Source of the DNA: Alcanivorax sp.
GTDB taxonomy: Bacteria; Pseudomonadota; Gammaproteobacteria; Pseudomonadales; Alcanivoracaceae
NCBI GenBank assembly: GCA_022565695.1
Contig: JAIUME010000003.1
Location: 186,001-250,000 of the forward strand
DNA: 64,000 nucleotides
Direction: 5' to 3'
Below, one piece after another: positions 1 to 64,000 of this stretch. The notes below the pieces were generated by a model, which had not been told where the DNA came from, did not search any database, and saw only the letters and a program-made list of their open reading frames with translations. A program made the position numbers and the translations under genes. Each line of letters opens with the position of its first letter. Within the stretch, counting starts at the first letter, position 1.

Positions 1-298
1 AAGCACACAGCTCGCCACGCCGGACGGCTCGCTCATCCTCGTTGAGGGCACTGAACGACTCGCCTGCCAGACTGACGGTGCCGGAGGAGGGTACGTCCAG
101 GCCGGCAAGAATGCCCAGCAGTGTTGATTTGCCACTGCCGCTGGGGCCGGTGATGGCGACACTTTCACCGGGCAGTACCGTCATTGCGATATGCTGCAGC
201 AGTGTCAGTTCTCCTTCCGGACCGGGAACCCGTTTGCTAAGGTTGCTGGCGTCCAGAATCGGTATTGTGGCGGTTGTCGCCTGAGGAGTAGAAGTCAT
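1..298 (-). CDS. ABC transporter ATP-binding protein (N-terminal part, runs off the left edge)
   Basis: Read on the minus strand, the frame opens with ATG at 298 and continues out of the window. The protein begins MTSTPQATT and contains a Walker A motif GPSGSGKST followed by LLGILAGLDVPSSG, the typical start of a LolD/MacB/YbbA-type ATPase that powers an inner-membrane export or lipoprotein-release complex. The signature motif and Walker B lie outside the window. The gene is divergent from tesA and their start codons share the tetramer CATG at 296-299. In Pseudomonas-type genomes a YbbA-like ATPase is commonly found beside tesA, which supports the call. The permease partner would lie left of the window. 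Confidence 0.85.
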   Translation of the reverse strand, partial: MTSTPQATTATIPILDASNLSKRVPGPEGELTLLQHIAMTVLPGESVAITGPSGSGKSTLLGILAGLDVPSSGTVSLAGESFSALNEDERAVRRGELCA

Positions 299-917
299 GC
301 GTTATATGCTCGGGTTACTGTGCGGCATGCTGAGCCTGATGGCGCCAGCCGACGTGCTGATTGTGGGTGACAGTATTAGTGCTGCGTACGGCATTGACAA
401 GGAACAGGGTTGGGTAAGTCTGCTGGAGCAACGCGTCAGCGACGAGTGTCCCGGCATGGCAGTGAATAATGCGTCGGTCAGTGGCGAAACCACAGCAGGT
501 GGTCTGGCGCGGCTGCCGGCATTATTGCAGCGCCACAGCCCCGCTATTGTGGTGATCGAACTGGGGGGCAATGATGGCTTGCGCGGCATGCCACCGGCGC
601 AGATGGCCCGCAATCTGCGTGGCATGATCAGTGCTGTGCGTGAGGCGGGGGCCGAGCCGCTGCTGTTTGGCATGTTGATTCCGCCCAACTACGGTGCAGC
701 CTATAACGACATGTTCGAGCGCGCGTTTCGTGATGTCGCGGCATCGGAAGATGTCGCATTCCTCCCGTTTTTTCTGGAGGGCATCGGCGGTGAGGACGGG
801 TTGATGCAGGAAGATGGCATTCACCCGACGGCGGCGGCGCAGCCGATATTGCTCGACAATGCCTGGTCATTGCTGGCGCCTGCCGTGAGCGATAAATGTG
901 AGGGTGGCGATGTTTGA
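297..917 (+). CDS. tesA: SGNH-family acyl-CoA thioesterase I / lysophospholipase L1
   Basis: This 206-residue protein hydrolyses acyl-CoA thioesters, lysophospholipids and small esters in the periplasm, by analogy with TesA. It has a short hydrophobic leader (residues 1-18), the block I nucleophile in VGDSIS (Ser about 26), the GGND oxyanion-hole block near residue 92 and the DGIHP block with the catalytic Asp and His near residue 172. Length matches the family. A GAGGAG element at about 282-287 precedes the ATG at 297. It overlaps the divergent ABC ATPase start by two bases and the DUF924 gene downstream by eight, suggesting co-transcription with the latter. The leader is short and lacks an Ala-x-Ala site, so export is likely but not proven by sequence. 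Confidence 0.93.
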   Translation: MRYMLGLLCGMLSLMAPADVLIVGDSISAAYGIDKEQGWVSLLEQRVSDECPGMAVNNASVSGETTAGGLARLPALLQRHSPAIVVIELGGNDGLRGMPPAQMARNLRGMISAVREAGAEPLLFGMLIPPNYGAAYNDMFERAFRDVAASEDVAFLPFFLEGIGGEDGLMQEDGIHPTAAAQPILLDNAWSLLAPAVSDKCEGGDV

Positions 918-1533
918 GCAGGATCCTCTGTGGCAGCAGGTGCTGCGTTTCTGGTTTGGCGAGGACTTTCTCGACAGGCCGGACGACTGGCCAGCGCCGA
1001 TGCAGGAAAAACGCTGGTTCAACGGCGGCGCTGCGCTGGATGCGGAAATCACCGAGCGTTTTGGTGCGCTGGTGGATGCGGCATTGTGGAGTGAACTGGT
1101 GGATTGGGAAAACCGGCCCTTGTCCCGCCTGGCACTGATCCTGGTGCTGGATCAGTTTACCCGCAACATGCATCGTGGCGATGCACGCGCCTTTGCCGGT
1201 GATCATCGTGCGGTGACACTGGTTAACGAGGGGCTCGCGATGGGTATGGACGAGCAACTGCCGTGGGCGGCGCGGGTGTTCTTTTATATGCCACTGATGC
1301 ACGCAGAGGATATCGACCTGCAACATCGCTGCATCAAATGTTTTGAGCGGGCCCGGGATGCGGCGCCCGAGGCCATCGCGGCAAAGCTGGAGGGCAATAT
1401 CCGATTTGCCCGGGAGCATGCCGGGATCATCGAGCGGTATGGCCGCTTTCCCCACCGCAATCGGGCGCTGGGCCGGGAGAGTACGCCGGAAGAACAGCGC
1501 TTTCTTGAGGACGGCTCCAGCTTCGGGCAGTAG
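910..1533 (+). CDS. DUF924 family protein
   Basis: The protein of 207 residues matches the DUF924 (UPF/TPR-like helical) family: an N-terminal FWFGE segment, RWFNGG about 30 residues later, and the hallmark LVLDQFTRNMHRG in the middle, followed by helices rich in Ala and Glu. The biochemical function is unknown. I chose ATG 910 over the longer GTG at 898 because GAGGGTGGCG directly precedes it at good spacing. It overlaps the tesA stop by eight bases and probably is translated from the same message. It converges on the DUF349 gene with only six bases between the stops. Confidence 0.85.
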   Translation: MFEQDPLWQQVLRFWFGEDFLDRPDDWPAPMQEKRWFNGGAALDAEITERFGALVDAALWSELVDWENRPLSRLALILVLDQFTRNMHRGDARAFAGDHRAVTLVNEGLAMGMDEQLPWAARVFFYMPLMHAEDIDLQHRCIKCFERARDAAPEAIAAKLEGNIRFAREHAGIIERYGRFPHRNRALGRESTPEEQRFLEDGSSFGQ

Positions 1534-1539
1534 CCCGCC

Positions 1540-4182
1540 TCAGCGAGCTGCTGCCTCCAGTGCACTGCGCAGGCGGTCGCGAATCTCCGGGGCCAGGCCG
1601 CTACCCAGCAGGGATGCGGCGCTCTCCAGCAGTGTCGCGCATTCTTCGAAACGGTCCGGGCTCACCTGTTGCTTCATTGCCTGAGGCAATTTCTCCAGCT
1701 GCCAGCGCATGCGTTCAGTACGCGCCGTTTCCGGGCTCGGTATATCGGCGCTGACTTCAAGTGCCACCGCCAGTTCGCGCTGGTGATCGCAGGCTGTTTC
1801 GGCCGCCGGTGCCTGTTCGATCTGCGCCAGCAATGCCCGGCAGCGGTTTCGGCGGGGCAAGTCGCTGAGCAGCTTGCGGGCCTGTTGCACCAGTTCCTGT
1901 TGTTGCTTGTGCAGTGCGGTATCGCGCCGGGGTGGGGCGAGACGTTCGATCTCCCGTAGCATGCTGCGCAGGGTATCGGTGTCGGGCGCGCCCTCGGCTA
2001 GTAGCGCAGCGAAGGCGCTCAATTGCTCCCGTGTACTGTCGCGCTGGGCTTTCTCGGCGACCTGGTCTGCCTTGCGTGCCTCCTGCTGGCGGCCGAACAG
2101 GGCGTCGCAGGCCTTGCGAAAGCGTTTGTGCAGCGTGCGGTATTGCTGCGGGTGGACCCAGCCCGCCTGCTTCCACTGCTGTTGCAGATTTTTCGCCTGT
2201 TGGGTTGCCGCGCGCAGGTCTTCACTCTCACACAGCGCTTCCACCTCTGTGGTCAGTGCTTCCAGGGCGGTGGCGTGTCGCTCGCTGGCCTCGGTGAGGT
2301 GGCGATCAAAGTCGGTGAGCAGATCGCTGAAGCGGCGGCCAACGTCCCGGGCGTCGGTGAAGCGCACGGGCTGATAGTGTTTGAATTCATCCGGTGCCTT
2401 GCGGCGAATCTCGAACAGTGCGGCAAGATCGCCGTGTTCCCAGTCCGTTTTGGCCAGCAGCGCGCTGAGCTGTTCGCAGAGTGCTGTGCGGCGCGCCAGG
2501 TTGGCACTGCGCTCGGCATCCTGTTCACGGAAGTGCGCCTGGCAAGGCTCATAGGCTTTATCCGATGCCGCCTTGAAGCGATCCCAGAGGGCCTGATCGG
2601 CCTCCTGGTCAGAGGACATCAAGGCACGCCATTCGTCGTGCAGTGCCTGAATGGCGCTGGCTTTTTCTTCCGCGTCCATGGCGGTCTCTGCCAGGGCTTC
2701 CATGCGTTCGCACAAGGCAGGTTTCTTCGGCTCGGCAGCAAACGCGTGCCAGTCACGCAACTCATCCAGTTGCGGGCGCAGCTTGTCCAGCCGGGCGGTG
2801 CGACTGCTGTCGGGGTGCTCGGCCAGCAGGGTCTCCGCCTTGTGGCACAGACGGTTGGCGTGACGCAGGTTGCGTTGGCGCAGCTCGCGCTGGAGGGCGC
2901 CAAGAATATTATCCAGGGCTTCCTGTTCCGGCGTGCGGCGGGGCTGTTTTTTGTCCTGTACGGCTGCGGGCGGCGTCGAGGGCGGCCGGCTCAGGTCGGC
3001 GAGGGTGGCCAGCATGGGCGGCATCGTTTCGTTCGCCGGCCATGTTTCCAGCAGTGCGCGGGCGGCTGTGCGGGTTTCCTCGTCTGCGTTTTCATTGAGG
3101 CGTGCCGTCAGCGCGTCGATCTCCTCGCGCCGGGCAAGCAGGTTTTCCGTGGCGCTGATCAACGGCGTCCAGATGTCGATCAGTGCGGTGTAGCGTTTCG
3201 CCAGAGCGTCCTCGGCAGGGCAGGTGCTGGTGGCTTCCTCCCAGCGGCGCTGCTGGGTAGCGACGACAGCGCGCAGGCTGCCGATATCCTGCTCCAGGGT
3301 GCTGCTGTCCAGGTCTTCGTGGAGTTGGGACAGCATGGCCACTGTCGCCTGCTGTTCGGCGCTTGCGGCCTGCTTCTGTGCCACCAGTGCCTGTTCGCGG
3401 GCCAGCGTGTCCAGCTGCGCCTGGCAGTCTGCCTCGGCAGCATTGAAGGCGCTGACCTGGTCCGTGCTGGCGTCGCTCGCCACATCCTGCCATTGCTGGC
3501 GCAGCTGCGTCAGACGCGGGCCATAGAGTGCGTCCGGCAAGCGTCGGGCATGCTGGGTAATCTCTGCCAGGACTGCATCCCGTTGTGCCTGGCGTCTGGC
3601 GGCGTCCTGTTCTGCCTGGTGGCTTTGTTTGAGGCGCTCCCGAGCCTGTTGCAGGGCGCGCTTGTCACGGCCTTCGCGCACCAGCCGGCGCAGCGCATCG
3701 TCGCTGCGCAGTTGCGCGGCTGCGGCGATACGCAGTGCAGCGTCGTCGCCATGCAGCGCAATATCCAGCAACAGTGTTTCGTCTTGCAGGCGCTCAATGG
3801 CGGCAATACGGCAGGTGTTGTCGGGGCTTGAGCGCGCCACGAACGCCAGTGCCGCCTGATTGTCGGTGAGACGTACCAGGCGCAAGCGGTTATCCAGGCC
3901 CGGGCATTGCTCGGCCAGGCCAGCGAGCAGGCGGTTGATCTGCAGGGCGGCCGCATCGCGGACCAGGTTATCCGGGTCCTGCCGCACCAGTTGATCCAGC
4001 AGTTTGAAGTCATGCAGGCGCCCGGCAGCGCCGGCGCGCACGGAAGCGTCGCTGTCGCCCCGGGCGAGCGTGGTCAGAATCTGAGCTGTCTGGGGATCGT
4101 CCAGGGACAGCTCGCCGATCGCGCGCAGACGCTGGTCAGCACTGCTGTGCTGCCAGCGGGGTTTGAAGAGTTTGCCGAGCAT
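1540..4182 (-). CDS. Large DUF349 domain-containing protein
   Basis: An 880-residue protein starting MLGKLFKP at 4182, with AGGGGA upstream. The N-terminal ~190 residues are short Ala/Leu-rich helical repeats resembling HEAT-like repeats. The rest is very charged helical sequence with several DUF349-type units (LCERMEALAE..., ALCEQLSALL..., WKQAGWVHPQQYRTLHKRF). No signal peptide or membrane segment is seen, so it is probably cytoplasmic. DUF349 proteins of Pseudomonas and relatives are of this size and architecture; their function is not established. The open frame continues upstream to 4737 in sequence belonging to the neighbouring gene, which I exclude. Upstream the next gene in the same orientation ends at 4293, about 110 bases away. 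Confidence 0.85.
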   Translation of the reverse strand: MLGKLFKPRWQHSSADQRLRAIGELSLDDPQTAQILTTLARGDSDASVRAGAAGRLHDFKLLDQLVRQDPDNLVRDAAALQINRLLAGLAEQCPGLDNRLRLVRLTDNQAALAFVARSSPDNTCRIAAIERLQDETLLLDIALHGDDAALRIAAAAQLRSDDALRRLVREGRDKRALQQARERLKQSHQAEQDAARRQAQRDAVLAEITQHARRLPDALYGPRLTQLRQQWQDVASDASTDQVSAFNAAEADCQAQLDTLAREQALVAQKQAASAEQQATVAMLSQLHEDLDSSTLEQDIGSLRAVVATQQRRWEEATSTCPAEDALAKRYTALIDIWTPLISATENLLARREEIDALTARLNENADEETRTAARALLETWPANETMPPMLATLADLSRPPSTPPAAVQDKKQPRRTPEQEALDNILGALQRELRQRNLRHANRLCHKAETLLAEHPDSSRTARLDKLRPQLDELRDWHAFAAEPKKPALCERMEALAETAMDAEEKASAIQALHDEWRALMSSDQEADQALWDRFKAASDKAYEPCQAHFREQDAERSANLARRTALCEQLSALLAKTDWEHGDLAALFEIRRKAPDEFKHYQPVRFTDARDVGRRFSDLLTDFDRHLTEASERHATALEALTTEVEALCESEDLRAATQQAKNLQQQWKQAGWVHPQQYRTLHKRFRKACDALFGRQQEARKADQVAEKAQRDSTREQLSAFAALLAEGAPDTDTLRSMLREIERLAPPRRDTALHKQQQELVQQARKLLSDLPRRNRCRALLAQIEQAPAAETACDHQRELAVALEVSADIPSPETARTERMRWQLEKLPQAMKQQVSPDRFEECATLLESAASLLGSGLAPEIRDRLRSALEAAAR

Positions 4183-4292
4183 TGAATTCCCCTGTGTCCC
4201 GGCAGCGGCGTCGGCTGCCGAAAAAATGCTGATGCACTGAGCGTTGCAAGAGCACCATGATAACGGTTGATGCGGGATGTGCCAGCACCGCA

Positions 4293-5285
4293 TCAATAAC
4301 GATGACGTCCTGCTGCCCGCGGCAACCACTGCAACCAGGCCTGCTCCAGCGCGACGAAGCCGCCTGGCCAGTGATCGTCGATGAAAGCACTGCTGTTCAC
4401 CAGCGGGCGCGGGTCGTCGGCCACCCTTGCCAGCAGCTCCCGGATCAGCTGGCGGCCCTCGGCCGTGTCCATCAGAAACCACACCAGCGACCAGCTCAAC
4501 GCATAGCTGCGTCCCTGGCCGGCCTGCGCCTGCCATGCATCTGGCCGGGCATCGACATTGCTGCGCAGTGCGCCTGGCCCGGGTGGTGTGTGTCTGAGTT
4601 GCGTCAGCCAGTGTGATGCGACGGGTATCTCTGCGGTCAGCCCGTAGATCTGCAGTTGCGAGAAGTACTCCGCCAGCCCCTCGTTGAGCCAGATCGGTAC
4701 GTAACCGCCCTGATGGGCGGAAATGGCATGGGAGCACTCATGCGTGATCAGGCGTAGCAGGGCATCGTGGTCGGGCAGTGCAAGCGCGGTAATCCGGCCG
4801 GTCTGGCCGTTGAAGAAACCCGCCGGGTTTTCCAGGCGCGGCGCGACCTCGCGTTGATAGGCGCGGAAGGCGTCGGCGTCCCCGTAAAGCATGATCTCGA
4901 AAGGTTGATCCGTGGGCGTAGCCACCCCCAGCGTTTGCCGGTAGATATTGAAGATGCGGGTAATCGTCACTTCAAGACGTTGTTGCAGGCGCAGGGGGAG
5001 GGTGTAATCGCGTGTCTCGATGCGGATGTCCGGTGCATCCGGCTGACGATAACTGGCGGCCACGTCTTCGGCGGTCTGTTGTGCGGGGGCGCGATCGGAG
5101 AAGTGCCAGCGACCGCCGGAATCCTGCCAGCGGTACAGGCCACCGCCGTGGGCAGGGGCCACGCAGCAGAGCATGGCCCCGATGCAGCACAGTGTCAGGA
5201 ATCCATGTGTCAGGAGTCCATGTGTCAGGAATCCATGCGGGCCTGTAACAGCGCGTCTTTTTCTGCCCAGAGTTCGCTTATCCAT
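4293..5285 (-). CDS. Secreted DUF4124 protein with gluzincin-like (peptidase MA-type) domain
   Basis: A 330-residue product: a basic N-terminus, a hydrophobic leader ending near APAHG, a DUF4124 segment (GGLYRWQDSGGRWHFSDRAP), and a C-terminal zinc-peptidase-like domain with HECSH plus a downstream NEGLAEYF, the HExxH...E arrangement of gluzincins. It is therefore likely an exported metallopeptidase or a structural relative; substrate unknown. The start is uncertain: ATG 5285 lies inside the upstream acyltransferase gene (61-base overlap) and lacks a clear ribosome-binding site, but the next in-frame ATG (5174) would leave too short a leader. The leader's core GFLTH/GLLTH/GFLT is encoded by the 15-bp tandem repeat at 5192-5236. 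Translational coupling to the upstream gene is plausible. Confidence 0.75.
   Translation of the reverse strand: MDKRTLGRKRRAVTGPHGFLTHGLLTHGFLTLCCIGAMLCCVAPAHGGGLYRWQDSGGRWHFSDRAPAQQTAEDVAASYRQPDAPDIRIETRDYTLPLRLQQRLEVTITRIFNIYRQTLGVATPTDQPFEIMLYGDADAFRAYQREVAPRLENPAGFFNGQTGRITALALPDHDALLRLITHECSHAISAHQGGYVPIWLNEGLAEYFSQLQIYGLTAEIPVASHWLTQLRHTPPGPGALRSNVDARPDAWQAQAGQGRSYALSWSLVWFLMDTAEGRQLIRELLARVADDPRPLVNSSAFIDDHWPGGFVALEQAWLQWLPRAAGRHRY
5192..5236. repeat. Three tandem 15-bp repeats at a gene junction
   Basis: Three head-to-tail copies of GTGTCAGGARTCCAT (5192-5206, 5207-5221, 5222-5236), the middle differing at one base. On the minus strand each copy contains ATG GAT/C TCC TGA, that is the last residues and stop of the acyltransferase gene, while in another frame the copies encode the hydrophobic core of the next protein's leader. 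Visible directly in the sequence; the mechanism (slippage or recombination) is inferred. Confidence 0.95.
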
Positions 5286-6115
5286 TGCTGGAACCGGGCG
5301 CGGAATGCCGGATCATTTTCGTAGTCCCCCTGTGCGGTCCAGGCGGGGATTTCCCGCTCGCGCACCACCACCTGCACTTCCCGTATCGCGCCGCCGAGGA
5401 AGGCGTTCAGCGATCGGGGTGCTTCTTTGGGATAGATGATCGTGACATCCAGCAGGGTTTGCAACTTGCCGCCCATGGCGCCAAGAGTGAAGGCGGTGCC
5501 GCCGGCCTTCGGCTTCAACAGGTACTTGTACGGGGACGCCTGCTGATCATGTTTGGCCTGGGTAAACCGGGTGCCTTCGAAGAAGTTCATGACCGATGTC
5601 GGGAAGTAGGCAAACTTCTCGCAGGCCTTGCGCGTGGTCTCCAGATCCTTGCCCTTGAGGGCCGGATTACGCTCGATCTCTTCCCGGGTATGCCGCTTCA
5701 TGAAGGGGAAATCCAGTGCCCACCAGGCGTGCCCGAGTACAGGGACTTTCAGCAGTTCCTGTTTGAGGAAGAACTTCAGCATTGGCACCTTGCGGTTGAA
5801 CACCTTCTGCATGATCAGGATGTCGGCCCAGGACTGATGGTTGCTGGTGGCAAGGTACCATTCGTCGTAGCGGAGCGTTTCCAGGCCTTCAATCCGCCAG
5901 CGAGGACGGCTGATCAGGTCGATGATGGTGTTGTTCACCGATATCCAGAATTCGGCGATGTGGACCAGGCCCCGGGACAGGCGCACCTGCGCCTGCTCTC
6001 CGCGTACTGCCAGTTTGACCAGGGTGAGCAGGTAAAGCGGGATGCACAGAACAAAGGTGTTCAGGGCGATCAGGGTCAGAGCCAGTGCAGCGCGGATGTG
6101 ATGGATTATATTCAT
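5225..6115 (-). CDS. PlsC-type lysophospholipid acyltransferase family protein (YihG-like)
   Basis: This 296-residue inner-membrane protein probably transfers an acyl chain to a lysophospholipid or related acceptor. An N-terminal hydrophobic anchor (residues about 8-35) precedes the acyltransferase block I NHQSWADI (His and Asp catalytic) and block III as FFEGTRF, where the usual Pro of FPEGTR is Phe. The length, the single N-terminal anchor and the WALDFPFMKRH segment resemble E. coli YihG and related enzymes rather than PlsC itself. It starts at ATG 6115 and ends ARMDS at the first unit of the 15-bp repeat array. It overlaps the downstream DUF4124 gene. Phospholipid remodelling is the likely role; acyl donor and acceptor are unknown. 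Confidence 0.85.
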   Translation of the reverse strand: MNIIHHIRAALALTLIALNTFVLCIPLYLLTLVKLAVRGEQAQVRLSRGLVHIAEFWISVNNTIIDLISRPRWRIEGLETLRYDEWYLATSNHQSWADILIMQKVFNRKVPMLKFFLKQELLKVPVLGHAWWALDFPFMKRHTREEIERNPALKGKDLETTRKACEKFAYFPTSVMNFFEGTRFTQAKHDQQASPYKYLLKPKAGGTAFTLGAMGGKLQTLLDVTIIYPKEAPRSLNAFLGGAIREVQVVVREREIPAWTAQGDYENDPAFRARFQQWISELWAEKDALLQARMDS

Positions 6116-6343
6116 ACACTTGTATAGTAATTCAGAGAGCCGCCATGCTAGCGGAAAAGCCCGGCGCTGGCGACCATTGCGACGCCCGCCATCCCGGCTC
6201 TCGGGTCAACACCCGGGCCGCTGTTGTTTCCGGTCAGGGATTTTGAGCGGCTGTGTCATTGGCCGCAGCCACGGTCCTTCCTATGCTCGGCGGCTTGCGA
6301 CACCCAATCCGGGGTGTCTGACCTGATTCTGTGAGGCATTACT

Positions 6344-7549
6344 ATGGCTGACGCTACGGCGGCTGGTACTACCGGGCCCCTTTCATCCCTCAAGGTGCTC
6401 GATTTCAGTGCCCTGTTACCGGGGCCCTTCGGCACCCTGATCCTTGCCGATCTGGGGGCGGACGTGTTGCGGGTGGAGTCTCCCACGCGGCCGGATATGG
6501 TGCGCATGCTGCCCCCCATGGATCAGGGCATATCCGCTGTCCACGGCTACCTCAACCGATCCAAGCGCTCCCTGGGGGTCGATCTCAAAAAGCCGGAAGG
6601 GGTCGCGGTGATCAAGCAGCTGGTGAAGGACTACGACATCGTCGTCGAGCAGTTCCGTCCCGGCGTCATGGCCCGCCTCGGCGTGGGTTACGAGGACCTG
6701 AAAGCCATCAACCCCGGGCTGATCTACTGCTCTGTGACCGGCTACGGGCAAGACGGCCCTTACCGGGATCGTGCCGGCCATGATCTCAACTATCTGGCGG
6801 TGGCCGGCATGACTGCCTATAACGGCCGTCGGGAGTCCGGGCCAGCCCCTATGGCGTTTCAGACAGCTGATGTGGCTGGCGGGTCATGCCATGCCGTCAT
6901 GGGCATTCTCGCTGCGGTGATCCACCGCCAGCAGACGGGGGAGGGGCAGCACATCGATATATCAATGACCGACGCCGCGTTCAGCCTGCATGCGCTGACG
7001 GCGCCGGCCGCCCTGCTCGCGGGTGAAGACCCCACGCTGGAACGGACGCAGCTCAATGGCGGCTCTTTCTATGATTGCTATGAAACCCGGGATGGCCGCT
7101 GGTTCTCTGTGGCGGGTATCGAGCCGCAGTTCTTCATGCAGTTCTGTCAGGCCATAGGCCGGCCCCAGCTGTCCGGGCGTGGGTTGGCCATGGCGCCGGA
7201 GATCGTTGCTGAGGTCAAGGGTGAGATAGCGGCGGCCATGAAAGAGAAGAACTACGACGAGTGGTTGGCCATCTTCGCCGGCATCGACGCCTGTGTGGAG
7301 CCGGTGCTGAGCCTGTCCGAAGCCTGCGAGCATCCTCAACTGCGGGCGCGCAACATGCTGGTGGATGTCCCGGCTCGCGACGGCGCCTCGCAGCGCCAGG
7401 TCGCATCGCCGTTCAAGTTTTCAGCGACACAACCGGGTTATCGCTTTACCGGGGTGGCCCTCGGCGCCCACACCACGGAGGTGCTGGCAGAGCAGGGCTT
7501 CAGCGAAGAGGATATTGCCGCCTTGCGCAAGGGCGGGGCGATCTTGTAG
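6344..7549 (+). CDS. CaiB/BaiF-family enzyme, alpha-methylacyl-CoA racemase-like
   Basis: A 401-residue class III CoA-transferase fold protein. LKVLDFSALLPGPFG and LADLGADVLRVE are the family's N-terminal CoA-binding signature. AGHDLNY (His about 146) and TADVAGGS (Asp about 176) occupy the positions of the catalytic His/Asp pair of bacterial alpha-methylacyl-CoA racemases, with the same 30-residue spacing, and YDCYETRDGRWFSV follows as in those enzymes. This favours a racemase that epimerises 2-methylacyl-CoA during branched-chain lipid oxidation over a true CoA transferase, although Asp 176 also aligns with the transferase nucleophile. GTGAGG lies upstream of ATG 6344. It stands alone with its own promoter region of about 230 bases. 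Confidence 0.87.
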   Translation: MADATAAGTTGPLSSLKVLDFSALLPGPFGTLILADLGADVLRVESPTRPDMVRMLPPMDQGISAVHGYLNRSKRSLGVDLKKPEGVAVIKQLVKDYDIVVEQFRPGVMARLGVGYEDLKAINPGLIYCSVTGYGQDGPYRDRAGHDLNYLAVAGMTAYNGRRESGPAPMAFQTADVAGGSCHAVMGILAAVIHRQQTGEGQHIDISMTDAAFSLHALTAPAALLAGEDPTLERTQLNGGSFYDCYETRDGRWFSVAGIEPQFFMQFCQAIGRPQLSGRGLAMAPEIVAEVKGEIAAAMKEKNYDEWLAIFAGIDACVEPVLSLSEACEHPQLRARNMLVDVPARDGASQRQVASPFKFSATQPGYRFTGVALGAHTTEVLAEQGFSEEDIAALRKGGAIL

Positions 7550-7718
7550 CCCTCAGACACAGACAGCCGTGAAGGCCGGCAGATTTTGCAATCGCCTGCT
7601 GGCCCCCCCGGAGTGGCACGGCTATGCTCGCAAAAACAGGCGCGAGTAAGTATCAGTGTCAGATTGTCAGAAAGCAGCAGTATCGGAGCGGCCGTCTCAC
7701 CGAGTGCACACTGACACG

Positions 7719-8921
7719 GTGAAGGCACTCACTCGTGCGTCGGGCATGCCCCTGATGACGTCCCTGTTGATGACGTTCTGTCTGGCGATGCCTGCCATGG
7801 CGCGCGAAGCTGCGACCGCCACGCCACCCGCAGCAAACGAGGCTGTTGAGCAGCAGGACGAAAGGCCCTCCTACTGGGGGCCGGACTGGGCAGATGAAGA
7901 GCCGGACGATGAAGAGAATGCCGGGGGAGATGAACTCAGGGATCCGGAGGGGTGGCACAAAGAGCCGGATGGCAGCATTGTTCTGGGTATCGACGAGGAG
8001 ACCGGGCAGACCTACCGAGTGCCGGATGATTGTGAGCCTTGGTCAACGGAAGGCATGCATTGGGTGGACAGGACCCACTACAGTTTCTCCCGGGGACTTT
8101 GCTGGCCGACCCGGTGGTTCGATGGTGTCTTCGGCGATGCAGACGATCAGGATCGGGAGAGTGTCGGGACTTCGGTGCGGATCGTGGGTGCGCAACTGCT
8201 CCAGGAAGACGGTGAACGCAGCGGCGACGTGCGTTTCCGGGTGCGGGCCCATCTGCCCGGTGTCGAGCGCCGCCTGAGTCTGGTGTTTGCCAGTGAGCGG
8301 GATTTCGAAGATGACAATGCCGGTTTGCCGGGTTCACCCGAGAACACCGGGCGGGGGGATGATAATGCGTTCCGCGCCGGCCTGAACTGGGTGCTGTCTG
8401 CGGCGGATAACTCTGATCTGGATATGGATATCGGTCTGCGCTCCAACTTCAAGACCTTCTGGCGCACCCGTTATCGCGTCAAGCACGATATCTCCGAGAA
8501 CTGGGCCGTGCGGTTTACCGAAACGGTTGACTGGCGCGACACACGTGGATTCCGTTCACGCTCCGTGTTTGATGTTGATCGTCCCATCGGTCGCCACAAG
8601 CTTTTCCGTCTGACCAGTTACGCGGAAGTCAGCAATGAGCTGGTTGATGAGGGCCGGCACTGGTTCTGGCAGCAGAGTGGGGCGCTGGGGATGGAGCTGA
8701 CCAAGCGTTCTGCATTGCGCTATCTGGTGAGCGTGGAGGGTTTTACCCGCCCGGAAACACGGGTAGAAAACTACCGTAGCGGGGTCACCTATCGGCGCAA
8801 TACCTGGCGCCCCTGGTTCTTCTACGAGGTGGAGCCCTATCTGCTGTGGCCGCGAGAGAGCCGATACCGCACCACCACCGGGGTGGTGCTGCGGGTCGAG
8901 ACTCAGTTCGGCATTCTCTGA
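7719..8921 (+). CDS. Secreted protein, probable outer-membrane beta-barrel, unknown function
   Basis: The frame opens as early as 7656, but the first credible leader is VKALTRASGMPLMTSLLMTF ending in PAMA, so GTG 7719 or ATG 7746 is the likely start (about 400 residues). After the leader comes an acidic, Pro/Glu/Asp-rich stretch (residues ~35-80) and a Cys-containing segment, then about 260 residues of alternating polar/hydrophobic strands rich in Arg, Trp, Tyr and Phe (FWRTRYRVKHDI, SVFDVDRP, WFFYEVEPYLLWPRESRY), ending in Phe-Gly-Ile-Leu. That is the pattern of a barrel. I do not recognise the family. It resembles uncharacterised outer-membrane proteins of marine gammaproteobacteria in general layout only. 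Confidence 0.65.
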   Translation: MKALTRASGMPLMTSLLMTFCLAMPAMAREAATATPPAANEAVEQQDERPSYWGPDWADEEPDDEENAGGDELRDPEGWHKEPDGSIVLGIDEETGQTYRVPDDCEPWSTEGMHWVDRTHYSFSRGLCWPTRWFDGVFGDADDQDRESVGTSVRIVGAQLLQEDGERSGDVRFRVRAHLPGVERRLSLVFASERDFEDDNAGLPGSPENTGRGDDNAFRAGLNWVLSAADNSDLDMDIGLRSNFKTFWRTRYRVKHDISENWAVRFTETVDWRDTRGFRSRSVFDVDRPIGRHKLFRLTSYAEVSNELVDEGRHWFWQQSGALGMELTKRSALRYLVSVEGFTRPETRVENYRSGVTYRRNTWRPWFFYEVEPYLLWPRESRYRTTTGVVLRVETQFGIL

Positions 8922-8942
8922 CGGGTTACCTGCCGGGATGCG

Positions 8943-9620
8943 TCACACCCAGCTGGTACGCTGACGGCTGCTGCGGGATTTGAAGTACCAGCCCAGCAGC
9001 ATGCCGCCGAACACCGTCAGCAGTGCGAACATCCAGCCACGGAACGTCTTGTCGTTGCGCAATTGGGTGTTTTCCGCCCGCACCTGATCCAGTTCGGTGC
9101 GCAGCAGGCTCAGTTCTTCATTCAGTTGCCGATTGGCCCGATCCAGGCGCATCGGGTCAGCGGCAACCTCCTGCAGTTTCTCCAGCTCCTCGCCACGCTG
9201 GCTCAGATTCTGGTCCAGCTCTCGGGCCCGGCCGGCCAGTTGATCCCGCTCTGCGGTAACCTCGGCGAGTTCACTGCGGGCGCTGGCCAGTTGTTGCTCC
9301 AGCCGCGTGGCAGACTGTTGGGCCTGCTCAAGACGGATCTGGGCAATCGGGCTGCGGCTCAGATACTGCGTTTCCACCCAGCCCTCGGTGTCGCCGGTGC
9401 GAATGTTGGCCCAGTCGGCGCCCTGTTCCCACGTCAGAATCTCTACCCGGGTACCGGTCCGCAGCCCGCGGTGCACGATACGGTAGTTGTTGCCCGCGCC
9501 GGCGCGCACCGGCACGAACAGCGTGTCGCCGATCCAGCCGGTCTGGGCATGGGCGGTCTGAGTCAGGCTCAGGCCGAGGCTGAGGGTAATAACCAGGCAA
9601 AGCGCAAGGCAGTGACGCAT
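8943..9620 (-). CDS. TIGR04211-type bacterial SH3 domain protein
   Basis: A 225-residue exported and membrane-anchored protein. It has a signal peptide (residues 1-25, ending AHAQ), a bacterial SH3 domain (about 28-92, with DTLFVPVRAGAG and WANIRTGDTEGWV), a long coiled coil (about 100-195) and a C-terminal transmembrane segment (MFALLTVFGGMLLGWYF) with a basic tail. This architecture defines the YgiM/TIGR04211 family, whose molecular role is poorly known. Start ATG 9620 is chosen because GGAGAG precedes it and a signal peptide follows; a longer frame up to 9740 is upstream sequence. Confidence 0.88.
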   Translation of the reverse strand: MRHCLALCLVITLSLGLSLTQTAHAQTGWIGDTLFVPVRAGAGNNYRIVHRGLRTGTRVEILTWEQGADWANIRTGDTEGWVETQYLSRSPIAQIRLEQAQQSATRLEQQLASARSELAEVTAERDQLAGRARELDQNLSQRGEELEKLQEVAADPMRLDRANRQLNEELSLLRTELDQVRAENTQLRNDKTFRGWMFALLTVFGGMLLGWYFKSRSSRQRTSWV

Positions 9621-9746
9621 CGAGATATTCTCTCCGTTATTCAGGGTGGGGGCGGGCTGACCGGGGCGGTGCTTGGCTGGCCCTGGCCCGGCGCTGGCGC
9701 GCAGTGTAGAAAAAAGCAGTTCTGGCCGTTTGTGACACACATCACA

Positions 9747-10046
9747 TCAGGGAAGAACTTTACGAAATGGTTTCACGGTGACGCGCTCGTAGACGCCGGC
9801 AGCCACATAGGGATCTGCATCGGCCCAGCGCTGGGCTGAGGCCAGGGAGTCGAACTCGGCAACCACGAGGGAGCCGGTGAAGCCCGCCTCGCCCGGATCG
9901 TCGCTGTCGATGGCGGGGTGTGGTCCGGCCAGCAGCAGGCGCCCTGCATCACGCAGGGCCGAGAGGCGGGCCAGATGATCCGGGCGCGCCTGCAGGCGCT
10001 GTGCCAGGCTGTCCGGTTTGTCTTCACTGATGATCGCGTAAAACAT
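9747..10046 (-). CDS. yciI: YciI family protein
   Basis: The 99-residue product is very close to E. coli YciI along its length: [49 protein letters not shown]. YciI proteins are small ferredoxin-like-fold proteins, with a conserved His/Asp pair seen here as RPDHLARL; physiological function is unclear. Start ATG 10046 is preceded by GGGAGAA. It follows yciB in the same direction with a 46-base gap, the same association as in enterobacteria and pseudomonads. Confidence 0.95.
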
Positions 10047-10092
10047 GTTTCTCCCTGTCATCCTTGTTGGCTCTCTTACCTTGTTGGCACTC

Positions 10093-10761
10093 TTATTTGG
10101 CACCCTGGTCATCACCGGGGGCGTCGCCCGCACTGCTGTCTTGCGCCCCGGTGTGGTCGGTGTCGGGGGCCGCGTCCCGGTCCTTGAAGAGCCGGTTTCG
10201 TTCCTCTTCGGGCAGAATCGAATACACGTAGCCGAACAGGCAAATGTAAAAGACGAAATTGAGCGCGGTGAAGCCGATGAGCTTGAAGTTCACCCAGAAG
10301 TCGGTGCTGAAACTGTAGGCGACGTAGATATTCAGTGCCCCGAGGAAGGCAAAGTAGAGCACGAATGCGGCGTTGAGGATGGTCCACTGCCGTCGGGCCA
10401 GTGGGACGATGTAGCCGAGCCCGCTGATCATCATCGCTTCACACATGCGCTGCAGCAGTATGCGTTCGCGCAGGAACTGACCAACCAGCAATACGACAGC
10501 CAGCAGGCCGTAGATGACTGTCGGGCGCCATTTGATGAACATGTCGTCGCGAAGCAACAGGGTCAGGCCGCCGAATATCACGGTGACAACAAACACCAGC
10601 AGATGCATGCGCTCGACTTTGCGCCAGATCAGCCAGCCGGCGCTGACCTGTATCAGGCAGGCAATCAGAATGCCCCAGGTCGCCAGGTAAATGTCCCGCC
10701 CACTGAGGAAGTAGAGGGCAAAGAACACCACCACGGGCAAGTAATCGAACAGCTTCTTCAT
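10093..10761 (-). CDS. yciB: YciB/IspZ inner-membrane septation protein
   Basis: A 222-residue polytopic protein of the cell envelope, needed for normal septation and envelope integrity in other bacteria. It starts [14 protein letters not shown] and has five to six hydrophobic helices. Family landmarks include [27 protein letters not shown] and [15 protein letters not shown]. The C-terminal ~45 residues form an acidic, Asp/Gly-rich cytoplasmic tail that is longer than in E. coli YciB (179 residues) and probably disordered. GGAG lies seven bases upstream of ATG 10761. It is in tandem with yciI. Confidence 0.95.
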
Positions 10762-11013
10762 GCCTGCTCCAGTTAACCAAGGGGCATCAGGGCCAGAGGG
10801 GCGGGCAGCACGCCATGGGGCGTGCGGCATGGCGACCGACTCGGGTGCGTTGCACGGGGCCTGATGTCGAGGGGGCTAGTATAGGTGCGGGTGACGACGT
10901 CAGCCACCGCTGTGAATGCGAATCGCTCTATTTGGCGCGATTCGTTGTGATGGCGGGCTTTTGCTGGCCGAAAAGGGGGATATTGGGCTACTCTGCGCGC
11001 AATTACCCATGTC

Positions 11014-11886
11014 ATGACGGGAAGCCGCTTGCCTGATATCTACGATTTTCATTGCCATAGCACCGCCTCGGACGGCGTTCTGTCGCCGTCGGAACTGGTG
11101 CGTGCTGCGGCCGAGGCGGGTGTGCAGCAGCTGGCGATTACCGATCACGATACCCTGGCGGGATTGCCGGAGGCCGCGCGGGCTGCCGCCGAGCACGGGC
11201 TGGAGCTGGTGTCGGGCATCGAGCTGTCGGTGGTCTGGTCGAAACGTGAGATACATATGGTGGGGCTGGGCATGGATACCACGGCCCCGGGCCTCCAGGC
11301 ACTGGTCGCGGCGCAGCAGCATGCGCGGGTCAATCGGGCTGAATTGATCGGCAAGCGTCTGGACAAGGCGGCGGGGCTGGCCAACAGTTACGGGCTGGCC
11401 GCTGAACTGGCGGGCACGGATGCGCCGGGGCGGCCCTGGTTTGCACGCATGCTGGTAGCCGCCGGCAAGGTGCGGGACGAGCAGCATGCCTTCAATCGCT
11501 ATCTCAAGGCCGGGCAGTCTGCCTATGTGAGCACGCCCTGGGCAACGCTCAGCGATGCAGTGGCGGCAGTGCGCGAGGCCGGTGGCATACCGGTGGTGGC
11601 GCATCCGGTGCGCTACGGCATGACCCGCCGCAAGCTCCGGCAACTGCTGGCAGACTTCTGTGAAGACGGCGGCCTGGCACTGGAGGTGGCCATGCCGCGA
11701 CTTAACGAGGCGCAGAAAGCGCTATTGGACGAGTGTCTGCGAGACTTTCCGCTGCATGCGTCCGGCGGCTCGGATTTTCATACCCCGGCACAGAAGTGGT
11801 TGACGCTGGGCCGGTTGCCGCCACTGCCGGACGGTGCGCGAGCGGTCAGCGAGCTGTTCGGCCCCCATGCCGCTGTGGCGGCCTGA
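11014..11886 (+). CDS. rnm: PHP-domain phosphoesterase, RNase AM (YciV/TrpH) family
   Basis: The 290-residue protein has the PHP metal-binding motifs YDFHCHSTASDG, ITDHDTL, the Glu of GIELS, VAHPVR and the final SGGSDFHTP. By family knowledge (E. coli YciV/RNase AM) it trims the 5' ends of rRNA precursors and degrades 3',5'-pAp and short RNAs. ATG 11014 is the longest start. A TTG at 11029 just before PDIYDF has GGGAAG upstream at good spacing and is a real alternative. It leads the operon-like run with yciO ten bases downstream. Confidence 0.93.
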   Translation: MTGSRLPDIYDFHCHSTASDGVLSPSELVRAAAEAGVQQLAITDHDTLAGLPEAARAAAEHGLELVSGIELSVVWSKREIHMVGLGMDTTAPGLQALVAAQQHARVNRAELIGKRLDKAAGLANSYGLAAELAGTDAPGRPWFARMLVAAGKVRDEQHAFNRYLKAGQSAYVSTPWATLSDAVAAVREAGGIPVVAHPVRYGMTRRKLRQLLADFCEDGGLALEVAMPRLNEAQKALLDECLRDFPLHASGGSDFHTPAQKWLTLGRLPPLPDGARAVSELFGPHAAVAA

Positions 11887-11895
11887 GGACACGTC

Positions 11896-12519
11896 ATGAC
11901 CCTGATACTGCATATTCACCCTGAAACCCCGCAACCCCGTCTGCTGAGGCAGGCCGTGGATGTGCTGCGCAGTGGCGGGCTGATCGCCTATCCCACAGAT
12001 ACCACCTACGCGCTGGGTTGTGGCATCGGCGAAAAAGGCGCGCTGGATCGTCTGATCCGCCTGCGGCGGCTGGATGACAAACACCAGTTTTCGCTGTTGT
12101 GCGCGGATCTGTCCGTGCTGGCACTGTATGCCAAGGTGGAAAACCCGGATTACCGCCTGCTGCGGGCCCACACCCCCGGGCCTTATACCTGGATTCTAAA
12201 AGGCACCAGCGAGGTGCCCCGGCGTCTGATGCATCCGAAAAAGCGCACCATCGGTATTCGGGTGCCAGAACATGCCATTTGCCAGGGTCTGCTGGCGGAG
12301 CATGGTGAGCCCATCATGACCTCGACTCTGCTACTGCCCGGGGACGAGTACCCGCTGACTGATCCGGTGGATGTGCGCAATGTGCTGGACGGCCAGGTGG
12401 ATCTGATCATCGACGGGGGCTTCTGCGGTCTGACCGAGACGACGGTGATTTCCCTGGCCGATGGCGATGGCCCCGAAGTGGTGCGCGAGGGCGCGGGTGG
12501 CCTGGCGGGGATCTTCTGA
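11896..12519 (+). CDS. yciO: YciO-type threonylcarbamoyl-AMP synthase-like protein
   Basis: A 207-residue Sua5/YciO/YrdC-fold protein. It carries IAYPTDTTYALGCG, KHQFSLLCADLS, PGPYTWILKGT and KRTIGIRVPEH, all characteristic of the YciO branch (about 206 residues), which binds RNA and ATP but whose tRNA t6A activity is weak or debated. TsaC, the main enzyme, is not in this window. GAGGA precedes ATG 11896. The rnm-yciO pair is conserved from E. coli to Pseudomonas. Confidence 0.93.
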   Translation: MTLILHIHPETPQPRLLRQAVDVLRSGGLIAYPTDTTYALGCGIGEKGALDRLIRLRRLDDKHQFSLLCADLSVLALYAKVENPDYRLLRAHTPGPYTWILKGTSEVPRRLMHPKKRTIGIRVPEHAICQGLLAEHGEPIMTSTLLLPGDEYPLTDPVDVRNVLDGQVDLIIDGGFCGLTETTVISLADGDGPEVVREGAGGLAGIF

Positions 12520-12530
12520 CGGCTGCTGGC

Positions 12531-12561
12531 CCCGACGACCTTGTCTTGTCGGGCTGTTTTT
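12531..12561 (+). terminator. Likely intrinsic terminator downstream of yciO
   Basis: CCCGAC (12531-12536) can pair with GTCGGG (12548-12553), followed by CTGTTTTT. The stem is short with an 11-base loop, so it may be only partly effective. It separates rnm-yciO from trpS. Confidence 0.5.
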
Positions 12562-12659
12562 GCCATGCCACGCCATTCCGGGTTCGGTATTCGTGGATCA
12601 GATGTCCCGGGAGCCGGTATACTGCCGCACTTCCCTAAAGTGGTTTTCAGGAGTCTGTT

Positions 12660-13874
12660 TTGAGTTCTGCGGTCTCGTCCCAGCGCGTATTGTCCGGAAT
12701 GCGGCCCACCGGGCGTCTTCATCTGGGGCATTATCATGGCGTGCTGAAAAACTGGGTACGTCTCCAGCATGAGTACGAATGTTTTTTCTTCGTTGCTGAC
12801 TGGCACGCACTGACCACCGAGTATGAGCACCCGCAGAAAATCGAGCAGGCGGTCTGGGACATGGTGGTGGACTGGCTGGCGGCCGGCGTCAATCCGGGTT
12901 CGTCAACGTTGTTCATCCAGTCGCGTGTGCCGGAGCATGCCGAGCTGCATCTGTTGCTGTCGATGATGACGCCGCTGGGTTGGCTGGAGCGTGTGCCGAC
13001 CTACAAGGACCAGCAGGAAAAGCTGAAAGAGAAGGATCTGGCGACCTACGGCTTCCTCGGATACCCCCTGTTGCAGTCGGCAGACATTCTGATGTACCGG
13101 GCCGGCATGGTGCCGGTGGGGGCGGATCAGGTCGCCCATGTCGAGATTACCCGCGAGGTGGCGCGCCGGTTCAATCATCTCTACGGCCGCGAGCCTGGCT
13201 TCGAGGAGGCGGTGGAAGCGGCGATCCGCAAGATGGGCAAGAAACAGTCCCGCATCTATCTGGACAATCGCCGCAAGTATCAGGAGCAGGGCGATGACAA
13301 TGCCCTGGAAACCGCGCAGGCACTGGTGATGGATCAACAGAACATCACCTTGGGCGATCGTGAGCGGTTGTTGGGTGACCTGGAGGGCGGCGGCAAGGTG
13401 ATTCTGCCGGAGCCCCAGGCACTGCTGACCCCGGCGTCCCGGATGCCGGGGCTGGATGGTCAGAAAATGTCCAAATCCTACGGCAACTTCATCAGTCTGC
13501 GTGAAGAGCCGGATGAGCTGGACCAGAAGATTCGCCGGATGCCGACCGATCCTGCCCGGGTGCGCCGCAATGATCCCGGTACTCCCGAGAAGTGTCCGGT
13601 GTGGGAGTTTCACAAGGTTTACTCTGACGACGCCACCTGTGCCTGGGTCCAGGAGGGCTGCACCACCGCCGGGATTGGTTGCCTGGACTGCAAGAAGCCG
13701 GTCATCGACGCCGTGCAGGCAGAGCTGGAGCCGATTCGCCGTCGGGCGGAAGAACACATGCGCAATCCCGATCTGGTGCGTACCATTGTCTCGGAAGGTT
13801 GCGAAGAAGCCCGCGAGGCAGCCAGAGCGACACTGGAAGAAGTCCGGGCTGCCATGGGGCTGAACTACCGTTGA
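12660..13874 (+). CDS. trpS: Tryptophanyl-tRNA synthetase with a Cys cluster motif
   Basis: Charges tRNA-Trp. Start codon is TTG at 12660, supported by AGGAG at 12648-12652 and the match of SSQRVLSGMRPTGRLHLGH to TrpRS N-termini. The class I signatures are HLGHYHG (HIGH) near residue 25 and QKMSKSYGN (KMSKS) near residue 265. The C-terminal domain holds Cys at ...EKCPVW, QEGC, GIGC and LDC, spaced C-x21-C-x6-C-x2-C, almost the same as the C-x22-C-x6-C-x2-C [4Fe-4S] motif of Thermotoga TrpRS. At 404 residues it is longer than E. coli TrpRS (334) because of this insertion. The next gene, scpA, starts 20 bases after its stop. Confidence 0.96.
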   Translation: MSSAVSSQRVLSGMRPTGRLHLGHYHGVLKNWVRLQHEYECFFFVADWHALTTEYEHPQKIEQAVWDMVVDWLAAGVNPGSSTLFIQSRVPEHAELHLLLSMMTPLGWLERVPTYKDQQEKLKEKDLATYGFLGYPLLQSADILMYRAGMVPVGADQVAHVEITREVARRFNHLYGREPGFEEAVEAAIRKMGKKQSRIYLDNRRKYQEQGDDNALETAQALVMDQQNITLGDRERLLGDLEGGGKVILPEPQALLTPASRMPGLDGQKMSKSYGNFISLREEPDELDQKIRRMPTDPARVRRNDPGTPEKCPVWEFHKVYSDDATCAWVQEGCTTAGIGCLDCKKPVIDAVQAELEPIRRRAEEHMRNPDLVRTIVSEGCEEAREAARATLEEVRAAMGLNYR

Positions 13875-13894
13875 CGAGCGAGCCAGGAGCGATG

Positions 13895-14788
13895 ATGGAC
13901 GACACGACAGACGTCGCGACCTTGCCGGAGCCGGCGAGCACTGATGCTGCGCCGTTCAAAGCCAGGCAAAGCGAGATGCCGTTCGGGCTGATGTACGGGC
14001 AGGCGATCACCAAATTGCCGGACGACCTGTATATCCCGCCGGATGCGCTGGAAGTGTTTCTGGAAGCGTTCGAGGGCCCGCTCGATCTGTTGTTGTACCT
14101 GATCAAACGCCAGAACCTGGATATTCTGGATATCCCGGTGGCGCAGATTACAGCCCAGTACATGAAGTACGTGGAGCTGATGAAGGCGTTGAATTTCGAG
14201 CTGGCGGCCGAATATCTGGTCATGGCGGCGCTGCTCGGGGAGATCAAATCCCGCAGCCTGCTGCCGCGCCCGGAAGCCAATGCGGAAGACGACGCGGAGG
14301 ACCCCCGCGCGGAGCTGATCCGTCGGCTGCAGGAGTACGAGCGCTTCAAGAAGGCGGCGGAAGATATCGACGCCTTGCCACGACTGGAGCGGGATATATT
14401 TCCGGCTGCCGCGCGTCGGCCCGAGTACTCCCGGCCGCGTCCGGAGCCGGATCTGGATCTGCGCGAATTGCTGCTGGCTTTCAGGGATGTGCTGCACCGT
14501 GCAGACATGTTCGAAAGCCATCATGTGTCACGAGAGAAGCTGTCGACCCGCGAGCGCATGGCGAACGTGCTGGACAGCCTCAAGGGGCGTGAATTCGTAC
14601 CGTTCGTGGCATTGTTCCCGATTGAGGAAGGGCGTGGCGGCGTCGTCGTGACCTTCCTGGCCGTGCTCGAGCTGGTCAAGGAATCCCTGATCGAGCTGAT
14701 CCAGAATGGGCCGTTTACCCCGATCCATGTCAAGGCGCGCACGGTCATTCTGGAAGAGCATGACATTGACGACGAACCGAACAGTTAA
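13895..14788 (+). CDS. scpA: Segregation and condensation protein A
   Basis: The kleisin subunit that bridges SMC heads and binds ScpB, acting in chromosome organisation. The core ALEVFLEAFEGPLDLLLYLI is the ScpA signature; the middle is acidic and the C-terminal winged-helix part ends VKARTVILEEHDIDD. Length about 297 residues. Two ATGs (13892 and 13895) are adjacent; AGGAG at 13885-13889 favours 13895 by spacing. Upstream in-frame codons overlap trpS and are ignored. No smc is in the window; in many gammaproteobacteria scpAB accompanies MksB/MukB-like or SMC complexes elsewhere in the genome. Confidence 0.94.
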   Translation: MDDTTDVATLPEPASTDAAPFKARQSEMPFGLMYGQAITKLPDDLYIPPDALEVFLEAFEGPLDLLLYLIKRQNLDILDIPVAQITAQYMKYVELMKALNFELAAEYLVMAALLGEIKSRSLLPRPEANAEDDAEDPRAELIRRLQEYERFKKAAEDIDALPRLERDIFPAAARRPEYSRPRPEPDLDLRELLLAFRDVLHRADMFESHHVSREKLSTRERMANVLDSLKGREFVPFVALFPIEEGRGGVVVTFLAVLELVKESLIELIQNGPFTPIHVKARTVILEEHDIDDEPNS

Positions 14789-14803
14789 AGGATAGGCATT
14801 CAG

Positions 14804-15652
14804 GTGGAAGCGGAGCAGATCAAGAGAATCGTCGAGGGCGCCATATTTGCGGCGGATGCGCCGCTGGATCGTGATGCCATGTTGATGCTGTTCGACGAGG
14901 GCGATCGTCCGGACAAGGCTGTGCTGGGCAAAATACTGGAAGAGCTCACAGAAAGTTATGTCGACAGAGGCATCGAGCTGAAGGAAGTTGCATCAGGGTT
15001 TCGCTTCCAGGTGCGTCAGGAAATGGGGCCGTGGGTCAGTCGTTTGTGGCAGGAGAAGGCGCCGCGCTATAGCCGCGCCATCCTGGAAACACTGGCACTG
15101 ATGGCCTACCGCCAGCCGATTACCCGTGGTGAGATCGAAGAGATTCGTGGTGTGGCAGTGAGCAGCCAGATCATCCGGACCCTGCTTGAACGCGGTTGGG
15201 CCCGTATTGTCGGGCACCGGGATGTGCCTGGCCGGCCGGCGATGTTTGCCACAACCCGACAGTTCCTGGATTACTTCGATCTCAAGAGCCTTGAGGACCT
15301 GCCCTCACTGGCGGAGATCAAGGACCTGGACAAATTCAATGAAGAGCTGGCGCTTGATGACCAGGGCGCAGCAGATACAGACAACACAGATAGGGAAAGT
15401 GTCGCGGCGGAGCATGCCGAGGCAGATGGCGTTGAGCAGAGTGAAGCTGACGCCCCGCGTCAGGTCGGCATTGATATCATGTCGCCTGATGAACCGGAGA
15501 TCGACGAGTCCACATTGATGGACATGGATAAGGTAGACGCCGTGCTGGCGGAATTCGAAGCACAGTACCGGCGGAAACCTGCGTCGCCACAGGAGGCCAT
15601 TGAAGCGGCGGAGGATACCTCTACCGCTGGAGCCGATAGTCGAGATGAGTGA
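14804..15652 (+). CDS. scpB: Segregation and condensation protein B
   Basis: The winged-helix partner of ScpA. IKRIVEGAIFAADAPLD at the N-terminus, FRFQVRQE, YSRAILETLALMAYRQPITR and GRPAMFATTRQFLDYF are standard ScpB motifs. Start is GTG 14804 with AAAGGA about 11 bases upstream. After the conserved ~185 residues there is an acidic, low-complexity tail of nearly 100 residues that ScpB proteins of Pseudomonas-type bacteria also carry in variable form. Its last eight bases overlap the rluB start. Confidence 0.94.
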   Translation: MEAEQIKRIVEGAIFAADAPLDRDAMLMLFDEGDRPDKAVLGKILEELTESYVDRGIELKEVASGFRFQVRQEMGPWVSRLWQEKAPRYSRAILETLALMAYRQPITRGEIEEIRGVAVSSQIIRTLLERGWARIVGHRDVPGRPAMFATTRQFLDYFDLKSLEDLPSLAEIKDLDKFNEELALDDQGAADTDNTDRESVAAEHAEADGVEQSEADAPRQVGIDIMSPDEPEIDESTLMDMDKVDAVLAEFEAQYRRKPASPQEAIEAAEDTSTAGADSRDE

Positions 15653-16487
15653 GAAAATACAGAAAGTCCTGGCCCGAGCCGGGCTGGGTTCGCGGCGTGA
15701 GCTGGAAACCTGGATCAGCGCCGGTCGGGTCTCAGTCAACGGCAAGATCGCCACGCTTGGTGATCGCGCCGAATCAGAGGATGTTATTCGCGTGGATGGA
15801 CACGTCGTCCGCACCCAGGCACCGGAAGAAATGGTGCGCAGGGTCATTATGTATCACAAGCCAGCCGGGGAAGTGTGTTCGCGCAATGACCCGGAAGGCC
15901 GTCCTACCGTATTCGATAATCTGCCGCGCCTGAAAGGCATGCGCTGGGTGCAGGTAGGCCGACTGGACATCAATACGTCGGGCTTGCTGCTGTTCACCAC
16001 AGATGGTGAGTTGGCGCATCGGCTGATGCATCCCTCCAACGGCTTTGTACGTGAATATGCTGTCCGTATTCATGGGGAGGTGACCCCGGAAAAGCGCAAG
16101 GCGATGCTTGACGGTGTGATGCTGGAAGATGGGATGTCACGCTTCAAGAGCATCGGCGATGCCGGCGGAGCAGAAGAGGGAGCTAACCACTGGTACAAGG
16201 TATCGCTGGTAGGTGGCAAGTATCGCGAGGTGCGCCGCCTGTTCGAATCCCAGGACCTGGAAGTGGCGCGCCTGATACGGGTACGTTTCGGGAATATCCC
16301 GTTGCCCCCGCAGTTGCGGCAGGGCCGCTGGATGGATCTGCCTCCGGAGCAGTTGGGCGAACTGGCAGGCAAAGTAGACCTCAAGGGCAAGCAGTATACG
16401 GGGCTGTATGGCCGCGCTCGTTTGCGGACACAGCGCTCGGGTGATAAACCCCCGCGCAAGCCACGTCGTAATCCTTACCGACGCTAG
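15645..16487 (+). CDS. rluB: 23S rRNA pseudouridine(2605) synthase
   Basis: A 280-residue RsuA-family enzyme modifying a uridine of 23S rRNA helix 93. It has an N-terminal S4 domain (KIQKVLARAGLGSRRELE, INAGR-like segment ISAGRVSVNG), the catalytic motif GRLDINTSGLLLFT with the nucleophilic Asp, and a basic C-terminal tail (RKPRRNPYRR). ATG 15645 overlaps the scpB stop (ATGAGTGA), implying coupled translation. The scpB-rluB junction is conserved across gammaproteobacteria. A strong hairpin terminator follows at 16526. Confidence 0.95.
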   Translation: MSEKIQKVLARAGLGSRRELETWISAGRVSVNGKIATLGDRAESEDVIRVDGHVVRTQAPEEMVRRVIMYHKPAGEVCSRNDPEGRPTVFDNLPRLKGMRWVQVGRLDINTSGLLLFTTDGELAHRLMHPSNGFVREYAVRIHGEVTPEKRKAMLDGVMLEDGMSRFKSIGDAGGAEEGANHWYKVSLVGGKYREVRRLFESQDLEVARLIRVRFGNIPLPPQLRQGRWMDLPPEQLGELAGKVDLKGKQYTGLYGRARLRTQRSGDKPPRKPRRNPYRR

Positions 16488-16525
16488 ACCTGCCGGCGCG
16501 AGACGCCAGAACAGAAACGCCGGAA

Positions 16526-16562
16526 CAAAAAAAGGCCGGCCCATTACGGGCCGGCCTTTTTT
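16526..16562. terminator. Bidirectional intrinsic terminator between rluB and the OmpA-family gene
   Basis: AAAAAGGCCGGCCC and GGGCCGGCCTTTTT form a perfect stem around the five-base loop ATTAC, with A-run and T-run on the two sides. It can end transcription of rluB (+) and of the convergent OmpA-like gene (-). Confidence 0.95.
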
Positions 16563-16578
16563 ACTTCAGACTGCGAGT

Positions 16579-17595
16579 TTATCTACGCTCTTCCACGGTG
16601 CCTGTGATGATCGCCTCAACCCGGCGGTTCTCGGCACGGCCTTCGCGGGTGCTGTTATCGGCGACAGGCTCGCGCTCACCTTTGCCGACAACGTCGATGC
16701 GATTTTCCGTGACGCCTTCATCAATCATGAGTCGCTTCGCGGCTTCCGCACGGCGCTCGGAGAGACGCTGGTTGTACTCTTCCGGCCCCATGTTACAGGT
16801 GTGGCCTTCGAGTGTTACGCGGGTTTGCGGATGTTCACGAAGGAAGCGTGCTGCCTCGACCAGATCAGCGCGGTTGCTGTCGCTGATTGATGCATCGTCG
16901 AAGTCGAACGTTGCCTGGTGGGTTTCTTCAACCTGACGACGCACTACTTGAGGTTGCGGAGCGGGTGCGGGGGCGGGTTGCTCGGCACGCGGCTCTGGCT
17001 CAGGCTGAGACGCTGTTCTGGCGCCCAGCATCAGGTTGAGGCCGGCATAGACCTGACCGTAGGTGTAATAACGGTCGTGGCTGTAGGCGTGGCGTGTACC
17101 AATGTCCAGGGACAGGCGATCCTGAATCAGGGCGCGCTGCAGACCCAGCTCAACACCTGCCATCAGATCCTCTTCCTTGCGGTCGCCCGGGGGGCTGCGC
17201 AGGCTCTGGCGATTCTCACCCACATTGATACCGGCATAGGGTTCGAAACCCAGCAGGCTGGTGTTGTGGAAGTGGTTACGGAGGCTGACGTAATAGGTGT
17301 TGTTGTTCAGACGCACACCTGTGTCGTACTTGCTGTCGAGCTTGCCTTCGGCTTCTTCATAGGTGGCTTGTACTGACCAGGCCGGGCTGAAGCGCCAACC
17401 GATCTGACCACCGAAGAAGGTGTTGTTTTCCAGGCCGTCTGAGTTGGGTTCCCAGACTCGGTTTTCATAGAAGAAGCTGTGACTGGCACGGCCACCAATG
17501 TAGCCATAGCTGTCTGGCATGTTGCCGCTGGCAACAGCAAGAGAGGAGGCGGTAAATGCAGGAATGCTCAGGATGGCTAGAAGACGTGAATTCAT
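16579..17595 (-). CDS. OmpA-family outer-membrane protein
   Basis: A 338-residue protein anchoring outer membrane to peptidoglycan. Signal peptide (1-22, ending AVAS), an eight-strand barrel (about 25-190, with SYGYIGGRASHSFFYENR and YTYGQVYAGLNLMLG as strands), a Pro/Glu/Gln linker (PEPEPRAEQPAPAPAPQP) and a C-terminal OmpA peptidoglycan-binding domain (TLEGHTCNMGPEEYNQRLSERRA, VGKGEREPVADN). The usual GHTD motif appears as GHTC, with Asp replaced by Cys at a position that often contacts diaminopimelate; the downstream NQRLSERRA Arg is kept. AAGGAG precedes ATG 17595. The upstream region carries a -10 box and a palindrome (17627-17646). Confidence 0.92.
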   Translation of the reverse strand: MNSRLLAILSIPAFTASSLAVASGNMPDSYGYIGGRASHSFFYENRVWEPNSDGLENNTFFGGQIGWRFSPAWSVQATYEEAEGKLDSKYDTGVRLNNNTYYVSLRNHFHNTSLLGFEPYAGINVGENRQSLRSPPGDRKEEDLMAGVELGLQRALIQDRLSLDIGTRHAYSHDRYYTYGQVYAGLNLMLGARTASQPEPEPRAEQPAPAPAPQPQVVRRQVEETHQATFDFDDASISDSNRADLVEAARFLREHPQTRVTLEGHTCNMGPEEYNQRLSERRAEAAKRLMIDEGVTENRIDVVGKGEREPVADNSTREGRAENRRVEAIITGTVEERR

Positions 17596-18039
17596 GTCAG
17601 CTCCTTGATGGTTATCTTTAATCCCAAATTACGTTACGTAATTATATAGATTTGCTGGCGTTTCATTTTACTCGGGAGAAGCCGGTTAATCAGCTTTGCC
17701 GATGTATGCTTTTGGTAATGCATTACAGGTGAAAAGTATCCTGCTGGTATGGCCTTTGTACGACGCTGGCTCATGATTCTGGCGGGTGCCCTCGGGTTAG
17801 CGCGAGACGCATCATTGCCGAGGCATGCTTTTCGGCAGAATCATCATTGGCTGAGGTTAGTGTGGGTGATTGGTGGGGCAGGGTAAATATGGCTGAAGAA
17901 AACAAAATAGAATATTACATTCTCTGAGCTGTCTGTAATCCTCCGATTTGACCGGATGCTTCGCAGGGCAGAGTGTGGCGCAAGAGAATGTGGCGCAAGA
18001 AAGTGTGGTGCAGGAGAGTCTGGCGCAAGAAAGCGTGGC
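17596..18039. other. Intergenic region between the OmpA-family gene and rsmE
   Basis: About 440 bases, AT-richer than the flanks. It holds the leader and promoter of the OmpA-family gene on its left (17627-17646) and a 15-bp tandem repeat array on its right (17972-18046). I see no convincing gene in the middle (17650-17955). Confidence 0.7.
17627..17646 (-). promoter_or_regulatory. Palindrome overlapping a -10 box upstream of the OmpA-family gene
   Basis: AATTACGT T ACGTAATT (17627-17643) is a perfect inverted repeat. On the minus strand it directly follows a consensus TATAAT (17641-17646), 32 to 50 bases from the start codon. No good -35 is seen. The placement suggests an operator at the transcription start; the regulator is unknown. 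Confidence 0.55.
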
Positions 18040-18046
18040 TTAAGGG
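17972..18046. repeat. Five tandem 15-bp repeats at the 3' end of rsmE
   Basis: Units at 17972, 17987, 18002, 18017 and 18032 follow the pattern AGTGTGGCGCAAGAR with one to five changes each. The rsmE stop codon (18040-18042) is inside the fifth, most divergent copy. On the plus strand a short open frame from ATG 17956 reads through it as CGAR(E/K)-type pentapeptides. Direct sequence observation; no function assigned. Confidence 0.93.
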
Positions 18047-18759
18047 AGGCTGACGATACGGCTGATCAGCGTCGGGACGGCGGTCTCGACACGAAGTACG
18101 CGACGCCCGAGTGAAAAACCGGTGAAGCCGGCAGCCATAAACATTTCTGATTCGTAGGGTGTCCAGCCTCCTTCTGGTCCAATGGCGAGAGTGACCGGGT
18201 CCGACAGCGTGGCGGGGATCGATAATGCCGGAGCGCCCGGGTGGCCGATCAGGCAGTGACTGTCTGCACACAAAGAGGGCAGGTCATCCTCCATAAAGGG
18301 GCGGAAGCGCCTGGCCAGAATGAGGTCCGGCAAAACGGTGTCCCTGGCCTGTTCCAGGCCGAGTAACAGCTTGTGCAGGAGAAGCTCATTCTTGAGCTCC
18401 GGCGTCTGCCAGTAGCTCTTGTCTACCTTGTAACTGTTGAGCAGAACGATGCGCTTGACGCCAAGAGATGTCGCATCAATCAGGATGCGTTTCAGCATCT
18501 TCGGGCGGGGCAGGCCCAATATCAGGGTCAGCGGCAACGGCGGCGGCGGGGATTCCTCGGGGGTGAATTGCACTGTAATGGCCGTGCCGTCGTCATGCAG
18601 GCACTCGGCACGCCCCATGTCGCCGTTGAGGATGCCTGCGGCGAGCCAGTCACCCGGTTGCAGCGCCAGTATCTGGCGCATATGCCGGGCACGGCGGTCC
18701 GCGATGCGCCACTGGTCATCGTGAAGGTGGTCTCGGGGGGTCAGTAGCAGCAGATTCAT
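18040..18759 (-). CDS. rsmE: 16S rRNA (uracil1498-N3)-methyltransferase
   Basis: A 239-residue SPOUT-fold methyltransferase that methylates U1498 of 16S rRNA. Features are an N-terminal PUA-like domain (residues 1-70, with RARHMRQILALQPGD) and the knotted C-terminal domain with AIGPEGGWTPYESEMF and LGRRVLRVETAVPT for S-adenosylmethionine binding. Length fits the family. Its last codons and stop lie in the 15-bp repeat array. Confidence 0.95.
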   Translation of the reverse strand: MNLLLLTPRDHLHDDQWRIADRRARHMRQILALQPGDWLAAGILNGDMGRAECLHDDGTAITVQFTPEESPPPPLPLTLILGLPRPKMLKRILIDATSLGVKRIVLLNSYKVDKSYWQTPELKNELLLHKLLLGLEQARDTVLPDLILARRFRPFMEDDLPSLCADSHCLIGHPGAPALSIPATLSDPVTLAIGPEGGWTPYESEMFMAAGFTGFSLGRRVLRVETAVPTLISRIVSLP

Positions 18760-18931
18760 GGTGGATGATTATCCCACAGCGCGAGCGATGGGGGCAGTAG
18801 CGGTGACTCGGCAGCCGGGTTGACCTGACTGCTCAGTTTCGTGACTGTATTGCACCTTGCCTCAGTGACTGGTGTTGCTAGAGTAGGGCCTGCAGTAACA
18901 AGCAGTTAACTTCCGTAGCGGAGAAAGACAG

Positions 18932-19774
18932 ATGCAGTTTCAGGGTACCGACCAGTACGTCGCCACCGACGATCTGAAGATGGCGGTGAACGCCGCAATT
19001 GCCCTCCAGCGCCCCTTGCTGATCAAGGGGGAGCCGGGAACGGGCAAGACACTGCTGGCTGAGCAAGTGGCGGAGTCACTGGGATTGCGGCTGCTGAGCT
19101 GGAATATCAAATCCACCACCAAAGCCCAGCAGGGGCTCTATGAGTACGATGCGGTGTCCCGGTTGCGGGATTCGCAGCTTGGCTCGGGGGGTGTCGAGGA
19201 CGTCAGTAACTACATCAAGAAGGGCAAGCTGTGGGAGGCGTTCACTGCTGGCGAGCAGGTAGTTTTGTTGATTGACGAGATCGACAAGGCGGATATCGAG
19301 TTTCCGAACGACCTGCTCCAGGAGCTCGACCGTATGGAGTTCTATGTCTATGAGACACAGCAACTCGTCAAGGCTGTCCGGCGACCCATTGTGATCATCA
19401 CCTCGAACAATGAAAAAGAGCTGCCAGATGCCTTTCTGCGCCGCTGTTTCTTCCATTACATCAACTTCCCGGATGCGGCGACCATGATGCGCATCATTGA
19501 TGTCCATTATCCGGACATCAAGCAAAGTCTGGTCAAGGAAGCCATGGAGATATTCTTCGACCTGCGGAAGGTACCGGGGCTGAAGAAAAAGCCGTCAACC
19601 TCAGAGTTGATTGACTGGCTGAAGCTGCTGCTGGCTGACGACATCCCCGAGGATGTGCTGCGCAATCGTGATACCAGAAAAGCCATTCCGCCCCTGTATG
19701 GCGCGTTGGTGAAGAACGAGGCTGACGTGCAGCTGCTTGAGCGGCTGGCTTTCATGTCGCGGCGTGAGGGGTAA
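18932..19774 (+). CDS. MoxR-family AAA+ ATPase
   Basis: A 280-residue AAA+ chaperone-like ATPase. Walker A is GEPGTGKT near residue 37, Walker B VVLLIDEIDKAD near 110, sensor 1 in IIITSNNEKELPDAFLRR. MoxR ATPases act with von Willebrand factor A proteins to mature or remodel protein or metalloenzyme complexes, and such a partner follows five bases downstream. The compact form without extra domains belongs to the MoxR subgroup next to CoxE-like genes. Client unknown. A GGAG lies upstream of ATG 18932. Confidence 0.93.
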   Translation: MQFQGTDQYVATDDLKMAVNAAIALQRPLLIKGEPGTGKTLLAEQVAESLGLRLLSWNIKSTTKAQQGLYEYDAVSRLRDSQLGSGGVEDVSNYIKKGKLWEAFTAGEQVVLLIDEIDKADIEFPNDLLQELDRMEFYVYETQQLVKAVRRPIVIITSNNEKELPDAFLRRCFFHYINFPDAATMMRIIDVHYPDIKQSLVKEAMEIFFDLRKVPGLKKKPSTSELIDWLKLLLADDIPEDVLRNRDTRKAIPPLYGALVKNEADVQLLERLAFMSRREG

Positions 19775-19779
19775 AGGCT

Positions 19780-20958
19780 GTGCTGGTCCGCTTCTTTGAC
19801 ACGCTGCGTGAGTACCGGGTGCCCGTCACGCTGAGAGAGCTTCTGGATCTCCATGCGGCCATGGGTGAGCATCTGGCATTTGGCAGTGTGGATGACTTTT
19901 ACATGCTGTCGCGCGCAGTGATGGTCAAGGACGAAAAGTACTATGACCGTTTCGACAGAGCCTTCGAGTTCTACTTCAAAGGTCTGGAGAGCATTGATCC
20001 GGACTGGTTTTCCAAAGCGATTCCTGAAGAGTGGTTGCGTAAGCAGATCGAGAAAAATCTCTCCCCGGAAGAGCTCGATGCGCTTCAGAAAATGGGCAGC
20101 CTTGAAAAGCTGCTGGAGGAATTCCGCAAGCGCATGGCGGAGCAGCACAAGCGGCACCAGGGCGGCAACAAGATGGTGGGTACCGGTGGTACCTCGCCTT
20201 ACGGCGGCCATGGCGCCAATCCGGAAGGTATCCGTCTGACTGGCGAGTCCCGTAACAAGCGTGCGGTCAAGGTCTGGGAGAAGCGGGAATACCGTAATCT
20301 GGATGATTCCGTCGAGCTGGGTGTGCGTAATATCAAGCTGGCGCTGCGTCGCCTGCGCAAGTTCGCGCGCACTGGACGCGCGGAAGAGCTTGATCTGGAT
20401 GATACCATCCGGTCTACAGCGCGTAATGCGGGGCTGCTTGATATCCGCATGCGGCCGGAAGAAGAAAACCGTGTCAAGGTGCTGCTGTTCTTTGATGTGG
20501 GTGGTTCGATGGACCCCTACGTCCGTACCTGCGAGGAGCTGTTCTCCGCAGCGCGCACCGAATTCAAGCATATGGAATATTTTTATTTCCATAACTTCAT
20601 TTACGAATACGTCTGGAAAGATAACCGTCGTCGCTGGGATGAAAAGACGGCGACCTGGGACCTGTTGCACAAATATGCATCGGATTACCGTGTGATCGTC
20701 ATTGGTGACGCTGCCATGAGCCCCTATGAAATCAATTCGGTGGGTGGCAGTGTCGAGCATTGGAACGATGAACCCGGGGCGGTCTGGATGCAGCGTATTA
20801 CGGAAACCTTCGACAAGGTGGTCTGGTTGAATCCGGAGCCCCAGCGCAGCTGGGAGATGACCACGTCGACAGTGTGGACCAGGCAGCTGGTAGACAACCA
20901 TATGTACCCGCTGACCATCAAGGGCCTGGAAGACGCCATGCGCTACCTCAGCCGCTGA
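19780..20958 (+). CDS. VWA domain (CoxE-like) protein, partner of the MoxR ATPase
   Basis: A 392-residue cytoplasmic protein, GTG start at 19780 with GAGGGG overlapping the moxR stop region. The N-terminal half is helical; a Gly-rich linker (GGNKMVGTGGTSPYGGHG) precedes a basic region and a C-terminal VWA domain whose metal-site motif is FFDVGGSMD, a DxGGS variant of DxSxS. YRVIVIGDAAMSPYEI resembles the second metal-site loop. Clustering with MoxR is the standard functional pairing. No dehydrogenase or oxidase client genes are next to it here, so this looks like the stand-alone pair widespread in Pseudomonas-type bacteria. Confidence 0.9.
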   Translation: MLVRFFDTLREYRVPVTLRELLDLHAAMGEHLAFGSVDDFYMLSRAVMVKDEKYYDRFDRAFEFYFKGLESIDPDWFSKAIPEEWLRKQIEKNLSPEELDALQKMGSLEKLLEEFRKRMAEQHKRHQGGNKMVGTGGTSPYGGHGANPEGIRLTGESRNKRAVKVWEKREYRNLDDSVELGVRNIKLALRRLRKFARTGRAEELDLDDTIRSTARNAGLLDIRMRPEEENRVKVLLFFDVGGSMDPYVRTCEELFSAARTEFKHMEYFYFHNFIYEYVWKDNRRRWDEKTATWDLLHKYASDYRVIVIGDAAMSPYEINSVGGSVEHWNDEPGAVWMQRITETFDKVVWLNPEPQRSWEMTTSTVWTRQLVDNHMYPLTIKGLEDAMRYLSR

Positions 20959-21127
20959 TCCCGGGCTGTTTCCGGGCCCCGCCTCTTTACAGTCTTTTAC
21001 CCGTGCTTTGCTGATATATCCCTTTTCGTCTGCGGAAGGGGTATGTTTGTATGAGGTTGTGGCTGAACCAGCCATGGCCGGGCAGCTATTGCTCGACGAG
21101 TACATCACTGCATAAAGGAGGCACATC

Positions 21128-21415
21128 ATGGCCAAGGGAAATACAACTCATCATCAGACCACTGATCGCGTGGCAGAATCGTTGCATGGCGCTGTGGACA
21201 CGGCAGCTGCCAGGGCTGCGACAACGGAAGAGCGACTGCGTCAGGAGGCGGCCAATGCCAGCGAACGGCTGCGGCACGGTTCCGAGTATGCGCGAAGCCG
21301 TACCGAGGAACTGACCAGCAACGTTACCGGTTATGTCAGAGAGAATCCTCTGATGGCGCTGGGGTTGGCATTTGCGGCAGGCACACTGTTTTCGGCACTG
21401 ACCCGTCGTCGCTGA
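21128..21415 (+). CDS. DUF883/YqjD-like membrane-anchored protein
   Basis: A 95-residue protein with a long amphipathic Ala/Glu/Arg-rich helix and a C-terminal membrane segment preceded by VRENPLMALGLAFAAG, the signature of the ElaB/YqjD/YgaM family. E. coli YqjD is an inner-membrane protein that binds ribosomes in stationary phase; I infer a similar stress role here. AAGGAGG lies at ideal distance before ATG 21128. First gene of a yqjD-yqjE-yqjK-like set. Confidence 0.88.
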   Translation: MAKGNTTHHQTTDRVAESLHGAVDTAAARAATTEERLRQEAANASERLRHGSEYARSRTEELTSNVTGYVRENPLMALGLAFAAGTLFSALTRRR

Positions 21416-21434
21416 AGCCCGTCGAGGGGGATGA

Positions 21435-22034
21435 ATGGTACAGAAAGAAAAAGGGCCCGATGGCGCTCCGGAGCCGGTGCCGCCGATTCAGGAAAATGAT
21501 CCGGCGGCATCGGCCGGGGAAAGGCCTGAGGATGTGGCGGAGCCTGCCGAGGGGCCGTCTTCCCGGCGCCAGGGTGACTTTCGCCTGATAGCCGAGGATG
21601 CTTCCGGCCTCGCCAGGGACATGCTGGCGCTTTTTGTCGCCGAACTGCGTCTGAGCCTGTCCACGGTACTGGTGATGGTTGCGCTTGCTGCCATGAGTGG
21701 TCTTCTTCTGGCTGGCGCATTCATTTTTCTTGGCGGCAGTGCTGCCTGGATTCTGGTAACGGCAGGTCTCTCAGGGCCGGTGGTCGCTGGACTGCTATTG
21801 GTGGCATTCCTGCTGATAATGACCTGGTTGGCCTATATCTGGGCGCGACGGTTGAGCAGGGATCTCATGTTCGGTGGCACCCGCAGCGCGTTGCATGCGC
21901 TGACCGCATTGCGCTGGACACTGCCAGAGGAGAAGCAAAGTGATACTCAGACAGATTCAGGATCGACACCGGGCGGAAGCCGCACTGCAGAGAGTGATCG
22001 ACCGCAGGACGGTGCTCAGCGTTCATCTGATTGA
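21435..22034 (+). CDS. YqjE-like phage-holin-superfamily membrane protein
   Basis: A 199-residue protein: an acidic, Pro-rich N-terminal ~45 residues, a conserved amphipathic helix (LARDMLALFVAELRLSLS), two transmembrane segments (about 74-102 and 108-132), and a Ser/Gly-rich, probably disordered tail. This is the layout of the holin-superfamily (YqjE) proteins found after yqjD. GAGGGGG precedes ATG 21435. The last 95 bases overlap the next gene in another frame. Confidence 0.8.
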   Translation: MVQKEKGPDGAPEPVPPIQENDPAASAGERPEDVAEPAEGPSSRRQGDFRLIAEDASGLARDMLALFVAELRLSLSTVLVMVALAAMSGLLLAGAFIFLGGSAAWILVTAGLSGPVVAGLLLVAFLLIMTWLAYIWARRLSRDLMFGGTRSALHALTALRWTLPEEKQSDTQTDSGSTPGGSRTAESDRPQDGAQRSSD

Positions 22035-22296
22035 TACGCGGCGAAAGTGGTATCCGCGGATAGCCAGGCCAGAGTGGTTGCCGGTGGCATTCGTGGCAGG
22101 GTTTGGTTTCGAGCGCTTGCTGCCACGTCGCCATTTGCTTCATGAAGCCAGTGCCATGCTGGCTGATATGATTCGTTTTGAACAGCTTGGGCAGAGCTTT
22201 ATGGCGATGCTCTCGCAGGATCGTCGCGTGTATCGGCCGCCGGGTGCAGCCGGGGAAGCGGCGGGGGATGCACCTCTGGCCTCCGAGCAGGTTTAA
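21940..22296 (+). CDS. YqjK-like small membrane-associated protein
   Basis: A 118-residue protein with GTG start at 21940, supported by AGAGGAG shortly upstream. Arg-rich N-terminal half (RQIQDRHRAEAALQRVIDRR), one short hydrophobic stretch (LPVAFVAGFGFERLLP). By position it is the third gene of the yqjD-E-K module; sequence resemblance to YqjK is weak. The 95-base overlap with the holin-like gene is unusually long and explains the Ser/Gly-rich tail of that protein as a by-product of a constrained frame. Confidence 0.7.
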   Translation: MILRQIQDRHRAEAALQRVIDRRTVLSVHLIDTRRKWYPRIARPEWLPVAFVAGFGFERLLPRRHLLHEASAMLADMIRFEQLGQSFMAMLSQDRRVYRPPGAAGEAAGDAPLASEQV

Positions 22297-22378
22297 CGCC
22301 TTTTAACCGGTGTTGGCTTGTAGCGGCAGCAGAAAGGCATAAGCTCGATAACGTTCATTCATTTACAGGAGGTATTTT

Positions 22379-22669
22379 ATGTCATCCCGTCAGGAGTATA
22401 TCGACAAGCTGAAGGACAAGCTGGCCGAATGGGACAACGAAATCGACAAGCTCGAGATCAAGGCGCGGCAGTCCAATGAAGATCTGCGGCACCAGTGGGA
22501 AAAGCGAAAGCTTGATCTGCAGGAGAAGCGTCAGGATCTGGGCAGCCGCATGGACAAGCTGCGCAACAGCGCGGATGACACCTGGGGCGATCTGAAGAAA
22601 AACATGGATGAAACGTGGGATTCCGTTTCCCGGGGCATCAAGGATATGAAGGACAAGTTGGTCGGCTGA
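22379..22669 (+). CDS. Small coiled-coil protein, stress-associated type
   Basis: A 96-residue, fully helical, Lys/Glu/Asp-rich protein (LKDKLAEWDNEIDKLEIKA, DLGSRMDKLRNSADDTW). It has the look of the sll1863-type or YtxH-like coiled-coil stress proteins. AGGAGGT, a perfect ribosome-binding site, precedes ATG 22379, suggesting strong expression. It lies about 80 bases after the yqjK-like gene and may share its regulation. No catalytic motif. Confidence 0.75.
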   Translation: MSSRQEYIDKLKDKLAEWDNEIDKLEIKARQSNEDLRHQWEKRKLDLQEKRQDLGSRMDKLRNSADDTWGDLKKNMDETWDSVSRGIKDMKDKLVG

Positions 22670-22803
22670 GGCCCCCGGCGTGCCCCGGCGCTTGCCGGGA
22701 TGCGCCTCGGCGTTCGCCGGAGCACCACGCAGCACTGTACATATGATCAGTTGTTCCGCTATAGTTGCCCTGTCAGCTCGCAGCACAGAGACAGGGAGTT
22801 CTT

Positions 22804-23139
22804 ATGCAAGCCACTACTGCAAGCGCCACCACCAGGCAATTCACAACACGCTGTCCTGAACCGCTCTACGCACGTTTCATTGATAAGCCCCTTCGGGAGC
22901 GGCCCCATGTGGCGCGATCCCCGGAAGGGCTTTATCAGGCACGTCTCAGGGAAACCCTGACGCTCTCTATCGAGCAGCTGGAATATCTGGAGATGCTCAA
23001 TGCTGCCATCGTCGAGGCGCTGAGCCAGTCATCGGCCAGCGATGCCGGTGCGAGGCGGGCGATGGTGCTGGCCAGGCTGGCCCGGAGCCAGGCGCAGTAC
23101 TGGCACGGGATCTTCCAGGCAGACAGGGAGCGAAGCTGA
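22804..23139 (+). CDS. Hypothetical protein
   Basis: A 111-residue soluble protein of unknown family. Start ATG 22804 is supported by GGGAG. The first half is Thr/Arg-rich; the second half is helical and Ala/Leu-rich (SIEQLEYLEMLNAAIVEALS, AMVLARLARSQAQYWHGIF). It ends 20 bases before the convergent hydrolase gene. It is probably real given coding-like composition and ribosome-binding site. Confidence 0.6.
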   Translation: MQATTASATTRQFTTRCPEPLYARFIDKPLRERPHVARSPEGLYQARLRETLTLSIEQLEYLEMLNAAIVEALSQSSASDAGARRAMVLARLARSQAQYWHGIFQADRERS

Positions 23140-23159
23140 GACCCTGACGGGTTGTTGCG

Positions 23160-24200
23160 TCACTTCACGGCAGCACCAATGTCGCTGAGCCATGTGTTCA
23201 GTGTGTTGTGGACGTCGGCGCGGCAATAGTCATTCAGGATTTCATGCCGCGCTCCCGGGAACTCGGTGAGTTGTACGCTGGTTTTGCCGGTACGCTGGAG
23301 CGCCTTGCGTAAACCATTCATGCCTTTGCCATGCCGACTCATGGGGTCACTGTCACCCGCTATGAGCAAAACGGGCAGTGCATCCGGGAGTCGGCGGAGA
23401 TTCGCGGGGGTGTGAGTACTGATCAGCCCGCCCATCAGATCGCTCCAGAGCTGGGTGGTGCAGTCAAAGCCGCAGGCCGGGTCTTTGATGTAGGCGCTGA
23501 CCTCGTCGCTGTCGCGGCTGAGCCAGTCGAAATCAGTGTGTCGTGCCTTAAGTGTTCGGGCCCATGCGTCGAACGTCATGCCCCGAATCAGATTGCTGGT
23601 GCCGCGTGGCCCCTGGCGCCGTCGTTCGAACAGGATGGGCAGTCTGGCGATGCGGTAAAACCAGCCCGGGCTGTAATCACTGCCGCAGAGTATGAGCCCT
23701 GCAAGCGGGGTGCCCGCATCGCTGGCGTGTTGCTCCGCCCAGGCCAGTGCGATAAAGCTGCCCATGGAGTGGCCACCGAGCACATGGGGCAGTGCGGGAT
23801 AACGCTGGCGCAGCCAGTGCTGTACCTGGCCCGTGTCGGCCAATACTTTCTGCCAACCGTTGAGGTCGGCAAAATGTCCCTGGGGGCAGGTTTCGGATAC
23901 GCTCTCGCCATGGCCTCTATGGTCATGCACGCAAACATGCCAGCCCGCAGCATTCAGAGCCGCTGCCAGGGCACCGTAGCGGCCACCATGCTCGGCCATG
24001 CCGTGAAGCCAGTGGACCACACCGCGCGCGGTCCCGGGGGCGGGCCAGAGGCGCACGGCGATGTCATGCCCGTCTTCGGAGGAGACCTTTTCGGGGGCCG
24101 GTTGTAGCGGGGGAGCGGCAACGGCCGCGCCGGCAGCGGTATCTGTCGGGATACCTGTCGGGATAGTTGTGCCGGACATAGTTGTGCCGGACGTAGTCAT
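23160..24200 (-). CDS. Alpha/beta hydrolase, monoacylglycerol lipase/lysophospholipase-like
   Basis: A 346-residue hydrolase of the PldB/Hydrolase_4 type. HWLHGMAEHGGRY gives the oxyanion-hole segment and DHRGHGES follows; the nucleophile is Ser about 145 in GGHSMGS, the acid Asp in IAGDSDPMS and the His in GARHEIL. It likely hydrolyses monoacylglycerols or lysophospholipids in the cytoplasm. The first ~30 residues are a low-complexity Thr/Gly/Ala extension encoded by a tandem repeat (24142-24195) and are not part of the hydrolase domain. AGGAGG precedes ATG 24200. Confidence 0.88.
   Translation of the reverse strand: MTTSGTTMSGTTIPTGIPTDTAAGAAVAAPPLQPAPEKVSSEDGHDIAVRLWPAPGTARGVVHWLHGMAEHGGRYGALAAALNAAGWHVCVHDHRGHGESVSETCPQGHFADLNGWQKVLADTGQVQHWLRQRYPALPHVLGGHSMGSFIALAWAEQHASDAGTPLAGLILCGSDYSPGWFYRIARLPILFERRRQGPRGTSNLIRGMTFDAWARTLKARHTDFDWLSRDSDEVSAYIKDPACGFDCTTQLWSDLMGGLISTHTPANLRRLPDALPVLLIAGDSDPMSRHGKGMNGLRKALQRTGKTSVQLTEFPGARHEILNDYCRADVHNTLNTWLSDIGAAVK
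24142..24195. repeat. Short tandem repeats in the N-terminal coding region of the hydrolase gene
   Basis: Two 12-bp units (24142-24153 and 24154-24165, YCTGTCGGGATA) followed by two 15-bp units (24166-24180 and 24181-24195, GTTGTGCCGGACRTA). On the coding strand they encode (T/M)SGTT twice and IPT(G/D) twice at the extreme N-terminus. Confidence 0.9.
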
Positions 24201-24288
24201 GAAGCCTCCTGAATTGGCATGGGTTCTCCTGAAACACGCAGACAGACCTGTATACTATGGCCTTCTCGTGCAGTAAACCGGAGCCTCC

Positions 24289-26082
24289 GTGATTCAGTAT
24301 CGTATCCAGCCCCTTCGCCCTGAGGCGCATCTCTTTGTTGTCGAAATCATGGTCGCGGAGCCGATGCCGGAAGGGCAGGCCTTTGCGATGCCTGCCTGGA
24401 TTCCCGGCAGCTACATGATCCGTGATTTTGCCCGTCATGTTGTCAGCTTTCGCGCCAGTGCCGCCGGCGCCCCCGTGTCATGGGTGAAGCTGGACAAGCA
24501 GACGTGGCAGCTGGACCCGGTCAAGGGGCCGGTCGTAGTGCGCATCGAGGTGTATGCCTGGGACCTGTCGGTGCGCGGTGCGCACCTGGATCTTCAGCAT
24601 GGCTATTTCAACGGCAGTTGCGTATTTCTTGCCGCAAAAGGCTATGAAGACCAGCCCTGTGAAATGACGCTCATTCCCCCTGAGCATCCGGACTGCAGCG
24701 GCTGGCAGGTGGCCACGGGTATGCCGAGAGTCAACGGCCCGGCACTGGGTTTCGGCACTTTTATTGCGGAAAACTATGATGCGCTGATTGATTACCCGGT
24801 AGAGATGGGGCGCTTCGAGCATGCCACCTTCGAGGCCTGCGGCGTGCCGCATCAGGTCGTCATCAGCGGCCGGCATCGCACCGATATGGCGCGATTGTGC
24901 CGGGACCTGAAGCCGATCTGTGAGGAGCATATCCGCATGTTTGGTGAGCCGGCCCCGGTGGACGACTATGTGTTCATGACCCTGGTGACCGGCAACGGCT
25001 ACGGGGGGCTGGAGCATCGCAACTCCACCAGCCTCATGTGCGCCCGAAACGATCTGCCGAGGCGCACCGATGCGCCTGACAGTCTGCGAGACGGTTATCG
25101 CACCTATCTCGGACTGTGCAGCCATGAATACTTTCATACCTGGAATATCAAGCGTATCAAGCCGGACGCGTTCACACCGTTTGACCTGAGCCAGGAAGTG
25201 TATACAGAGCTGCTTTGGGCGTTCGAAGGCATCACCAGTTATTACGATGATCTGGCGCTGGTTCGCGCCGGCGTGATTACGCCGCAAGCCTACCTCGAGC
25301 TGGTAGGGCAGACGCTGACGCGGGTGCAGCGCGGCAGCGGTGCCAGCAAACAGACAGTTACTGAATCCAGTTTTGATGCCTGGACCCGGTTTTACAAGCA
25401 AGACGAGAACGCGCCCAACGCCATTGTCAGCTACTACGCCAAGGGCGCACTGATTGCGCTGGCGCTGGATCTTACCTTGCGGGAGATTACCGGCGAGAAA
25501 AAATCGCTGGATGACCTGATGCGGTTACTCTGGCGGCGCTATGGGCAGCGCGGTCTGGGGCTGCCGGAGCAGGGCATTCGCATGTTGGCGGAAGAGATTG
25601 CCCAGCAGTCCATGGCTGATTTCTTTGATCTGGCGCTTTACAGCACGGACCCCTTGCCTTTGGCGGAGCTGTTGGCCAGGCGCGGTGTCCAGCTGCAATG
25701 GCGCTCACCCGCCGGGCACGCAGACACCGGCGGTAAACCTGCGAAGCAGGCGCCGGTGTATCTGGGGGTGCGGCTGATCGAGGACCCCCTGGGTGCGCGC
25801 ATCCAGATCGCCCATGATCAGGGCGCGGCGATGGCGGCCGGGCTGTCGGCGGGGGATGTCATTGTCGCCCTGGATGGCCTGAAAACGGACGTGCGACGTT
25901 TTGACGAACAGTTGGCGGCGTATCAGCCGGGAGAGAAGCTGCGCATTCATGCCTTCCGCGGTGACGAGTTACTGCACTACGACGTGCTGCTCAGCGCCGG
26001 TGAGTCCGACACGGCCGTGCTGACGTTCGAGGGTGAAAAGCCGAACGAGGCGGCGCGGCAATGGTTGCGCTATCCCGGATGA
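24289..26082 (+). CDS. M61 family peptidase with C-terminal PDZ domain
   Basis: A 597-residue metallopeptidase related to glycyl aminopeptidase. The zinc motif HEYFHTWN near residue 282 and the downstream ELLWAFEGITSYY with the third ligand Glu are intact; YGGLEHRNS is the N-terminal family mark. A PDZ domain occupies roughly 485-570 (GARIQIAHDQGAAMAAGLSA). No signal peptide, so cytoplasmic. GTG 24289 with GGAG nine bases upstream is the start. The hrpA gene begins inside its last codons, so the two are probably co-translated. Confidence 0.93.
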   Translation: MIQYRIQPLRPEAHLFVVEIMVAEPMPEGQAFAMPAWIPGSYMIRDFARHVVSFRASAAGAPVSWVKLDKQTWQLDPVKGPVVVRIEVYAWDLSVRGAHLDLQHGYFNGSCVFLAAKGYEDQPCEMTLIPPEHPDCSGWQVATGMPRVNGPALGFGTFIAENYDALIDYPVEMGRFEHATFEACGVPHQVVISGRHRTDMARLCRDLKPICEEHIRMFGEPAPVDDYVFMTLVTGNGYGGLEHRNSTSLMCARNDLPRRTDAPDSLRDGYRTYLGLCSHEYFHTWNIKRIKPDAFTPFDLSQEVYTELLWAFEGITSYYDDLALVRAGVITPQAYLELVGQTLTRVQRGSGASKQTVTESSFDAWTRFYKQDENAPNAIVSYYAKGALIALALDLTLREITGEKKSLDDLMRLLWRRYGQRGLGLPEQGIRMLAEEIAQQSMADFFDLALYSTDPLPLAELLARRGVQLQWRSPAGHADTGGKPAKQAPVYLGVRLIEDPLGARIQIAHDQGAAMAAGLSAGDVIVALDGLKTDVRRFDEQLAAYQPGEKLRIHAFRGDELLHYDVLLSAGESDTAVLTFEGEKPNEAARQWLRYPG

Positions 26083-29000
26083 CCACTGAGAACGACGTCC
26101 CGCTGCGGGCCACTGATCTCGGGCATCTCAAGCGTGCCCTGACAGACATCCTGTCCCGTGATCGACCGCGTCTTCTGCGCCGTTTGCAGCGGCTGGAGAA
26201 GCGTTTCGATGCCAGCGAAGCGGGCAAGCTGGCGGCAGCCATCGACGCCTCGGCTGCGCAGTTGGCCCGGCGCCGGGCGCTGCCCGTGCCGTTGAGCTGG
26301 CCGGATCTTCCGGTGGTGCACTGTCTGGATCAACTGGAGGCGGCCATCAGCGCCCATCAGGTGGTGGTCGTGGCTGGTGAAACCGGATCAGGCAAGACCA
26401 CGCAGCTGCCCAAGCTGTGCCTGAAGCTGGGGCGAGGGCGTGTCGGCATGATCGGCCATACTCAGCCCCGGCGTCTGGCAGCGCGCGCTGTGGCGGCGCG
26501 CCTGGCGGAGGAGCTGCAGACCCGGGTGGGCGAGCAGGTTGGCTTCAAGGTGCGGTTCCAGGATCAGGTCAGTGAGCAAAGCCTGATCAAGGTGATGACG
26601 GACGGCATGCTGCTGGCAGAAATGCAGCAGGACCGCGACCTGGATCAGTACGACACCCTGATCATTGACGAGGCGCACGAGCGCAGCCTGAACATCGACT
26701 TTCTGCTGGGCTACCTGCGGCAGTTGTTGCCGAAGCGCCCCGATCTCAAAGTCATCATCACCTCGGCCACTATTGATCATGAGCGCTTTGCCGCGCACTT
26801 CCGGCAGGCACCGGTGATCGAAGTATCCGGTCGTACCTACCCGGTAGAGGTTCGCTATCGCGACAGCGGGGAGGAGGGCGAGCGTGATTTGCGCCGGGAT
26901 GTGGAGGCGGTGTTACGCGAGATCGAGCAGGATGAGCGCGGCCAGCTGCCGCCGGCGCGGGATGTGCTGATTTTTCTTTCCGGTGAGCGGGATATCCGTG
27001 AGCTGCATCATCATCTTCGTCGCTGCAATTTCCGCGATACGGAATTTCTGCCGTTGTATGCGCGCCTGAGCCAACAGGAACAGCACAAGGTCTTCACGGC
27101 CCATCGCGGGCGCCGGGTGGTGCTGACCACGAACGTGGCAGAAACCTCGCTGACGGTGCCCGGTGTGCGCTACGTCATTGATGCCGGCACCGCCCGCATA
27201 AGCCGCTATAGCGTGCATTCCAAGGTGCAGCGCCTGCCCATCGAGCCGGTGTCCCGCGCCAGCGCCGACCAGCGCAAGGGCCGCAGTGGTCGCGTGATGC
27301 CGGGTATCTGCTACCGGTTATACAGCGAAGAAGATTACCTCGGCCGGCCCGCCTTTACCGATCCGGAAATCCGCCGCACGAACCTTGCTGCCGTCATCTT
27401 GCAGATGGCAGACCTGCGCCTTGGCGATGTCGAACAGTTTCCTTTTATCGATCCGCCGGATGGTCGATTGGTGCGCGACGGCTATCGTTTGCTGGAGGAA
27501 TTGGGTGCGATAAACGGGCGCACGCTGACAACGGTCGGGCGGCAACTGGCACGCTTTCCGCTGGACCCGCGCCTGGGTCGTATGTTGTTGCGCGCAGTGG
27601 ACCATGATGCCCTGGAAGAGGTACTGATCATCGTTTCGGCACTGGCAGTGCAGGATCCCAGGGAGCGGCCCCACGAGTTGCAACAACAGGCCGATCAGGC
27701 CCACCAGCCGTTTGCGGACAAGCAATCGGATTTTCTCTTTTTCGTAAAGCTCTGGCGCTGGGCCGAGGCGCAGCGCGAGGAGCTGGGCCGCAATCCGTAT
27801 GAAAAGCTGCTGAAGAAAACCTTCCTGTCGCCGACGCGCATGCGCGAATGGCGTGATACACATCGCCAGCTGTTGTTGCTGTGCCGGGAAATGCGCTGGA
27901 CCCGCAACACCTCCGAGGCCAGCTACAACGCCATCCATCAGTCCCTGCTGTGTGGCCTGCTCGGGCAGGTGATGTTCAGAACCGACGAAGGGGAATGGTT
28001 GTCCACGCGCAACCGCAAGCCGGTGATCTGGCCTGGATCTGCGTTGTCGAAGAGCAAGGCACGCTGGCTGATGGCTGCGGAGATGGTGGATACCAGCCGG
28101 TTGTTTGCCCGTTGTGTGGCGCAGATCGAGCCCGAGTGGATCGAGCAGGAAGGCGCGCACCTGGTGAAGCGCAAATACGTCGAGCCTTACTGGTCGAAAA
28201 AGCAGGGTGCCGTGCAGGCGAAGGAGCAGGTGAACCTGTTCGGGCTGCTGCTGGTTGCCGGGCGCAGGGTGCACTACGGGCCGCACGATCCTGTATTGGC
28301 CAGGGAGATGCTGATCCGCGAAGGGCTGGTGGCCGGAGAGCTGCCCCGGGAACCGGAGTTCGTGGCCGCCAACCGGGTGCTGCGCGAAGAGCTGGAGGCC
28401 TATGAGCACAAGCTGCGGCGCCGGGATCTGCTGGCTGATGAAGACACCTGTGTGGCCTTTTACGAGACCCGCCTGCCAGACAAGGACCTCTACACCCTGA
28501 AGCATCTGGAAACCTGGTATCGGCGCAAGGCGGATGCGGCGCAACGCCAGGCCTTGCACATGACCCGTGAGGATCTTCTGGTGCGGGTGCCGGACCTGGC
28601 CGATAACGCGTTTCCGGATGAACTGCTATGCGGTGATCTGCGGCTGCCGCTGGAATACAGCTTCGACCCCACCGGCAGTCGCGACGGCGTCACCGTATGC
28701 GTGCCAGCGCAGTTGCTCAATCAGGTGCCTGCCGAGCGCCTGGAATGGCTGGTGCCGGGCCTGCTGCCGGACAAGCTGGAGGCGCTGATCCGTGGCTTGC
28801 CGAAGGCGCGGCGGCGGCACTTCGTGCCGGTACCGGACTATGTGCGGGCGTTGATGGACGTGCTGGAGCCGGGCGACGGGCCGCTGCTTCCGGTGGTCAT
28901 CCGCGAGCTGGCGCGTATCACCGGCGTGCGGGTCGAGATCGAGGAATGGCAGCCGCACTCCTTGCCGCCCCACCTGCAATGCCACGTCCGCGTTGTGGAG

Positions 29001-29954
29001 GGCGAGCGGGTATTGGCGGAGGGCCGTGACCTGCCCGCCCTGCAGGCCCGGTTTGCCGGGCATGCGGTGGCTGCGGTGGGCGCGGAGCAGGGCGCGGACG
29101 TGGTGTCCGGGGCCGACTGGATATTCGATACGTTGCCGGTGGTGGAGGAGCGCGACCGGGGCGGTGTGGTGATGCGGGCCTGGCCGACCCTCGCGGACCG
29201 TGGCCGGGAAGTGGCGCGGATTCTCTGCGCGAGCAGCGACGAGGCCGCCTGGACCCATGGCTGGGGCGTGGCGCGCCTGCTGTTGCTGCGGCAGGGCGAG
29301 CAGGTGCGTCTGCTCAAGCGTTTCGCAGGCCAGCAAGCCGGTTTTCAGAAGATGGCGGCGGAGAAGTCGGCGCTCGGGCGCAGTGTGCTGGACGACGCCA
29401 TGCTGCGCTGCGCCCGGGATCATTTCCCGGCAGTGGGCACGGTGCGCGATCAGGCGGCGTTTCGCGCCTGCCTGCAGCAGGGGCGTGGCGATTTCGTGGC
29501 CGTGGCCGAGCAGCGGCTGGCCGAGTGGGGACAGTTACTGGCGGAGTATCGGGCTATCGCCGTGAAGCTGGAAAAACACTTTCCGCTGGCCTGGGCCCAC
29601 GCACACCGGGACATCAAGATGCAGCTGGCAGGCCTGTTTTTCCCCGGCTTCCTGCAACAGGTGCCGGCGCAATGGCTGGCCGAGTATCCGCGCTACATCC
29701 GCGCCCTGACCCACCGGCTGGACCGCCTCGGCGGCCAGTTGGGGCGGGATCGGACTGTGGTGGCGGAGCTGGATGCCATGCAGGCGCAACTGGGCATCCG
29801 CAGTGGCGACAAGCCGCTCTGGCAGTGGCCTGAGCCCCTGGTGCACTACCGCTGGATGCTGGAAGAGTATCGGGTCAGTCTGTTCGCGCAGCAGTTGGGG
29901 ACGCAACTGCCGGTATCGGCCAAGCGCCTGCGTCAGCAATGGGAGGCCTGCTGA
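26061..29954 (+). CDS. hrpA: ATP-dependent RNA helicase HrpA
   Basis: A 1297-residue DEAH-box RNA helicase, which in E. coli rescues collided or stalled ribosomes. Motif I is GETGSGKTTQLPK, motif II IIDEAHERSLN, motif III ITSATID, motif V VLTTNVAETSLTVPG and motif VI RKGRSGR; the HA2 and OB-fold regions and the long C-terminal DUF3418 domain follow, with full family length (about 1300). ATG 26061 has GAGG upstream; ATG 26079, which overlaps the peptidase stop as ATGA, is an equally possible start. Confidence 0.96.
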   Translation: MVALSRMTTENDVPLRATDLGHLKRALTDILSRDRPRLLRRLQRLEKRFDASEAGKLAAAIDASAAQLARRRALPVPLSWPDLPVVHCLDQLEAAISAHQVVVVAGETGSGKTTQLPKLCLKLGRGRVGMIGHTQPRRLAARAVAARLAEELQTRVGEQVGFKVRFQDQVSEQSLIKVMTDGMLLAEMQQDRDLDQYDTLIIDEAHERSLNIDFLLGYLRQLLPKRPDLKVIITSATIDHERFAAHFRQAPVIEVSGRTYPVEVRYRDSGEEGERDLRRDVEAVLREIEQDERGQLPPARDVLIFLSGERDIRELHHHLRRCNFRDTEFLPLYARLSQQEQHKVFTAHRGRRVVLTTNVAETSLTVPGVRYVIDAGTARISRYSVHSKVQRLPIEPVSRASADQRKGRSGRVMPGICYRLYSEEDYLGRPAFTDPEIRRTNLAAVILQMADLRLGDVEQFPFIDPPDGRLVRDGYRLLEELGAINGRTLTTVGRQLARFPLDPRLGRMLLRAVDHDALEEVLIIVSALAVQDPRERPHELQQQADQAHQPFADKQSDFLFFVKLWRWAEAQREELGRNPYEKLLKKTFLSPTRMREWRDTHRQLLLLCREMRWTRNTSEASYNAIHQSLLCGLLGQVMFRTDEGEWLSTRNRKPVIWPGSALSKSKARWLMAAEMVDTSRLFARCVAQIEPEWIEQEGAHLVKRKYVEPYWSKKQGAVQAKEQVNLFGLLLVAGRRVHYGPHDPVLAREMLIREGLVAGELPREPEFVAANRVLREELEAYEHKLRRRDLLADEDTCVAFYETRLPDKDLYTLKHLETWYRRKADAAQRQALHMTREDLLVRVPDLADNAFPDELLCGDLRLPLEYSFDPTGSRDGVTVCVPAQLLNQVPAERLEWLVPGLLPDKLEALIRGLPKARRRHFVPVPDYVRALMDVLEPGDGPLLPVVIRELARITGVRVEIEEWQPHSLPPHLQCHVRVVEGERVLAEGRDLPALQARFAGHAVAAVGAEQGADVVSGADWIFDTLPVVEERDRGGVVMRAWPTLADRGREVARILCASSDEAAWTHGWGVARLLLLRQGEQVRLLKRFAGQQAGFQKMAAEKSALGRSVLDDAMLRCARDHFPAVGTVRDQAAFRACLQQGRGDFVAVAEQRLAEWGQLLAEYRAIAVKLEKHFPLAWAHAHRDIKMQLAGLFFPGFLQQVPAQWLAEYPRYIRALTHRLDRLGGQLGRDRTVVAELDAMQAQLGIRSGDKPLWQWPEPLVHYRWMLEEYRVSLFAQQLGTQLPVSAKRLRQQWEAC

Positions 29955-30085
29955 GCGGATCAAGACTGTGTCTTCAGGACGGTGTCTTTGCCTATCGCCG
30001 CCGTAACCGCGATAATCCGTGGCTTGAGACCTTATTTTTTGCCAGCCGGGGCACCGGCTGGCCTTTTCGATGCGAGGACAGGGCA

Positions 30086-31216
30086 GTGACACAGCGGGCA
30101 GTGGTTATCAGTGGGACCGGTTTGTGGACGCCGGAGGAGTACATCACCAATGAAGAACTGGTGGTGTCCTACAACAGCTACGTGGAGCTGTATAACAGCC
30201 GCAACGCAGCGGAGATCGAAGCCGGTACCCTGCAAGCCTTGCAGCCTTCCAGCGCCGAATTCATCGAGAAAGCCTCGGGTATCCGTCAGCGCTACGTGCT
30301 GAACAAGGACGGTGTCCTGGATCCCGAGCGCATGGCGCCGCATATTGCGGAGCGCAGCGATGACGAGATGTCCGTCCAGGCCGAGATGGGCGTGCGCGCC
30401 ATTCATAAGGCGCTTGAAGCCGCTGGCCGGACACCGGCCGACGTGGATGCCGTGCTGGTTGCCTGTTCCAACCTGCAGCGCCCCTATCCCGCCATGGCGA
30501 TCGAGATACAGCACTACCTGGGGATGGAAAAAGGCTGGGGTTATGACATGAACGTGGCCTGCTCGGCAGCCACATTCGGCCTGCAGGCGGCGGTGGACGC
30601 CATCCGCACAGGCAGTGCTCGCTGTGTTGTGGTGGTGAATCCGGAAATCTGCTCGGCGCATCTGGCCTGGGAAGATCGGGATTGCCATTTCATTTTCGGT
30701 GACGTCGCCACGGCACTTGTTCTCGAGGCGAAGGAAGATGCCACTTCCGGCAACCAGTGGGAAGTGCTGGGCACGCGTCTGCAGACGAAATTCTCCAACA
30801 ACATCCGTAACAATTTCGGCTTTCTGAACCGAGCTGATGAGTCCGGTGTGGGCGCGCGGGACAAGCTGTTTCGTCAGGAAGGCCGCAAGGTATTCAAGGA
30901 CGTGTGCCCGATGGTGGCCGAACAGATCAGCGGTCATATCAGTGATCTGGGCATGACAGCCGAAGGTCTCAGCCGCATGTGGCTGCATCAGGCCAATCTG
31001 GGCATGAACGAGTTCATTTCCCGCCGCGTGCTGGGTCGCCCGGCCACTCGCGAGGAAGCGCCTGTCATTCTCGACGAATACGCCAACACCAGCTCCGCTG
31101 GTTCGATCATTGCCTTTCACAAGTACAATCAGGACCTGAAAGCCGGTGATCGTGGTGTTATCTGCTCATTTGGTGCGGGTTACTCCATCGGCAGCGTGGT
31201 GCTGGAGAAGCTTTAA
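30086..31216 (+). CDS. Beta-ketoacyl-ACP synthase III-like condensing enzyme
   Basis: A 376-residue thiolase-fold enzyme. The catalytic Cys is in NVACSAATFG (about residue 159), the His in WLHQANLGMN and the Asn in YANTSSAGS, so the triad of KAS III is complete. Length and the insertions near residues 40-65 set it apart from housekeeping FabH (about 317) and make it look like the Pseudomonas PA3286-type enzyme, which takes medium-chain acyl-CoA from beta-oxidation into fatty-acid synthesis; that assignment is inference. Start GTG 30086 is preceded by GAGGACAGGG. It stands alone between hrpA and the small secreted peptide gene. Confidence 0.87.
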   Translation: MTQRAVVISGTGLWTPEEYITNEELVVSYNSYVELYNSRNAAEIEAGTLQALQPSSAEFIEKASGIRQRYVLNKDGVLDPERMAPHIAERSDDEMSVQAEMGVRAIHKALEAAGRTPADVDAVLVACSNLQRPYPAMAIEIQHYLGMEKGWGYDMNVACSAATFGLQAAVDAIRTGSARCVVVVNPEICSAHLAWEDRDCHFIFGDVATALVLEAKEDATSGNQWEVLGTRLQTKFSNNIRNNFGFLNRADESGVGARDKLFRQEGRKVFKDVCPMVAEQISGHISDLGMTAEGLSRMWLHQANLGMNEFISRRVLGRPATREEAPVILDEYANTSSAGSIIAFHKYNQDLKAGDRGVICSFGAGYSIGSVVLEKL

Positions 31217-31388
31217 GCGGAAAAACGGTGAGGGGCGGCTGAAATGTGAAGTCGTTCCGGTGAATGTTAAAGTGGTGTAAAAAGCGGATTATTTTTGGGC
31301 TTCTCTGGAACATCGGGTTTTTACTGTTGACGAAACCCATGCAACCCACAATTCATTTGACGCTGAGTCAATTGAGAGGAGAAGCATC

Positions 31389-31595
31389 ATGGATATCAAA
31401 AAACTGAACCCGTTCGCCGCCATCGCCGCCATCGCCTTCCTGGTTGGTGCAATGTTTGCCCCAGCGACGCATGCGGCTGTCGCTTCTGATGATGGCGCCC
31501 ATGGTTCAACTACCTATCAGGCCGAGCAAGGCTGGGATACGGGTGAAGAAGATACCGACGATGAAGAAGAAGGAACTCAGCAGCCGGGCTGGTAA
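31389..31595 (+). CDS. Small secreted acidic protein, unknown
   Basis: A 68-residue product with a good signal peptide (KKLNPFAAIAAIAFLVGAMF, cleavage after THA) and a mature part of about 40 residues that is strongly acidic (GEEDTDDEEEGTQQPGW) with no Cys. GAGGAGA lies just before ATG 31389, and a strong terminator follows at 31659, so it is its own transcription unit. I do not recognise a family. It lies 225 bases ahead of the hvfA precursor gene but is separated by that terminator, so a shared function is speculative. Confidence 0.7.
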   Translation: MDIKKLNPFAAIAAIAFLVGAMFAPATHAAVASDDGAHGSTTYQAEQGWDTGEEDTDDEEEGTQQPGW

Positions 31596-31658
31596 ACCCC
31601 GCTGACAGCGCTGCCCTGAATGACATCTCAGGGTGAAGCCTTACAAGGACGTGACGTC

Positions 31659-31683
31659 AAAAGCCCGGCTCTGCCGGGCTTTT
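31659..31683. terminator. Bidirectional intrinsic terminator after the small acidic protein gene
   Basis: AAAAGCCCGGC, loop TCT, GCCGGGCTTTT: a perfect 11-bp stem with T-run. It isolates the hvfA unit from the gene upstream. Confidence 0.93.
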
Positions 31684-31723
31684 GCGTTGAAAGATGAGCC
31701 TTTTCACATTCTTCACGGCACGA

Positions 31724-31754
31724 ACACCGGTGTAATGGGACAGTATTTACCTGT
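31724..31754 (+). promoter_or_regulatory. Possible operator region upstream of hvfA
   Basis: ACACCGGTGT (31724-31733) is a perfect palindrome and is followed by GACAG and CTGTC separated by seven bases. These lie between the upstream terminator and the hvfA start, where the promoter must be. I cannot identify a -35/-10 pair or name a regulator. Confidence 0.25.
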
Positions 31755-31819
31755 CACTGCCATCGGGGTAGTGTTCGGTATCCTGTTCACAGAAAAACCA
31801 TAGATGAAGGAGTTCGGCC

Positions 31820-32077
31820 ATGTCTCAGTCAACCAGACGTCATACGTTAGCGGCAGCACTGGGTGCCGCCATGCTCGCGGGTGCTTCGGCAGCGCCAGTA
31901 CAGGCAGCAGAAAATCCGTTTGCGGCCAAGGACCTGAGCGCCGGTTACCAGCTTGCCGGTCATCACGACAAGGACGCAGAAGGCAAATGCGGTGAGGGCA
32001 AGTGCGGCGAAGGCAAATGTGGTGAAGGTAAATGTGGCGAAGGTAAGTGCGGTGAGGGCAAGTGTGGCTCAGCCTGA
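31820..32077 (+). CDS. hvfA: HvfA/BufA-type RiPP precursor with six EGKCG repeats
   Basis: An 85-residue precursor peptide. A Tat- or Sec-type signal ([20 protein letters not shown], cleavage near VQAA) is followed by a short spacer (residues ~31-53) and a core of six contiguous EGKCG pentapeptides with a final SA. In the homologous Haemophilus influenzae system the Cys of EGKCG motifs are converted by the HvfB enzyme to oxazolone/thioamide pairs that bind Cu(I); related bufferins protect against copper. AAGGAG precedes ATG 31820. The MNIO enzyme and its partner follow immediately with overlapping starts. The Cys count, spacing and neighbours make the assignment firm; the exact modification here is inferred. 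Confidence 0.92.
31979..32068. repeat. Six 15-bp coding repeats of the hvfA core
   Basis: Six in-frame units of GAR GGY AAR TGY GGY, differing only at third codon positions. The last unit also supplies the ribosome-binding site (GAGGG) and the GTG start of hvfB. Confidence 0.96.
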
Positions 32078-32918
32078 GTCTCACGGCATTGATTCAGCAG
32101 TAATACACGGCGCAGGCCTCGGCCTGCGCCGTGGTCTTATGGCACCGCTGTCAGAGCACGTTGATGCGGTAGCCTCGACCGTGGATTTCATGGAAGTCGC
32201 ACCCGAGAACTGGGTGGGGCTTGGCGGGCGCTGGAAGCGGCGTTTCGCGGAGTTTTCAGGGCAGTATCCGCTGGTCAGTCATGGCCTGTCGTTGTCACTG
32301 GGCGGACCGGAACCGCTGGATATGAGCTTCCTCAAGGATGTCCGGCACTTTTTGCGTGACAACAAGGTGCGCTGTTACACCGAACACCTGAGCTATTGCA
32401 GCGATCACGGACACCTGTATGACCTGATGCCGATTCCGTTTACTGAAGAGGCGGTGCGCTACGTAGCCGGCCGCATTCGGCAGGTGCAGGATTTTCTCGG
32501 GCAGCGCATCGGCATCGAGCATGTCAGTTATTACGCTGCGCCCGGCCAGGAAATGAGTGAGCTGGAATTTGTTCGCGCCGTGCTGGACGAGGCGGATTGC
32601 GGTCTGCTGCTCGACGTCAACAATGCCTATGTCAACAGCATCAATCATGGTTACGACGCGGCGCAGTATATCAGTGGCCTGCCGGGCGAACGCATTATGT
32701 ACGTGCATGTCGCTGGCCACTTTGATGAAGCGGCAGATCTCAAGGTTGATACCCATGGCAGTGCGGTAACCGACCCGGTCTGGGACTTGTTATCCCATGC
32801 CTACGACACTTTCGGCGTGTTGCCAACGCTACTGGAGCGGGATTTCAATTTTCCGTCGGTGCCAGAGTTGCTCTCTGAGGTGCGGCACATTCGTGCATTG
32901 CAGGTGGCATCACGATGA
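32064..32918 (+). CDS. hvfB: HvfB/BufB-type multinuclear iron oxygenase (DUF692, MNIO)
   Basis: A 284-residue TIM-barrel enzyme that modifies precursor Cys residues using a two- or three-iron centre. DUF692 marks: [30 protein letters not shown] (His about 73), [10 protein letters not shown], the bridging-Glu segment [35 protein letters not shown] and [14 protein letters not shown]. The motif usually read as EN in relatives is EH here. Start GTG 32064 is chosen because GAGGG at 32054-32058 is correctly spaced and a longer frame would run through the precursor repeats. It overlaps hvfA by 14 bases and hvfC by four (ATGA), so the three are translationally coupled. Confidence 0.93.
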
Positions 32919-33697
32919 CAGACACGGATTTCCAGCGCCTGCAGCGCCAGTTTGCCGGGCACCTGCGCGATCCGGAGCAAAGCCCGCCGCCTGAGGGAAT
33001 CGAAGATCGGCGGCTGCAGATATACCGCGATCTGTTTTTCAACAACCTGGATAATTTTCTGCGCACGGGATTTCCCGTGCTGCACAGCCTGCTGCCAGCG
33101 CTCCGCTGGCAAAGGCTGGTGCGCGACTTCATGCGCGAGCATACCTGCCACTCGCCGTATTTTCGTGACATTCCTGAAGCGTTTCTGGCTTTTCTCGACA
33201 CCGGGCAGGCGCAGATTACTGACGATCTGCCATTTGCCTTGCAGCTGGCCCATTACGAGTGGATGGAGCTGGTGCTGGACACCCGTGATGTGACCCTGCC
33301 TGACTGTGACCCGACGGGCGACCTGCTTGCCGGGGCACCAGTGATGTCGCCATTGGCAGAAGTGCTCAGCTATGACTGGCCGGTGCACCAGATCGGCACC
33401 GCATACCGGCCAGAGGCGCCGTTGCAGGCGCCGGTGTGGCTGCTGGTCTATCGGGATGCGGCTGACAGCGTGAGGTTCATGGAAATCAACGCGGTAACCG
33501 CCCATCTGCTGACCCTGATTGCAGAGCAGCCAGGGCGCACGGGTGAAGCGCAGTTGCGGCAGTTGGCCAGTGATATGGGCCACCGGGATGTTAAAGCAGT
33601 CTTGAATTTTGGTGCTGATCTGCTGGCCGGGCTGCAAGAACGGGGTGTTCTGCTGGGCGTAGTGCCTGATAGCGGTAAGGACGGCCCGAAATCGTGA
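32915..33697 (+). CDS. hvfC: HvfC/BufC-type partner protein (DUF2063)
   Basis: A 260-residue protein with the N-terminal DUF2063 region ([46 protein letters not shown]) once annotated as putative DNA-binding, and a C-terminal domain ([18 protein letters not shown]) resembling RiPP recognition domains. In the HvfABC and MbnBC-like systems the C partner binds the precursor and docks it on the iron enzyme. It overlaps hvfB by ATGA at 32915. No DoxX-type membrane gene follows, unlike many bufferin clusters; the next gene is mlaA. Confidence 0.92.
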
Positions 33698-33791
33698 CGG
33701 TGGGATGTCCCGCCAGGGGGCTCTCAGCTCGCTGGCCGATCATCGCAGGCCTGTTATACTCCGGCAGTTGCGGAGCTGCCGGGGAGGCAGG

Positions 33792-34577
33792 GTGAGACAA
33801 GTCAAAGCATTATTGATAGCGCTGTTGGGGGTATCGAGCCTGTTGTCTGCGGGCGCATCGGCCGACTATGCCGACGCGGTCCGTGCCGCCGAGGCCGGAG
33901 AGCGCTATCAAGGCGCTGCCGCGCACCCCAGCGACCCCTGGGAAGCCATGAACCGGCGCATCTTTTCCTTCAACGAAACGGTTGATACCTATACGCTCAA
34001 GCCCGCCGCCAAGGTATACCGCCGAGCCGTGCCCCGTTTCATTCGCCGCCCTGTGGGCAGTTTTTTCGAGAACCTGCGTGATTTTCGCAGCGGGGTAAAC
34101 AATATCCTGCAATGGCGCTGGCGCGATGCCGGCCATAACCTTGGCCGCTTCGGCCTCAATACCACGCTGGGTGTGGGTGGCTTTTTCGATGTGGCGACCA
34201 GCGTCGAGCTCACCAAGCGTGACAGTGACTTCGGCATCACCCTGGCGCGCTGGGGTGTGCCCGAGGGGCCCTACCTGATGTTGCCGGGATTGGGCCCTTC
34301 CACGTTGCGCGATACGCCGGCCATGTACCCGGATTATTACCTGAGCCCCAGCCGCCACATCGACCATACGATGACGGCCTGGACTTACAGGGGCGTATTT
34401 CTGCTGGATGTGCGAGCCAGAGTGCTGGATTTTGAAGACGCCATCAGTGGAGACCGTTACGCGTTCTTGCGGGATTTCTATCTTCAGAGCCGTCGCACTG
34501 CAGCAGGGCAGAGCTCGGCGGATGACGACTTCGAGTTTGGCGAGGACATGGATGACTGGGATGACGATGATTGGTGA
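33792..34577 (+). CDS. mlaA: MlaA/VacJ-family outer-membrane lipid transport protein
   Basis: A 261-residue protein of the Mla pathway, which removes mislocalised phospholipids from the outer leaflet of the outer membrane. DPWEAMNRRIFSFNE, RRAVPRFIRRPVGSFFENL, LGRFGLNTTLGVGGFFDVA and DSDFGITLARWGVPEGPYL are the VacJ signatures. Start GTG 33792 with GGGAGG upstream. The leader (RQVKALLIALLGVSSLLSAG) has no Cys, so it seems to lack the lipoprotein anchor of E. coli MlaA. The last ~25 residues are nearly all Asp, Glu and Trp (FGEDMDDWDDDDW). Confidence 0.92.
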   Translation: MRQVKALLIALLGVSSLLSAGASADYADAVRAAEAGERYQGAAAHPSDPWEAMNRRIFSFNETVDTYTLKPAAKVYRRAVPRFIRRPVGSFFENLRDFRSGVNNILQWRWRDAGHNLGRFGLNTTLGVGGFFDVATSVELTKRDSDFGITLARWGVPEGPYLMLPGLGPSTLRDTPAMYPDYYLSPSRHIDHTMTAWTYRGVFLLDVRARVLDFEDAISGDRYAFLRDFYLQSRRTAAGQSSADDDFEFGEDMDDWDDDDW

Positions 34578-34595
34578 GGCTGGTGATCTGTGAGG

Positions 34596-35033
34596 TCAGT
34601 GCCCGCGAATCAGATGTCTGGCACGAATGAAGTCGCTGTGTGCCACATATAACAGGTCCGCTACCTTGCGGATGACATACTCTTCATGGGGATGTGTTTC
34701 CCCGTCAGCATGGGCCACCGCCCACATATCCACAATCAGTTCCAGACGCTGCTCGGCAGACCAGTGAGCACGCAGTGAGCGCGTGAACTGAAAATAGTCC
34801 GTAGCATCCTCGGCGGCGGTTTCTGCCTGGTGCAGCTTTTCCTTTACTTGCGATCTGGGCAGCTGCCAGCGTTGCTCCAGGCGATCAAGCAGCGTGTCGA
34901 GTTCGTCATCGTCGATCTGCCCGTCGGCCCGCGCTACTTCGTAGAGCAGCGCCGCAGCTGCCAGGTGCAGGTCCTGCTTGTCGGCCTCGGGGGCCGAGGC
35001 CTGGCCGAGCAACTGCCGCAGCATACCGATCAT
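34596..35033 (-). CDS. TerB-like helical protein
   Basis: A 145-residue all-helical protein with the TerB-family metal-binding acidic positions: LLYEVARADGQIDDDELD near residue 35 and AVAHADGETHPHEEYVIRKV near residue 105. TerB-fold proteins are stress-related and bind calcium-like metals; the tellurite resistance name should not be taken as a phenotype. ATG at 35033 overlaps the transaldolase stop as ATGA, so it is co-translated with tal. It converges on mlaA with an 18-base gap. Confidence 0.85.
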   Translation of the reverse strand: MIGMLRQLLGQASAPEADKQDLHLAAAALLYEVARADGQIDDDELDTLLDRLEQRWQLPRSQVKEKLHQAETAAEDATDYFQFTRSLRAHWSAEQRLELIVDMWAVAHADGETHPHEEYVIRKVADLLYVAHSDFIRARHLIRGH

Positions 35034-35986
35034 GCCAGCAACGCCTCCAGTGCCTCCTGGTCCCTGGCAAAGCGCCGGATGCCGTCGCTGAGCAGGTCAC
35101 AGGCCATGGGGTTGTCATTCATGGCCCAGCGGAACCGGGCCTCATCAAGCGGCGCCACTGCGGAGGCCTCCGGACTGTCATCTGCGGGCACCACCGTGTC
35201 CACATCCAGTTGCCGGATCAGCTCGCCGTTGTCGCTCTCCAGGGTTTCCAGCAGGGCAGGGCTGATGGTCAGACGGTCACAGCCTGCCAACGCCTCGATC
35301 TGACCGACATTGCGGAAACTCGCGCCCATCACAATGGTGTCCAGGCCCTGGCTCTTGAGTGTGTGGAAGATGGCCTTGACCGATATCACGCCAGGATCAG
35401 TGTCAGCACTGTCGACGACCGTACCGTGCTTGACGTACCAGTCGTAGATGCGCCCGACAAACGGAGAGATCAGCGTGGCGCCATGCTGGGCCGCAGCCAG
35501 CGCCTGCTCCAGACAGAACACCAGCGTCAGGTTGCAGCGAATGCCTTCCTGCTCAAGGATGGCGGCGGCCTGTATGCCTTCCCATGTGGCAGCGATCTTG
35601 ATCAGGATACGGCCGGTATCGACCCCCAGCTCGCGATACAGTGCGATCAGGCTGCGGGCGCGCTCAACGGTGGCCATGGTGTCGAAGGAAAGCCGTGCAT
35701 CCACTTCGGTGGAGACCAGGCCGGGCACCGTACCGAGAATGGTGCGGCCGGTCAGGGTCGCAAAGGCATCACAGCGCAGGGCAATATCGCCCTCCTGACC
35801 CAGTTGCCGGGCCAGCACAATGGCGTCTTCGAGCAGACCCTGATAGCGCGGCTCACGGGCGATGGCCAGCAGCAGTGACGGGTTGGTGGTGGCATCTTCG
35901 GGCTTCAGGGCGCGGATGCTATCCATGTCTCCGGTGTCAGCGACCAGAGTGCTCCACCTGGCCAGTTGTGCACGTTTGCTTGTCAT
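35030..35986 (-). CDS. tal: Transaldolase
   Basis: A 318-residue TalB-type enzyme of the pentose phosphate pathway, moving a dihydroxyacetone unit from sedoheptulose 7-phosphate to glyceraldehyde 3-phosphate. ATTNPSLLLAIA, TEVDARLSFD and ILIKIAATWEGI (Schiff-base Lys) and NLTLVFCLEQALA are standard. SPFVGRIYDW closes the active site. ATG 35986. Downstream it overlaps the TerB-like gene by four bases. Confidence 0.96.
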   Translation of the reverse strand: MTSKRAQLARWSTLVADTGDMDSIRALKPEDATTNPSLLLAIAREPRYQGLLEDAIVLARQLGQEGDIALRCDAFATLTGRTILGTVPGLVSTEVDARLSFDTMATVERARSLIALYRELGVDTGRILIKIAATWEGIQAAAILEQEGIRCNLTLVFCLEQALAAAQHGATLISPFVGRIYDWYVKHGTVVDSADTDPGVISVKAIFHTLKSQGLDTIVMGASFRNVGQIEALAGCDRLTISPALLETLESDNGELIRQLDVDTVVPADDSPEASAVAPLDEARFRWAMNDNPMACDLLSDGIRRFARDQEALEALLA

Positions 35987-36079
35987 GAGGTCAGCCTGCT
36001 TCCTGTAGCCGTTTCAAATGAATTACCTTGCGACGCTGTATTACCCGGACATGTTGCCCGAACAGGTGACAAGCGTGCG

Positions 36080-37096
36080 TTAACGCGGCACAAGCCGCAA
36101 GGCCTCCTGCAGCACATCCGGCGTCGCATCGGGCAGATGGGCCCGGGTGCTCAGGTGGCGGCGGAAGGCGCGCGCGCCGGGGATACCCTGGAACAGGTTC
36201 AGGACATGGCGCAGCACATGCTTGGGATGCACCCCGTCGGCATAGCGTTGCGCCACATAGGGCAGGAACGCCTCTACTACGCTGTGGCGGTCAGTGCAGG
36301 GGGCCGGCGCGCCGAACAACAGCGGGTCCGCCTCGCACAGAAACCAGGGGTTCATGTAGGCCTCCCGGCCGATCATCACGCCATCCACCTGATCCAGATG
36401 TTCGCGCACGGCTTCCAGGGAGCGTATGCCGCCGTTGATGATGATTTCGCAGTCCGGGAAGTCCTGTTTGATGGCGTAGGCGCGCTCGTAGACCAGCGGC
36501 GGTATGTCACGGTTTTCCTTCGGGCTGAGCCCGGCAAGAATCGCCTTGCGGGCATGAATGGTGAAGCTGTGACAACCCGCCTGACGCACGGTATCCACAA
36601 AGGTATGCAGAAACGCGTAGTCATCCTGATCATCAATACCGATGCGGCTCTTGACGGTCACCGGCAACGGCACGGCCGCAGCCATGGCCGCCACACAGTC
36701 CGCCACCAGCCCCGGATGTGCCATCAGGCAGGCACCGAAGCGGCCTGACTGAACCCGGTCGGAAGGGCAGCCCACATTGAGATTGATCTCATCATAGCCG
36801 TAATCGGCACATATTCTGGCTGCCTCAGCCAATTGCGCCGGATCACTGCCGCCCAGCTGCACCGCCACCGGGTGCTCCAGCGCATCAAAGCCGAGCAATG
36901 TGTCGCGGTGCCCGTGAAGGATGGCAGGGGCTGTGACCATCTCGGTGTACAGCAGGGTATGCCGGGTGATCAGCCGACACAGATAGCGAAAATCGCGACT
37001 CGTCCAGTCCATCATGGGTGCAACGGACAGCCGCCGGTTCAACGTTACGGGGGCTGTTGCGCTGGATGGGGAGAGGTCGGACGGCTGGGAAGGCAT
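36080..37096 (-). CDS. dusA: tRNA-dihydrouridine(20/20a) synthase
   Basis: A flavoenzyme that reduces U20/U20a in the D-loop of tRNAs. LSVAPMMDWTSRDFR, NLNVGCPSDRVQSGRFGACL (catalytic Cys), KSRIGIDDQDDY, FTIHARKAILAGLSPKENR and INGGIRSLE are DusA signatures, separating it from DusB and DusC. About 338 residues from ATG 37096; ATGs at 37129 and 37141 would add a Ser/Thr-rich extension and none has a clear ribosome-binding site. Confidence 0.94.
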   Translation of the reverse strand: MPSQPSDLSPSSATAPVTLNRRLSVAPMMDWTSRDFRYLCRLITRHTLLYTEMVTAPAILHGHRDTLLGFDALEHPVAVQLGGSDPAQLAEAARICADYGYDEINLNVGCPSDRVQSGRFGACLMAHPGLVADCVAAMAAAVPLPVTVKSRIGIDDQDDYAFLHTFVDTVRQAGCHSFTIHARKAILAGLSPKENRDIPPLVYERAYAIKQDFPDCEIIINGGIRSLEAVREHLDQVDGVMIGREAYMNPWFLCEADPLLFGAPAPCTDRHSVVEAFLPYVAQRYADGVHPKHVLRHVLNLFQGIPGARAFRRHLSTRAHLPDATPDVLQEALRLVPR

Positions 37097-37183
37097 GGCG
37101 ATGTCAGTCTGGTCTGTTCGGAGGGGCATTATTGCACACACCCCGGCGAGCCGGTGAGGGCAGGCCGGGGGATGCTACACGCT

Positions 37184-37732
37184 CTATTCTTCTACGGTGA
37201 TCGTGATGGTCTCGGACAGCACCGGCGGATCATGGGGAATATGCAGGTGGTCGCCCAGCAACAGCTGCAACCGGTGGGTGCCCGGTGGCAGCTCGAGCTC
37301 AGTCTCGGTCTGACCGCCGCCAAAATGCACCACCTGATCCGTCGCGGGCAGCGGGAAATCCATGGCCGGCAGTTCGTCCAGGTTGATCAGCAGGTGATGA
37401 TGGCCGGCATTATCCTGCTCTTCGCCGGCGGGCACCACTTCCATACCCTCCAGACCAAAGCTGACGGTTACCGGGCTGCTGACCGTATCGCCGTCTGCCG
37501 GGCTGATGAAGAACACCCGGGCATCGTCCGGTGCTGTGCTGCGAGGCAGGCCGGAGGACTCGCCGCGAGTGGCTTCCGGGGCCTGATCGGGGTGGCTGTG
37601 CGTTGCATGGGCGGCAGACTCGTCATGCGTTGTTGACGCGGGCTCTGACGGGTCATTGTCGGAACACCCGCTAATCAGCATGCCACCCGCCACGAGGCCG
37701 GCAACAAGGCTCATATGATGTCTTCTCTGCAT
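37184..37732 (-). CDS. DUF4399 lipoprotein
   Basis: A 182-residue lipoprotein: basic start (MQRRHHM), hydrophobic stretch, lipobox ISGC at about residue 20-23, a His/Ser/Glu-rich linker (HDESAAHATHSHPDQAP), and a DUF4399 domain (FFISPADGDTVSSPVTVSFG, AGHHHLLINLDELP, PPGTHRLQLLLGDHLHIPH). The His-rich character may reflect metal binding, but the function of DUF4399 is not known. Monocistronic, divergent from gltX. Confidence 0.88.
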   Translation of the reverse strand: MQRRHHMSLVAGLVAGGMLISGCSDNDPSEPASTTHDESAAHATHSHPDQAPEATRGESSGLPRSTAPDDARVFFISPADGDTVSSPVTVSFGLEGMEVVPAGEEQDNAGHHHLLINLDELPAMDFPLPATDQVVHFGGGQTETELELPPGTHRLQLLLGDHLHIPHDPPVLSETITITVEE

Positions 37733-37877
37733 CAGGTATACCCCTTGTCTGTCTAGGCTATCGGAGCGCTACTTTATCATGAATGTGAATCATTGTGCGT
37801 GGGGGCGATACCGGCGCCCAAGGCAGGTATAATCCGCGCCAGCCAGAAATGCCCGGCCCTGAATGACTGGAGTTTTC

Positions 37878-39389
37878 ATGACCGTTCGTACCCGCGTTGC
37901 ACCGTCACCCACCGGCGATCCCCATGTTGGCACGGCCTATATCGCGCTGTTCAATCTCTGTTTCGCACGCCAGCACGGCGGCGAGTTCATTCTGCGTATC
38001 GAGGATACCGACCAGGCACGCTCCACGGCAGCATCGGAACAGGCCATCTTCGACGCGTTGCGTTGGCTGGGATTGAGCTGGGACGAGGGCCCGGATACAG
38101 GCGGCCCACACGGTCCTTACAGGCAGAGCGAGCGCGGCGATATATACCGTGAGCATGCGCAACGCCTGCTGGACAGCGGCCACGCATTCCGCTGCTACCG
38201 CACCCCGGAAGAGCTGGATCAACTGCGCGAGGCACTCAAGAGCGGCGGCGAGCAGCGGGCACTGAAAGCCAGTGACCTGGAGCTGCCTGCGGACGAGATT
38301 GCACGCCGCGAGGCGGCAGGCGCCCCCAGCGTGGTGAGAATGCGCGTGCCGGAGACCGGCCGTTGCCCGGTGGAAGACATGCTGCGCGGCACCGTAGAGC
38401 TGGACTGGTCACTGGTGGATGCACAGATCCTGATGAAGTCTGACGGCATGCCCACCTATCACCTGGCCAACGTGGTGGATGACCACCTGATGGGCATCAC
38501 CCATGTGATCCGGGGTGAGGAGTGGTTGAACTCCGCGCCCAAGCACAAGCTGCTGTACGAGTATTTTGGCTGGGACATGCCGGTGCTGTGCCACATGCCG
38601 CTGTTGCGCAACCCGGACAAGTCCAAGCTCTCCAAGCGCAAGAACCCGACCAGCATCAGCTACTACCGCCAGAAGGGATACCTGCCCGAGGCGCTGGTCA
38701 ATTACCTCGGCCGCATGGGCTGGTCCATGCCGGATGAGAAAGAAAAGTTCACCTTGCCGGAGATGCAGGCTGCATTCGATATCAAGCGTGTGTCCCTGGG
38801 CGGCCCGGTGTTCGATGTGGAGAAGCTCTCCTGGCTCAACGGCCAGTGGCTGCGCGAGCTGGACGACAACGCGTTCCTGGATCAGCTGCAGCAGTGGCTG
38901 TTCAACCGCGAGCATGCGCTGGCGGTGATTCCGCATATCAAGAGCCGAGTGGAGACATTGAGCCAGGTGGTGGAGAAGGCGGGATTCTGCTTCGGCGATG
39001 CACCGGCCATTACCGAAAACAGCTTCGTGCATAACCAGCACCCGCCAGAAGACATGAAAGAGTGGCTGCAGTACCTGCTCTGGTCACTGGAATCCCTGCG
39101 CACCTGGGAGCGGGATGCCATCTTCGCTGAAGCCAAAAGCCTGGCCGACGGCCTCGGGGTCAAGGTCAAGGATTTCCTGTTCCCGGTCTTCGTCGCCATT
39201 GCCGGTACGGCAGCCAGTTTCTCGGTGGTAGACAGCATGGCGCTGATCGGGCCGGACCTGTCCCGGGCGCGTTTGCGCGAGGCGATAGAGGTGCTGGGCG
39301 GGGTGTCCAAGAAGCAGGGCAAGAAGCTGGAGAAACAATGGCTTGCACTGCGCTCGGACCAGGCTGATCAAGCAATAGACGATCAGTAA
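37878..39389 (+). CDS. gltX: Glutamyl-tRNA synthetase
   Basis: A 503-residue class I synthetase. [14 protein letters not shown] holds the HIGH motif (HVGT) and LSKRKNP the KMSKS equivalent (KLSKR). [11 protein letters not shown] and [15 protein letters not shown] are GluRS-specific. ATG 37878 is preferred over 37863 because GGAG is correctly placed upstream. A TATAAT at about 37827 may be its -10 box. tRNA-Glu(UUC), a substrate of this enzyme, is encoded 230 bases downstream. Confidence 0.97.
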
Positions 39390-39408
39390 TGGATCAAGTG
39401 CCATTTGC

Positions 39409-39436
39409 TTGACAGCCTCCGGGCTGCTGCTACAAT
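39409..39436 (+). promoter_or_regulatory. Sigma-70 promoter of the tRNA pair
   Basis: TTGACA (39409-39414) and TACAAT (39431-39436) are separated by 16 bases, about 75 bases ahead of the tRNA-Ala gene. The stretch between the boxes is GC-rich (CCGGGCTG...), resembling the discriminator-rich promoters of stable RNA genes. Confidence 0.85.
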
Positions 39437-39513
39437 GCGCAGCCTCAACCGGGGCTGCTGCTGCCGGTTGCAGTAAGACCAGCGACGATCCCCACGGGGG
39501 CGTGCACAAATCT

Positions 39514-39589
<76 letters not shown>

Positions 39590-39622
39590 GATTTCAGGCC
39601 AGACTCAAGTCCAGAAGGTTTC

Positions 39623-39698
39623 GTCCCCTTCGTCTAGAGGCCTAGGACACCGCCCTTTCACGGCGGTAACAGGGGTTCGAATCCCCTAGGGGACGCCA
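39623..39698 (+). tRNA. tRNA-Glu (anticodon UUC)
   Basis: 76 bases with encoded CCA. Acceptor GTCCCCT/AGGGGAC, anticodon stem CCGCC/GGCGG with loop CTTTCAC (anticodon TTC), T-arm GGGGTTCGAATCCCC. A terminator follows ten bases later and accessory genes begin beyond it, so this tRNA is a candidate integration site. Confidence 0.97.
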
Positions 39699-39707
39699 TA
39701 AAAGAGC

Positions 39708-39737
39708 AAGCCCGCTTCGCGAGAAGCGGGCTTTTTC
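39708..39737 (+). terminator. Intrinsic terminator of the tRNA operon
   Basis: AAGCCCGCTTC and GAAGCGGGCTT pair perfectly around GCGA and are followed by TTTCTTTTTC. Confidence 0.95.
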
Positions 39738-39976
39738 TTTTTCTGGCCTCCCACCCTCCAGAAGCACCCCTTCAGCCCCATACCGATCCACCGAGTTGCC
39801 ATCATATGTTGTGCCGGGCAGTATCCGGGCAAGGTTACAGGCTTTGACGTGCTCCGCTCCTCCAGAGCATGGCCTCGCAGGCGGACAGGGCAGGCCGCCG
39901 GACGTACGAATGGCTGAACCTGGTAGCTGGCCATGCGGGCAGTGCCCTTGGGGGCCTCTACCAAAGGAGATATATC

Positions 39977-40366
39977 ATGGAGCGATTTGATATTCGCACC
40001 GCACTTTCGACCCTTGGCAAGCTTGAGATATCCGAAAGCACCACTGCCGAGGAGGCGGGCGCGGCCATGAAGGCGCTCGCCGACTTCAATCAGTGCATGA
40101 TGGGCCTCGTCAACTTCTCTGGTCGCACTCCGTGGGAGCGTCATCCCGATGATGAGTTGCTGCACATCCTGGAAGGTGAAGTGGATATAACATTGCTACT
40201 TGTGGATGGTGGCGAACGGCACATTACCTTGCACGCAGGCAGCGTGTTCATCGTTCCCGCGCATCTCTGGCACAACCAGTACTCTCGTAGCGGTACCAAG
40301 CTCTTGTTCGTTACCTCGCAGCAAGGCAATGAGGAATCGACCGAAGAAGATCCTCGTCAACAATAA
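39977..40366 (+). CDS. Cupin-domain protein
   Basis: A 129-residue protein with one cupin barrel: ERHPDDELLHILEGEVDITLL is motif 1 (His, Glu) and HAGSVFIVPAHLWHNQYS motif 2 with the final metal His. The N-terminal ~45 residues are helical. The ATG at 39977 has a perfect AAAGGAGA ahead, while a longer frame to 39869 has none. Ligand or enzymatic role unknown. It is 13 bases upstream of a DUF5701-like gene and almost certainly in one transcript with it, behind the tRNA pair. Confidence 0.85.
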   Translation: MERFDIRTALSTLGKLEISESTTAEEAGAAMKALADFNQCMMGLVNFSGRTPWERHPDDELLHILEGEVDITLLLVDGGERHITLHAGSVFIVPAHLWHNQYSRSGTKLLFVTSQQGNEESTEEDPRQQ

Positions 40367-40379
40367 TGAAGGAGCTTCA

Positions 40380-41027
40380 ATGCTGAATGGCCCGATTTCG
40401 GAATTTGATCGGCAAGTGGATGTGTTGTCTCAAAGGATAGGCAATAACATTATCGGGTATGACCTTTCGACATTCCAGAAACAAGCCTCTGAGCTTCGGC
40501 TGAAGGTTTGCGAACTTGATGCTGATCAGGGTGTGAGGGAAGGAAATATCCCTGTGGTAATCGCTTTCAGGAGGCAGGTTGCCTCCTGCGATGAATTGAT
40601 GCGTCAGCTGCACCACAAGAACCAGGAAGGTTACGTGGAGATGACGCCCAAGCACCCTGATGATTTCCGGGATATCGAATCCCTGGCTATCCCTGAGGCT
40701 GACCTCTACGTGTTATGGGATGTCGATACGGGCGGGGCAATGCTCAATATCAGCCCCGCTGACAGTGTCGATATGCTCGCGAGCAAGGGACGAACGCCTT
40801 TGACGATGTATGAGGGCGTTCAGTGCGCATTGGCCATCCCTGAAATTTTGACCGACAAGCAACGTTTCAATGCAATCCAGATGCCCGGGTCACGTATCGA
40901 GGGCGATCAACGAGTGCCCTCCATCTGGATCAGCAAGGGCGCGCCACGCCTGGGCTGGTGCTGGTTCGGCAACATTCATACCTGGTTGGCTACTGCATCA
41001 TGCAAGTCCAGGGTTGGAGTGGCCTGA
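40380..41027 (+). CDS. DUF5701-like protein
   Basis: A 215-residue protein. The conserved C-terminal block (GRTPLTMYEGVQCALAIPE, MPGSRIEGDQRVPSIWISKG, APRLGWCWFGNIHTWLATAS) and the middle DLYVLWDVDTGGAML match what I know as DUF5701, a family seen mostly in Actinobacteria. N-terminus EFDRQVDVLSQRI also fits. No signal peptide or catalytic motif known. AAGGAG precedes ATG 40380. Its presence here with a cupin partner suggests horizontal acquisition. Family call from memory of the motif; function unknown. Confidence 0.75.
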   Translation: MLNGPISEFDRQVDVLSQRIGNNIIGYDLSTFQKQASELRLKVCELDADQGVREGNIPVVIAFRRQVASCDELMRQLHHKNQEGYVEMTPKHPDDFRDIESLAIPEADLYVLWDVDTGGAMLNISPADSVDMLASKGRTPLTMYEGVQCALAIPEILTDKQRFNAIQMPGSRIEGDQRVPSIWISKGAPRLGWCWFGNIHTWLATASCKSRVGVA

Positions 41028-41406
41028 ACGTCCTTGTCGTGCTCACACTGCTTGATGGCAGCCAGCGTGTCTGAGGGCAGGCACCGAGCAGCAGGAGAGT
41101 GAAATGGATACTGAGATACGGCAGGAGCCATGGAGCCATGGGGTCAGGTCTTGATTTTCTCATCCGCGTCTGAACCCGCCGAGCTTTCTTTTCGCGACTT
41201 GCTGAATGATAGTCATTCGGTGTTGGGCTATCTGACGGGGTGTCGTCTATGACGTCTGGGCTGACGCAAATGGTATGCCTGCCAGCGCGCAACAACATTA
41301 AGTTGATAGTGCACACTGAAGGGGTGATAGTCATCCTGAGGCATGGCTCAATTCAATGGATAGACATTCCGGTTTTCGGGCAGCCCATAAAATTGAGGAA
41401 TGGATT
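41028..41406. other. Intergenic region with a REP-like fragment
   Basis: About 380 bases with no convincing gene. It contains GGGTCAGGTCTTGATTTTCTCA (41141-41162 region), shared with the element at 44813, and otherwise unremarkable sequence leading into the AT-richer SDR gene. Confidence 0.65.
41141..41162. repeat. Copy of a dispersed short repeat (REP-like arm)
   Basis: Contains CAGGTCTTGATTTTCTCA (41145-41162), an 18-base exact match to 44817-44834. Preceded by GGGGT here. Resembles the GGGGTCAGGTCTTGATTTT arms often associated with REP-type elements and their transposases; no transposase is seen in the window. Confidence 0.8.
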
Positions 41407-42177
41407 ATGAAAAGAGTAGAAGGGAAGGTGGCTGTCGTAACTGGTGGTGCGTTGGGAATTGGTCGTGCAGCTTGTCTGCTACTGGCCAGAGAAGGAGCAA
41501 GAGTCGCGGTAACAGATATAATTGATAAGGAGGGAGGAGAGGTAGTAGAGGAGATAAGGAGGTCTGGTGGGCTTGCACAGTATTGGCATGTGGATACTTC
41601 AAATGAAGATGAAGTTCGAGACGCTTTTTCCAATATAGCCAGTGAATTTGGTTCAATAGATATACTGGTTAACAATGCTGGTATCGCAGGAGTTAACAAG
41701 CCCACTCATGAAGTTTACGAAGAGGAATGGGATAAAGTCATGGGTGTGAACGTCAAGGGCGTTTTCTTTTGTACAAAACATGCAATCCCATGCATGAAGA
41801 AAGCCGGCGGGGGAAGCATTATCAACATGTCTTCCATATATGGAATTATAGGTGCTGCAGATCTTCCTCCATATCACGCCTCAAAAGGAGCCGTTAGACT
41901 TATGACCAAGAATGATGCGCTACTTTATGGGAAGGATAATATTAGAGTTAATTCCATACATCCGGGATTTATATGGACGCCGCTGGTGCAGGAGCTGGCT
42001 AAAGATTCGCCGGATGGAGTAGGGGCATTCAGAGATCAGCTTGACAGCCTCCATCCGATCGGTCACGTCGGCGAGCCCGAGGATATTGCCTTTGGCGTTC
42101 TGTATCTTGCCTCTGATGAGTCAAGATTTGTTACTGGTAGTGAGCTGGTCATAGATGGCGGTTATACCGCTCAATAA
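41407..42177 (+). CDS. Short-chain dehydrogenase/reductase
   Basis: A 256-residue classical SDR. The cofactor motif TGGALGIGRA is near residue 14, NNAG near 88, catalytic Ser in NMSSIYG, and YHASKGA supplies Tyr and Lys. Asp at the end of beta-2 (VAVTDIID) suggests NAD(H) preference. It resembles cyclopentanol/2,5-dichloro-diol-type dehydrogenases, but substrate is unknown. GAGGA precedes ATG 41407. Codon use differs from its neighbours: many AGA/AGG Arg and ATA Ile codons and lower GC, a sign of recent transfer. Confidence 0.9.
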   Translation: MKRVEGKVAVVTGGALGIGRAACLLLAREGARVAVTDIIDKEGGEVVEEIRRSGGLAQYWHVDTSNEDEVRDAFSNIASEFGSIDILVNNAGIAGVNKPTHEVYEEEWDKVMGVNVKGVFFCTKHAIPCMKKAGGGSIINMSSIYGIIGAADLPPYHASKGAVRLMTKNDALLYGKDNIRVNSIHPGFIWTPLVQELAKDSPDGVGAFRDQLDSLHPIGHVGEPEDIAFGVLYLASDESRFVTGSELVIDGGYTAQ

Positions 42178-42180
42178 AAA

Positions 42181-42210
42181 TCAGGGGCGCCCTCCGCAGG
42201 GCGCCCCTGA
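42181..42210 (-). terminator. Hairpin terminator for the minus-strand lipoprotein operon
   Basis: A perfect 13-bp stem TCAGGGGCGCCCT/AGGGCGCCCCTGA with loop CCGC. The A-run at 42176-42180 becomes a T-run on the minus strand, so it ends the 44637-42233 operon; on the plus strand it lacks a T-run. Confidence 0.85.
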
Positions 42211-42232
42211 CAAGCGATGCACAACGAACGGT

Positions 42233-44035
42233 TCAGAACAGGTAGCTGTTTAGTCTTCCTTCCTCGCTCACGCCAATAGCCTGCCGCGCGTCGTTATCAA
42301 TGACAAAGCCGTTGATCAGGTCACCGAAATAGGCTCTGTTGTTACCCAGACGCACCACCGGACTCGAAGTGCCCTTATCCAGGTCTATGCGCTGAACATT
42401 GCGTTGTCCATTTTTCAGGATCAGGTTGGTGCCGTGGAGGCTGTATTGGTTGACACGGTCGGTGTTGACCACATACTGCTGCGTGCCATGGCTCATATCC
42501 AGCCCCAGCGTTGCTTCGCTGCCGATCACCACCAATGTGTTCTGGTGCAGCGCTGTGCCGAGAAGCAGGCCCGTGCCTGCATCGGCATGATTGAGGCGAT
42601 AGCGTTGCTCGCCCGTTGCCAGATCCAGCCCATTGACCTGTTCGCGCTCAACCACGATGACCAGACCACCCTTGATCACCGGCGGGCTGACCACCATGGG
42701 GCCCGTGCGCCAGGTTGAGGCCAGATCTTCCTGTTGCCACAGGGTGGCGCCGTTGTCGGCATTCAATGCCCGAACGCCGACGCTGCCCCCGAAAATGCGG
42801 CCGTGACCGGTCACCAGCACTGTGCCTTGGTGCACTCCCAACCCGTTGTACTGGCCGCGGGCAGGTTCACTGGCCCAGAGCTGCTGACCCGTGCGCAGGT
42901 CACGTTTCTCCACGATGGCTTCTGGCACGACCGCTGCATCACCGAGCATGCCGCCAAGGGCTCCGGCAGCACCACCGGCTATCGCGCTGGCGATATAGAC
43001 ACTGTTGCCGTCCAGTACGATATGGTGGTCGTTTTCATCCCGTCGGTTATTGTCGGCCTGCCACAGCCTGTTGCCATTCCTCAAGTCGAAGGCCTCCAGA
43101 GGGCTGCCGTCCACCAGGACGATATCGCCGCCAACGATCAGGCCGCCAGTGCGACGACCACTGTGTTGTGCCAACCAGCGGAGTTGACCGTTGGGGCGGA
43201 TACGCGCCAACGAGTTGCCTTGAGAAAATGACAGGTCTCCGATACTGGTATGCCCGCTAACCACCAGATAATCCCCGCCTGGCAGGACATGCACGTCAGC
43301 AATGCCGGCACCGAGAAATTCCGCAAACCGTGCCTTAACCTGACCGGTACGGGGGTCCATCATCAGCAGTCCGTCGAAGGTTTTGAAAAAGACATCCCGA
43401 GAGCCGGGGATTTCGTGTACCACGCGCTCCATGAATGCCGCTGTGCGTGCGCGCCGCTCCACGGGTGTCTCCGCTTCATGCTGGGCGCCCAGTGCACTGG
43501 CAAGGGCCCGCCCTGCGCGACCTGCGGCCTCCTGAATCAGGCCTTCGTATTTACTCAGGCTGTAGGCATGATCGGAAGAGGCCCATAGCTGCTCACCTGT
43601 ACGCGCATCCACCGCAACGATACGCTCGCGGGCTTTGCGATAGTCAAACATCCAGAAGGTGGATGACGCCTCAAGGGGGGCGATGTCGTACACATCCGAC
43701 CAGAGCAGAGAGTCAAGAGAAACAGACTCCGTGCCGCGCCCGGTTTCCACCTCGACCCCGACGCTCGTTCCACTGCGCAGGAAGGCATCCCAGAATGACT
43801 CGGGAAAGGCGGCAACGCGCTGTCCGTTGTTGGTATCGAGCAGGTAGACAGACTTGTTGCTGGAGACCACCAGGCGCTGGCTCACATCCATCATATGCAC
43901 TGAGCCCAGCGGAGCAACCCGGACATCGCCCTGCCAGGCAGGATTAACGTCCGATGGGGCCAGTGTCGTGCAGGCGCTGAATACCATAACGTTTGCACCG
44001 ATCAGTGCCATTCTTTTGATAGCTCTCATTTTCAA
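42233..44035 (-). CDS. Lipoprotein with PQQ-like beta-propeller repeats
   Basis: A 600-residue lipoprotein: signal ending VFSACTT (lipobox FSAC, Cys about 22) and then at least seven propeller-like blades with the repeat pattern AVDARTGEQLWAS, AFDLRNGNRLWQAD, KRDLRTGQQLWASEP, ALNADNGATLWQQ, GLDLATGEQRYRL. An Ala/Gly-rich insert (AIAGGAAGALGGMLGDA) interrupts the middle. BamB-like folds act as scaffolds or sensors; no PQQ-enzyme active-site residues are recognisable, so a scaffold role is more likely. The ATG at 44035 overlaps the stop of the lipoprotein gene upstream (ATGA). Confidence 0.85.
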   Translation of the reverse strand: MKMRAIKRMALIGANVMVFSACTTLAPSDVNPAWQGDVRVAPLGSVHMMDVSQRLVVSSNKSVYLLDTNNGQRVAAFPESFWDAFLRSGTSVGVEVETGRGTESVSLDSLLWSDVYDIAPLEASSTFWMFDYRKARERIVAVDARTGEQLWASSDHAYSLSKYEGLIQEAAGRAGRALASALGAQHEAETPVERRARTAAFMERVVHEIPGSRDVFFKTFDGLLMMDPRTGQVKARFAEFLGAGIADVHVLPGGDYLVVSGHTSIGDLSFSQGNSLARIRPNGQLRWLAQHSGRRTGGLIVGGDIVLVDGSPLEAFDLRNGNRLWQADNNRRDENDHHIVLDGNSVYIASAIAGGAAGALGGMLGDAAVVPEAIVEKRDLRTGQQLWASEPARGQYNGLGVHQGTVLVTGHGRIFGGSVGVRALNADNGATLWQQEDLASTWRTGPMVVSPPVIKGGLVIVVEREQVNGLDLATGEQRYRLNHADAGTGLLLGTALHQNTLVVIGSEATLGLDMSHGTQQYVVNTDRVNQYSLHGTNLILKNGQRNVQRIDLDKGTSSPVVRLGNNRAYFGDLINGFVIDNDARQAIGVSEEGRLNSYLF

Positions 44036-44637
44036 AATACTCGCTCGTGCGCTGTGAACTCACCATTGATGTTGACGCTGTCACCAACACAACCCTCGGC
44101 CGTGCAGAAGTCTTCACTGAAAAGATTCGCACTGAATGTGCCCTTTACCACATTGGAGCTGGACTCGGTGATTGTCAGAGTTCCGGTCCAGGTGTCTGAA
44201 TCGGAGACATATTCGGTGGAATTGACCACGCCACCGGCTCCGATATGAGTAAAGATCGTGGTGAACACCTCGGTACTGTTGATTTCGAACCCGATATCGT
44301 AAGAGCCGACTGGTGGCCGTCCGATGCCGGCACCTCCGTTATCGAGCGATTCAATGGCGATAACCAGGCTGAACGACTGGCTGCCACCACTGCCATCATT
44401 GCCAGATAACTCCCAGCGAGCACCGTCTACACCGAAATCATCAAAATCCATGTAGTGGAAGTCCATCATCCCATTGAACTGCCCAGTCACCGCACCGGAA
44501 GCGGTAAACGTGACACCTTCCTCGCCCCCCGAACCGCCACCAGGGCCATCGTTGTTGGACGAACTGCTGCTTCCTCCACAACCGGCAGCGGTCAGCATAA
44601 TTAGCAAAAAGGGCACGACCAACGTCTTGTGACCCAT
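44032..44637 (-). CDS. Small lipoprotein, unknown function
   Basis: A 201-residue lipoprotein with lipobox TAAGCGG, a Ser/Asn/Gly-rich linker (SSSSSNNDGPGGGSGG) and about 160 residues of predicted beta structure rich in Thr, Ser and Gly (VTFTASGAVTGQFNG, GTLTITESSSNVVKGTFSA). Two Cys near the C-terminus (FCTAEGCVG) may form a disulphide. The pattern resembles outer-membrane-attached beta-sandwich proteins of marine bacteria. First gene of a two-gene operon with the propeller lipoprotein. No family recognised. Confidence 0.72.
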   Translation of the reverse strand: MGHKTLVVPFLLIMLTAAGCGGSSSSSNNDGPGGGSGGEEGVTFTASGAVTGQFNGMMDFHYMDFDDFGVDGARWELSGNDGSGGSQSFSLVIAIESLDNGGAGIGRPPVGSYDIGFEINSTEVFTTIFTHIGAGGVVNSTEYVSDSDTWTGTLTITESSSNVVKGTFSANLFSEDFCTAEGCVGDSVNINGEFTAHERVF

Positions 44638-44672
44638 TTTTTTTCTCCATATGATGTATTGGCGGCCTCATT

Positions 44673-44730
44673 AAAGCGGCAGGCTGAGGTCAAGCTCAAT
44701 GCCCGGATTGGGCTAACCCTCCGCTCACCC
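44673..44730. repeat. 58-bp dispersed repeat, copy 1
   Basis: Matches 45992-46049 at 51 of 58 bases by my reading, beginning AAAGCGGCAGGCTGAGGTCA and containing ATTGGGCTAACCC. It lies about 36 bases upstream of the start of the minus-strand lipoprotein gene. Confidence 0.85.
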
Positions 44731-44812
44731 AGGCCGCTCGCGCCAGTCCGGCTGCGTGACAGGCGTTTCGTGTAAGGGAGCTGGCCCGGTGGGTCACACC
44801 AGGCATCAGGGA

Positions 44813-44879
44813 GGGGCAGGTCTTGATTTTCTCAGTCACCTCTAATCTATAGTATAAGCATGACTCAAGGCCTGACCCC
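44813..44879. repeat. REP-like imperfect inverted repeat
   Basis: Left arm GGGGCAGGTCTTGA and right arm TCAAGGCCTGACCCC are near-complementary, enclosing about 38 bases. The left arm continues into TTTTCTCA, as at 41141-41162. Such GGGGTCAGG...CCTGACCCC elements are typical of REP-type mobile repeats. Confidence 0.8.
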
Positions 44880-44952
44880 GCTGAGACTGCGCATTCGCAG
44901 TGCAGGGTTAACGAAGGCGCGCAGAACCATTTCTAAAGACAGGGATCAGTCC

Positions 44953-45333
44953 ATGACTCATGAAGATATGAAGCAGGCAAGAGAACGCTGGTACGCCGCA
45001 TATTTTGCGGGTGATGTCGGGCACCTTTCCCGGGTTCAGGCAGATAATTTCACGGTGACCACGGAGCATGGCGTCCAGTCCAGAGAGTCTCAGCTTGACG
45101 CTATCTATTCAGCCAGGAGCAACGGACGCTGGTTCTCTCAAGGCGCGGAAAAACAGGATACGGAATTGGCATTTGAGGATTCTGATGGCAGCACCCGTGT
45201 AACGGGAAAGGGTTTTACCGTATCTGGCCAGGTAGAAGGGCCGGTGGTAGCGTTTTCTGAAACCTGGGAGTGGGATGGCGCCAATTGGCGGGTGGTCAGC
45301 CTTCATTATGGCGCGATCCGGAACTTAAATTGA
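44953..45333 (+). CDS. SnoaL/DUF4440-like NTF2-fold protein
   Basis: A 126-residue protein with the NTF2-like layout: N-terminal helix MKQARERWYAAYFAGDVGHL, middle strands, and the closing FSETWEWDGANWRVVSLHYG. Such small cone-shaped barrels are ketosteroid-isomerase-like enzymes or ligand binders; no catalytic pair can be named. Start ATG 44953 has a weak AGGGA upstream; the frame is open to 44860 through the REP-like element, which I exclude. Confidence 0.75.
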   Translation: MTHEDMKQARERWYAAYFAGDVGHLSRVQADNFTVTTEHGVQSRESQLDAIYSARSNGRWFSQGAEKQDTELAFEDSDGSTRVTGKGFTVSGQVEGPVVAFSETWEWDGANWRVVSLHYGAIRNLN

Positions 45334-45414
45334 CAATTTGCAGTAGCAGGTGGCCGACGATCGCCGAACCTGGGTTCGCTCGGCTGAGTTCTGGCGTTAA
45401 CCGGAGTGAAACGT

Positions 45415-45960
45415 ATGGGTCAAAGCCTTGCCGATGAATTGGTAGGCATGATGAAAGAGGACCAACAGGTCCTGCAGCAGCTCTTCGATTCAGGTGAACT
45501 GCCTTCTGAATCATACCACCCACGGATGAAAGCGCTGCACGAGAAACATGCCTCCCGCCTGAAAGAAATCATTCGCAACAACGGTTGGCCCGGCATGTCG
45601 CTAGTGGGAGAAGACGCTGCCAAAGCGGCATGGCTGATTGCCCAGCATTCTGTTTCAGATTTCGTGTTCATGGCCGAGTGTGCCAGCCTGCTGGAGGATG
45701 CTGTCGCTGCGGGTGATGTGGCGGGTTGGCAGTTGGCGTTCCTTCAAGACCGGGTATGTACGTTGTCCGGCAGGCCTCAATGCTACGGTACCCAGTTTGA
45801 TATTGATGCGGAGGGATGGCCAATACCCTTTCCCATTGAGGATGGAGATACGGTGAATGAGCGTCGGGCGCGTCTCGGGCTGAACTCCCTGGAAGAGCGC
45901 CAGGGACAGATGATGGAGCAGGAGCGCAAGCGTCGCGCCAATATCGAGAAAGCCCGCTAG
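45415..45960 (+). CDS. DUF6624-like protein
   Basis: A 181-residue soluble helical protein. The pattern AAWLIAQHSVSDFVFMAECASLL followed by the DRVCTLSGRPQCYGTQF segment is that of DUF6624. These proteins are of unknown function and often found in accessory regions. ATG 45415 is preferred to GTG 45406 because GGAG lies eight bases upstream. A Lys/Arg/Glu-rich tail ends the protein. It directly precedes copy 2 of the 58-bp repeat. Confidence 0.72.
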   Translation: MGQSLADELVGMMKEDQQVLQQLFDSGELPSESYHPRMKALHEKHASRLKEIIRNNGWPGMSLVGEDAAKAAWLIAQHSVSDFVFMAECASLLEDAVAAGDVAGWQLAFLQDRVCTLSGRPQCYGTQFDIDAEGWPIPFPIEDGDTVNERRARLGLNSLEERQGQMMEQERKRRANIEKAR

Positions 45961-45991
45961 CCGAATGCGGCACCCAGGCCCTGGTCACCAT

Positions 45992-46049
45992 AAAGCGGCG
46001 GGCTGAAGTCAAACTCAATGCCCTGATTGGGCTAACCCGTCACTCACCC
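45992..46049. repeat. 58-bp dispersed repeat, copy 2
   Basis: Same orientation as copy 1 at 44673-44730, beginning AAAGCGGCGGGCTGAAGTCA. It starts 31 bases after the DUF6624 stop and lies about 100 bases upstream of the FN3 lipoprotein start. Confidence 0.85.
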
Positions 46050-46152
46050 GGGTGACTTGGGCTAGCCCAGCTGGGTGATAGGCATACCGACCATTCACGT
46101 GTCAAATACCCGGCATGATGCAGTACCACCCATTGCACCGGGAGCGACCATT

Positions 46153-47394
46153 GTGATCAGGATCCCCTATCAAACCTTCTCGGGAATAACATTGTTGCTG
46201 GCAGCGACATCATTCCTTGCCGCCTGCGGCGGGTCTTCATCTGGCGGCAGTGGCTCTGCCTTGCCTGCACCACAGGGCTTGTCTGCACAGGCGCTTAACG
46301 CCAGCGCATTGCTCGACTGGTCCGAGGTGGACGAGGCCTCCTCGTACAACATCTATTACTCGACAGATCCTGATATCGATATCAACAATCCCGGCACCGG
46401 GGGTAGCAACTGGGACTGGATCAGCGATGTTACTCCGCCACATACCCTGGACACGCTGGAGAATGGCGTTACCTACTACGTAGTGGCCACGGCAACGAAT
46501 GGCGGGCGAGAAAGCCAGGCCAGCGATGAAATCGCCATTACTCCGCAGGCAGGCATCAGCGGACGGGTGATCCAGACCTCCGCGCGCACCGTTTCTGCCG
46601 ACTCCTACATGCATTCGTTGAACACAACCATGTGTGCCGATAGCATGATCGCTGCCGGCGGCGGTTTCCGGATCACCAGCAGCGACAATGATGCCGCCTT
46701 GCGCATTCACTCCTCGTTCCCCACCCGTACCGGCGCAGCCGGCTCTCAAACCTATGGATGGACTGCGCGTGCTTTTAATGAAAACAGCGCCGTGCAAGGC
46801 TCGCTGACGGTTGAATCCCAGATCGTATGTATTGACGAGCCGGATAACTTTGAGTCGGTAAGCAACACAGGTCTCACTCTTGACGGAAACAGCAGCGATG
46901 TCCTCGAGTCTGAATGCTCACAAGGCAACGTCGCCATAAGCGGCGGCGGATTTCTCGGCGGCGTAAACCATGTAGACCCGGGCATCCGCCTCGCTTATTC
47001 GCAACGCGATACCGACGATGAGGCCATCTGGCGCACAACGCTGCATAACGTCAGCCCTGATGGGCACACAAACATCAGAGCCGACGCCATCTGCGCAAGC
47101 CCGCTGCGGGGCCTGTCAAGGGAAACCTCTTTCACCATCCGGCCCGAGGACTTCGTGCCTGCTGGCACCTACGGTGAGCATCTTGTTCGTTGCCCTGCAG
47201 GCCAGTCAGTACTCCACGGCGGGCTCTATCGTCTGGGCGGCGCTGAAAATCAACCCACGGATCTTGTGCTGCAACAAAGCTATGCCGATACCGATAGCCA
47301 GGATCGTGATATCTGGCGTGTGCGGGTTTACAACAGCGCGGCAGAAGCACGCCCGATGGGTGCCTACGCCATGTGTGTAGACAGTGATGACTGA
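46153..47394 (+). CDS. FN3-domain lipoprotein
   Basis: A 413-residue lipoprotein. The leader ends in FLAACGG (lipobox LAAC), then a Ser/Gly linker, one fibronectin type III domain (about 45-125, with LDWSEVDEASSYNIYYS and GVTYYVVATATNGGRES) and about 280 residues of a Cys-containing beta-rich C-terminal part with three similar blocks (CADSMIAAGGGFRI, CSQGNVAISGGGFLGG, CPAGQSVLHGGLYRLGG), each likely a repeat. Probably surface-exposed and binding a polymer or partner. GTG 46153 is chosen for GGGAGCG upstream. No family recognised for the C-terminal repeats. Confidence 0.75.
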   Translation: MIRIPYQTFSGITLLLAATSFLAACGGSSSGGSGSALPAPQGLSAQALNASALLDWSEVDEASSYNIYYSTDPDIDINNPGTGGSNWDWISDVTPPHTLDTLENGVTYYVVATATNGGRESQASDEIAITPQAGISGRVIQTSARTVSADSYMHSLNTTMCADSMIAAGGGFRITSSDNDAALRIHSSFPTRTGAAGSQTYGWTARAFNENSAVQGSLTVESQIVCIDEPDNFESVSNTGLTLDGNSSDVLESECSQGNVAISGGGFLGGVNHVDPGIRLAYSQRDTDDEAIWRTTLHNVSPDGHTNIRADAICASPLRGLSRETSFTIRPEDFVPAGTYGEHLVRCPAGQSVLHGGLYRLGGAENQPTDLVLQQSYADTDSQDRDIWRVRVYNSAAEARPMGAYAMCVDSDD

Positions 47395-47678
47395 AGCTGG
47401 TGGCTCGCGGCGGCAGCGAGCCCGTCGGCACTGTGGCCGCTACGCTATCGGAGATGCCGGCCAGCCATGAAAGGAGAGGGCGTTACCAGTCTCAAGCGCC
47501 AAGCGACCAATATCCTTGCTGATCTGCACGAATGCAGTTACGCAATTTTCTTCTGGATACGGAACTGGTCGGATAGCCGCTGGTTGCCTGTGACCTGTCA
47601 ATCCCGGTCATAGCCCAACCCTTGTGGGGTGTTATAGGGTTTGTCGAGCATTTGACAACCTGATACCCGGAGGCAAGG

Positions 47679-48704
47679 ATGGCACAGGCCGACACACTCC
47701 CGTTTGACCCTGCTGAGCTGGGGGCCTGGCTGGCGCAACATGTCGAGGGCTTCCGTGGCCCGATCCGGCTGACCCGCTTCCCGGGTGGGCAGTCCATCCC
47801 GTCCTGGCGGATCGACGCAGCCTCCGGCATTTACGTTCTGCGCCGCAAACCGGACGGCCCGGTGCTCAAGGGCGCCCACAGTGTGGAGCGCGAGGCACGT
47901 GTGCAGCAGGCGCTGGCGGGTCAGGGGTTTCCGGTGCCACGGGTATATGCGCTGTGTGAAGACCCGGCGGTGCTCGGCACTGCGTTTTATGTCATGGATC
48001 ATGTCGAAGGCCGCATCTTCTGGGACCCGACTTTCCCGGAGGTGGCGACATCGGAGCGCGCGGCCTACTTCGATGCCATGAACGCCACGCTGGCACAGCT
48101 GCACGGCATTGATCCGGCGGCAGCGGGACTGGGTGACTATGGCAGGCCGGAGAATTTCCTTGCGCGTCAGATCGGGCTGTGGTCCAGGCAGTATCTGGGC
48201 GACCCTGAAGCGGGGCAAGACCCGAACATGGACGCGCTGGTGCGTGATCTGCCGGAGATGATTCCACCGGGGGATGAGGTAGTGGTGGCCCACGGTGATT
48301 TTCGCTGCGACAACATGATTTTTCATCCCAGTGAGCCACGTGTCATTGCTGTGCTGGACTGGGAGCTGTCGACCCTGGGCCATCCGTTGGCGGATTTTGC
48401 TTATCACGCGATGATGTACCACATGCCGTCCAAGGGCATGAACGGTCTCGGCGGTCTGGATCTGGCGTCACTGAATATTCCTGACGAGGCGGCGTGTATC
48501 GACGCCTATTGCCAGCGCACCGGGCGCAGCGGCATCGATCACTGGTCGTTTTATATCGCCTTCAATATCTTTCGCCTGGCGGCGATTCTGCATGGCATTC
48601 AGGGGCGGGTGCTGCGCGGCACGGCGGCGTCGGCCAGTGCGCGTGAAAGAGCCGCGCTGTATCCGGCGCTGGCGAAACTGGCCAACCAGACGCTCCAGCG
48701 CTAA
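47679..48704 (+). CDS. Phosphotransferase family protein (APH/ACAD10-like)
   Basis: A 341-residue kinase-fold protein of the aminoglycoside phosphotransferase superfamily. LTRFPGGQSIPSWRI is the glycine-rich loop, YVLRRKP the ATP-binding Lys, VVAHGDFRCDNMIF the Brenner catalytic loop, and VLDWELSTLGHPLADFAYH the DFG-like metal site. Sequence layout is that of the ACAD10/11 kinase-like proteins that phosphorylate hydroxyacyl-CoA in fatty-acid catabolism; that fits the lipid context but the substrate is inferred. GGAGG precedes ATG 47679. Confidence 0.88.
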   Translation: MAQADTLPFDPAELGAWLAQHVEGFRGPIRLTRFPGGQSIPSWRIDAASGIYVLRRKPDGPVLKGAHSVEREARVQQALAGQGFPVPRVYALCEDPAVLGTAFYVMDHVEGRIFWDPTFPEVATSERAAYFDAMNATLAQLHGIDPAAAGLGDYGRPENFLARQIGLWSRQYLGDPEAGQDPNMDALVRDLPEMIPPGDEVVVAHGDFRCDNMIFHPSEPRVIAVLDWELSTLGHPLADFAYHAMMYHMPSKGMNGLGGLDLASLNIPDEAACIDAYCQRTGRSGIDHWSFYIAFNIFRLAAILHGIQGRVLRGTAASASARERAALYPALAKLANQTLQR

Positions 48705-48748
48705 GGGGCAACCCAGCGCTCAGGAGCAGCGGTCAAAGACTCCGGGAA

Positions 48749-49633
48749 TCAGTGGCGGACGCGGCGTGCCTGCAGGCGCTTGAGCAGGCTTGAGGTGTCC
48801 CAGCGCCCGCCGCCCATCCGCTGGATTTCCCGGTAGAACTCGTTCACCAATTCTGTCAGCGGTAGCTCGCAACCATTGTCTGCCGCCTCGCGCAGGCAGA
48901 TATCCAGGTCCTTGCGCATCCAGTCCACGGCAAAACCATGGTCGTACTCGCCCCGGATCATGGTGTCGTGGCGGTGTGTCATCTGCCAGGATCCGGCAGC
49001 GCCCTGTGAGACAGCATTGATGACCTGATGCGGGTCCAGCCCGGCGCTTTCAGCAAACGCCATGCCTTCCGCCAGGCCTTGCACGACGCCGGCAACACAT
49101 ATCTGGTTGACCATCTTGGTAAGCTGTCCGGCGCCGCTGTCGCCCATCAGCTGCACGGCCTTGGCGTAGCAGCTGAGCACCGGCCTGGCGCGCTCGAAGC
49201 TTTCCTGGCGGCCGCCACACATAATGGTCAGGGTGCCGTTCTCGGCGCCTTGCTGGCCGCCGGAGACCGGCGCATCGAGGAAGTCGTACTCATGCACTCT
49301 GGCCAGTGTCGCCAGTTCGCGAGTGATGCTTGCCGACGCCGTGGTGTGGTCCACCAGCAGAGCGCCGGGCTGCATGCCGCAGAGCACGCCCGCGGGGCCT
49401 TCTATGACGCTGCGCAGATCATCATCGTTGCCCACGCAGGTGATGACGAGGTCGGCGCCCACGGCGGCTTCAGCGGGGGTGGAGACGAACATGCCGCCAA
49501 ACCGGTCTACCCAGCGCTCTGCTTTCAATGTTGTGCGGTTATAGACGCAGACCGTATGTCCGGCCTTCTTGAGATGACCTGCCATGGGGTAGCCCATGAC
49601 GCCCAGGCCGATAAAGGCGATACGCATGCTCAT
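48749..49633 (-). CDS. NAD(P)-dependent oxidoreductase, 3-hydroxyisobutyrate dehydrogenase family
   Basis: A 294-residue beta-hydroxyacid dehydrogenase. FIGLGVMGYPMAGHLKKAGH is the family N-terminal signature and Rossmann motif; DAPVSGGQQGAENGTLTIMCGG is the substrate segment and GAGQLTKMVNQ holds the catalytic Lys. Could act on 3-hydroxyisobutyrate, tartronate semialdehyde or related acids. ATG 49633 or 49627 are both possible starts. Convergent with the kinase gene, 44 bases apart. Confidence 0.92.
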   Translation of the reverse strand: MSMRIAFIGLGVMGYPMAGHLKKAGHTVCVYNRTTLKAERWVDRFGGMFVSTPAEAAVGADLVITCVGNDDDLRSVIEGPAGVLCGMQPGALLVDHTTASASITRELATLARVHEYDFLDAPVSGGQQGAENGTLTIMCGGRQESFERARPVLSCYAKAVQLMGDSGAGQLTKMVNQICVAGVVQGLAEGMAFAESAGLDPHQVINAVSQGAAGSWQMTHRHDTMIRGEYDHGFAVDWMRKDLDICLREAADNGCELPLTELVNEFYREIQRMGGGRWDTSSLLKRLQARRVRH

Positions 49634-49719
49634 CCGCGCGCTCCGTCAGGTTGATACCGAATGCTGCAAGCTTCCGGGTTCAGCGGTGAGGGTGCAAGTG
49701 CTTGAGAGAAGGGATAAAC

Positions 49720-49741
49720 AAAAAAGCCGCCCGAAGGCGGC
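49720..49741 (-). terminator. Intrinsic terminator of gltA
   Basis: On the minus strand GCCGCC-TTCG-GGCGGC (49726-49741) is followed by six T. It lies 43 bases beyond the gltA stop. Confidence 0.92.
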
Positions 49742-49783
49742 CTTGTTGTTAATGCCCGGCTGTTCATGCCGGCAGGGCGCTAC

Positions 49784-51067
49784 TCAGCGCTTGTCTGCGG
49801 GGATGAAGGATCGCTCGGTCGCACCGGTGTAGAGCTGGCGCGGACGGCCGATCTTGTACGGGTTGGAGATCATCTCGTTCCAGTGTGCAATCCAGCCCAC
49901 GGTGCGGGACAGGGCGAAGATCACGGTGAACATGGAGGTCGGGATGCCGATGGCGCTCAGAATGATGCCTGAGTAGAAATCCACGTTCGGGAACAGTTTC
50001 TTTTCCTTGAAGTAGGGGTCGCTCAGGGCGATCTCTTCAAGCTTCAGGGCCAGTTCCAGTTTCGGATCGTTGACGCCCAGCTCTTTGAGTACTTCGTGGC
50101 AGGATTCGCGCATGACGCTGGCGCGCGGGTCGTAGTTCTTGTAGACCCGGTGGCCAAAGCCCATCAGCTTGAACGGGTCTTGCTTGTCCTTGGCCTTGGC
50201 AATGTACTTCTCGATGTTGGAGACATCACCAATCTCGTCCAGCATGTTCAGCACAGCTTCGTTGGCGCCGCCGTGAGCCGGGCCCCAGAGTGCGGAGATG
50301 CCCGCTGCAATACAGGCAAACGGGTTGGCACCGGAAGAGCCAGCCAGGCGCACCGTGGAGGTGGAGGCATTCTGTTCATGGTCGGCGTGCAGGATGAAGA
50401 TGCGGTCCATGGCCTTGGCCAGGGTGGGGCTGATCTTCGATTCTTCGCACGGCGTGCCGAACATCATGTGCAGGAAGTTCTCCGAATAGGAGAGATCGTT
50501 GCGCGGATACATGAACGGCTGACCCACCGCGTACTTGTAGCACATGGCGGCGATGGTCGGCATCTTGGCGATCAGGCGCATGGCCGTGATTTCGCGATGC
50601 TTGGGGTTCTTGATGTCGGTGGAGTCGTGATAGAAGGCAGACAGAGCGCCAACGACACCACACATGACGGCCATCGGATGCGCGTCACGGCGGAAGCCAC
50701 GGTAGAAGAACTGCAGCTGCTCATGAACCATGGTGTGGTTCTTGATGGTGCTGACAAACAGTTCTTTCTCTTCCGCTGAAGGCAGTTCACCGTGCAGCAG
50801 CAGGAAGCAGACTTCCAGGTAGTCCGACTGGCTGGCCAGCTCTTCGATGGAGTAGCCGCGGTGCAACAGCTTGCCGACTTCGCCATCAATATAGGTGATC
50901 TTCGACTCGCAGGATGCGGTGGACGTAAAACCCGGGTCAAAGGTAAACAGTTGGCTGCCAGTCAACGGGCCGACGTCTACAACGTCCTGGCCCAGGGATG
51001 GGGAGTATACCGACAGAGCGATATCCTCACGGCCGTCCACCTTGAGGATGGCTTTTTTCTCGGTCAT
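49784..51067 (-). CDS. gltA: Citrate synthase, type II
   Basis: A 427-residue enzyme condensing acetyl-CoA with oxaloacetate at the entry of the TCA cycle. [12 protein letters not shown] and [14 protein letters not shown] hold the two catalytic His and [10 protein letters not shown] the Asp. The N-terminal beta domain (about 40 residues) is typical of NADH-sensitive hexameric gammaproteobacterial enzymes. AGGAGA precedes ATG 51067. It is divergent from sdhC across about 530 bases, the standard Pseudomonas arrangement. Confidence 0.98.
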
Positions 51068-51598
51068 GGAAATCTCCTACGCGGGGGCATCAGGGGTGCC
51101 CACTTTCAGGGAATCGCGGGTCTGTGACCCGGGTTCCTTACTGTACGGCGCGGTGCAGAGCGGCGCTGCACGTCAGGCGCGACGGACGTTAAGGTTTTGA
51201 TACCTCTTTGTCAACGCGCTTGAGCACCTCTGGCACACGTCTGACAAGAGGACCGGCGGGTCACAAATGCAAGAGTAAACAGCGTGTTACGCTCGCTGCC
51301 CCGAAAAAGTGCAGCAATATGATAAGCCTATAGTGGTCATGGGCAATTTATACTTTTGGCGATGCTGGCATCAAGGCCTTTGAAAAACAGTGCCTTGGCG
51401 ATATCGGGGCAGATATTGCGGTTTGTTTTCAGGCAGGGGCAGGGATATACTTCCGCCCCGTCGTGCACCGGCCCGCCCCGGACGGTGCACATGAACCCTG
51501 ATATTTTCCCGGCGAGTCATTATTGACCCGTATTGGATCCCGGGGTTCCGGACGTTCCCGACAACTGCTCCGACAAAATTGGAGCCCAGCTAATAGTG
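51068..51598. other. gltA-sdhC divergent regulatory region
   Basis: About 530 bases with no credible gene. It must hold promoters and leaders of gltA and the sdh operon. The only clear structure is the inverted repeat at 51463-51490. I cannot assign promoters or CRP/Fur/ArcA sites with confidence. Confidence 0.7.
51463..51490 (+). promoter_or_regulatory. Inverted repeat in the sdhC leader
   Basis: GTGCACCG (51463-51470) and CGGTGCAC (51483-51490) are perfectly complementary with a 12-base C-rich interval, about 110 bases ahead of sdhC. It could be an operator or an RNA hairpin; no T-run follows, so it is not a standard terminator. Confidence 0.4.
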
Positions 51599-51982
51599 AT
51601 GGCTACCGTGAACGACAAGCGACCTGTAAATCTCGATCTCACCACCATCAAGTTTCCGCTCAGCGCCCTGACATCCATTGCGCACAGGATTTCCGGTATT
51701 GCCCTGTTCGTGGCATTGCCGATCTTGCTGTGGCTGCTGGATCGCTCTCTGGCCTCGCCGGAAAGCTTCGCCGAAATGAAGACACTGCTCGCGACACCGC
51801 TGGCCAAGCTGGTGGTGTGGGGCATTCTTGCTGCATTGCTTTATCACCTGACAGCGGGCATCAAGCATCTGATCATGGACATGGGGATCGGCGAAACCCT
51901 GGAGGGCGGCCGTCGCGGCGCTTTCACGGTTGTTGTCGTATCTGTAGTACTGATTCTTCTGGTGGGAGTCTGGGTATGGTAA
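51599..51982 (+). CDS. sdhC: Succinate dehydrogenase cytochrome b556 subunit
   Basis: A 127-residue membrane subunit anchoring SdhAB and binding haem b and quinone. RPVNLDLTTIKFPLSALTS and SIAHRISGIALF are classic; YHLTAGIKHLIMDMG carries the haem-ligand His region. Three transmembrane helices. ATG 51599 has GGAG 14 bases upstream; GTG 51596 is an alternative. It overlaps sdhD by seven bases. Confidence 0.96.
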   Translation: MATVNDKRPVNLDLTTIKFPLSALTSIAHRISGIALFVALPILLWLLDRSLASPESFAEMKTLLATPLAKLVVWGILAALLYHLTAGIKHLIMDMGIGETLEGGRRGAFTVVVVSVVLILLVGVWVW

Positions 51983-52347
51983 CCAGCGTCACGAGCCTGG
52001 GCCGTAATGGCCTTTCCGACTGGCTGGTACAGCGCGTCAGCGCGTATCTGCTGGCTGTTTACGCTATTGGCCTGATGGCTTATCTGTTGTGCAACCCGGG
52101 CCTGGAATACGCCGCCTGGTATGCGCTGATGACATCTGTGCCAATGCAGATCATCAATACACTGGTGGTGTTTTCCATCGCCGCCCATGCCTGGGTAGGG
52201 CTGTGGACAGTTACCACGGACTATCTTAACGGCCCCCAGCTGGGCCGGTCCGCTACAGGTGTGCGCCTCGGCGTTCAGGCGCTGCTGGTACTGCTGATTC
52301 TGGTATATGTCCTCTGGGGCCTTGTGATGATCTGGGGAGGCGCGTAA
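51976..52347 (+). CDS. sdhD: Succinate dehydrogenase hydrophobic membrane anchor subunit
   Basis: A 123-residue subunit with three transmembrane helices. DWLVQRVSAYLLAVYAI and IAAHAWVGLWTVTTDYL match SdhD, the latter near the quinone/haem site. GGGAG precedes ATG 51976 inside the sdhC end. Confidence 0.95.
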   Translation: MVTSVTSLGRNGLSDWLVQRVSAYLLAVYAIGLMAYLLCNPGLEYAAWYALMTSVPMQIINTLVVFSIAAHAWVGLWTVTTDYLNGPQLGRSATGVRLGVQALLVLLILVYVLWGLVMIWGGA

Positions 52348-52350
52348 GTC

Positions 52351-54126
52351 ATGTCGATCAGAACCGTAACGTTTGATGCAGTCATTGTCGGTGGTGGTGG
52401 TGCGGGTATGCGCGCGTCGCTGCAGCTGGCCCAGTCCGGTTTCAAGACCGCGCTGATCTCCAAGGTGTTTCCGACCCGGTCGCACACCGTGTCCGCCCAG
52501 GGCGGCATCACCTGTGCCATTGCCAGCTCGGATCCTAACGACGACTGGCGCTGGCACATGTATGACACCGTCAAGGGCTCCGATTACATCGGCGACCAGG
52601 ATGCGGTGGAATACATGTGTTCGGTAGGCCCGGAAGCCGTGTTCGAGCTTGAGCACATGGGCTTGCCTTTCTCCCGTACTGAAGAGGGCCGTATCTATCA
52701 GCGTCCTTTCGGCGGGCAGTCCAAGAATTACGGTGAGGGCGGCCAGGCCGCGCGCACCTGTGCTGCGGCGGACCGTACCGGTCACGCGCTGCTGCACACG
52801 CTTTATCAGCAAAACGTCAAACACAACACCCAGTTCTACAGCGAATGGTTGGCCGTCGAGCTGGTGCAGAACGCCCAGGGCCAGGTGTGCGGCGTGATCG
52901 CGCTGTGCATCGAAACCGGTGAAGTGGTGTTCTTCAAGTCCAAGGCGACCGTGTTCGCGACCGGCGGGGCAGGGCGGATCTATGCCTCTACCACCAACGC
53001 GCTGATCAACACTGGCGATGGCATGGGCATGGCCCTGCGCGCTGGCGTGCCGGCGCAGGACATCGAAATGTGGCAGTTCCACCCCACCGGCATCTACGGT
53101 GCGGGCACGCTCGTGACCGAGGGTTGCCGTGGCGAGGGTGGCTACCTGATCAACAAGGACGGCGAGCGCTTCATGGAGCGTTATGCCCCCAATGCCAAGG
53201 ATCTTGCAGGCCGTGACGTGGTGGCCCGCTCCATGATGATGGAGATCCTGGACGGCCGCGGCTGTGGCCCGAACGGCGACCACGTGCTGCTGAAGCTGGA
53301 TCACCTGGGCGAGGAAGTCCTGCACAGCCGCCTGCCAGGCATCTGTGAATTGTCCAAGACCTTCGCCCACGTGGACCCGGTCAAGGCGCCGGTGCCGGTC
53401 GTGCCGACCTGCCACTACATGATGGGGGGTATCCCGGCCAATATTCACGGCCAGGCGCTGCGTCTCAGCGGTGGTCACGATGGCGATGACCAGATCATTG
53501 ACGGCTTGTTCGCTGTCGGCGAAGTAGCGTGCGTATCGGTACATGGCGCCAACCGTCTTGGCGGCAACTCGCTGCTGGATCTGGTGGTGTTTGGCCGGGC
53601 TGCGGGTCTGCATATCGAAGACGCGCTGCGCCAGGGCATGACCCAGGCAGAGCCGTCCTCAGACGATGTCGACAAGGCCATGGCGCGTATGCGGCGCTGG
53701 AATGACTCGGACAAGGGCGATTCGGTCACCGATCTGCGCAAAGAGCTGCAGCAGACCATGCAGAACCACTTCGGTGTGTTCCGTAAAGGGGACCTGATGG
53801 CCGAGGGCGTGAAGAAGCTGGCTGACCTGCGTGAGCGCATTGCCGGGGCCCATCTGACCGACAAGAGTAATGCCTTCAACACCGCCCGCGTCGAAGCGCT
53901 GGAGCTGGACAACCTGCTGGAAGTGGCCGAGGCCACTGCCATCGCTGCCGTAGGTCGTACCGAAAGCCGTGGCGCCCACTCGCGCTATGACTTCCCGGAT
54001 CGGGATGATGAGAACTGGCTGTGCCATTCCATCTATGACCCGCTGACCAAGCAGCTTGGCAAACGGGCGGTGAACTTTGCGCCGAAGACTGTCGAGACCT
54101 TCCAGCCGAAGGTTCGGACTTACTAA
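52351..54126 (+). CDS. sdhA: Succinate dehydrogenase flavoprotein subunit
   Basis: A 591-residue subunit oxidising succinate to fumarate. [15 protein letters not shown] binds [14 protein letters not shown] includes the His that bonds FAD covalently, and [25 protein letters not shown] and [15 protein letters not shown] form the dicarboxylate site. GGGAGG is upstream of ATG 52351, four bases after sdhD. Confidence 0.98.
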
Positions 54127-54141
54127 CGGAGACTCGGGATC

Positions 54142-54858
54142 ATGAAAGTCAGTATCTATCGATACAACCCGGAGACCGACCGCGAGCCCTACATGCAGGA
54201 CTACGAGGTCGACATCGCAGGCAAGGACCTGATGGTGCTGGACGTTCTGGCCCTGATCAAGGACCGGGACTCCAGCCTGACCTACCGTCGTTCCTGCCGT
54301 GAAGGGGTCTGTGGCTCCGATGGCATGAACATCAACGGCAAGAACGGCCTGGCCTGCATCACGCCGCTGTCAGAAGTGGCGCCGGGCGTGCTGGAAGGCA
54401 AGAAGCCACTGGTCGTGCGGCCCTTGCCGGGCCTGCCGGTGATTCGTGATCTGGCGGTGGACATGACCATGTTCTACAACCAGTACGAGAAGGTGAAACC
54501 CTACCTGATCAACGAGACGCCAGCACCGGCCATCGAGCGGCTGCAGACGCCGGAGGACCGGGCCAAGATCGACGGTCTCTACGAATGCATCCTGTGTGCC
54601 TGCTGCTCCACCAGCTGTCCTTCATTCTGGTGGAATCCGGAGAAGTTCCTGGGTCCTGCGGCCCTGCTGCAGTCCTACCGCTTCCTGGCAGACAGTCGCG
54701 ATCAGGCCACCACCGAGCGGCTCGGGCATCTGGACGATCCGTTCTCCCTGTTCCGCTGCCGTGGCATCATGAACTGTGTCAGCGTCTGCCCCAAGGGGCT
54801 GAATCCGACCAGGGCGATCGGCCATATCCGCTCCATGCTGCTTGAGCGGGCGGTGTAG
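54142..54858 (+). CDS. sdhB: Succinate dehydrogenase iron-sulfur subunit
   Basis: A 238-residue subunit passing electrons from FAD to quinone. SCREGVCGSDGMNINGKNG with the following ACIT forms the [2Fe-2S] site, CILCACCSTSCPSFWW and CRGIMNCVSVCPKGL bind the [4Fe-4S] and [3Fe-4S] clusters. Last gene before a terminator, so sdhCDAB can be expressed apart from suc. Confidence 0.98.
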   Translation: MKVSIYRYNPETDREPYMQDYEVDIAGKDLMVLDVLALIKDRDSSLTYRRSCREGVCGSDGMNINGKNGLACITPLSEVAPGVLEGKKPLVVRPLPGLPVIRDLAVDMTMFYNQYEKVKPYLINETPAPAIERLQTPEDRAKIDGLYECILCACCSTSCPSFWWNPEKFLGPAALLQSYRFLADSRDQATTERLGHLDDPFSLFRCRGIMNCVSVCPKGLNPTRAIGHIRSMLLERAV

Positions 54859-54889
54859 TGCAGGTGTTAGCGCAGTACGAGTAGTGAAG

Positions 54890-54915
54890 AAAGCGGCCGA
54901 CAGGCCGCTTTTTTT
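54890..54915 (+). terminator. Intrinsic terminator after sdhB
   Basis: AAAGCGGCC and GGCCGCTTT pair around GACA, followed by a T-run of seven. Confidence 0.94.
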
Positions 54916-55192
54916 GGTCCATGGCGAATCAGCGGCCGTTGCAGGGGGCTATCTATAGACCAAAGTCCATGGGAAACGGTCATTTTTTGCCTTTTGCGTC
55001 TAACAATAAGGCGTGAAACTCGCTACACTTGTCAGAGGTCGGGGCCACCCCCCACCAACACATATCTGTATCGGTAGAGTCGGCGCTCACAAAGCGCCGG
55101 TTCTGTAATTTACACGCGGGAAACGGGCGATCCCCCTGCGCAGTATCTGGCCTCAGGGGGCCTGTCCCTTCTTCCGAGAAGGAACGGACACG
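54916..55192 (+). promoter_or_regulatory. sucA leader with two potential hairpins
   Basis: Two stem-loops can form: CGGCGCT-CACAA-AGCGCCG (55081-55099) and CCCCCTG (55132-55138) with CAGGGGG (55154-55160). The sucA ribosome-binding site AAGGA lies about 30 bases further on. A separate suc promoter is implied by the terminator before it; I cannot place its boxes with confidence. Confidence 0.4.
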
Positions 55193-58030
55193 ATGCAAGA
55201 CAGTTTCATGCAGCGCCAGTGGGCCTCCTCCCACATCGGGGGCAGCAATGCCGCCTATGTTGATGAACTGTACGAATCCTATCTGACTGATCCCAACTCT
55301 GTGCCGGAAGACTGGCGCGCCTACTTCGAAAAGCTCCCCAGCGTCGAAGGTAACGTGGAATCCGATCTTCCCCACGGTGCCGTACGCGAATACTTCCTCC
55401 TGCAAGCCAAGAATCGCTCCCGAGTGCAGAAATTCGGCGCCGGTGCTGTCAGCACCGAGCACGAACGACGCCAGGTGCGGGTGCTGCATCTGATTGCGGC
55501 ATACCGTAACCGGGGGCATCAGGTGGCGAGCCTGGACCCGCTGGGTCTGATGGAGCGTGAGGATGTCGCGGACCTGGAGCTGGCGCACCACGGCCTGAGT
55601 CAGGCAGATCTGGATACCGTATTTCAGACAGGCAACCTCTTTATTGGCAAGCCGGAAGCGACCCTGCGGGAGATCGTCGACTGCTTGCGCGGTACTTATT
55701 GCTCCACCGTGGGCGCTGAGTACATGCACATCGTCAATACGGCGGAAAAACGCTGGTTGCAGCAGCGCCTGGAGAGCGTGCGCAGCCATCCCCAGTACGG
55801 GGATGAAGTGCGCCGCCATATCTTCGAGCGGCTTTCCGCTGCCGAGGGGCTGGAGAAGTATCTCGGCAGTCGTTACCCGGGGACCAAGCGGTTCGGTCTC
55901 GAGGGTGGTGAGTCACTGATCCCGCTGGTGGATGAAGTGATTCAGCGTGCTGGCAGCTATGGCGTCAAGGAAATCGTCATCGGCATGGCCCATCGCGGCC
56001 GCCTCAATGTGCTGGTCAACACCCTGGGCAAGAGCCCGGCCGATCTGTTCGGCGAATTCGAGGGCAAGACGTTCAACGAGCACGGTTCCGGCGACGTCAA
56101 ATACCATCAGGGCTTTTCCTCCAACGTGCAGACCCCGGGCGGGGAAGTGCATCTGGCGATGGCCTTCAACCCCTCCCACCTGGAGATCGTCTCCCCGGTA
56201 GTGGAAGGCTCGGTGCGGGCACGTCAGGAGCGGCGCTCGGATGGTGACGGCGATCAGGTCGTGCCGCTGCTGTTGCACGGCGACGCAGCTTTTGCCGGCC
56301 AGGGTGTGGTCATGGAGACATTCCAGATGTCCCAGACCCGCGGCTTCAAGACCGGCGGAACGGTACACGTGATCATCAACAACCAGGTTGGTTTCACCAC
56401 CAGCCGTCGTGAAGATGCGCGCTCTACAGAATACTGTACTGATGTTGCCAAGATGGTTCAGGCGCCGATTTTCCATGTCAACGGCGACGACCCTGAAGCG
56501 GTGTTCTTTGTCACCCAGGTGGCGATGGATTACCGCATGCAGTTCAAGAAAGATGTCGTCATCGATCTGATCTGCTATCGCCGTCTGGGCCACAACGAAG
56601 CGGACGAGCCCTCTGCGACGCAGCCGCTGATGTACAAGAAGATCAAGTCTGTACCGACCACGCGCAGCATCTATGCCGAGCGGTTGATCAGTGCAGGCGT
56701 GATCTCCGAGGCAGAAAGCGACCGCATGGCGGAGGAGTACCGGAACAATCTTGACCAGGGCAACCACGTGGTCAAGTCGCTGGTGCGCGAGCCTAACAAG
56801 GCACTGTTCGTGGATTGGTCCCCCTACATCGGGCACCAGGTCGCGGATGACTGGGATACCGGCTTCAAGCTCAAGAAGATGCAGGGCCTGGCCACCCAGC
56901 TCGAGACATTGCCCGAGGGGTTTGTGGCCCAGCGGCAAGTGAAAAAGATACTGGAAGACCGTCGCAAGATGACGGCGGGCGCGTTGCCGATCAACTGGGG
57001 CTACGCCGAGACACTGGCTTACGCCACCCTGATTGATCAGGGGTTTCCGGTGCGCCTGACCGGGCAGGATTGCGGTCGCGGGACTTTCTCTCATCGCCAT
57101 GCGGTGCTGCACAACCAGAAGAACGGTGAGTCTTACGTACCGTTGCGGCACCTCTATGCAGAACAGCCGGCCTTCGAGATCTATGACACCTTGTTGTCAG
57201 AGGAAGCCGTGCTCGCCTTCGAGTATGGCTACGCAACGACCGCGCCCAAATCACTGGTGATCTGGGAAGCCCAGTTCGGTGATTTTGCCAACGGCGCCCA
57301 GGTGGTTATCGATCAGTTCATTTCATCCGGTGAAGCCAAGTGGGCCCGCGTCTGCGGCCTGACGCTGCTGTTGCCCCATGGCTATGAGGGGCAGGGGCCT
57401 GAGCACTCTTCAGCGCGTCTGGAGCGTTTCCTGCAATTGTGCGCAGAGCACAACATGCAGGTCTGCATGCCCACGACGCCCGCGCAGATATTCCACCTGT
57501 TGCGCCGTCAGGCCATTCGCCCGCTGCGCAAGCCGTTGATCGTGATGAGCCCGAAAAGCCTGTTGCGGCACAAGCGCGCGATTTCATCACTGGATGAACT
57601 CGCAGGCGGCCGCTTTGAAACGGTGCTCTCTGAACAGGACGAGATTGATGCCGACAAGGTACAGCGCGTCATCCTGTGTAGCGGGAAGGTGTACTACGAC
57701 CTGTTGGAGAAGCGCGAGGCAGACGGTATTGATGATGTCGCGATTGTGCGCGTAGAGCAGCTTTACCCGTTTCCCGAGGAGCGCCTTTATGAGGTCCTTT
57801 CGGCATACAAGAAGCTGAAGACGGTGGTCTGGTGTCAGGAGGAGCCCATGAATCAAGGCGCCTGGTATTGCAGCCAGCACCATATGCGCAACGTGACAAC
57901 ACGGCTTAGCCGCAAGCTCAACCTGCTTTACGCAGGGCGGGATTCGGCGGCGGCTCCGGCGGCCGGTCTGATGTCCCAGCATGTTGCGCAGCAACAGAAG
58001 CTGGTGCAGGACGCGTTCGAGATCAAATAA
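55193..58030 (+). CDS. sucA: 2-oxoglutarate dehydrogenase E1 component
   Basis: A 945-residue thiamine-diphosphate decarboxylase. The N-terminal helix MQRQWASSHIGGSNAAYVDE is the E2-binding segment. IGMAHRGRLNVLVN, SGDVKYHQGFSSN, NGDDPEAVF and DLICYRRLGHNEADEP are the active-site and cofactor motifs. Length is standard (933-943 in relatives). ATG 55193 has AAGGA upstream. Confidence 0.98.
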   Translation: MQDSFMQRQWASSHIGGSNAAYVDELYESYLTDPNSVPEDWRAYFEKLPSVEGNVESDLPHGAVREYFLLQAKNRSRVQKFGAGAVSTEHERRQVRVLHLIAAYRNRGHQVASLDPLGLMEREDVADLELAHHGLSQADLDTVFQTGNLFIGKPEATLREIVDCLRGTYCSTVGAEYMHIVNTAEKRWLQQRLESVRSHPQYGDEVRRHIFERLSAAEGLEKYLGSRYPGTKRFGLEGGESLIPLVDEVIQRAGSYGVKEIVIGMAHRGRLNVLVNTLGKSPADLFGEFEGKTFNEHGSGDVKYHQGFSSNVQTPGGEVHLAMAFNPSHLEIVSPVVEGSVRARQERRSDGDGDQVVPLLLHGDAAFAGQGVVMETFQMSQTRGFKTGGTVHVIINNQVGFTTSRREDARSTEYCTDVAKMVQAPIFHVNGDDPEAVFFVTQVAMDYRMQFKKDVVIDLICYRRLGHNEADEPSATQPLMYKKIKSVPTTRSIYAERLISAGVISEAESDRMAEEYRNNLDQGNHVVKSLVREPNKALFVDWSPYIGHQVADDWDTGFKLKKMQGLATQLETLPEGFVAQRQVKKILEDRRKMTAGALPINWGYAETLAYATLIDQGFPVRLTGQDCGRGTFSHRHAVLHNQKNGESYVPLRHLYAEQPAFEIYDTLLSEEAVLAFEYGYATTAPKSLVIWEAQFGDFANGAQVVIDQFISSGEAKWARVCGLTLLLPHGYEGQGPEHSSARLERFLQLCAEHNMQVCMPTTPAQIFHLLRRQAIRPLRKPLIVMSPKSLLRHKRAISSLDELAGGRFETVLSEQDEIDADKVQRVILCSGKVYYDLLEKREADGIDDVAIVRVEQLYPFPEERLYEVLSAYKKLKTVVWCQEEPMNQGAWYCSQHHMRNVTTRLSRKLNLLYAGRDSAAAPAAGLMSQHVAQQQKLVQDAFEIK

Positions 58031-58063
58031 TTTCCAGAATTGAATCGGAATCAAGGGCATAAC

Positions 58064-60813
<2,750 letters not shown>

Positions 60814-60821
60814 ACGGGTTG

Positions 60822-60860
60822 TCAGGCCGCGTTACCCAAAAGGAGCGCGGCCTGATTGTT
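60822..60860 (+). terminator. Intercistronic hairpin between lpd and sucC
   Basis: TCAGGCCGCG (60822-60831) and CGCGGCCTGA (60846-60855) pair perfectly across a 14-base loop, followed by TTGTTT. A weak terminator or RNA-processing stem that may lower sucCD relative to sucAB-lpd. TATAAT at about 60873 downstream may be a promoter -10 box. Confidence 0.5.
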
Positions 60861-60890
60861 TAGAGTAAGTCTATATAATGGAAATCTGAC

Positions 60891-62060
60891 ATGAACCTGC
60901 ATGAATATCAGGGCAAGCAGCTGTTTGCCGAATACGGGTTGCCGGTCTCTACGGGCTTTGCCTGTGACACACCCGAGGAAGTCGCGGCGAAAGCAAAAGA
61001 AATCGGTGGTACACGCTGGGTGGTCAAAGCCCAGGTGCACGCCGGTGGCCGTGGTAAAGCCGGCGGTGTGAAGCTGGTCGAATCCCCGGAAGATGCTGCT
61101 GCCTTTGCGCGCAAATGGCTGGGCCAGCGCCTGGTCACCTTCCAGACCGATGAGCGCGGTCAGCCGGTCTCCAAGATTCTGGTAGAAACATGTACGGATA
61201 TTGCCGATGAGCTGTATCTGGGCGCAGTGGTCGATCGTGCGACCCGTCGCGTTGTGTTCATGGCCTCCACCGAAGGTGGTGTAGAAATCGAGAAAGTGGC
61301 CGAAGAAACGCCGGAGAAAATTCTCAGGGCGGTTATCGACCCATTGGTAGGCGCGCAGCCTTACCAGGGCCGCGAGCTTGCCTTCCAGCTCGGCCTCAAG
61401 GGGGATCTGGTCAAGCAGTTCGTGAAGATCTTCATGGGGCTGGCCAAGCTGTTCGAAGAGAAAGACCTCGCACTGCTGGAAATCAACCCGCTGGTCATCA
61501 CCGAGCAGGGCAATCTGCACTGCCTGGATGCCAAACTGGGTATCGACGGTAGCGCGCTGTATCGCCATCCGGAACTGAAAGCGCTGGAAGATCCCAGCCA
61601 GGAAGATCCGCGTGAGCGTCGTGCAGCCCAGTGGGATCTGAACTACGTGGCGCTCGAGGGTAATATCGGTTGCATGGTGAATGGCGCCGGTCTGGCCATG
61701 GGCACCATGGATATCGTCAAGCTCAAGGGCGGGGCGCCGGCCAACTTCCTGGATGTCGGCGGCGGTGCCACCAAAGAGCGTGTGACCGAGGCCTTCAAGA
61801 TCATCCTGTCCGATGACCAGGTCAAGGGTGTGCTGGTGAATATTTTCGGCGGCATCGTGCGCTGTGACCTGATCGCAGACGGGATTCTCGGTGCGGTGAA
61901 GGAAGTCGGCGTGCAGGTGCCCGTCGTGGTGCGCCTGGAAGGGAACAATGCCGAGCTGGGCTCGAAGAAGCTGGCCGAGAGTGGCCTGAATATCATTGCG
62001 GCCAAGAGTTTTGATGATGCCGCTGAACAGATCGTGAAAGCCGTCGGGGGTGCAGCGTGA
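60891..62060 (+). CDS. sucC: Succinyl-CoA synthetase beta subunit
   Basis: A 389-residue ATP-grasp subunit. [16 protein letters not shown] start, [17 protein letters not shown] nucleotide site, LEINPLV metal site and [16 protein letters not shown] CoA-ligase part. Works with SucD to make ATP/GTP from succinyl-CoA. Ends in a 4-base overlap with sucD. Confidence 0.98.
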
Positions 62061-62932
62061 GCGTACTGATTGATAAAGATACCAAAGTCATTTGTCAGGG
62101 CTTCACCGGTGCGCAGGGCACGTTCCACTCCGAGCAGGCCATTGCTTACGGCACGAAGATGGTCGGCGGTGTGACGCCGGGCAAGGGCGGCCAGACGCAT
62201 CTGGGCCTGCCAGTGTTCGATACCGTCCGCGAAGCGATCGAGAAGACCGGCGCCACCGCATCAGTGATCTATGTCCCGGCGGCGTTCTGCAAGGATTCGA
62301 TCATCGAAGCGGCGGATGCCGGTATCGAACTGATCGTTTGCATCACAGAGGGCATTCCCACACTGGATATGCTGTACGTGAAAGAGTACATCACCCGCAA
62401 GGAAGGCGTACGCCTGATCGGGCCCAACTGTCCCGGCATCATCACGCCGGGCGCCTGCAAGATCGGCATCATGCCCGGGCATATCCATCAGCCGGGCAAA
62501 GTGGGTATCGTGTCGCGCTCCGGCACCCTGACCTATGAAGCCGTCAACCAGACCACCACGCTGGGTTTCGGACAGTCCACCTGTATCGGTATTGGCGGCG
62601 ACCCGATTCCGGGTACCACCTTCATTGACGCGCTGGAGCTGTTCCAGAATGACCCGCAGACCGAGGCCATCATCATGGTCGGCGAGATTGGTGGTACGGC
62701 AGAAGACGAAGCGGCGGCGTATATCAAGGCCCACGTGACCAAGCCTGTCGTGTCCTATATCGCTGGCGTGACTGCGCCGGCAGGTAAGCGGATGGGGCAT
62801 GCCGGCGCAATTATTGCCGGCGGCAAAGGCACTGCAGATGAAAAGTTTGCGGTACTGGAAGAGGCTGGTGTGAGAACGGTGCGCAATCCCGCACAGATCG
62901 GTCAGGCCCTGAAGGAACTGACTGGCTGGTAA
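62057..62932 (+). CDS. sucD: Succinyl-CoA synthetase alpha subunit
   Basis: A 291-residue subunit with CoA-binding [16 protein letters not shown], and [17 protein letters not shown] carrying the phosphorylated active-site His. GTG start at 62057 overlaps the sucC stop (GTGA). Last gene of the operon; terminator follows. Confidence 0.98.
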
Positions 62933-62956
62933 GGGAAAGGCAACAGCCTGAATCAG

Positions 62957-62982
62957 AAAAGCCGGCGAAAGCCGGCTTTTTT
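62957..62982 (+). terminator. Intrinsic terminator after sucD
   Basis: AAAAGCCGGC-GAAA-GCCGGCTTTTTT, a GNRA-type tetraloop with a perfect stem. Confidence 0.96.
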
Positions 62983-63030
62983 GTGGCCCCGGGTTGCGAC
63001 GACAGAGCCGGGCCCTGTCGATGGGGGGTA

Positions 63031-63270
63031 TTAATGCAGCGTGTCGTCGTCCTCCAGATCAAAGGCTTCATAGCCATTGAGCTCTCGTGCGAGCCGGCGC
63101 TGCTCCAGGCGATCCTCGATCCTGTGTCGCATATCCAGGTTGAAGCCTCTGGAACGCGGGGTGGGTTCGTCCTGTTCCTCTTCGGCTTCTTCGTCGAGAA
63201 AATCGATGTCCTCATTCATCAGCATCTCATCCGTATCGTCATAGTCGTGCTCAGCGCGATGATCGGTCAT
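63031..63270 (-). CDS. PA3496-family small acidic protein
   Basis: A 79-residue protein: strongly acidic N-terminal half (DYDDTDEMLMNEDIDFLDEE), then a basic helical segment (RGFNLDMRHRIEDRLEQRRL) and a terminal ELNGYEAFDLEDDD. This arrangement matches the PA3496 family, named as putative envelope integrity proteins in Pseudomonas; role unproven. GGAGGG precedes ATG 63270. Confidence 0.82.
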   Translation of the reverse strand: MTDHRAEHDYDDTDEMLMNEDIDFLDEEAEEEQDEPTPRSRGFNLDMRHRIEDRLEQRRLARELNGYEAFDLEDDDTLH

Positions 63271-63320
63271 GGCAGGCCCTCCTGCTAATACCACTCAACT
63301 TGACTGTTCAGCTTCAGCGT

Positions 63321-63369
63321 CAACTTCAACTTCAACTTGCCAGTTACCCCGTCCCCGGCAGGGGGGGGG
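63321..63369. repeat. Hexamer repeats and a nine-G tract
   Basis: Three copies of CAACTT (63321-63338), preceded by two degenerate copies, and then a run of nine G at 63361-63369. No gene is present in 63271-63534; the tract is in the divergent/tandem spacer upstream of the small protein gene. Confidence 0.85.
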
Positions 63370-63534
63370 CGGGCTGGGCGGGACCGCCGGTCGCCGTTTT
63401 CAGTCCACAGCGCCTGTATACCGCCGACTTTTGTCCTTGACAAGAAAAAAATAACGAAAAAGGCATACCGTTTGTCGGGCGATGACCGGCCGCTGGCCGG
63501 TCGCCTTTCCTGGCGGGCTCAGGGGGGCTGGCAG

Positions 63535-64000
63535 TCAGTGGTCCGAGCGGCGGTCGCGCGTGAAGATAACGGCAAAAATGCCGCTGGCGATGACGACGGC
63601 CATGCCGGCAAAGGCCAGGCCGCCGGGCAGTTCACGCCAGAGCCACCAGTCCAGCAGGCCAGCCACGGGCACTGCCGCATAGCTCAGCGGGGCGATCAGG
63701 CTGGTGGGTGCATGACTGTAGGCGCGGGTGTAGAGCACCATGGTGAGAAAGATCGACAGGCCGATGTAGAGCATGCCGCTGGCTGCCAGCAGGGACACCG
63801 GCTGCAGATTCAGCAGCGCCATGGGCGTGCTGGCGACAAAGGAAATCCCGAAGTAGTAGAACAGGATGCGGCTGGCAGGCTCGCTGGTGGACAGGGCCCG
63901 GGTGGTGGCCATGGAGATGGCGAGGGCCAGCCCTGCAGCAATGCCCAGCAGGTGCCCGGCCTGAATGCCCTCACTGGCGGGGCCCAGGATCATCAGGATG
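63535..64000 (-). CDS. EamA/DMT-family transporter (C-terminal part, runs off the right edge)
   Basis: The visible ~155 residues hold five hydrophobic helices (LLGIAAGLALAISMATTRAL, ILFYYFGISFVASTPMALL, MLYIGLSIFLTMVLYTRAY, PLSYAAVPVAGLLDWWLW, AFAGMAVVIASGIFAVI) with the second EamA repeat ending and the APLSYAAVPVAGLLDWWLW signature. Exports small metabolites or amino acids; substrate unknown. The N-terminal half lies outside the window. Confidence 0.87.
   Translation of the reverse strand, partial: ILMILGPASEGIQAGHLLGIAAGLALAISMATTRALSTSEPASRILFYYFGISFVASTPMALLNLQPVSLLAASGMLYIGLSIFLTMVLYTRAYSHAPTSLIAPLSYAAVPVAGLLDWWLWRELPGGLAFAGMAVVIASGIFAVIFTRDRRSDH

Follow-up and report, generated by a model that had tools for sequence, protein, structure and literature searches.

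What does a member of the Alcanivoracaceae, a family of marine oil degraders, make from a small precursor with six EGKCG repeats, and what controls its synthesis? The question is raised by a locus at 31820-33697 (+) of the window, the 64,000-nucleotide stretch of an Alcanivorax sp. genome that was analyzed here. The answer proposed is that this is very probably a captophorin operon of the EGKCG/oxazolin type. Its product would carry six 5-thiooxazoles, leave the cell by Sec export and bind Cu(I), and the ECF/HvfX regulon to which such operons appear to belong in the family would have been lost in the window's sub-clade. Modification, export and copper binding are suggested by homology. The locus itself is an ordinary three-gene operon of known type. 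What is newly added is its history in the family, namely the proposed regulon and its loss in the window's sub-clade.

The hvfABC operon

Inspection of the sequence and its open reading frames (ORFs) divides the locus into hvfA, hvfB and hvfC, with overlapping ends. The initial annotation called it a complete hvfABC-type MNIO RiPP cluster with a six-fold EGKCG precursor, and the ORFs, the repeats and the HvfB and HvfC models all agree with this. hvfA (31820-32077, +) encodes a RiPP precursor of 85 aa, in which a Sec-like signal peptide is followed by six EGKCG units. The signal-peptide-like N-terminus (31820-31909, +; 30 aa, VQAA at its end) was judged by inspection, and together with homology it makes Sec export of HvfA probable. 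The next 17 aa (31910-31960, +) form a post-signal leader with an NPF..GY motif, a candidate HvfC recognition segment. The six EGKCG units, the predicted 5-thiooxazole sites, run uninterrupted through 31979-32068 (+). hvfB (32064-32918, +; 284 aa) encodes the MNIO (formerly DUF692) maturase. Its best start is the GTG at 32064, with an SD-like GAGGG at 32054-32058 (by eye). hvfC (32915-33697, +; 260 aa) encodes a PME1/DUF2063 partner with a C-terminal NGO1945_C domain. The overlapping DUF692 and DUF2063 starts reported earlier are confirmed, with overlaps of 14 nt between hvfA and hvfB and of 4 nt (ATGA) between hvfB and hvfC.

Model searches give the same identities. HvfB matches PF05114 (Pfam, E 5e-99) and the NCBIfam HvfB model NF003818 (425.6 bits, cut-off 360). 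HvfC matches the NCBIfam HvfC model NF050145 (312 bits, cut-off 142) and has the Pfam domains PF09836 and PF22106; the only solved relative found for it by sequence is 3dee. HvfA scores 39.3 bits with NF050137, the HvfA-family KCGExKCG repeat model (cut-off 19.5), and 23.1 bits with the full-length HvfA equivalog NF050188 (cut-off 95). Since the latter is the narrower model and the score is under its cut-off, the window HvfA stands outside HvfA in the strict sense. A match to NF050188 is not needed for membership of the wider captophorin Lys-Cys/EGKCG group. The literature describes a large group of EGKCG precursors that come with an MNIO and a DUF2063 partner, about 2,000 precursor proteins in all (PMC12452194). 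The initial annotation also offered the name bufABC-type, and this has to be dropped. HvfA has no Pfam match to DUF2282 (the Buf1 precursor), and HvfB scores 249 bits with the BufB-type MNIO model NF050167, under the cut-off of 310.

The window's genome (3.53 Mb, 99.9% complete) has a single PF05114 gene. It has two NF050137 matches, both within the hvfA repeats at 31979-32068, and HvfA is thus its sole EGKCG precursor. The closest named relative is Alcanivorax limicola JB21, with an HvfB identity of 91%.

The mlaA neighborhood and the history of HvfX

The family, Alcanivoracaceae, was represented by 36 genomes, among them the window's (G000) and that of A. limicola (G002). An HvfB orthologue is present in 34. 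The gene next to the cluster on its 3' side, on the same strand, is mlaA (PF04333, E 1e-68), as the initial annotation had it, and hvf adjoins mlaA in every one of the 33 family loci in which the contig extends as far as that gene (in G011 the contig ends). The other two genomes, G001 and G012, have no HvfB match genome-wide, and in them a fabH-like gene and mlaA lie directly side by side, without an hvf gene in the slot. At the order level, seven loci were fetched and four of the six scoreable ones have the adjacency (L067, L068, L070 and L072 do, L071 does not; in L069 the remaining 2.7 kb contain no mlaA, L073 meets a contig end, and G045, G046, G048 and G056, which have HvfB, were left out). 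Beyond the order, adjacency of hvfB and mlaA is seen in one of 58 genomes with both genes among the matches listed; a further 18 of the 76 HvfB genomes there are not scoreable, and contig breaks may hide a few adjacencies. Therefore, mlaA is an inherited neighbor. The same count speaks against a functional link of hvf to mlaA, which was considered and rejected, and what had been taken for a special trait of this variant is inherited gene order.

Two side observations belong here. G001 and G012 (loci L078 and L079) also have no family-type ECF gene; G012 is 86% complete. MlaA of the window (33792-34577, +) has a signal-peptide-like start, and by inspection its lipobox Cys is absent despite the lipoprotein name of the family.

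As stated earlier, there is no DoxX-type gene between hvfA and mlaA in the window. Is this the original state? In 11 of the 33 family loci the slot between hvfC and mlaA holds a DoxX gene. A strong HvfX match (58% identity or more) is found elsewhere in 10 of the 36 genomes and on a small unplaced contig in one (G011), while 14 genomes, the window's included, have no strong match. The three DoxX proteins that were scanned, those in the slot of G035 and G017 and the unlinked one of G006, are all above the HvfX model cut-off of 80 (242.6, 243.8 and 231 bits). When mapped on a tree built from five flanking proteins (37 rows; G011 was dropped because it has too few columns), DoxX in the slot needs at least seven changes, six of them forced by well-supported branches. 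With the distribution of HvfX, this means that the DoxX-free form of the window is best read as secondary. An HvfX hidden elsewhere in the window's genome was considered and rejected. The genome has two DoxX genes, and the better one reaches 56.6 bits in the genome search, or 75.1 as a translated 154-aa ORF, under the HvfX (NF050144) cut-off of 80. It resembles the weak DoxX of relatives, which coexist with strong HvfX in, for example, G013, G025 and G031. The label "minimal variant" given to the locus in the initial annotation is right as anatomy. It is not right as a novelty, as ABC-only clusters are already known (fon and mmr, see below) and DoxX was lost or relocated here in a lineage-specific way.

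An ECF-type promoter in the family

The upstream regions of hvfA in the family have (T/C)GTAAC-N15-GCATC in common. With at most one mismatch, a cut that was chosen on the data, the core GTAAC-N15-GCATC is found in 28 of the 34 hvfA-bearing family genomes (for G034, locus L058, the upstream stretch used in this count was placed by hand around the site). An ECF sigma gene (E up to 1e-30) is present in 27 of the 36 genomes, in every case either on a different contig from hvfB or separated from it by more than 300 kb. The two go together. The unlinked ECF gene is found in 27 of the 28 core-bearing genomes and in none of the six coreless ones (Fisher p 5.2e-6, each genome counted as an independent case). 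Mapped on the tree, the association comes down to two independent co-losses, which are too few for a test (sign test p 0.5). The exception is G020, which has the core and no ECF match; its assembly is 64% complete, and it was left out of the tree test of ECF versus promoter.

The ECF gene leads on to HvfX. Nine of the ten known unlinked hvfX loci were fetched (that of G026 was left out, though a pattern match precedes it), and the ECF gene adjoins hvfX in all nine. A perfect GTAAC-N15-GCATC lies 61-142 nt upstream of eight of them, the next best place having at least two mismatches, although the core, with its spacing of 15, was fixed after part of these sequences had been seen. The one without the core is L088 (G032). 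A 40-nt profile of the hvfA upstream regions is clear at L089 and L090, marginal at L085 and fails at the other six; only the 10-base core is common to hvfA and hvfX. In 1.69 Mb of fetched sequence (both strands), matches of this profile outside hvfA amount to two before unlinked hvfX and one that is unexplained. The latter (L082 minus strand, position 57, score 18.3) is near the edge of the G021 stretch.

A looser pattern, with one mismatch allowed, gives 25 matches in 57 genomes, and its reversed control gives none. The search is partly circular, as the regions upstream of hvfA supplied the profile and the pattern was loosened on seeing the first two unlinked hvfX matches. Hence 18 of the matches lie before hvfA by construction. 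Four, including two new ones, precede unlinked hvfX, two precede arsS-type genes, and one precedes a stretch in which an AhpD-domain gene lies close to a second ECF gene. The one arsS-type gene that was scanned scores 455.8 bits with TIGR04167 (cut-off 300). Matches of the core inside the ECF coding sequence (L082 5380, L083 5592, L084 5367, L086 6302 and L088 6654) were discounted, as the sequence there codes for a CNMLG-like peptide.

In most of the family genomes examined, then, an unlinked ECF sigma factor appears to control both the hvf operon and HvfX, and this sigma factor probably reads the GTAAC-N15-GCATC promoter.

Some features of the surroundings deserve mention. In L108 and L109 (G030 and G022), the core-type promoter stands directly before the arsS-type radical SAM gene, which is followed by an arsenosugar-type glycosyltransferase gene (the L108 fragment scores 163.9 bits versus a cut-off of 182). 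An ArsM-like methyltransferase cluster gene is near ECF/hvfX in six of the nine fetched loci (L082-L090); the one scanned scores 178 versus a cut-off of 263. In G028 (L120), a zinc-finger anti-sigma-like ORF is beside the second ECF gene. The neighborhood of ECF, HvfX and ArsM-like genes in relatives suggests a metal(loid)-stress regulon.

What if stress, and not copper, is the main business of the peptide? In this scenario it would act chiefly against oxidative stress at the envelope, of the hypochlorite kind, or against stress by other metal(loid)s, with copper binding secondary. The H. influenzae DoxX/COG3767/COG3220/DUF2063 operon, which is equated here with hvf, is RpoE2 (ECF)-dependent and induced by HOCl (PMC7907618). 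The like promoter before arsS-type genes in two genomes and before the AhpD-domain stretch in one, and the ArsM-like gene near ECF/hvfX, point the same way. However, fontiphorin, gonophorin and bulbicupramide are all reported to bind copper (PMC12668002; PMC12538549), E. coli that co-expresses mmrABC grows better with 2 mM CuSO4 (PMC12538549), and the window's genome is without a family-type ECF gene. A main role in stress is therefore unlikely, and a copper-binding captophorin is the preferred reading.

Proposed loss of the regulon in the window's sub-clade

G000, G002, G004 and G005 are without the ECF gene, without a strong HvfX and without the promoter core. Upstream of hvfA in the window, the best place for GTAAC/GCATC has three mismatches (shuffle p 0.555). 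A possible decayed remnant of the ECF-type promoter, its core lost, is at 31739-31778 (+). Its leave-genus-out score is -2.8, compared with shuffles that average -18.2 (sd 4.9; best of 300, -2.2). The aligned block of G002 scores only -12.6, within the shuffle range.

In 40-nt windows, the hvfA upstream block at 31714-31783 (+) shares 85-88% identity with A. limicola. This outdoes the fourfold sites of hvfB, of which 69 of 126 agree (G000 versus G002, two genomes only), and so something in 31714-31783 is still kept. The block contains a 10-bp palindrome, ACACCGGTGT, at 31724-31733, and as a candidate element it is a lead only. A promoter scan gives no sigma-70 promoter for hvfA there. Between a 68-aa ORF and hvfA, a terminator-like hairpin can be seen by inspection at 31663-31683 (+). 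It overlaps a scan match at 31667-31680; the scan has five matches in total, not above shuffles (mean 3.1, sd 2.4).

The 68-aa ORF (31389-31595, +) has a signal-peptide-like start like that of relatives' HvfA (KLNPFAA), an acidic tail and a QPGW end. It is also upstream of hvfA in G002, G004, G005 and G006, and the G011 version is without QPGW. Its dN/dS versus G002 is 0.07. It has zero Pfam matches, and its NCBIfam matches are at chance level only.

The sub-clade has thus lost the sigma factor, HvfX and the promoter core and kept hvfABC, presumably expressed from another promoter. A wider proposal is a divided captophorin regulon under the unlinked ECF factor of the Alcanivoracaceae, in which hvfABC sits in the mlaA slot, hvfX in that slot or elsewhere, and genes of the arsS/arsM type at the margin. 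The sub-clade would have left this regulon and been rewired via the element with the 10-bp palindrome, its copper-peptide operon still under selection. The whole is a tentative idea that falls a little short of being probable. If it is true, HvfX is dispensable for the function of the peptide, and copper peptides are tied to arsenic metabolism in the relatives.

Perhaps the operon is simply decaying after the loss of ECF and HvfX and makes hardly any functional peptide, if any. The sub-clade lacks regulator, partner and promoter core alike, and hvfABC is gone from the corresponding slot in G001 and G012. In the comparison with the more distant G005, dN/dS is 0.09 for hvfB and 0.32 for hvfC (the hvfA part is saturated), and hvfC looks to be under weaker constraint. 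However, the three frames are intact and the upstream block is kept above the fourfold-site level. Versus A. limicola, where dS is 1.1 to 1.4, dN/dS is 0.06 for hvfB and 0.09 for hvfC. In hvfA the 53 codons before the repeats have 22 synonymous changed codons and one non-synonymous (dN/dS 0.01), which leaves the leader almost unaltered at a dS of about 1.1. The six repeats themselves are perfect. At the DNA level the array is a tandem repeat of period 15 whose units differ pairwise by 1-4 nt, every difference being synonymous. This means that selection maintains the peptide repeat and that it does not stem from a recent duplication of the DNA. hvfABC is still under purifying selection in the window's sub-clade, and decay is very improbable.

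The predicted product

What would an intact captophorin operon make here? In HvfB, R22, R23, N186, D229, H231, D260 and F261 are invariant in 36 of 36 aligned sequences. By motif, R22/R23 and D260/F261 match Arg15/Arg16 and Asp249/Phe250 of FonB, described as the Lys-Cys signature (PMC12668002). N186, D229 and H231, mapped via the 3bww alignment, match N175, D242 and H244, which are reported as essential HvfB residues (PMC13419390). In the precursor, NPF..GY is found in 38 of the 40 sequences compared. The motif had served to choose them, one of them by hand, but an ORF of this kind precedes hvfB at 39 of 40 loci. The fortieth, L068, is cut by the contig end and was dropped from the precursor comparison. 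The G011 precursor (L039) is a natural position-3 variant, with eight EG[A/S/T]CG units and zero EGKCG.

On the strength of family assignment and these conserved residues, two first steps can be proposed. HvfC may hold the leader of HvfA, perhaps via the conserved NPF-GYQLA segment just past the signal peptide, which it probably recognizes. HvfB, as a diiron MNIO, would catalyze a four-electron oxidation of each of the six EGKCG Cys to a 5-thiooxazole. With 4 H lost at each site, the predicted mass change is about -4.03 Da per Cys, or -24.2 Da in total. By homology and inspection, the modified peptide would then leave via Sec and bind Cu(I) in the periplasm or outside, and the bound Cu(I) may then amount to a buffering of copper or envelope stress. 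The Cu(I)-binding product that the initial annotation attached to this hvfABC-type operon with its six-Cys precursor is upheld as likely by close analogy.

The rings that it attached to the product have fared worse. Conversion of Cys to methanobactin-like oxazolone/thioamide pairs was the original assignment for oxazolin and still stands in a table of PMC12452194 and in NCBIfam model names, but it is hardly credible now that alkylation-assisted HMBC has identified 5-thiooxazoles in fontiphorin, oxazolin (H. influenzae HvfA) and gonophorin (PMC12668002), the HvfB group has accepted the reassignment (PMC13419390), and the window HvfB has proved to be far from MbnB (TIGR04159, 44 bits versus a cut-off of 325).

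Significance

The unusual point is that the sub-clade still carries the operon although it no longer has the stress regulator or the membrane partner with which the operon appears to work in most relatives. This makes the family a natural experiment on the role of HvfX and on the control of EGKCG operons outside pathogens. HvfX is called yet uncharacterized in PMC13419390, and the DoxX-type HvfX is raised as a possible further factor in PMC12668002. The close relatives, several of them cultured, have ABC and X together, ABC and a separate X with a like promoter, or ABC without the sigma factor.

Comparison with known systems

The initial annotation held the product to be uncharacterized. For this strain that fits the literature search, which among the matches listed (open-licence papers) gave none on MNIO/EGKCG loci in Alcanivorax, and the word Alcanivorax is missing from the main texts of PMC12452194 and PMC12668002. 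However, very similar products have been characterized, namely fontiphorin and MmrA.

The fon cluster of Fontimonas thermophila consists of A, B and C only, and its product fontiphorin has seven rings and binds copper (PMC12668002). It is like the window's locus in having ABC without DoxX, EGKCG repeats and identical MNIO signature residues. It differs in its seven modified sites and longer precursor.

In MmrA of Microbulbifer VAAF005, MmrBC modifies all six Cys with the loss of 24 H, and bulbicupramide, a 12-residue two-ring fragment of MmrA, binds Cu(I); its rings are tentatively given as thiooxazoles (PMC12538549). The cluster is drawn as mmrA-C, with the flanking ORFs judged unrelated (PMC12538549). 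The likeness lies in the six-Cys EGKCG precursor of the strain studied, in the MNIO with its DUF2063 partner, and in the marine gammaproteobacterial host. HvfB of Microbulbifer is 62-66% identical to that of the window. Unlike the one uninterrupted run of the window, the Microbulbifer repeats are two-Cys cassettes. Bulbicupramide is reported as not detected in native Microbulbifer cultures (PMC12538549), and clusters of the EGKCG type can therefore be silent.

hvfABCX of H. influenzae, the source of oxazolin, shares the HvfA, HvfB and HvfC families and the six Cys. H. influenzae has HvfX and RpoE2 control, whereas the window's genome has neither an HvfX over the cut-off nor a family-type ECF factor. 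The bufferins (Buf1/DUF2282 and Buf2) also combine an MNIO and a DUF2063 protein, and their Sec-exported precursor and copper binding are like those predicted here, but their precursor family is another one and the window HvfB is under the BufB cut-off. Given the fon, mmr and H. influenzae precedents, the chemistry, the function and even the sigma control proposed here are already known in kind.
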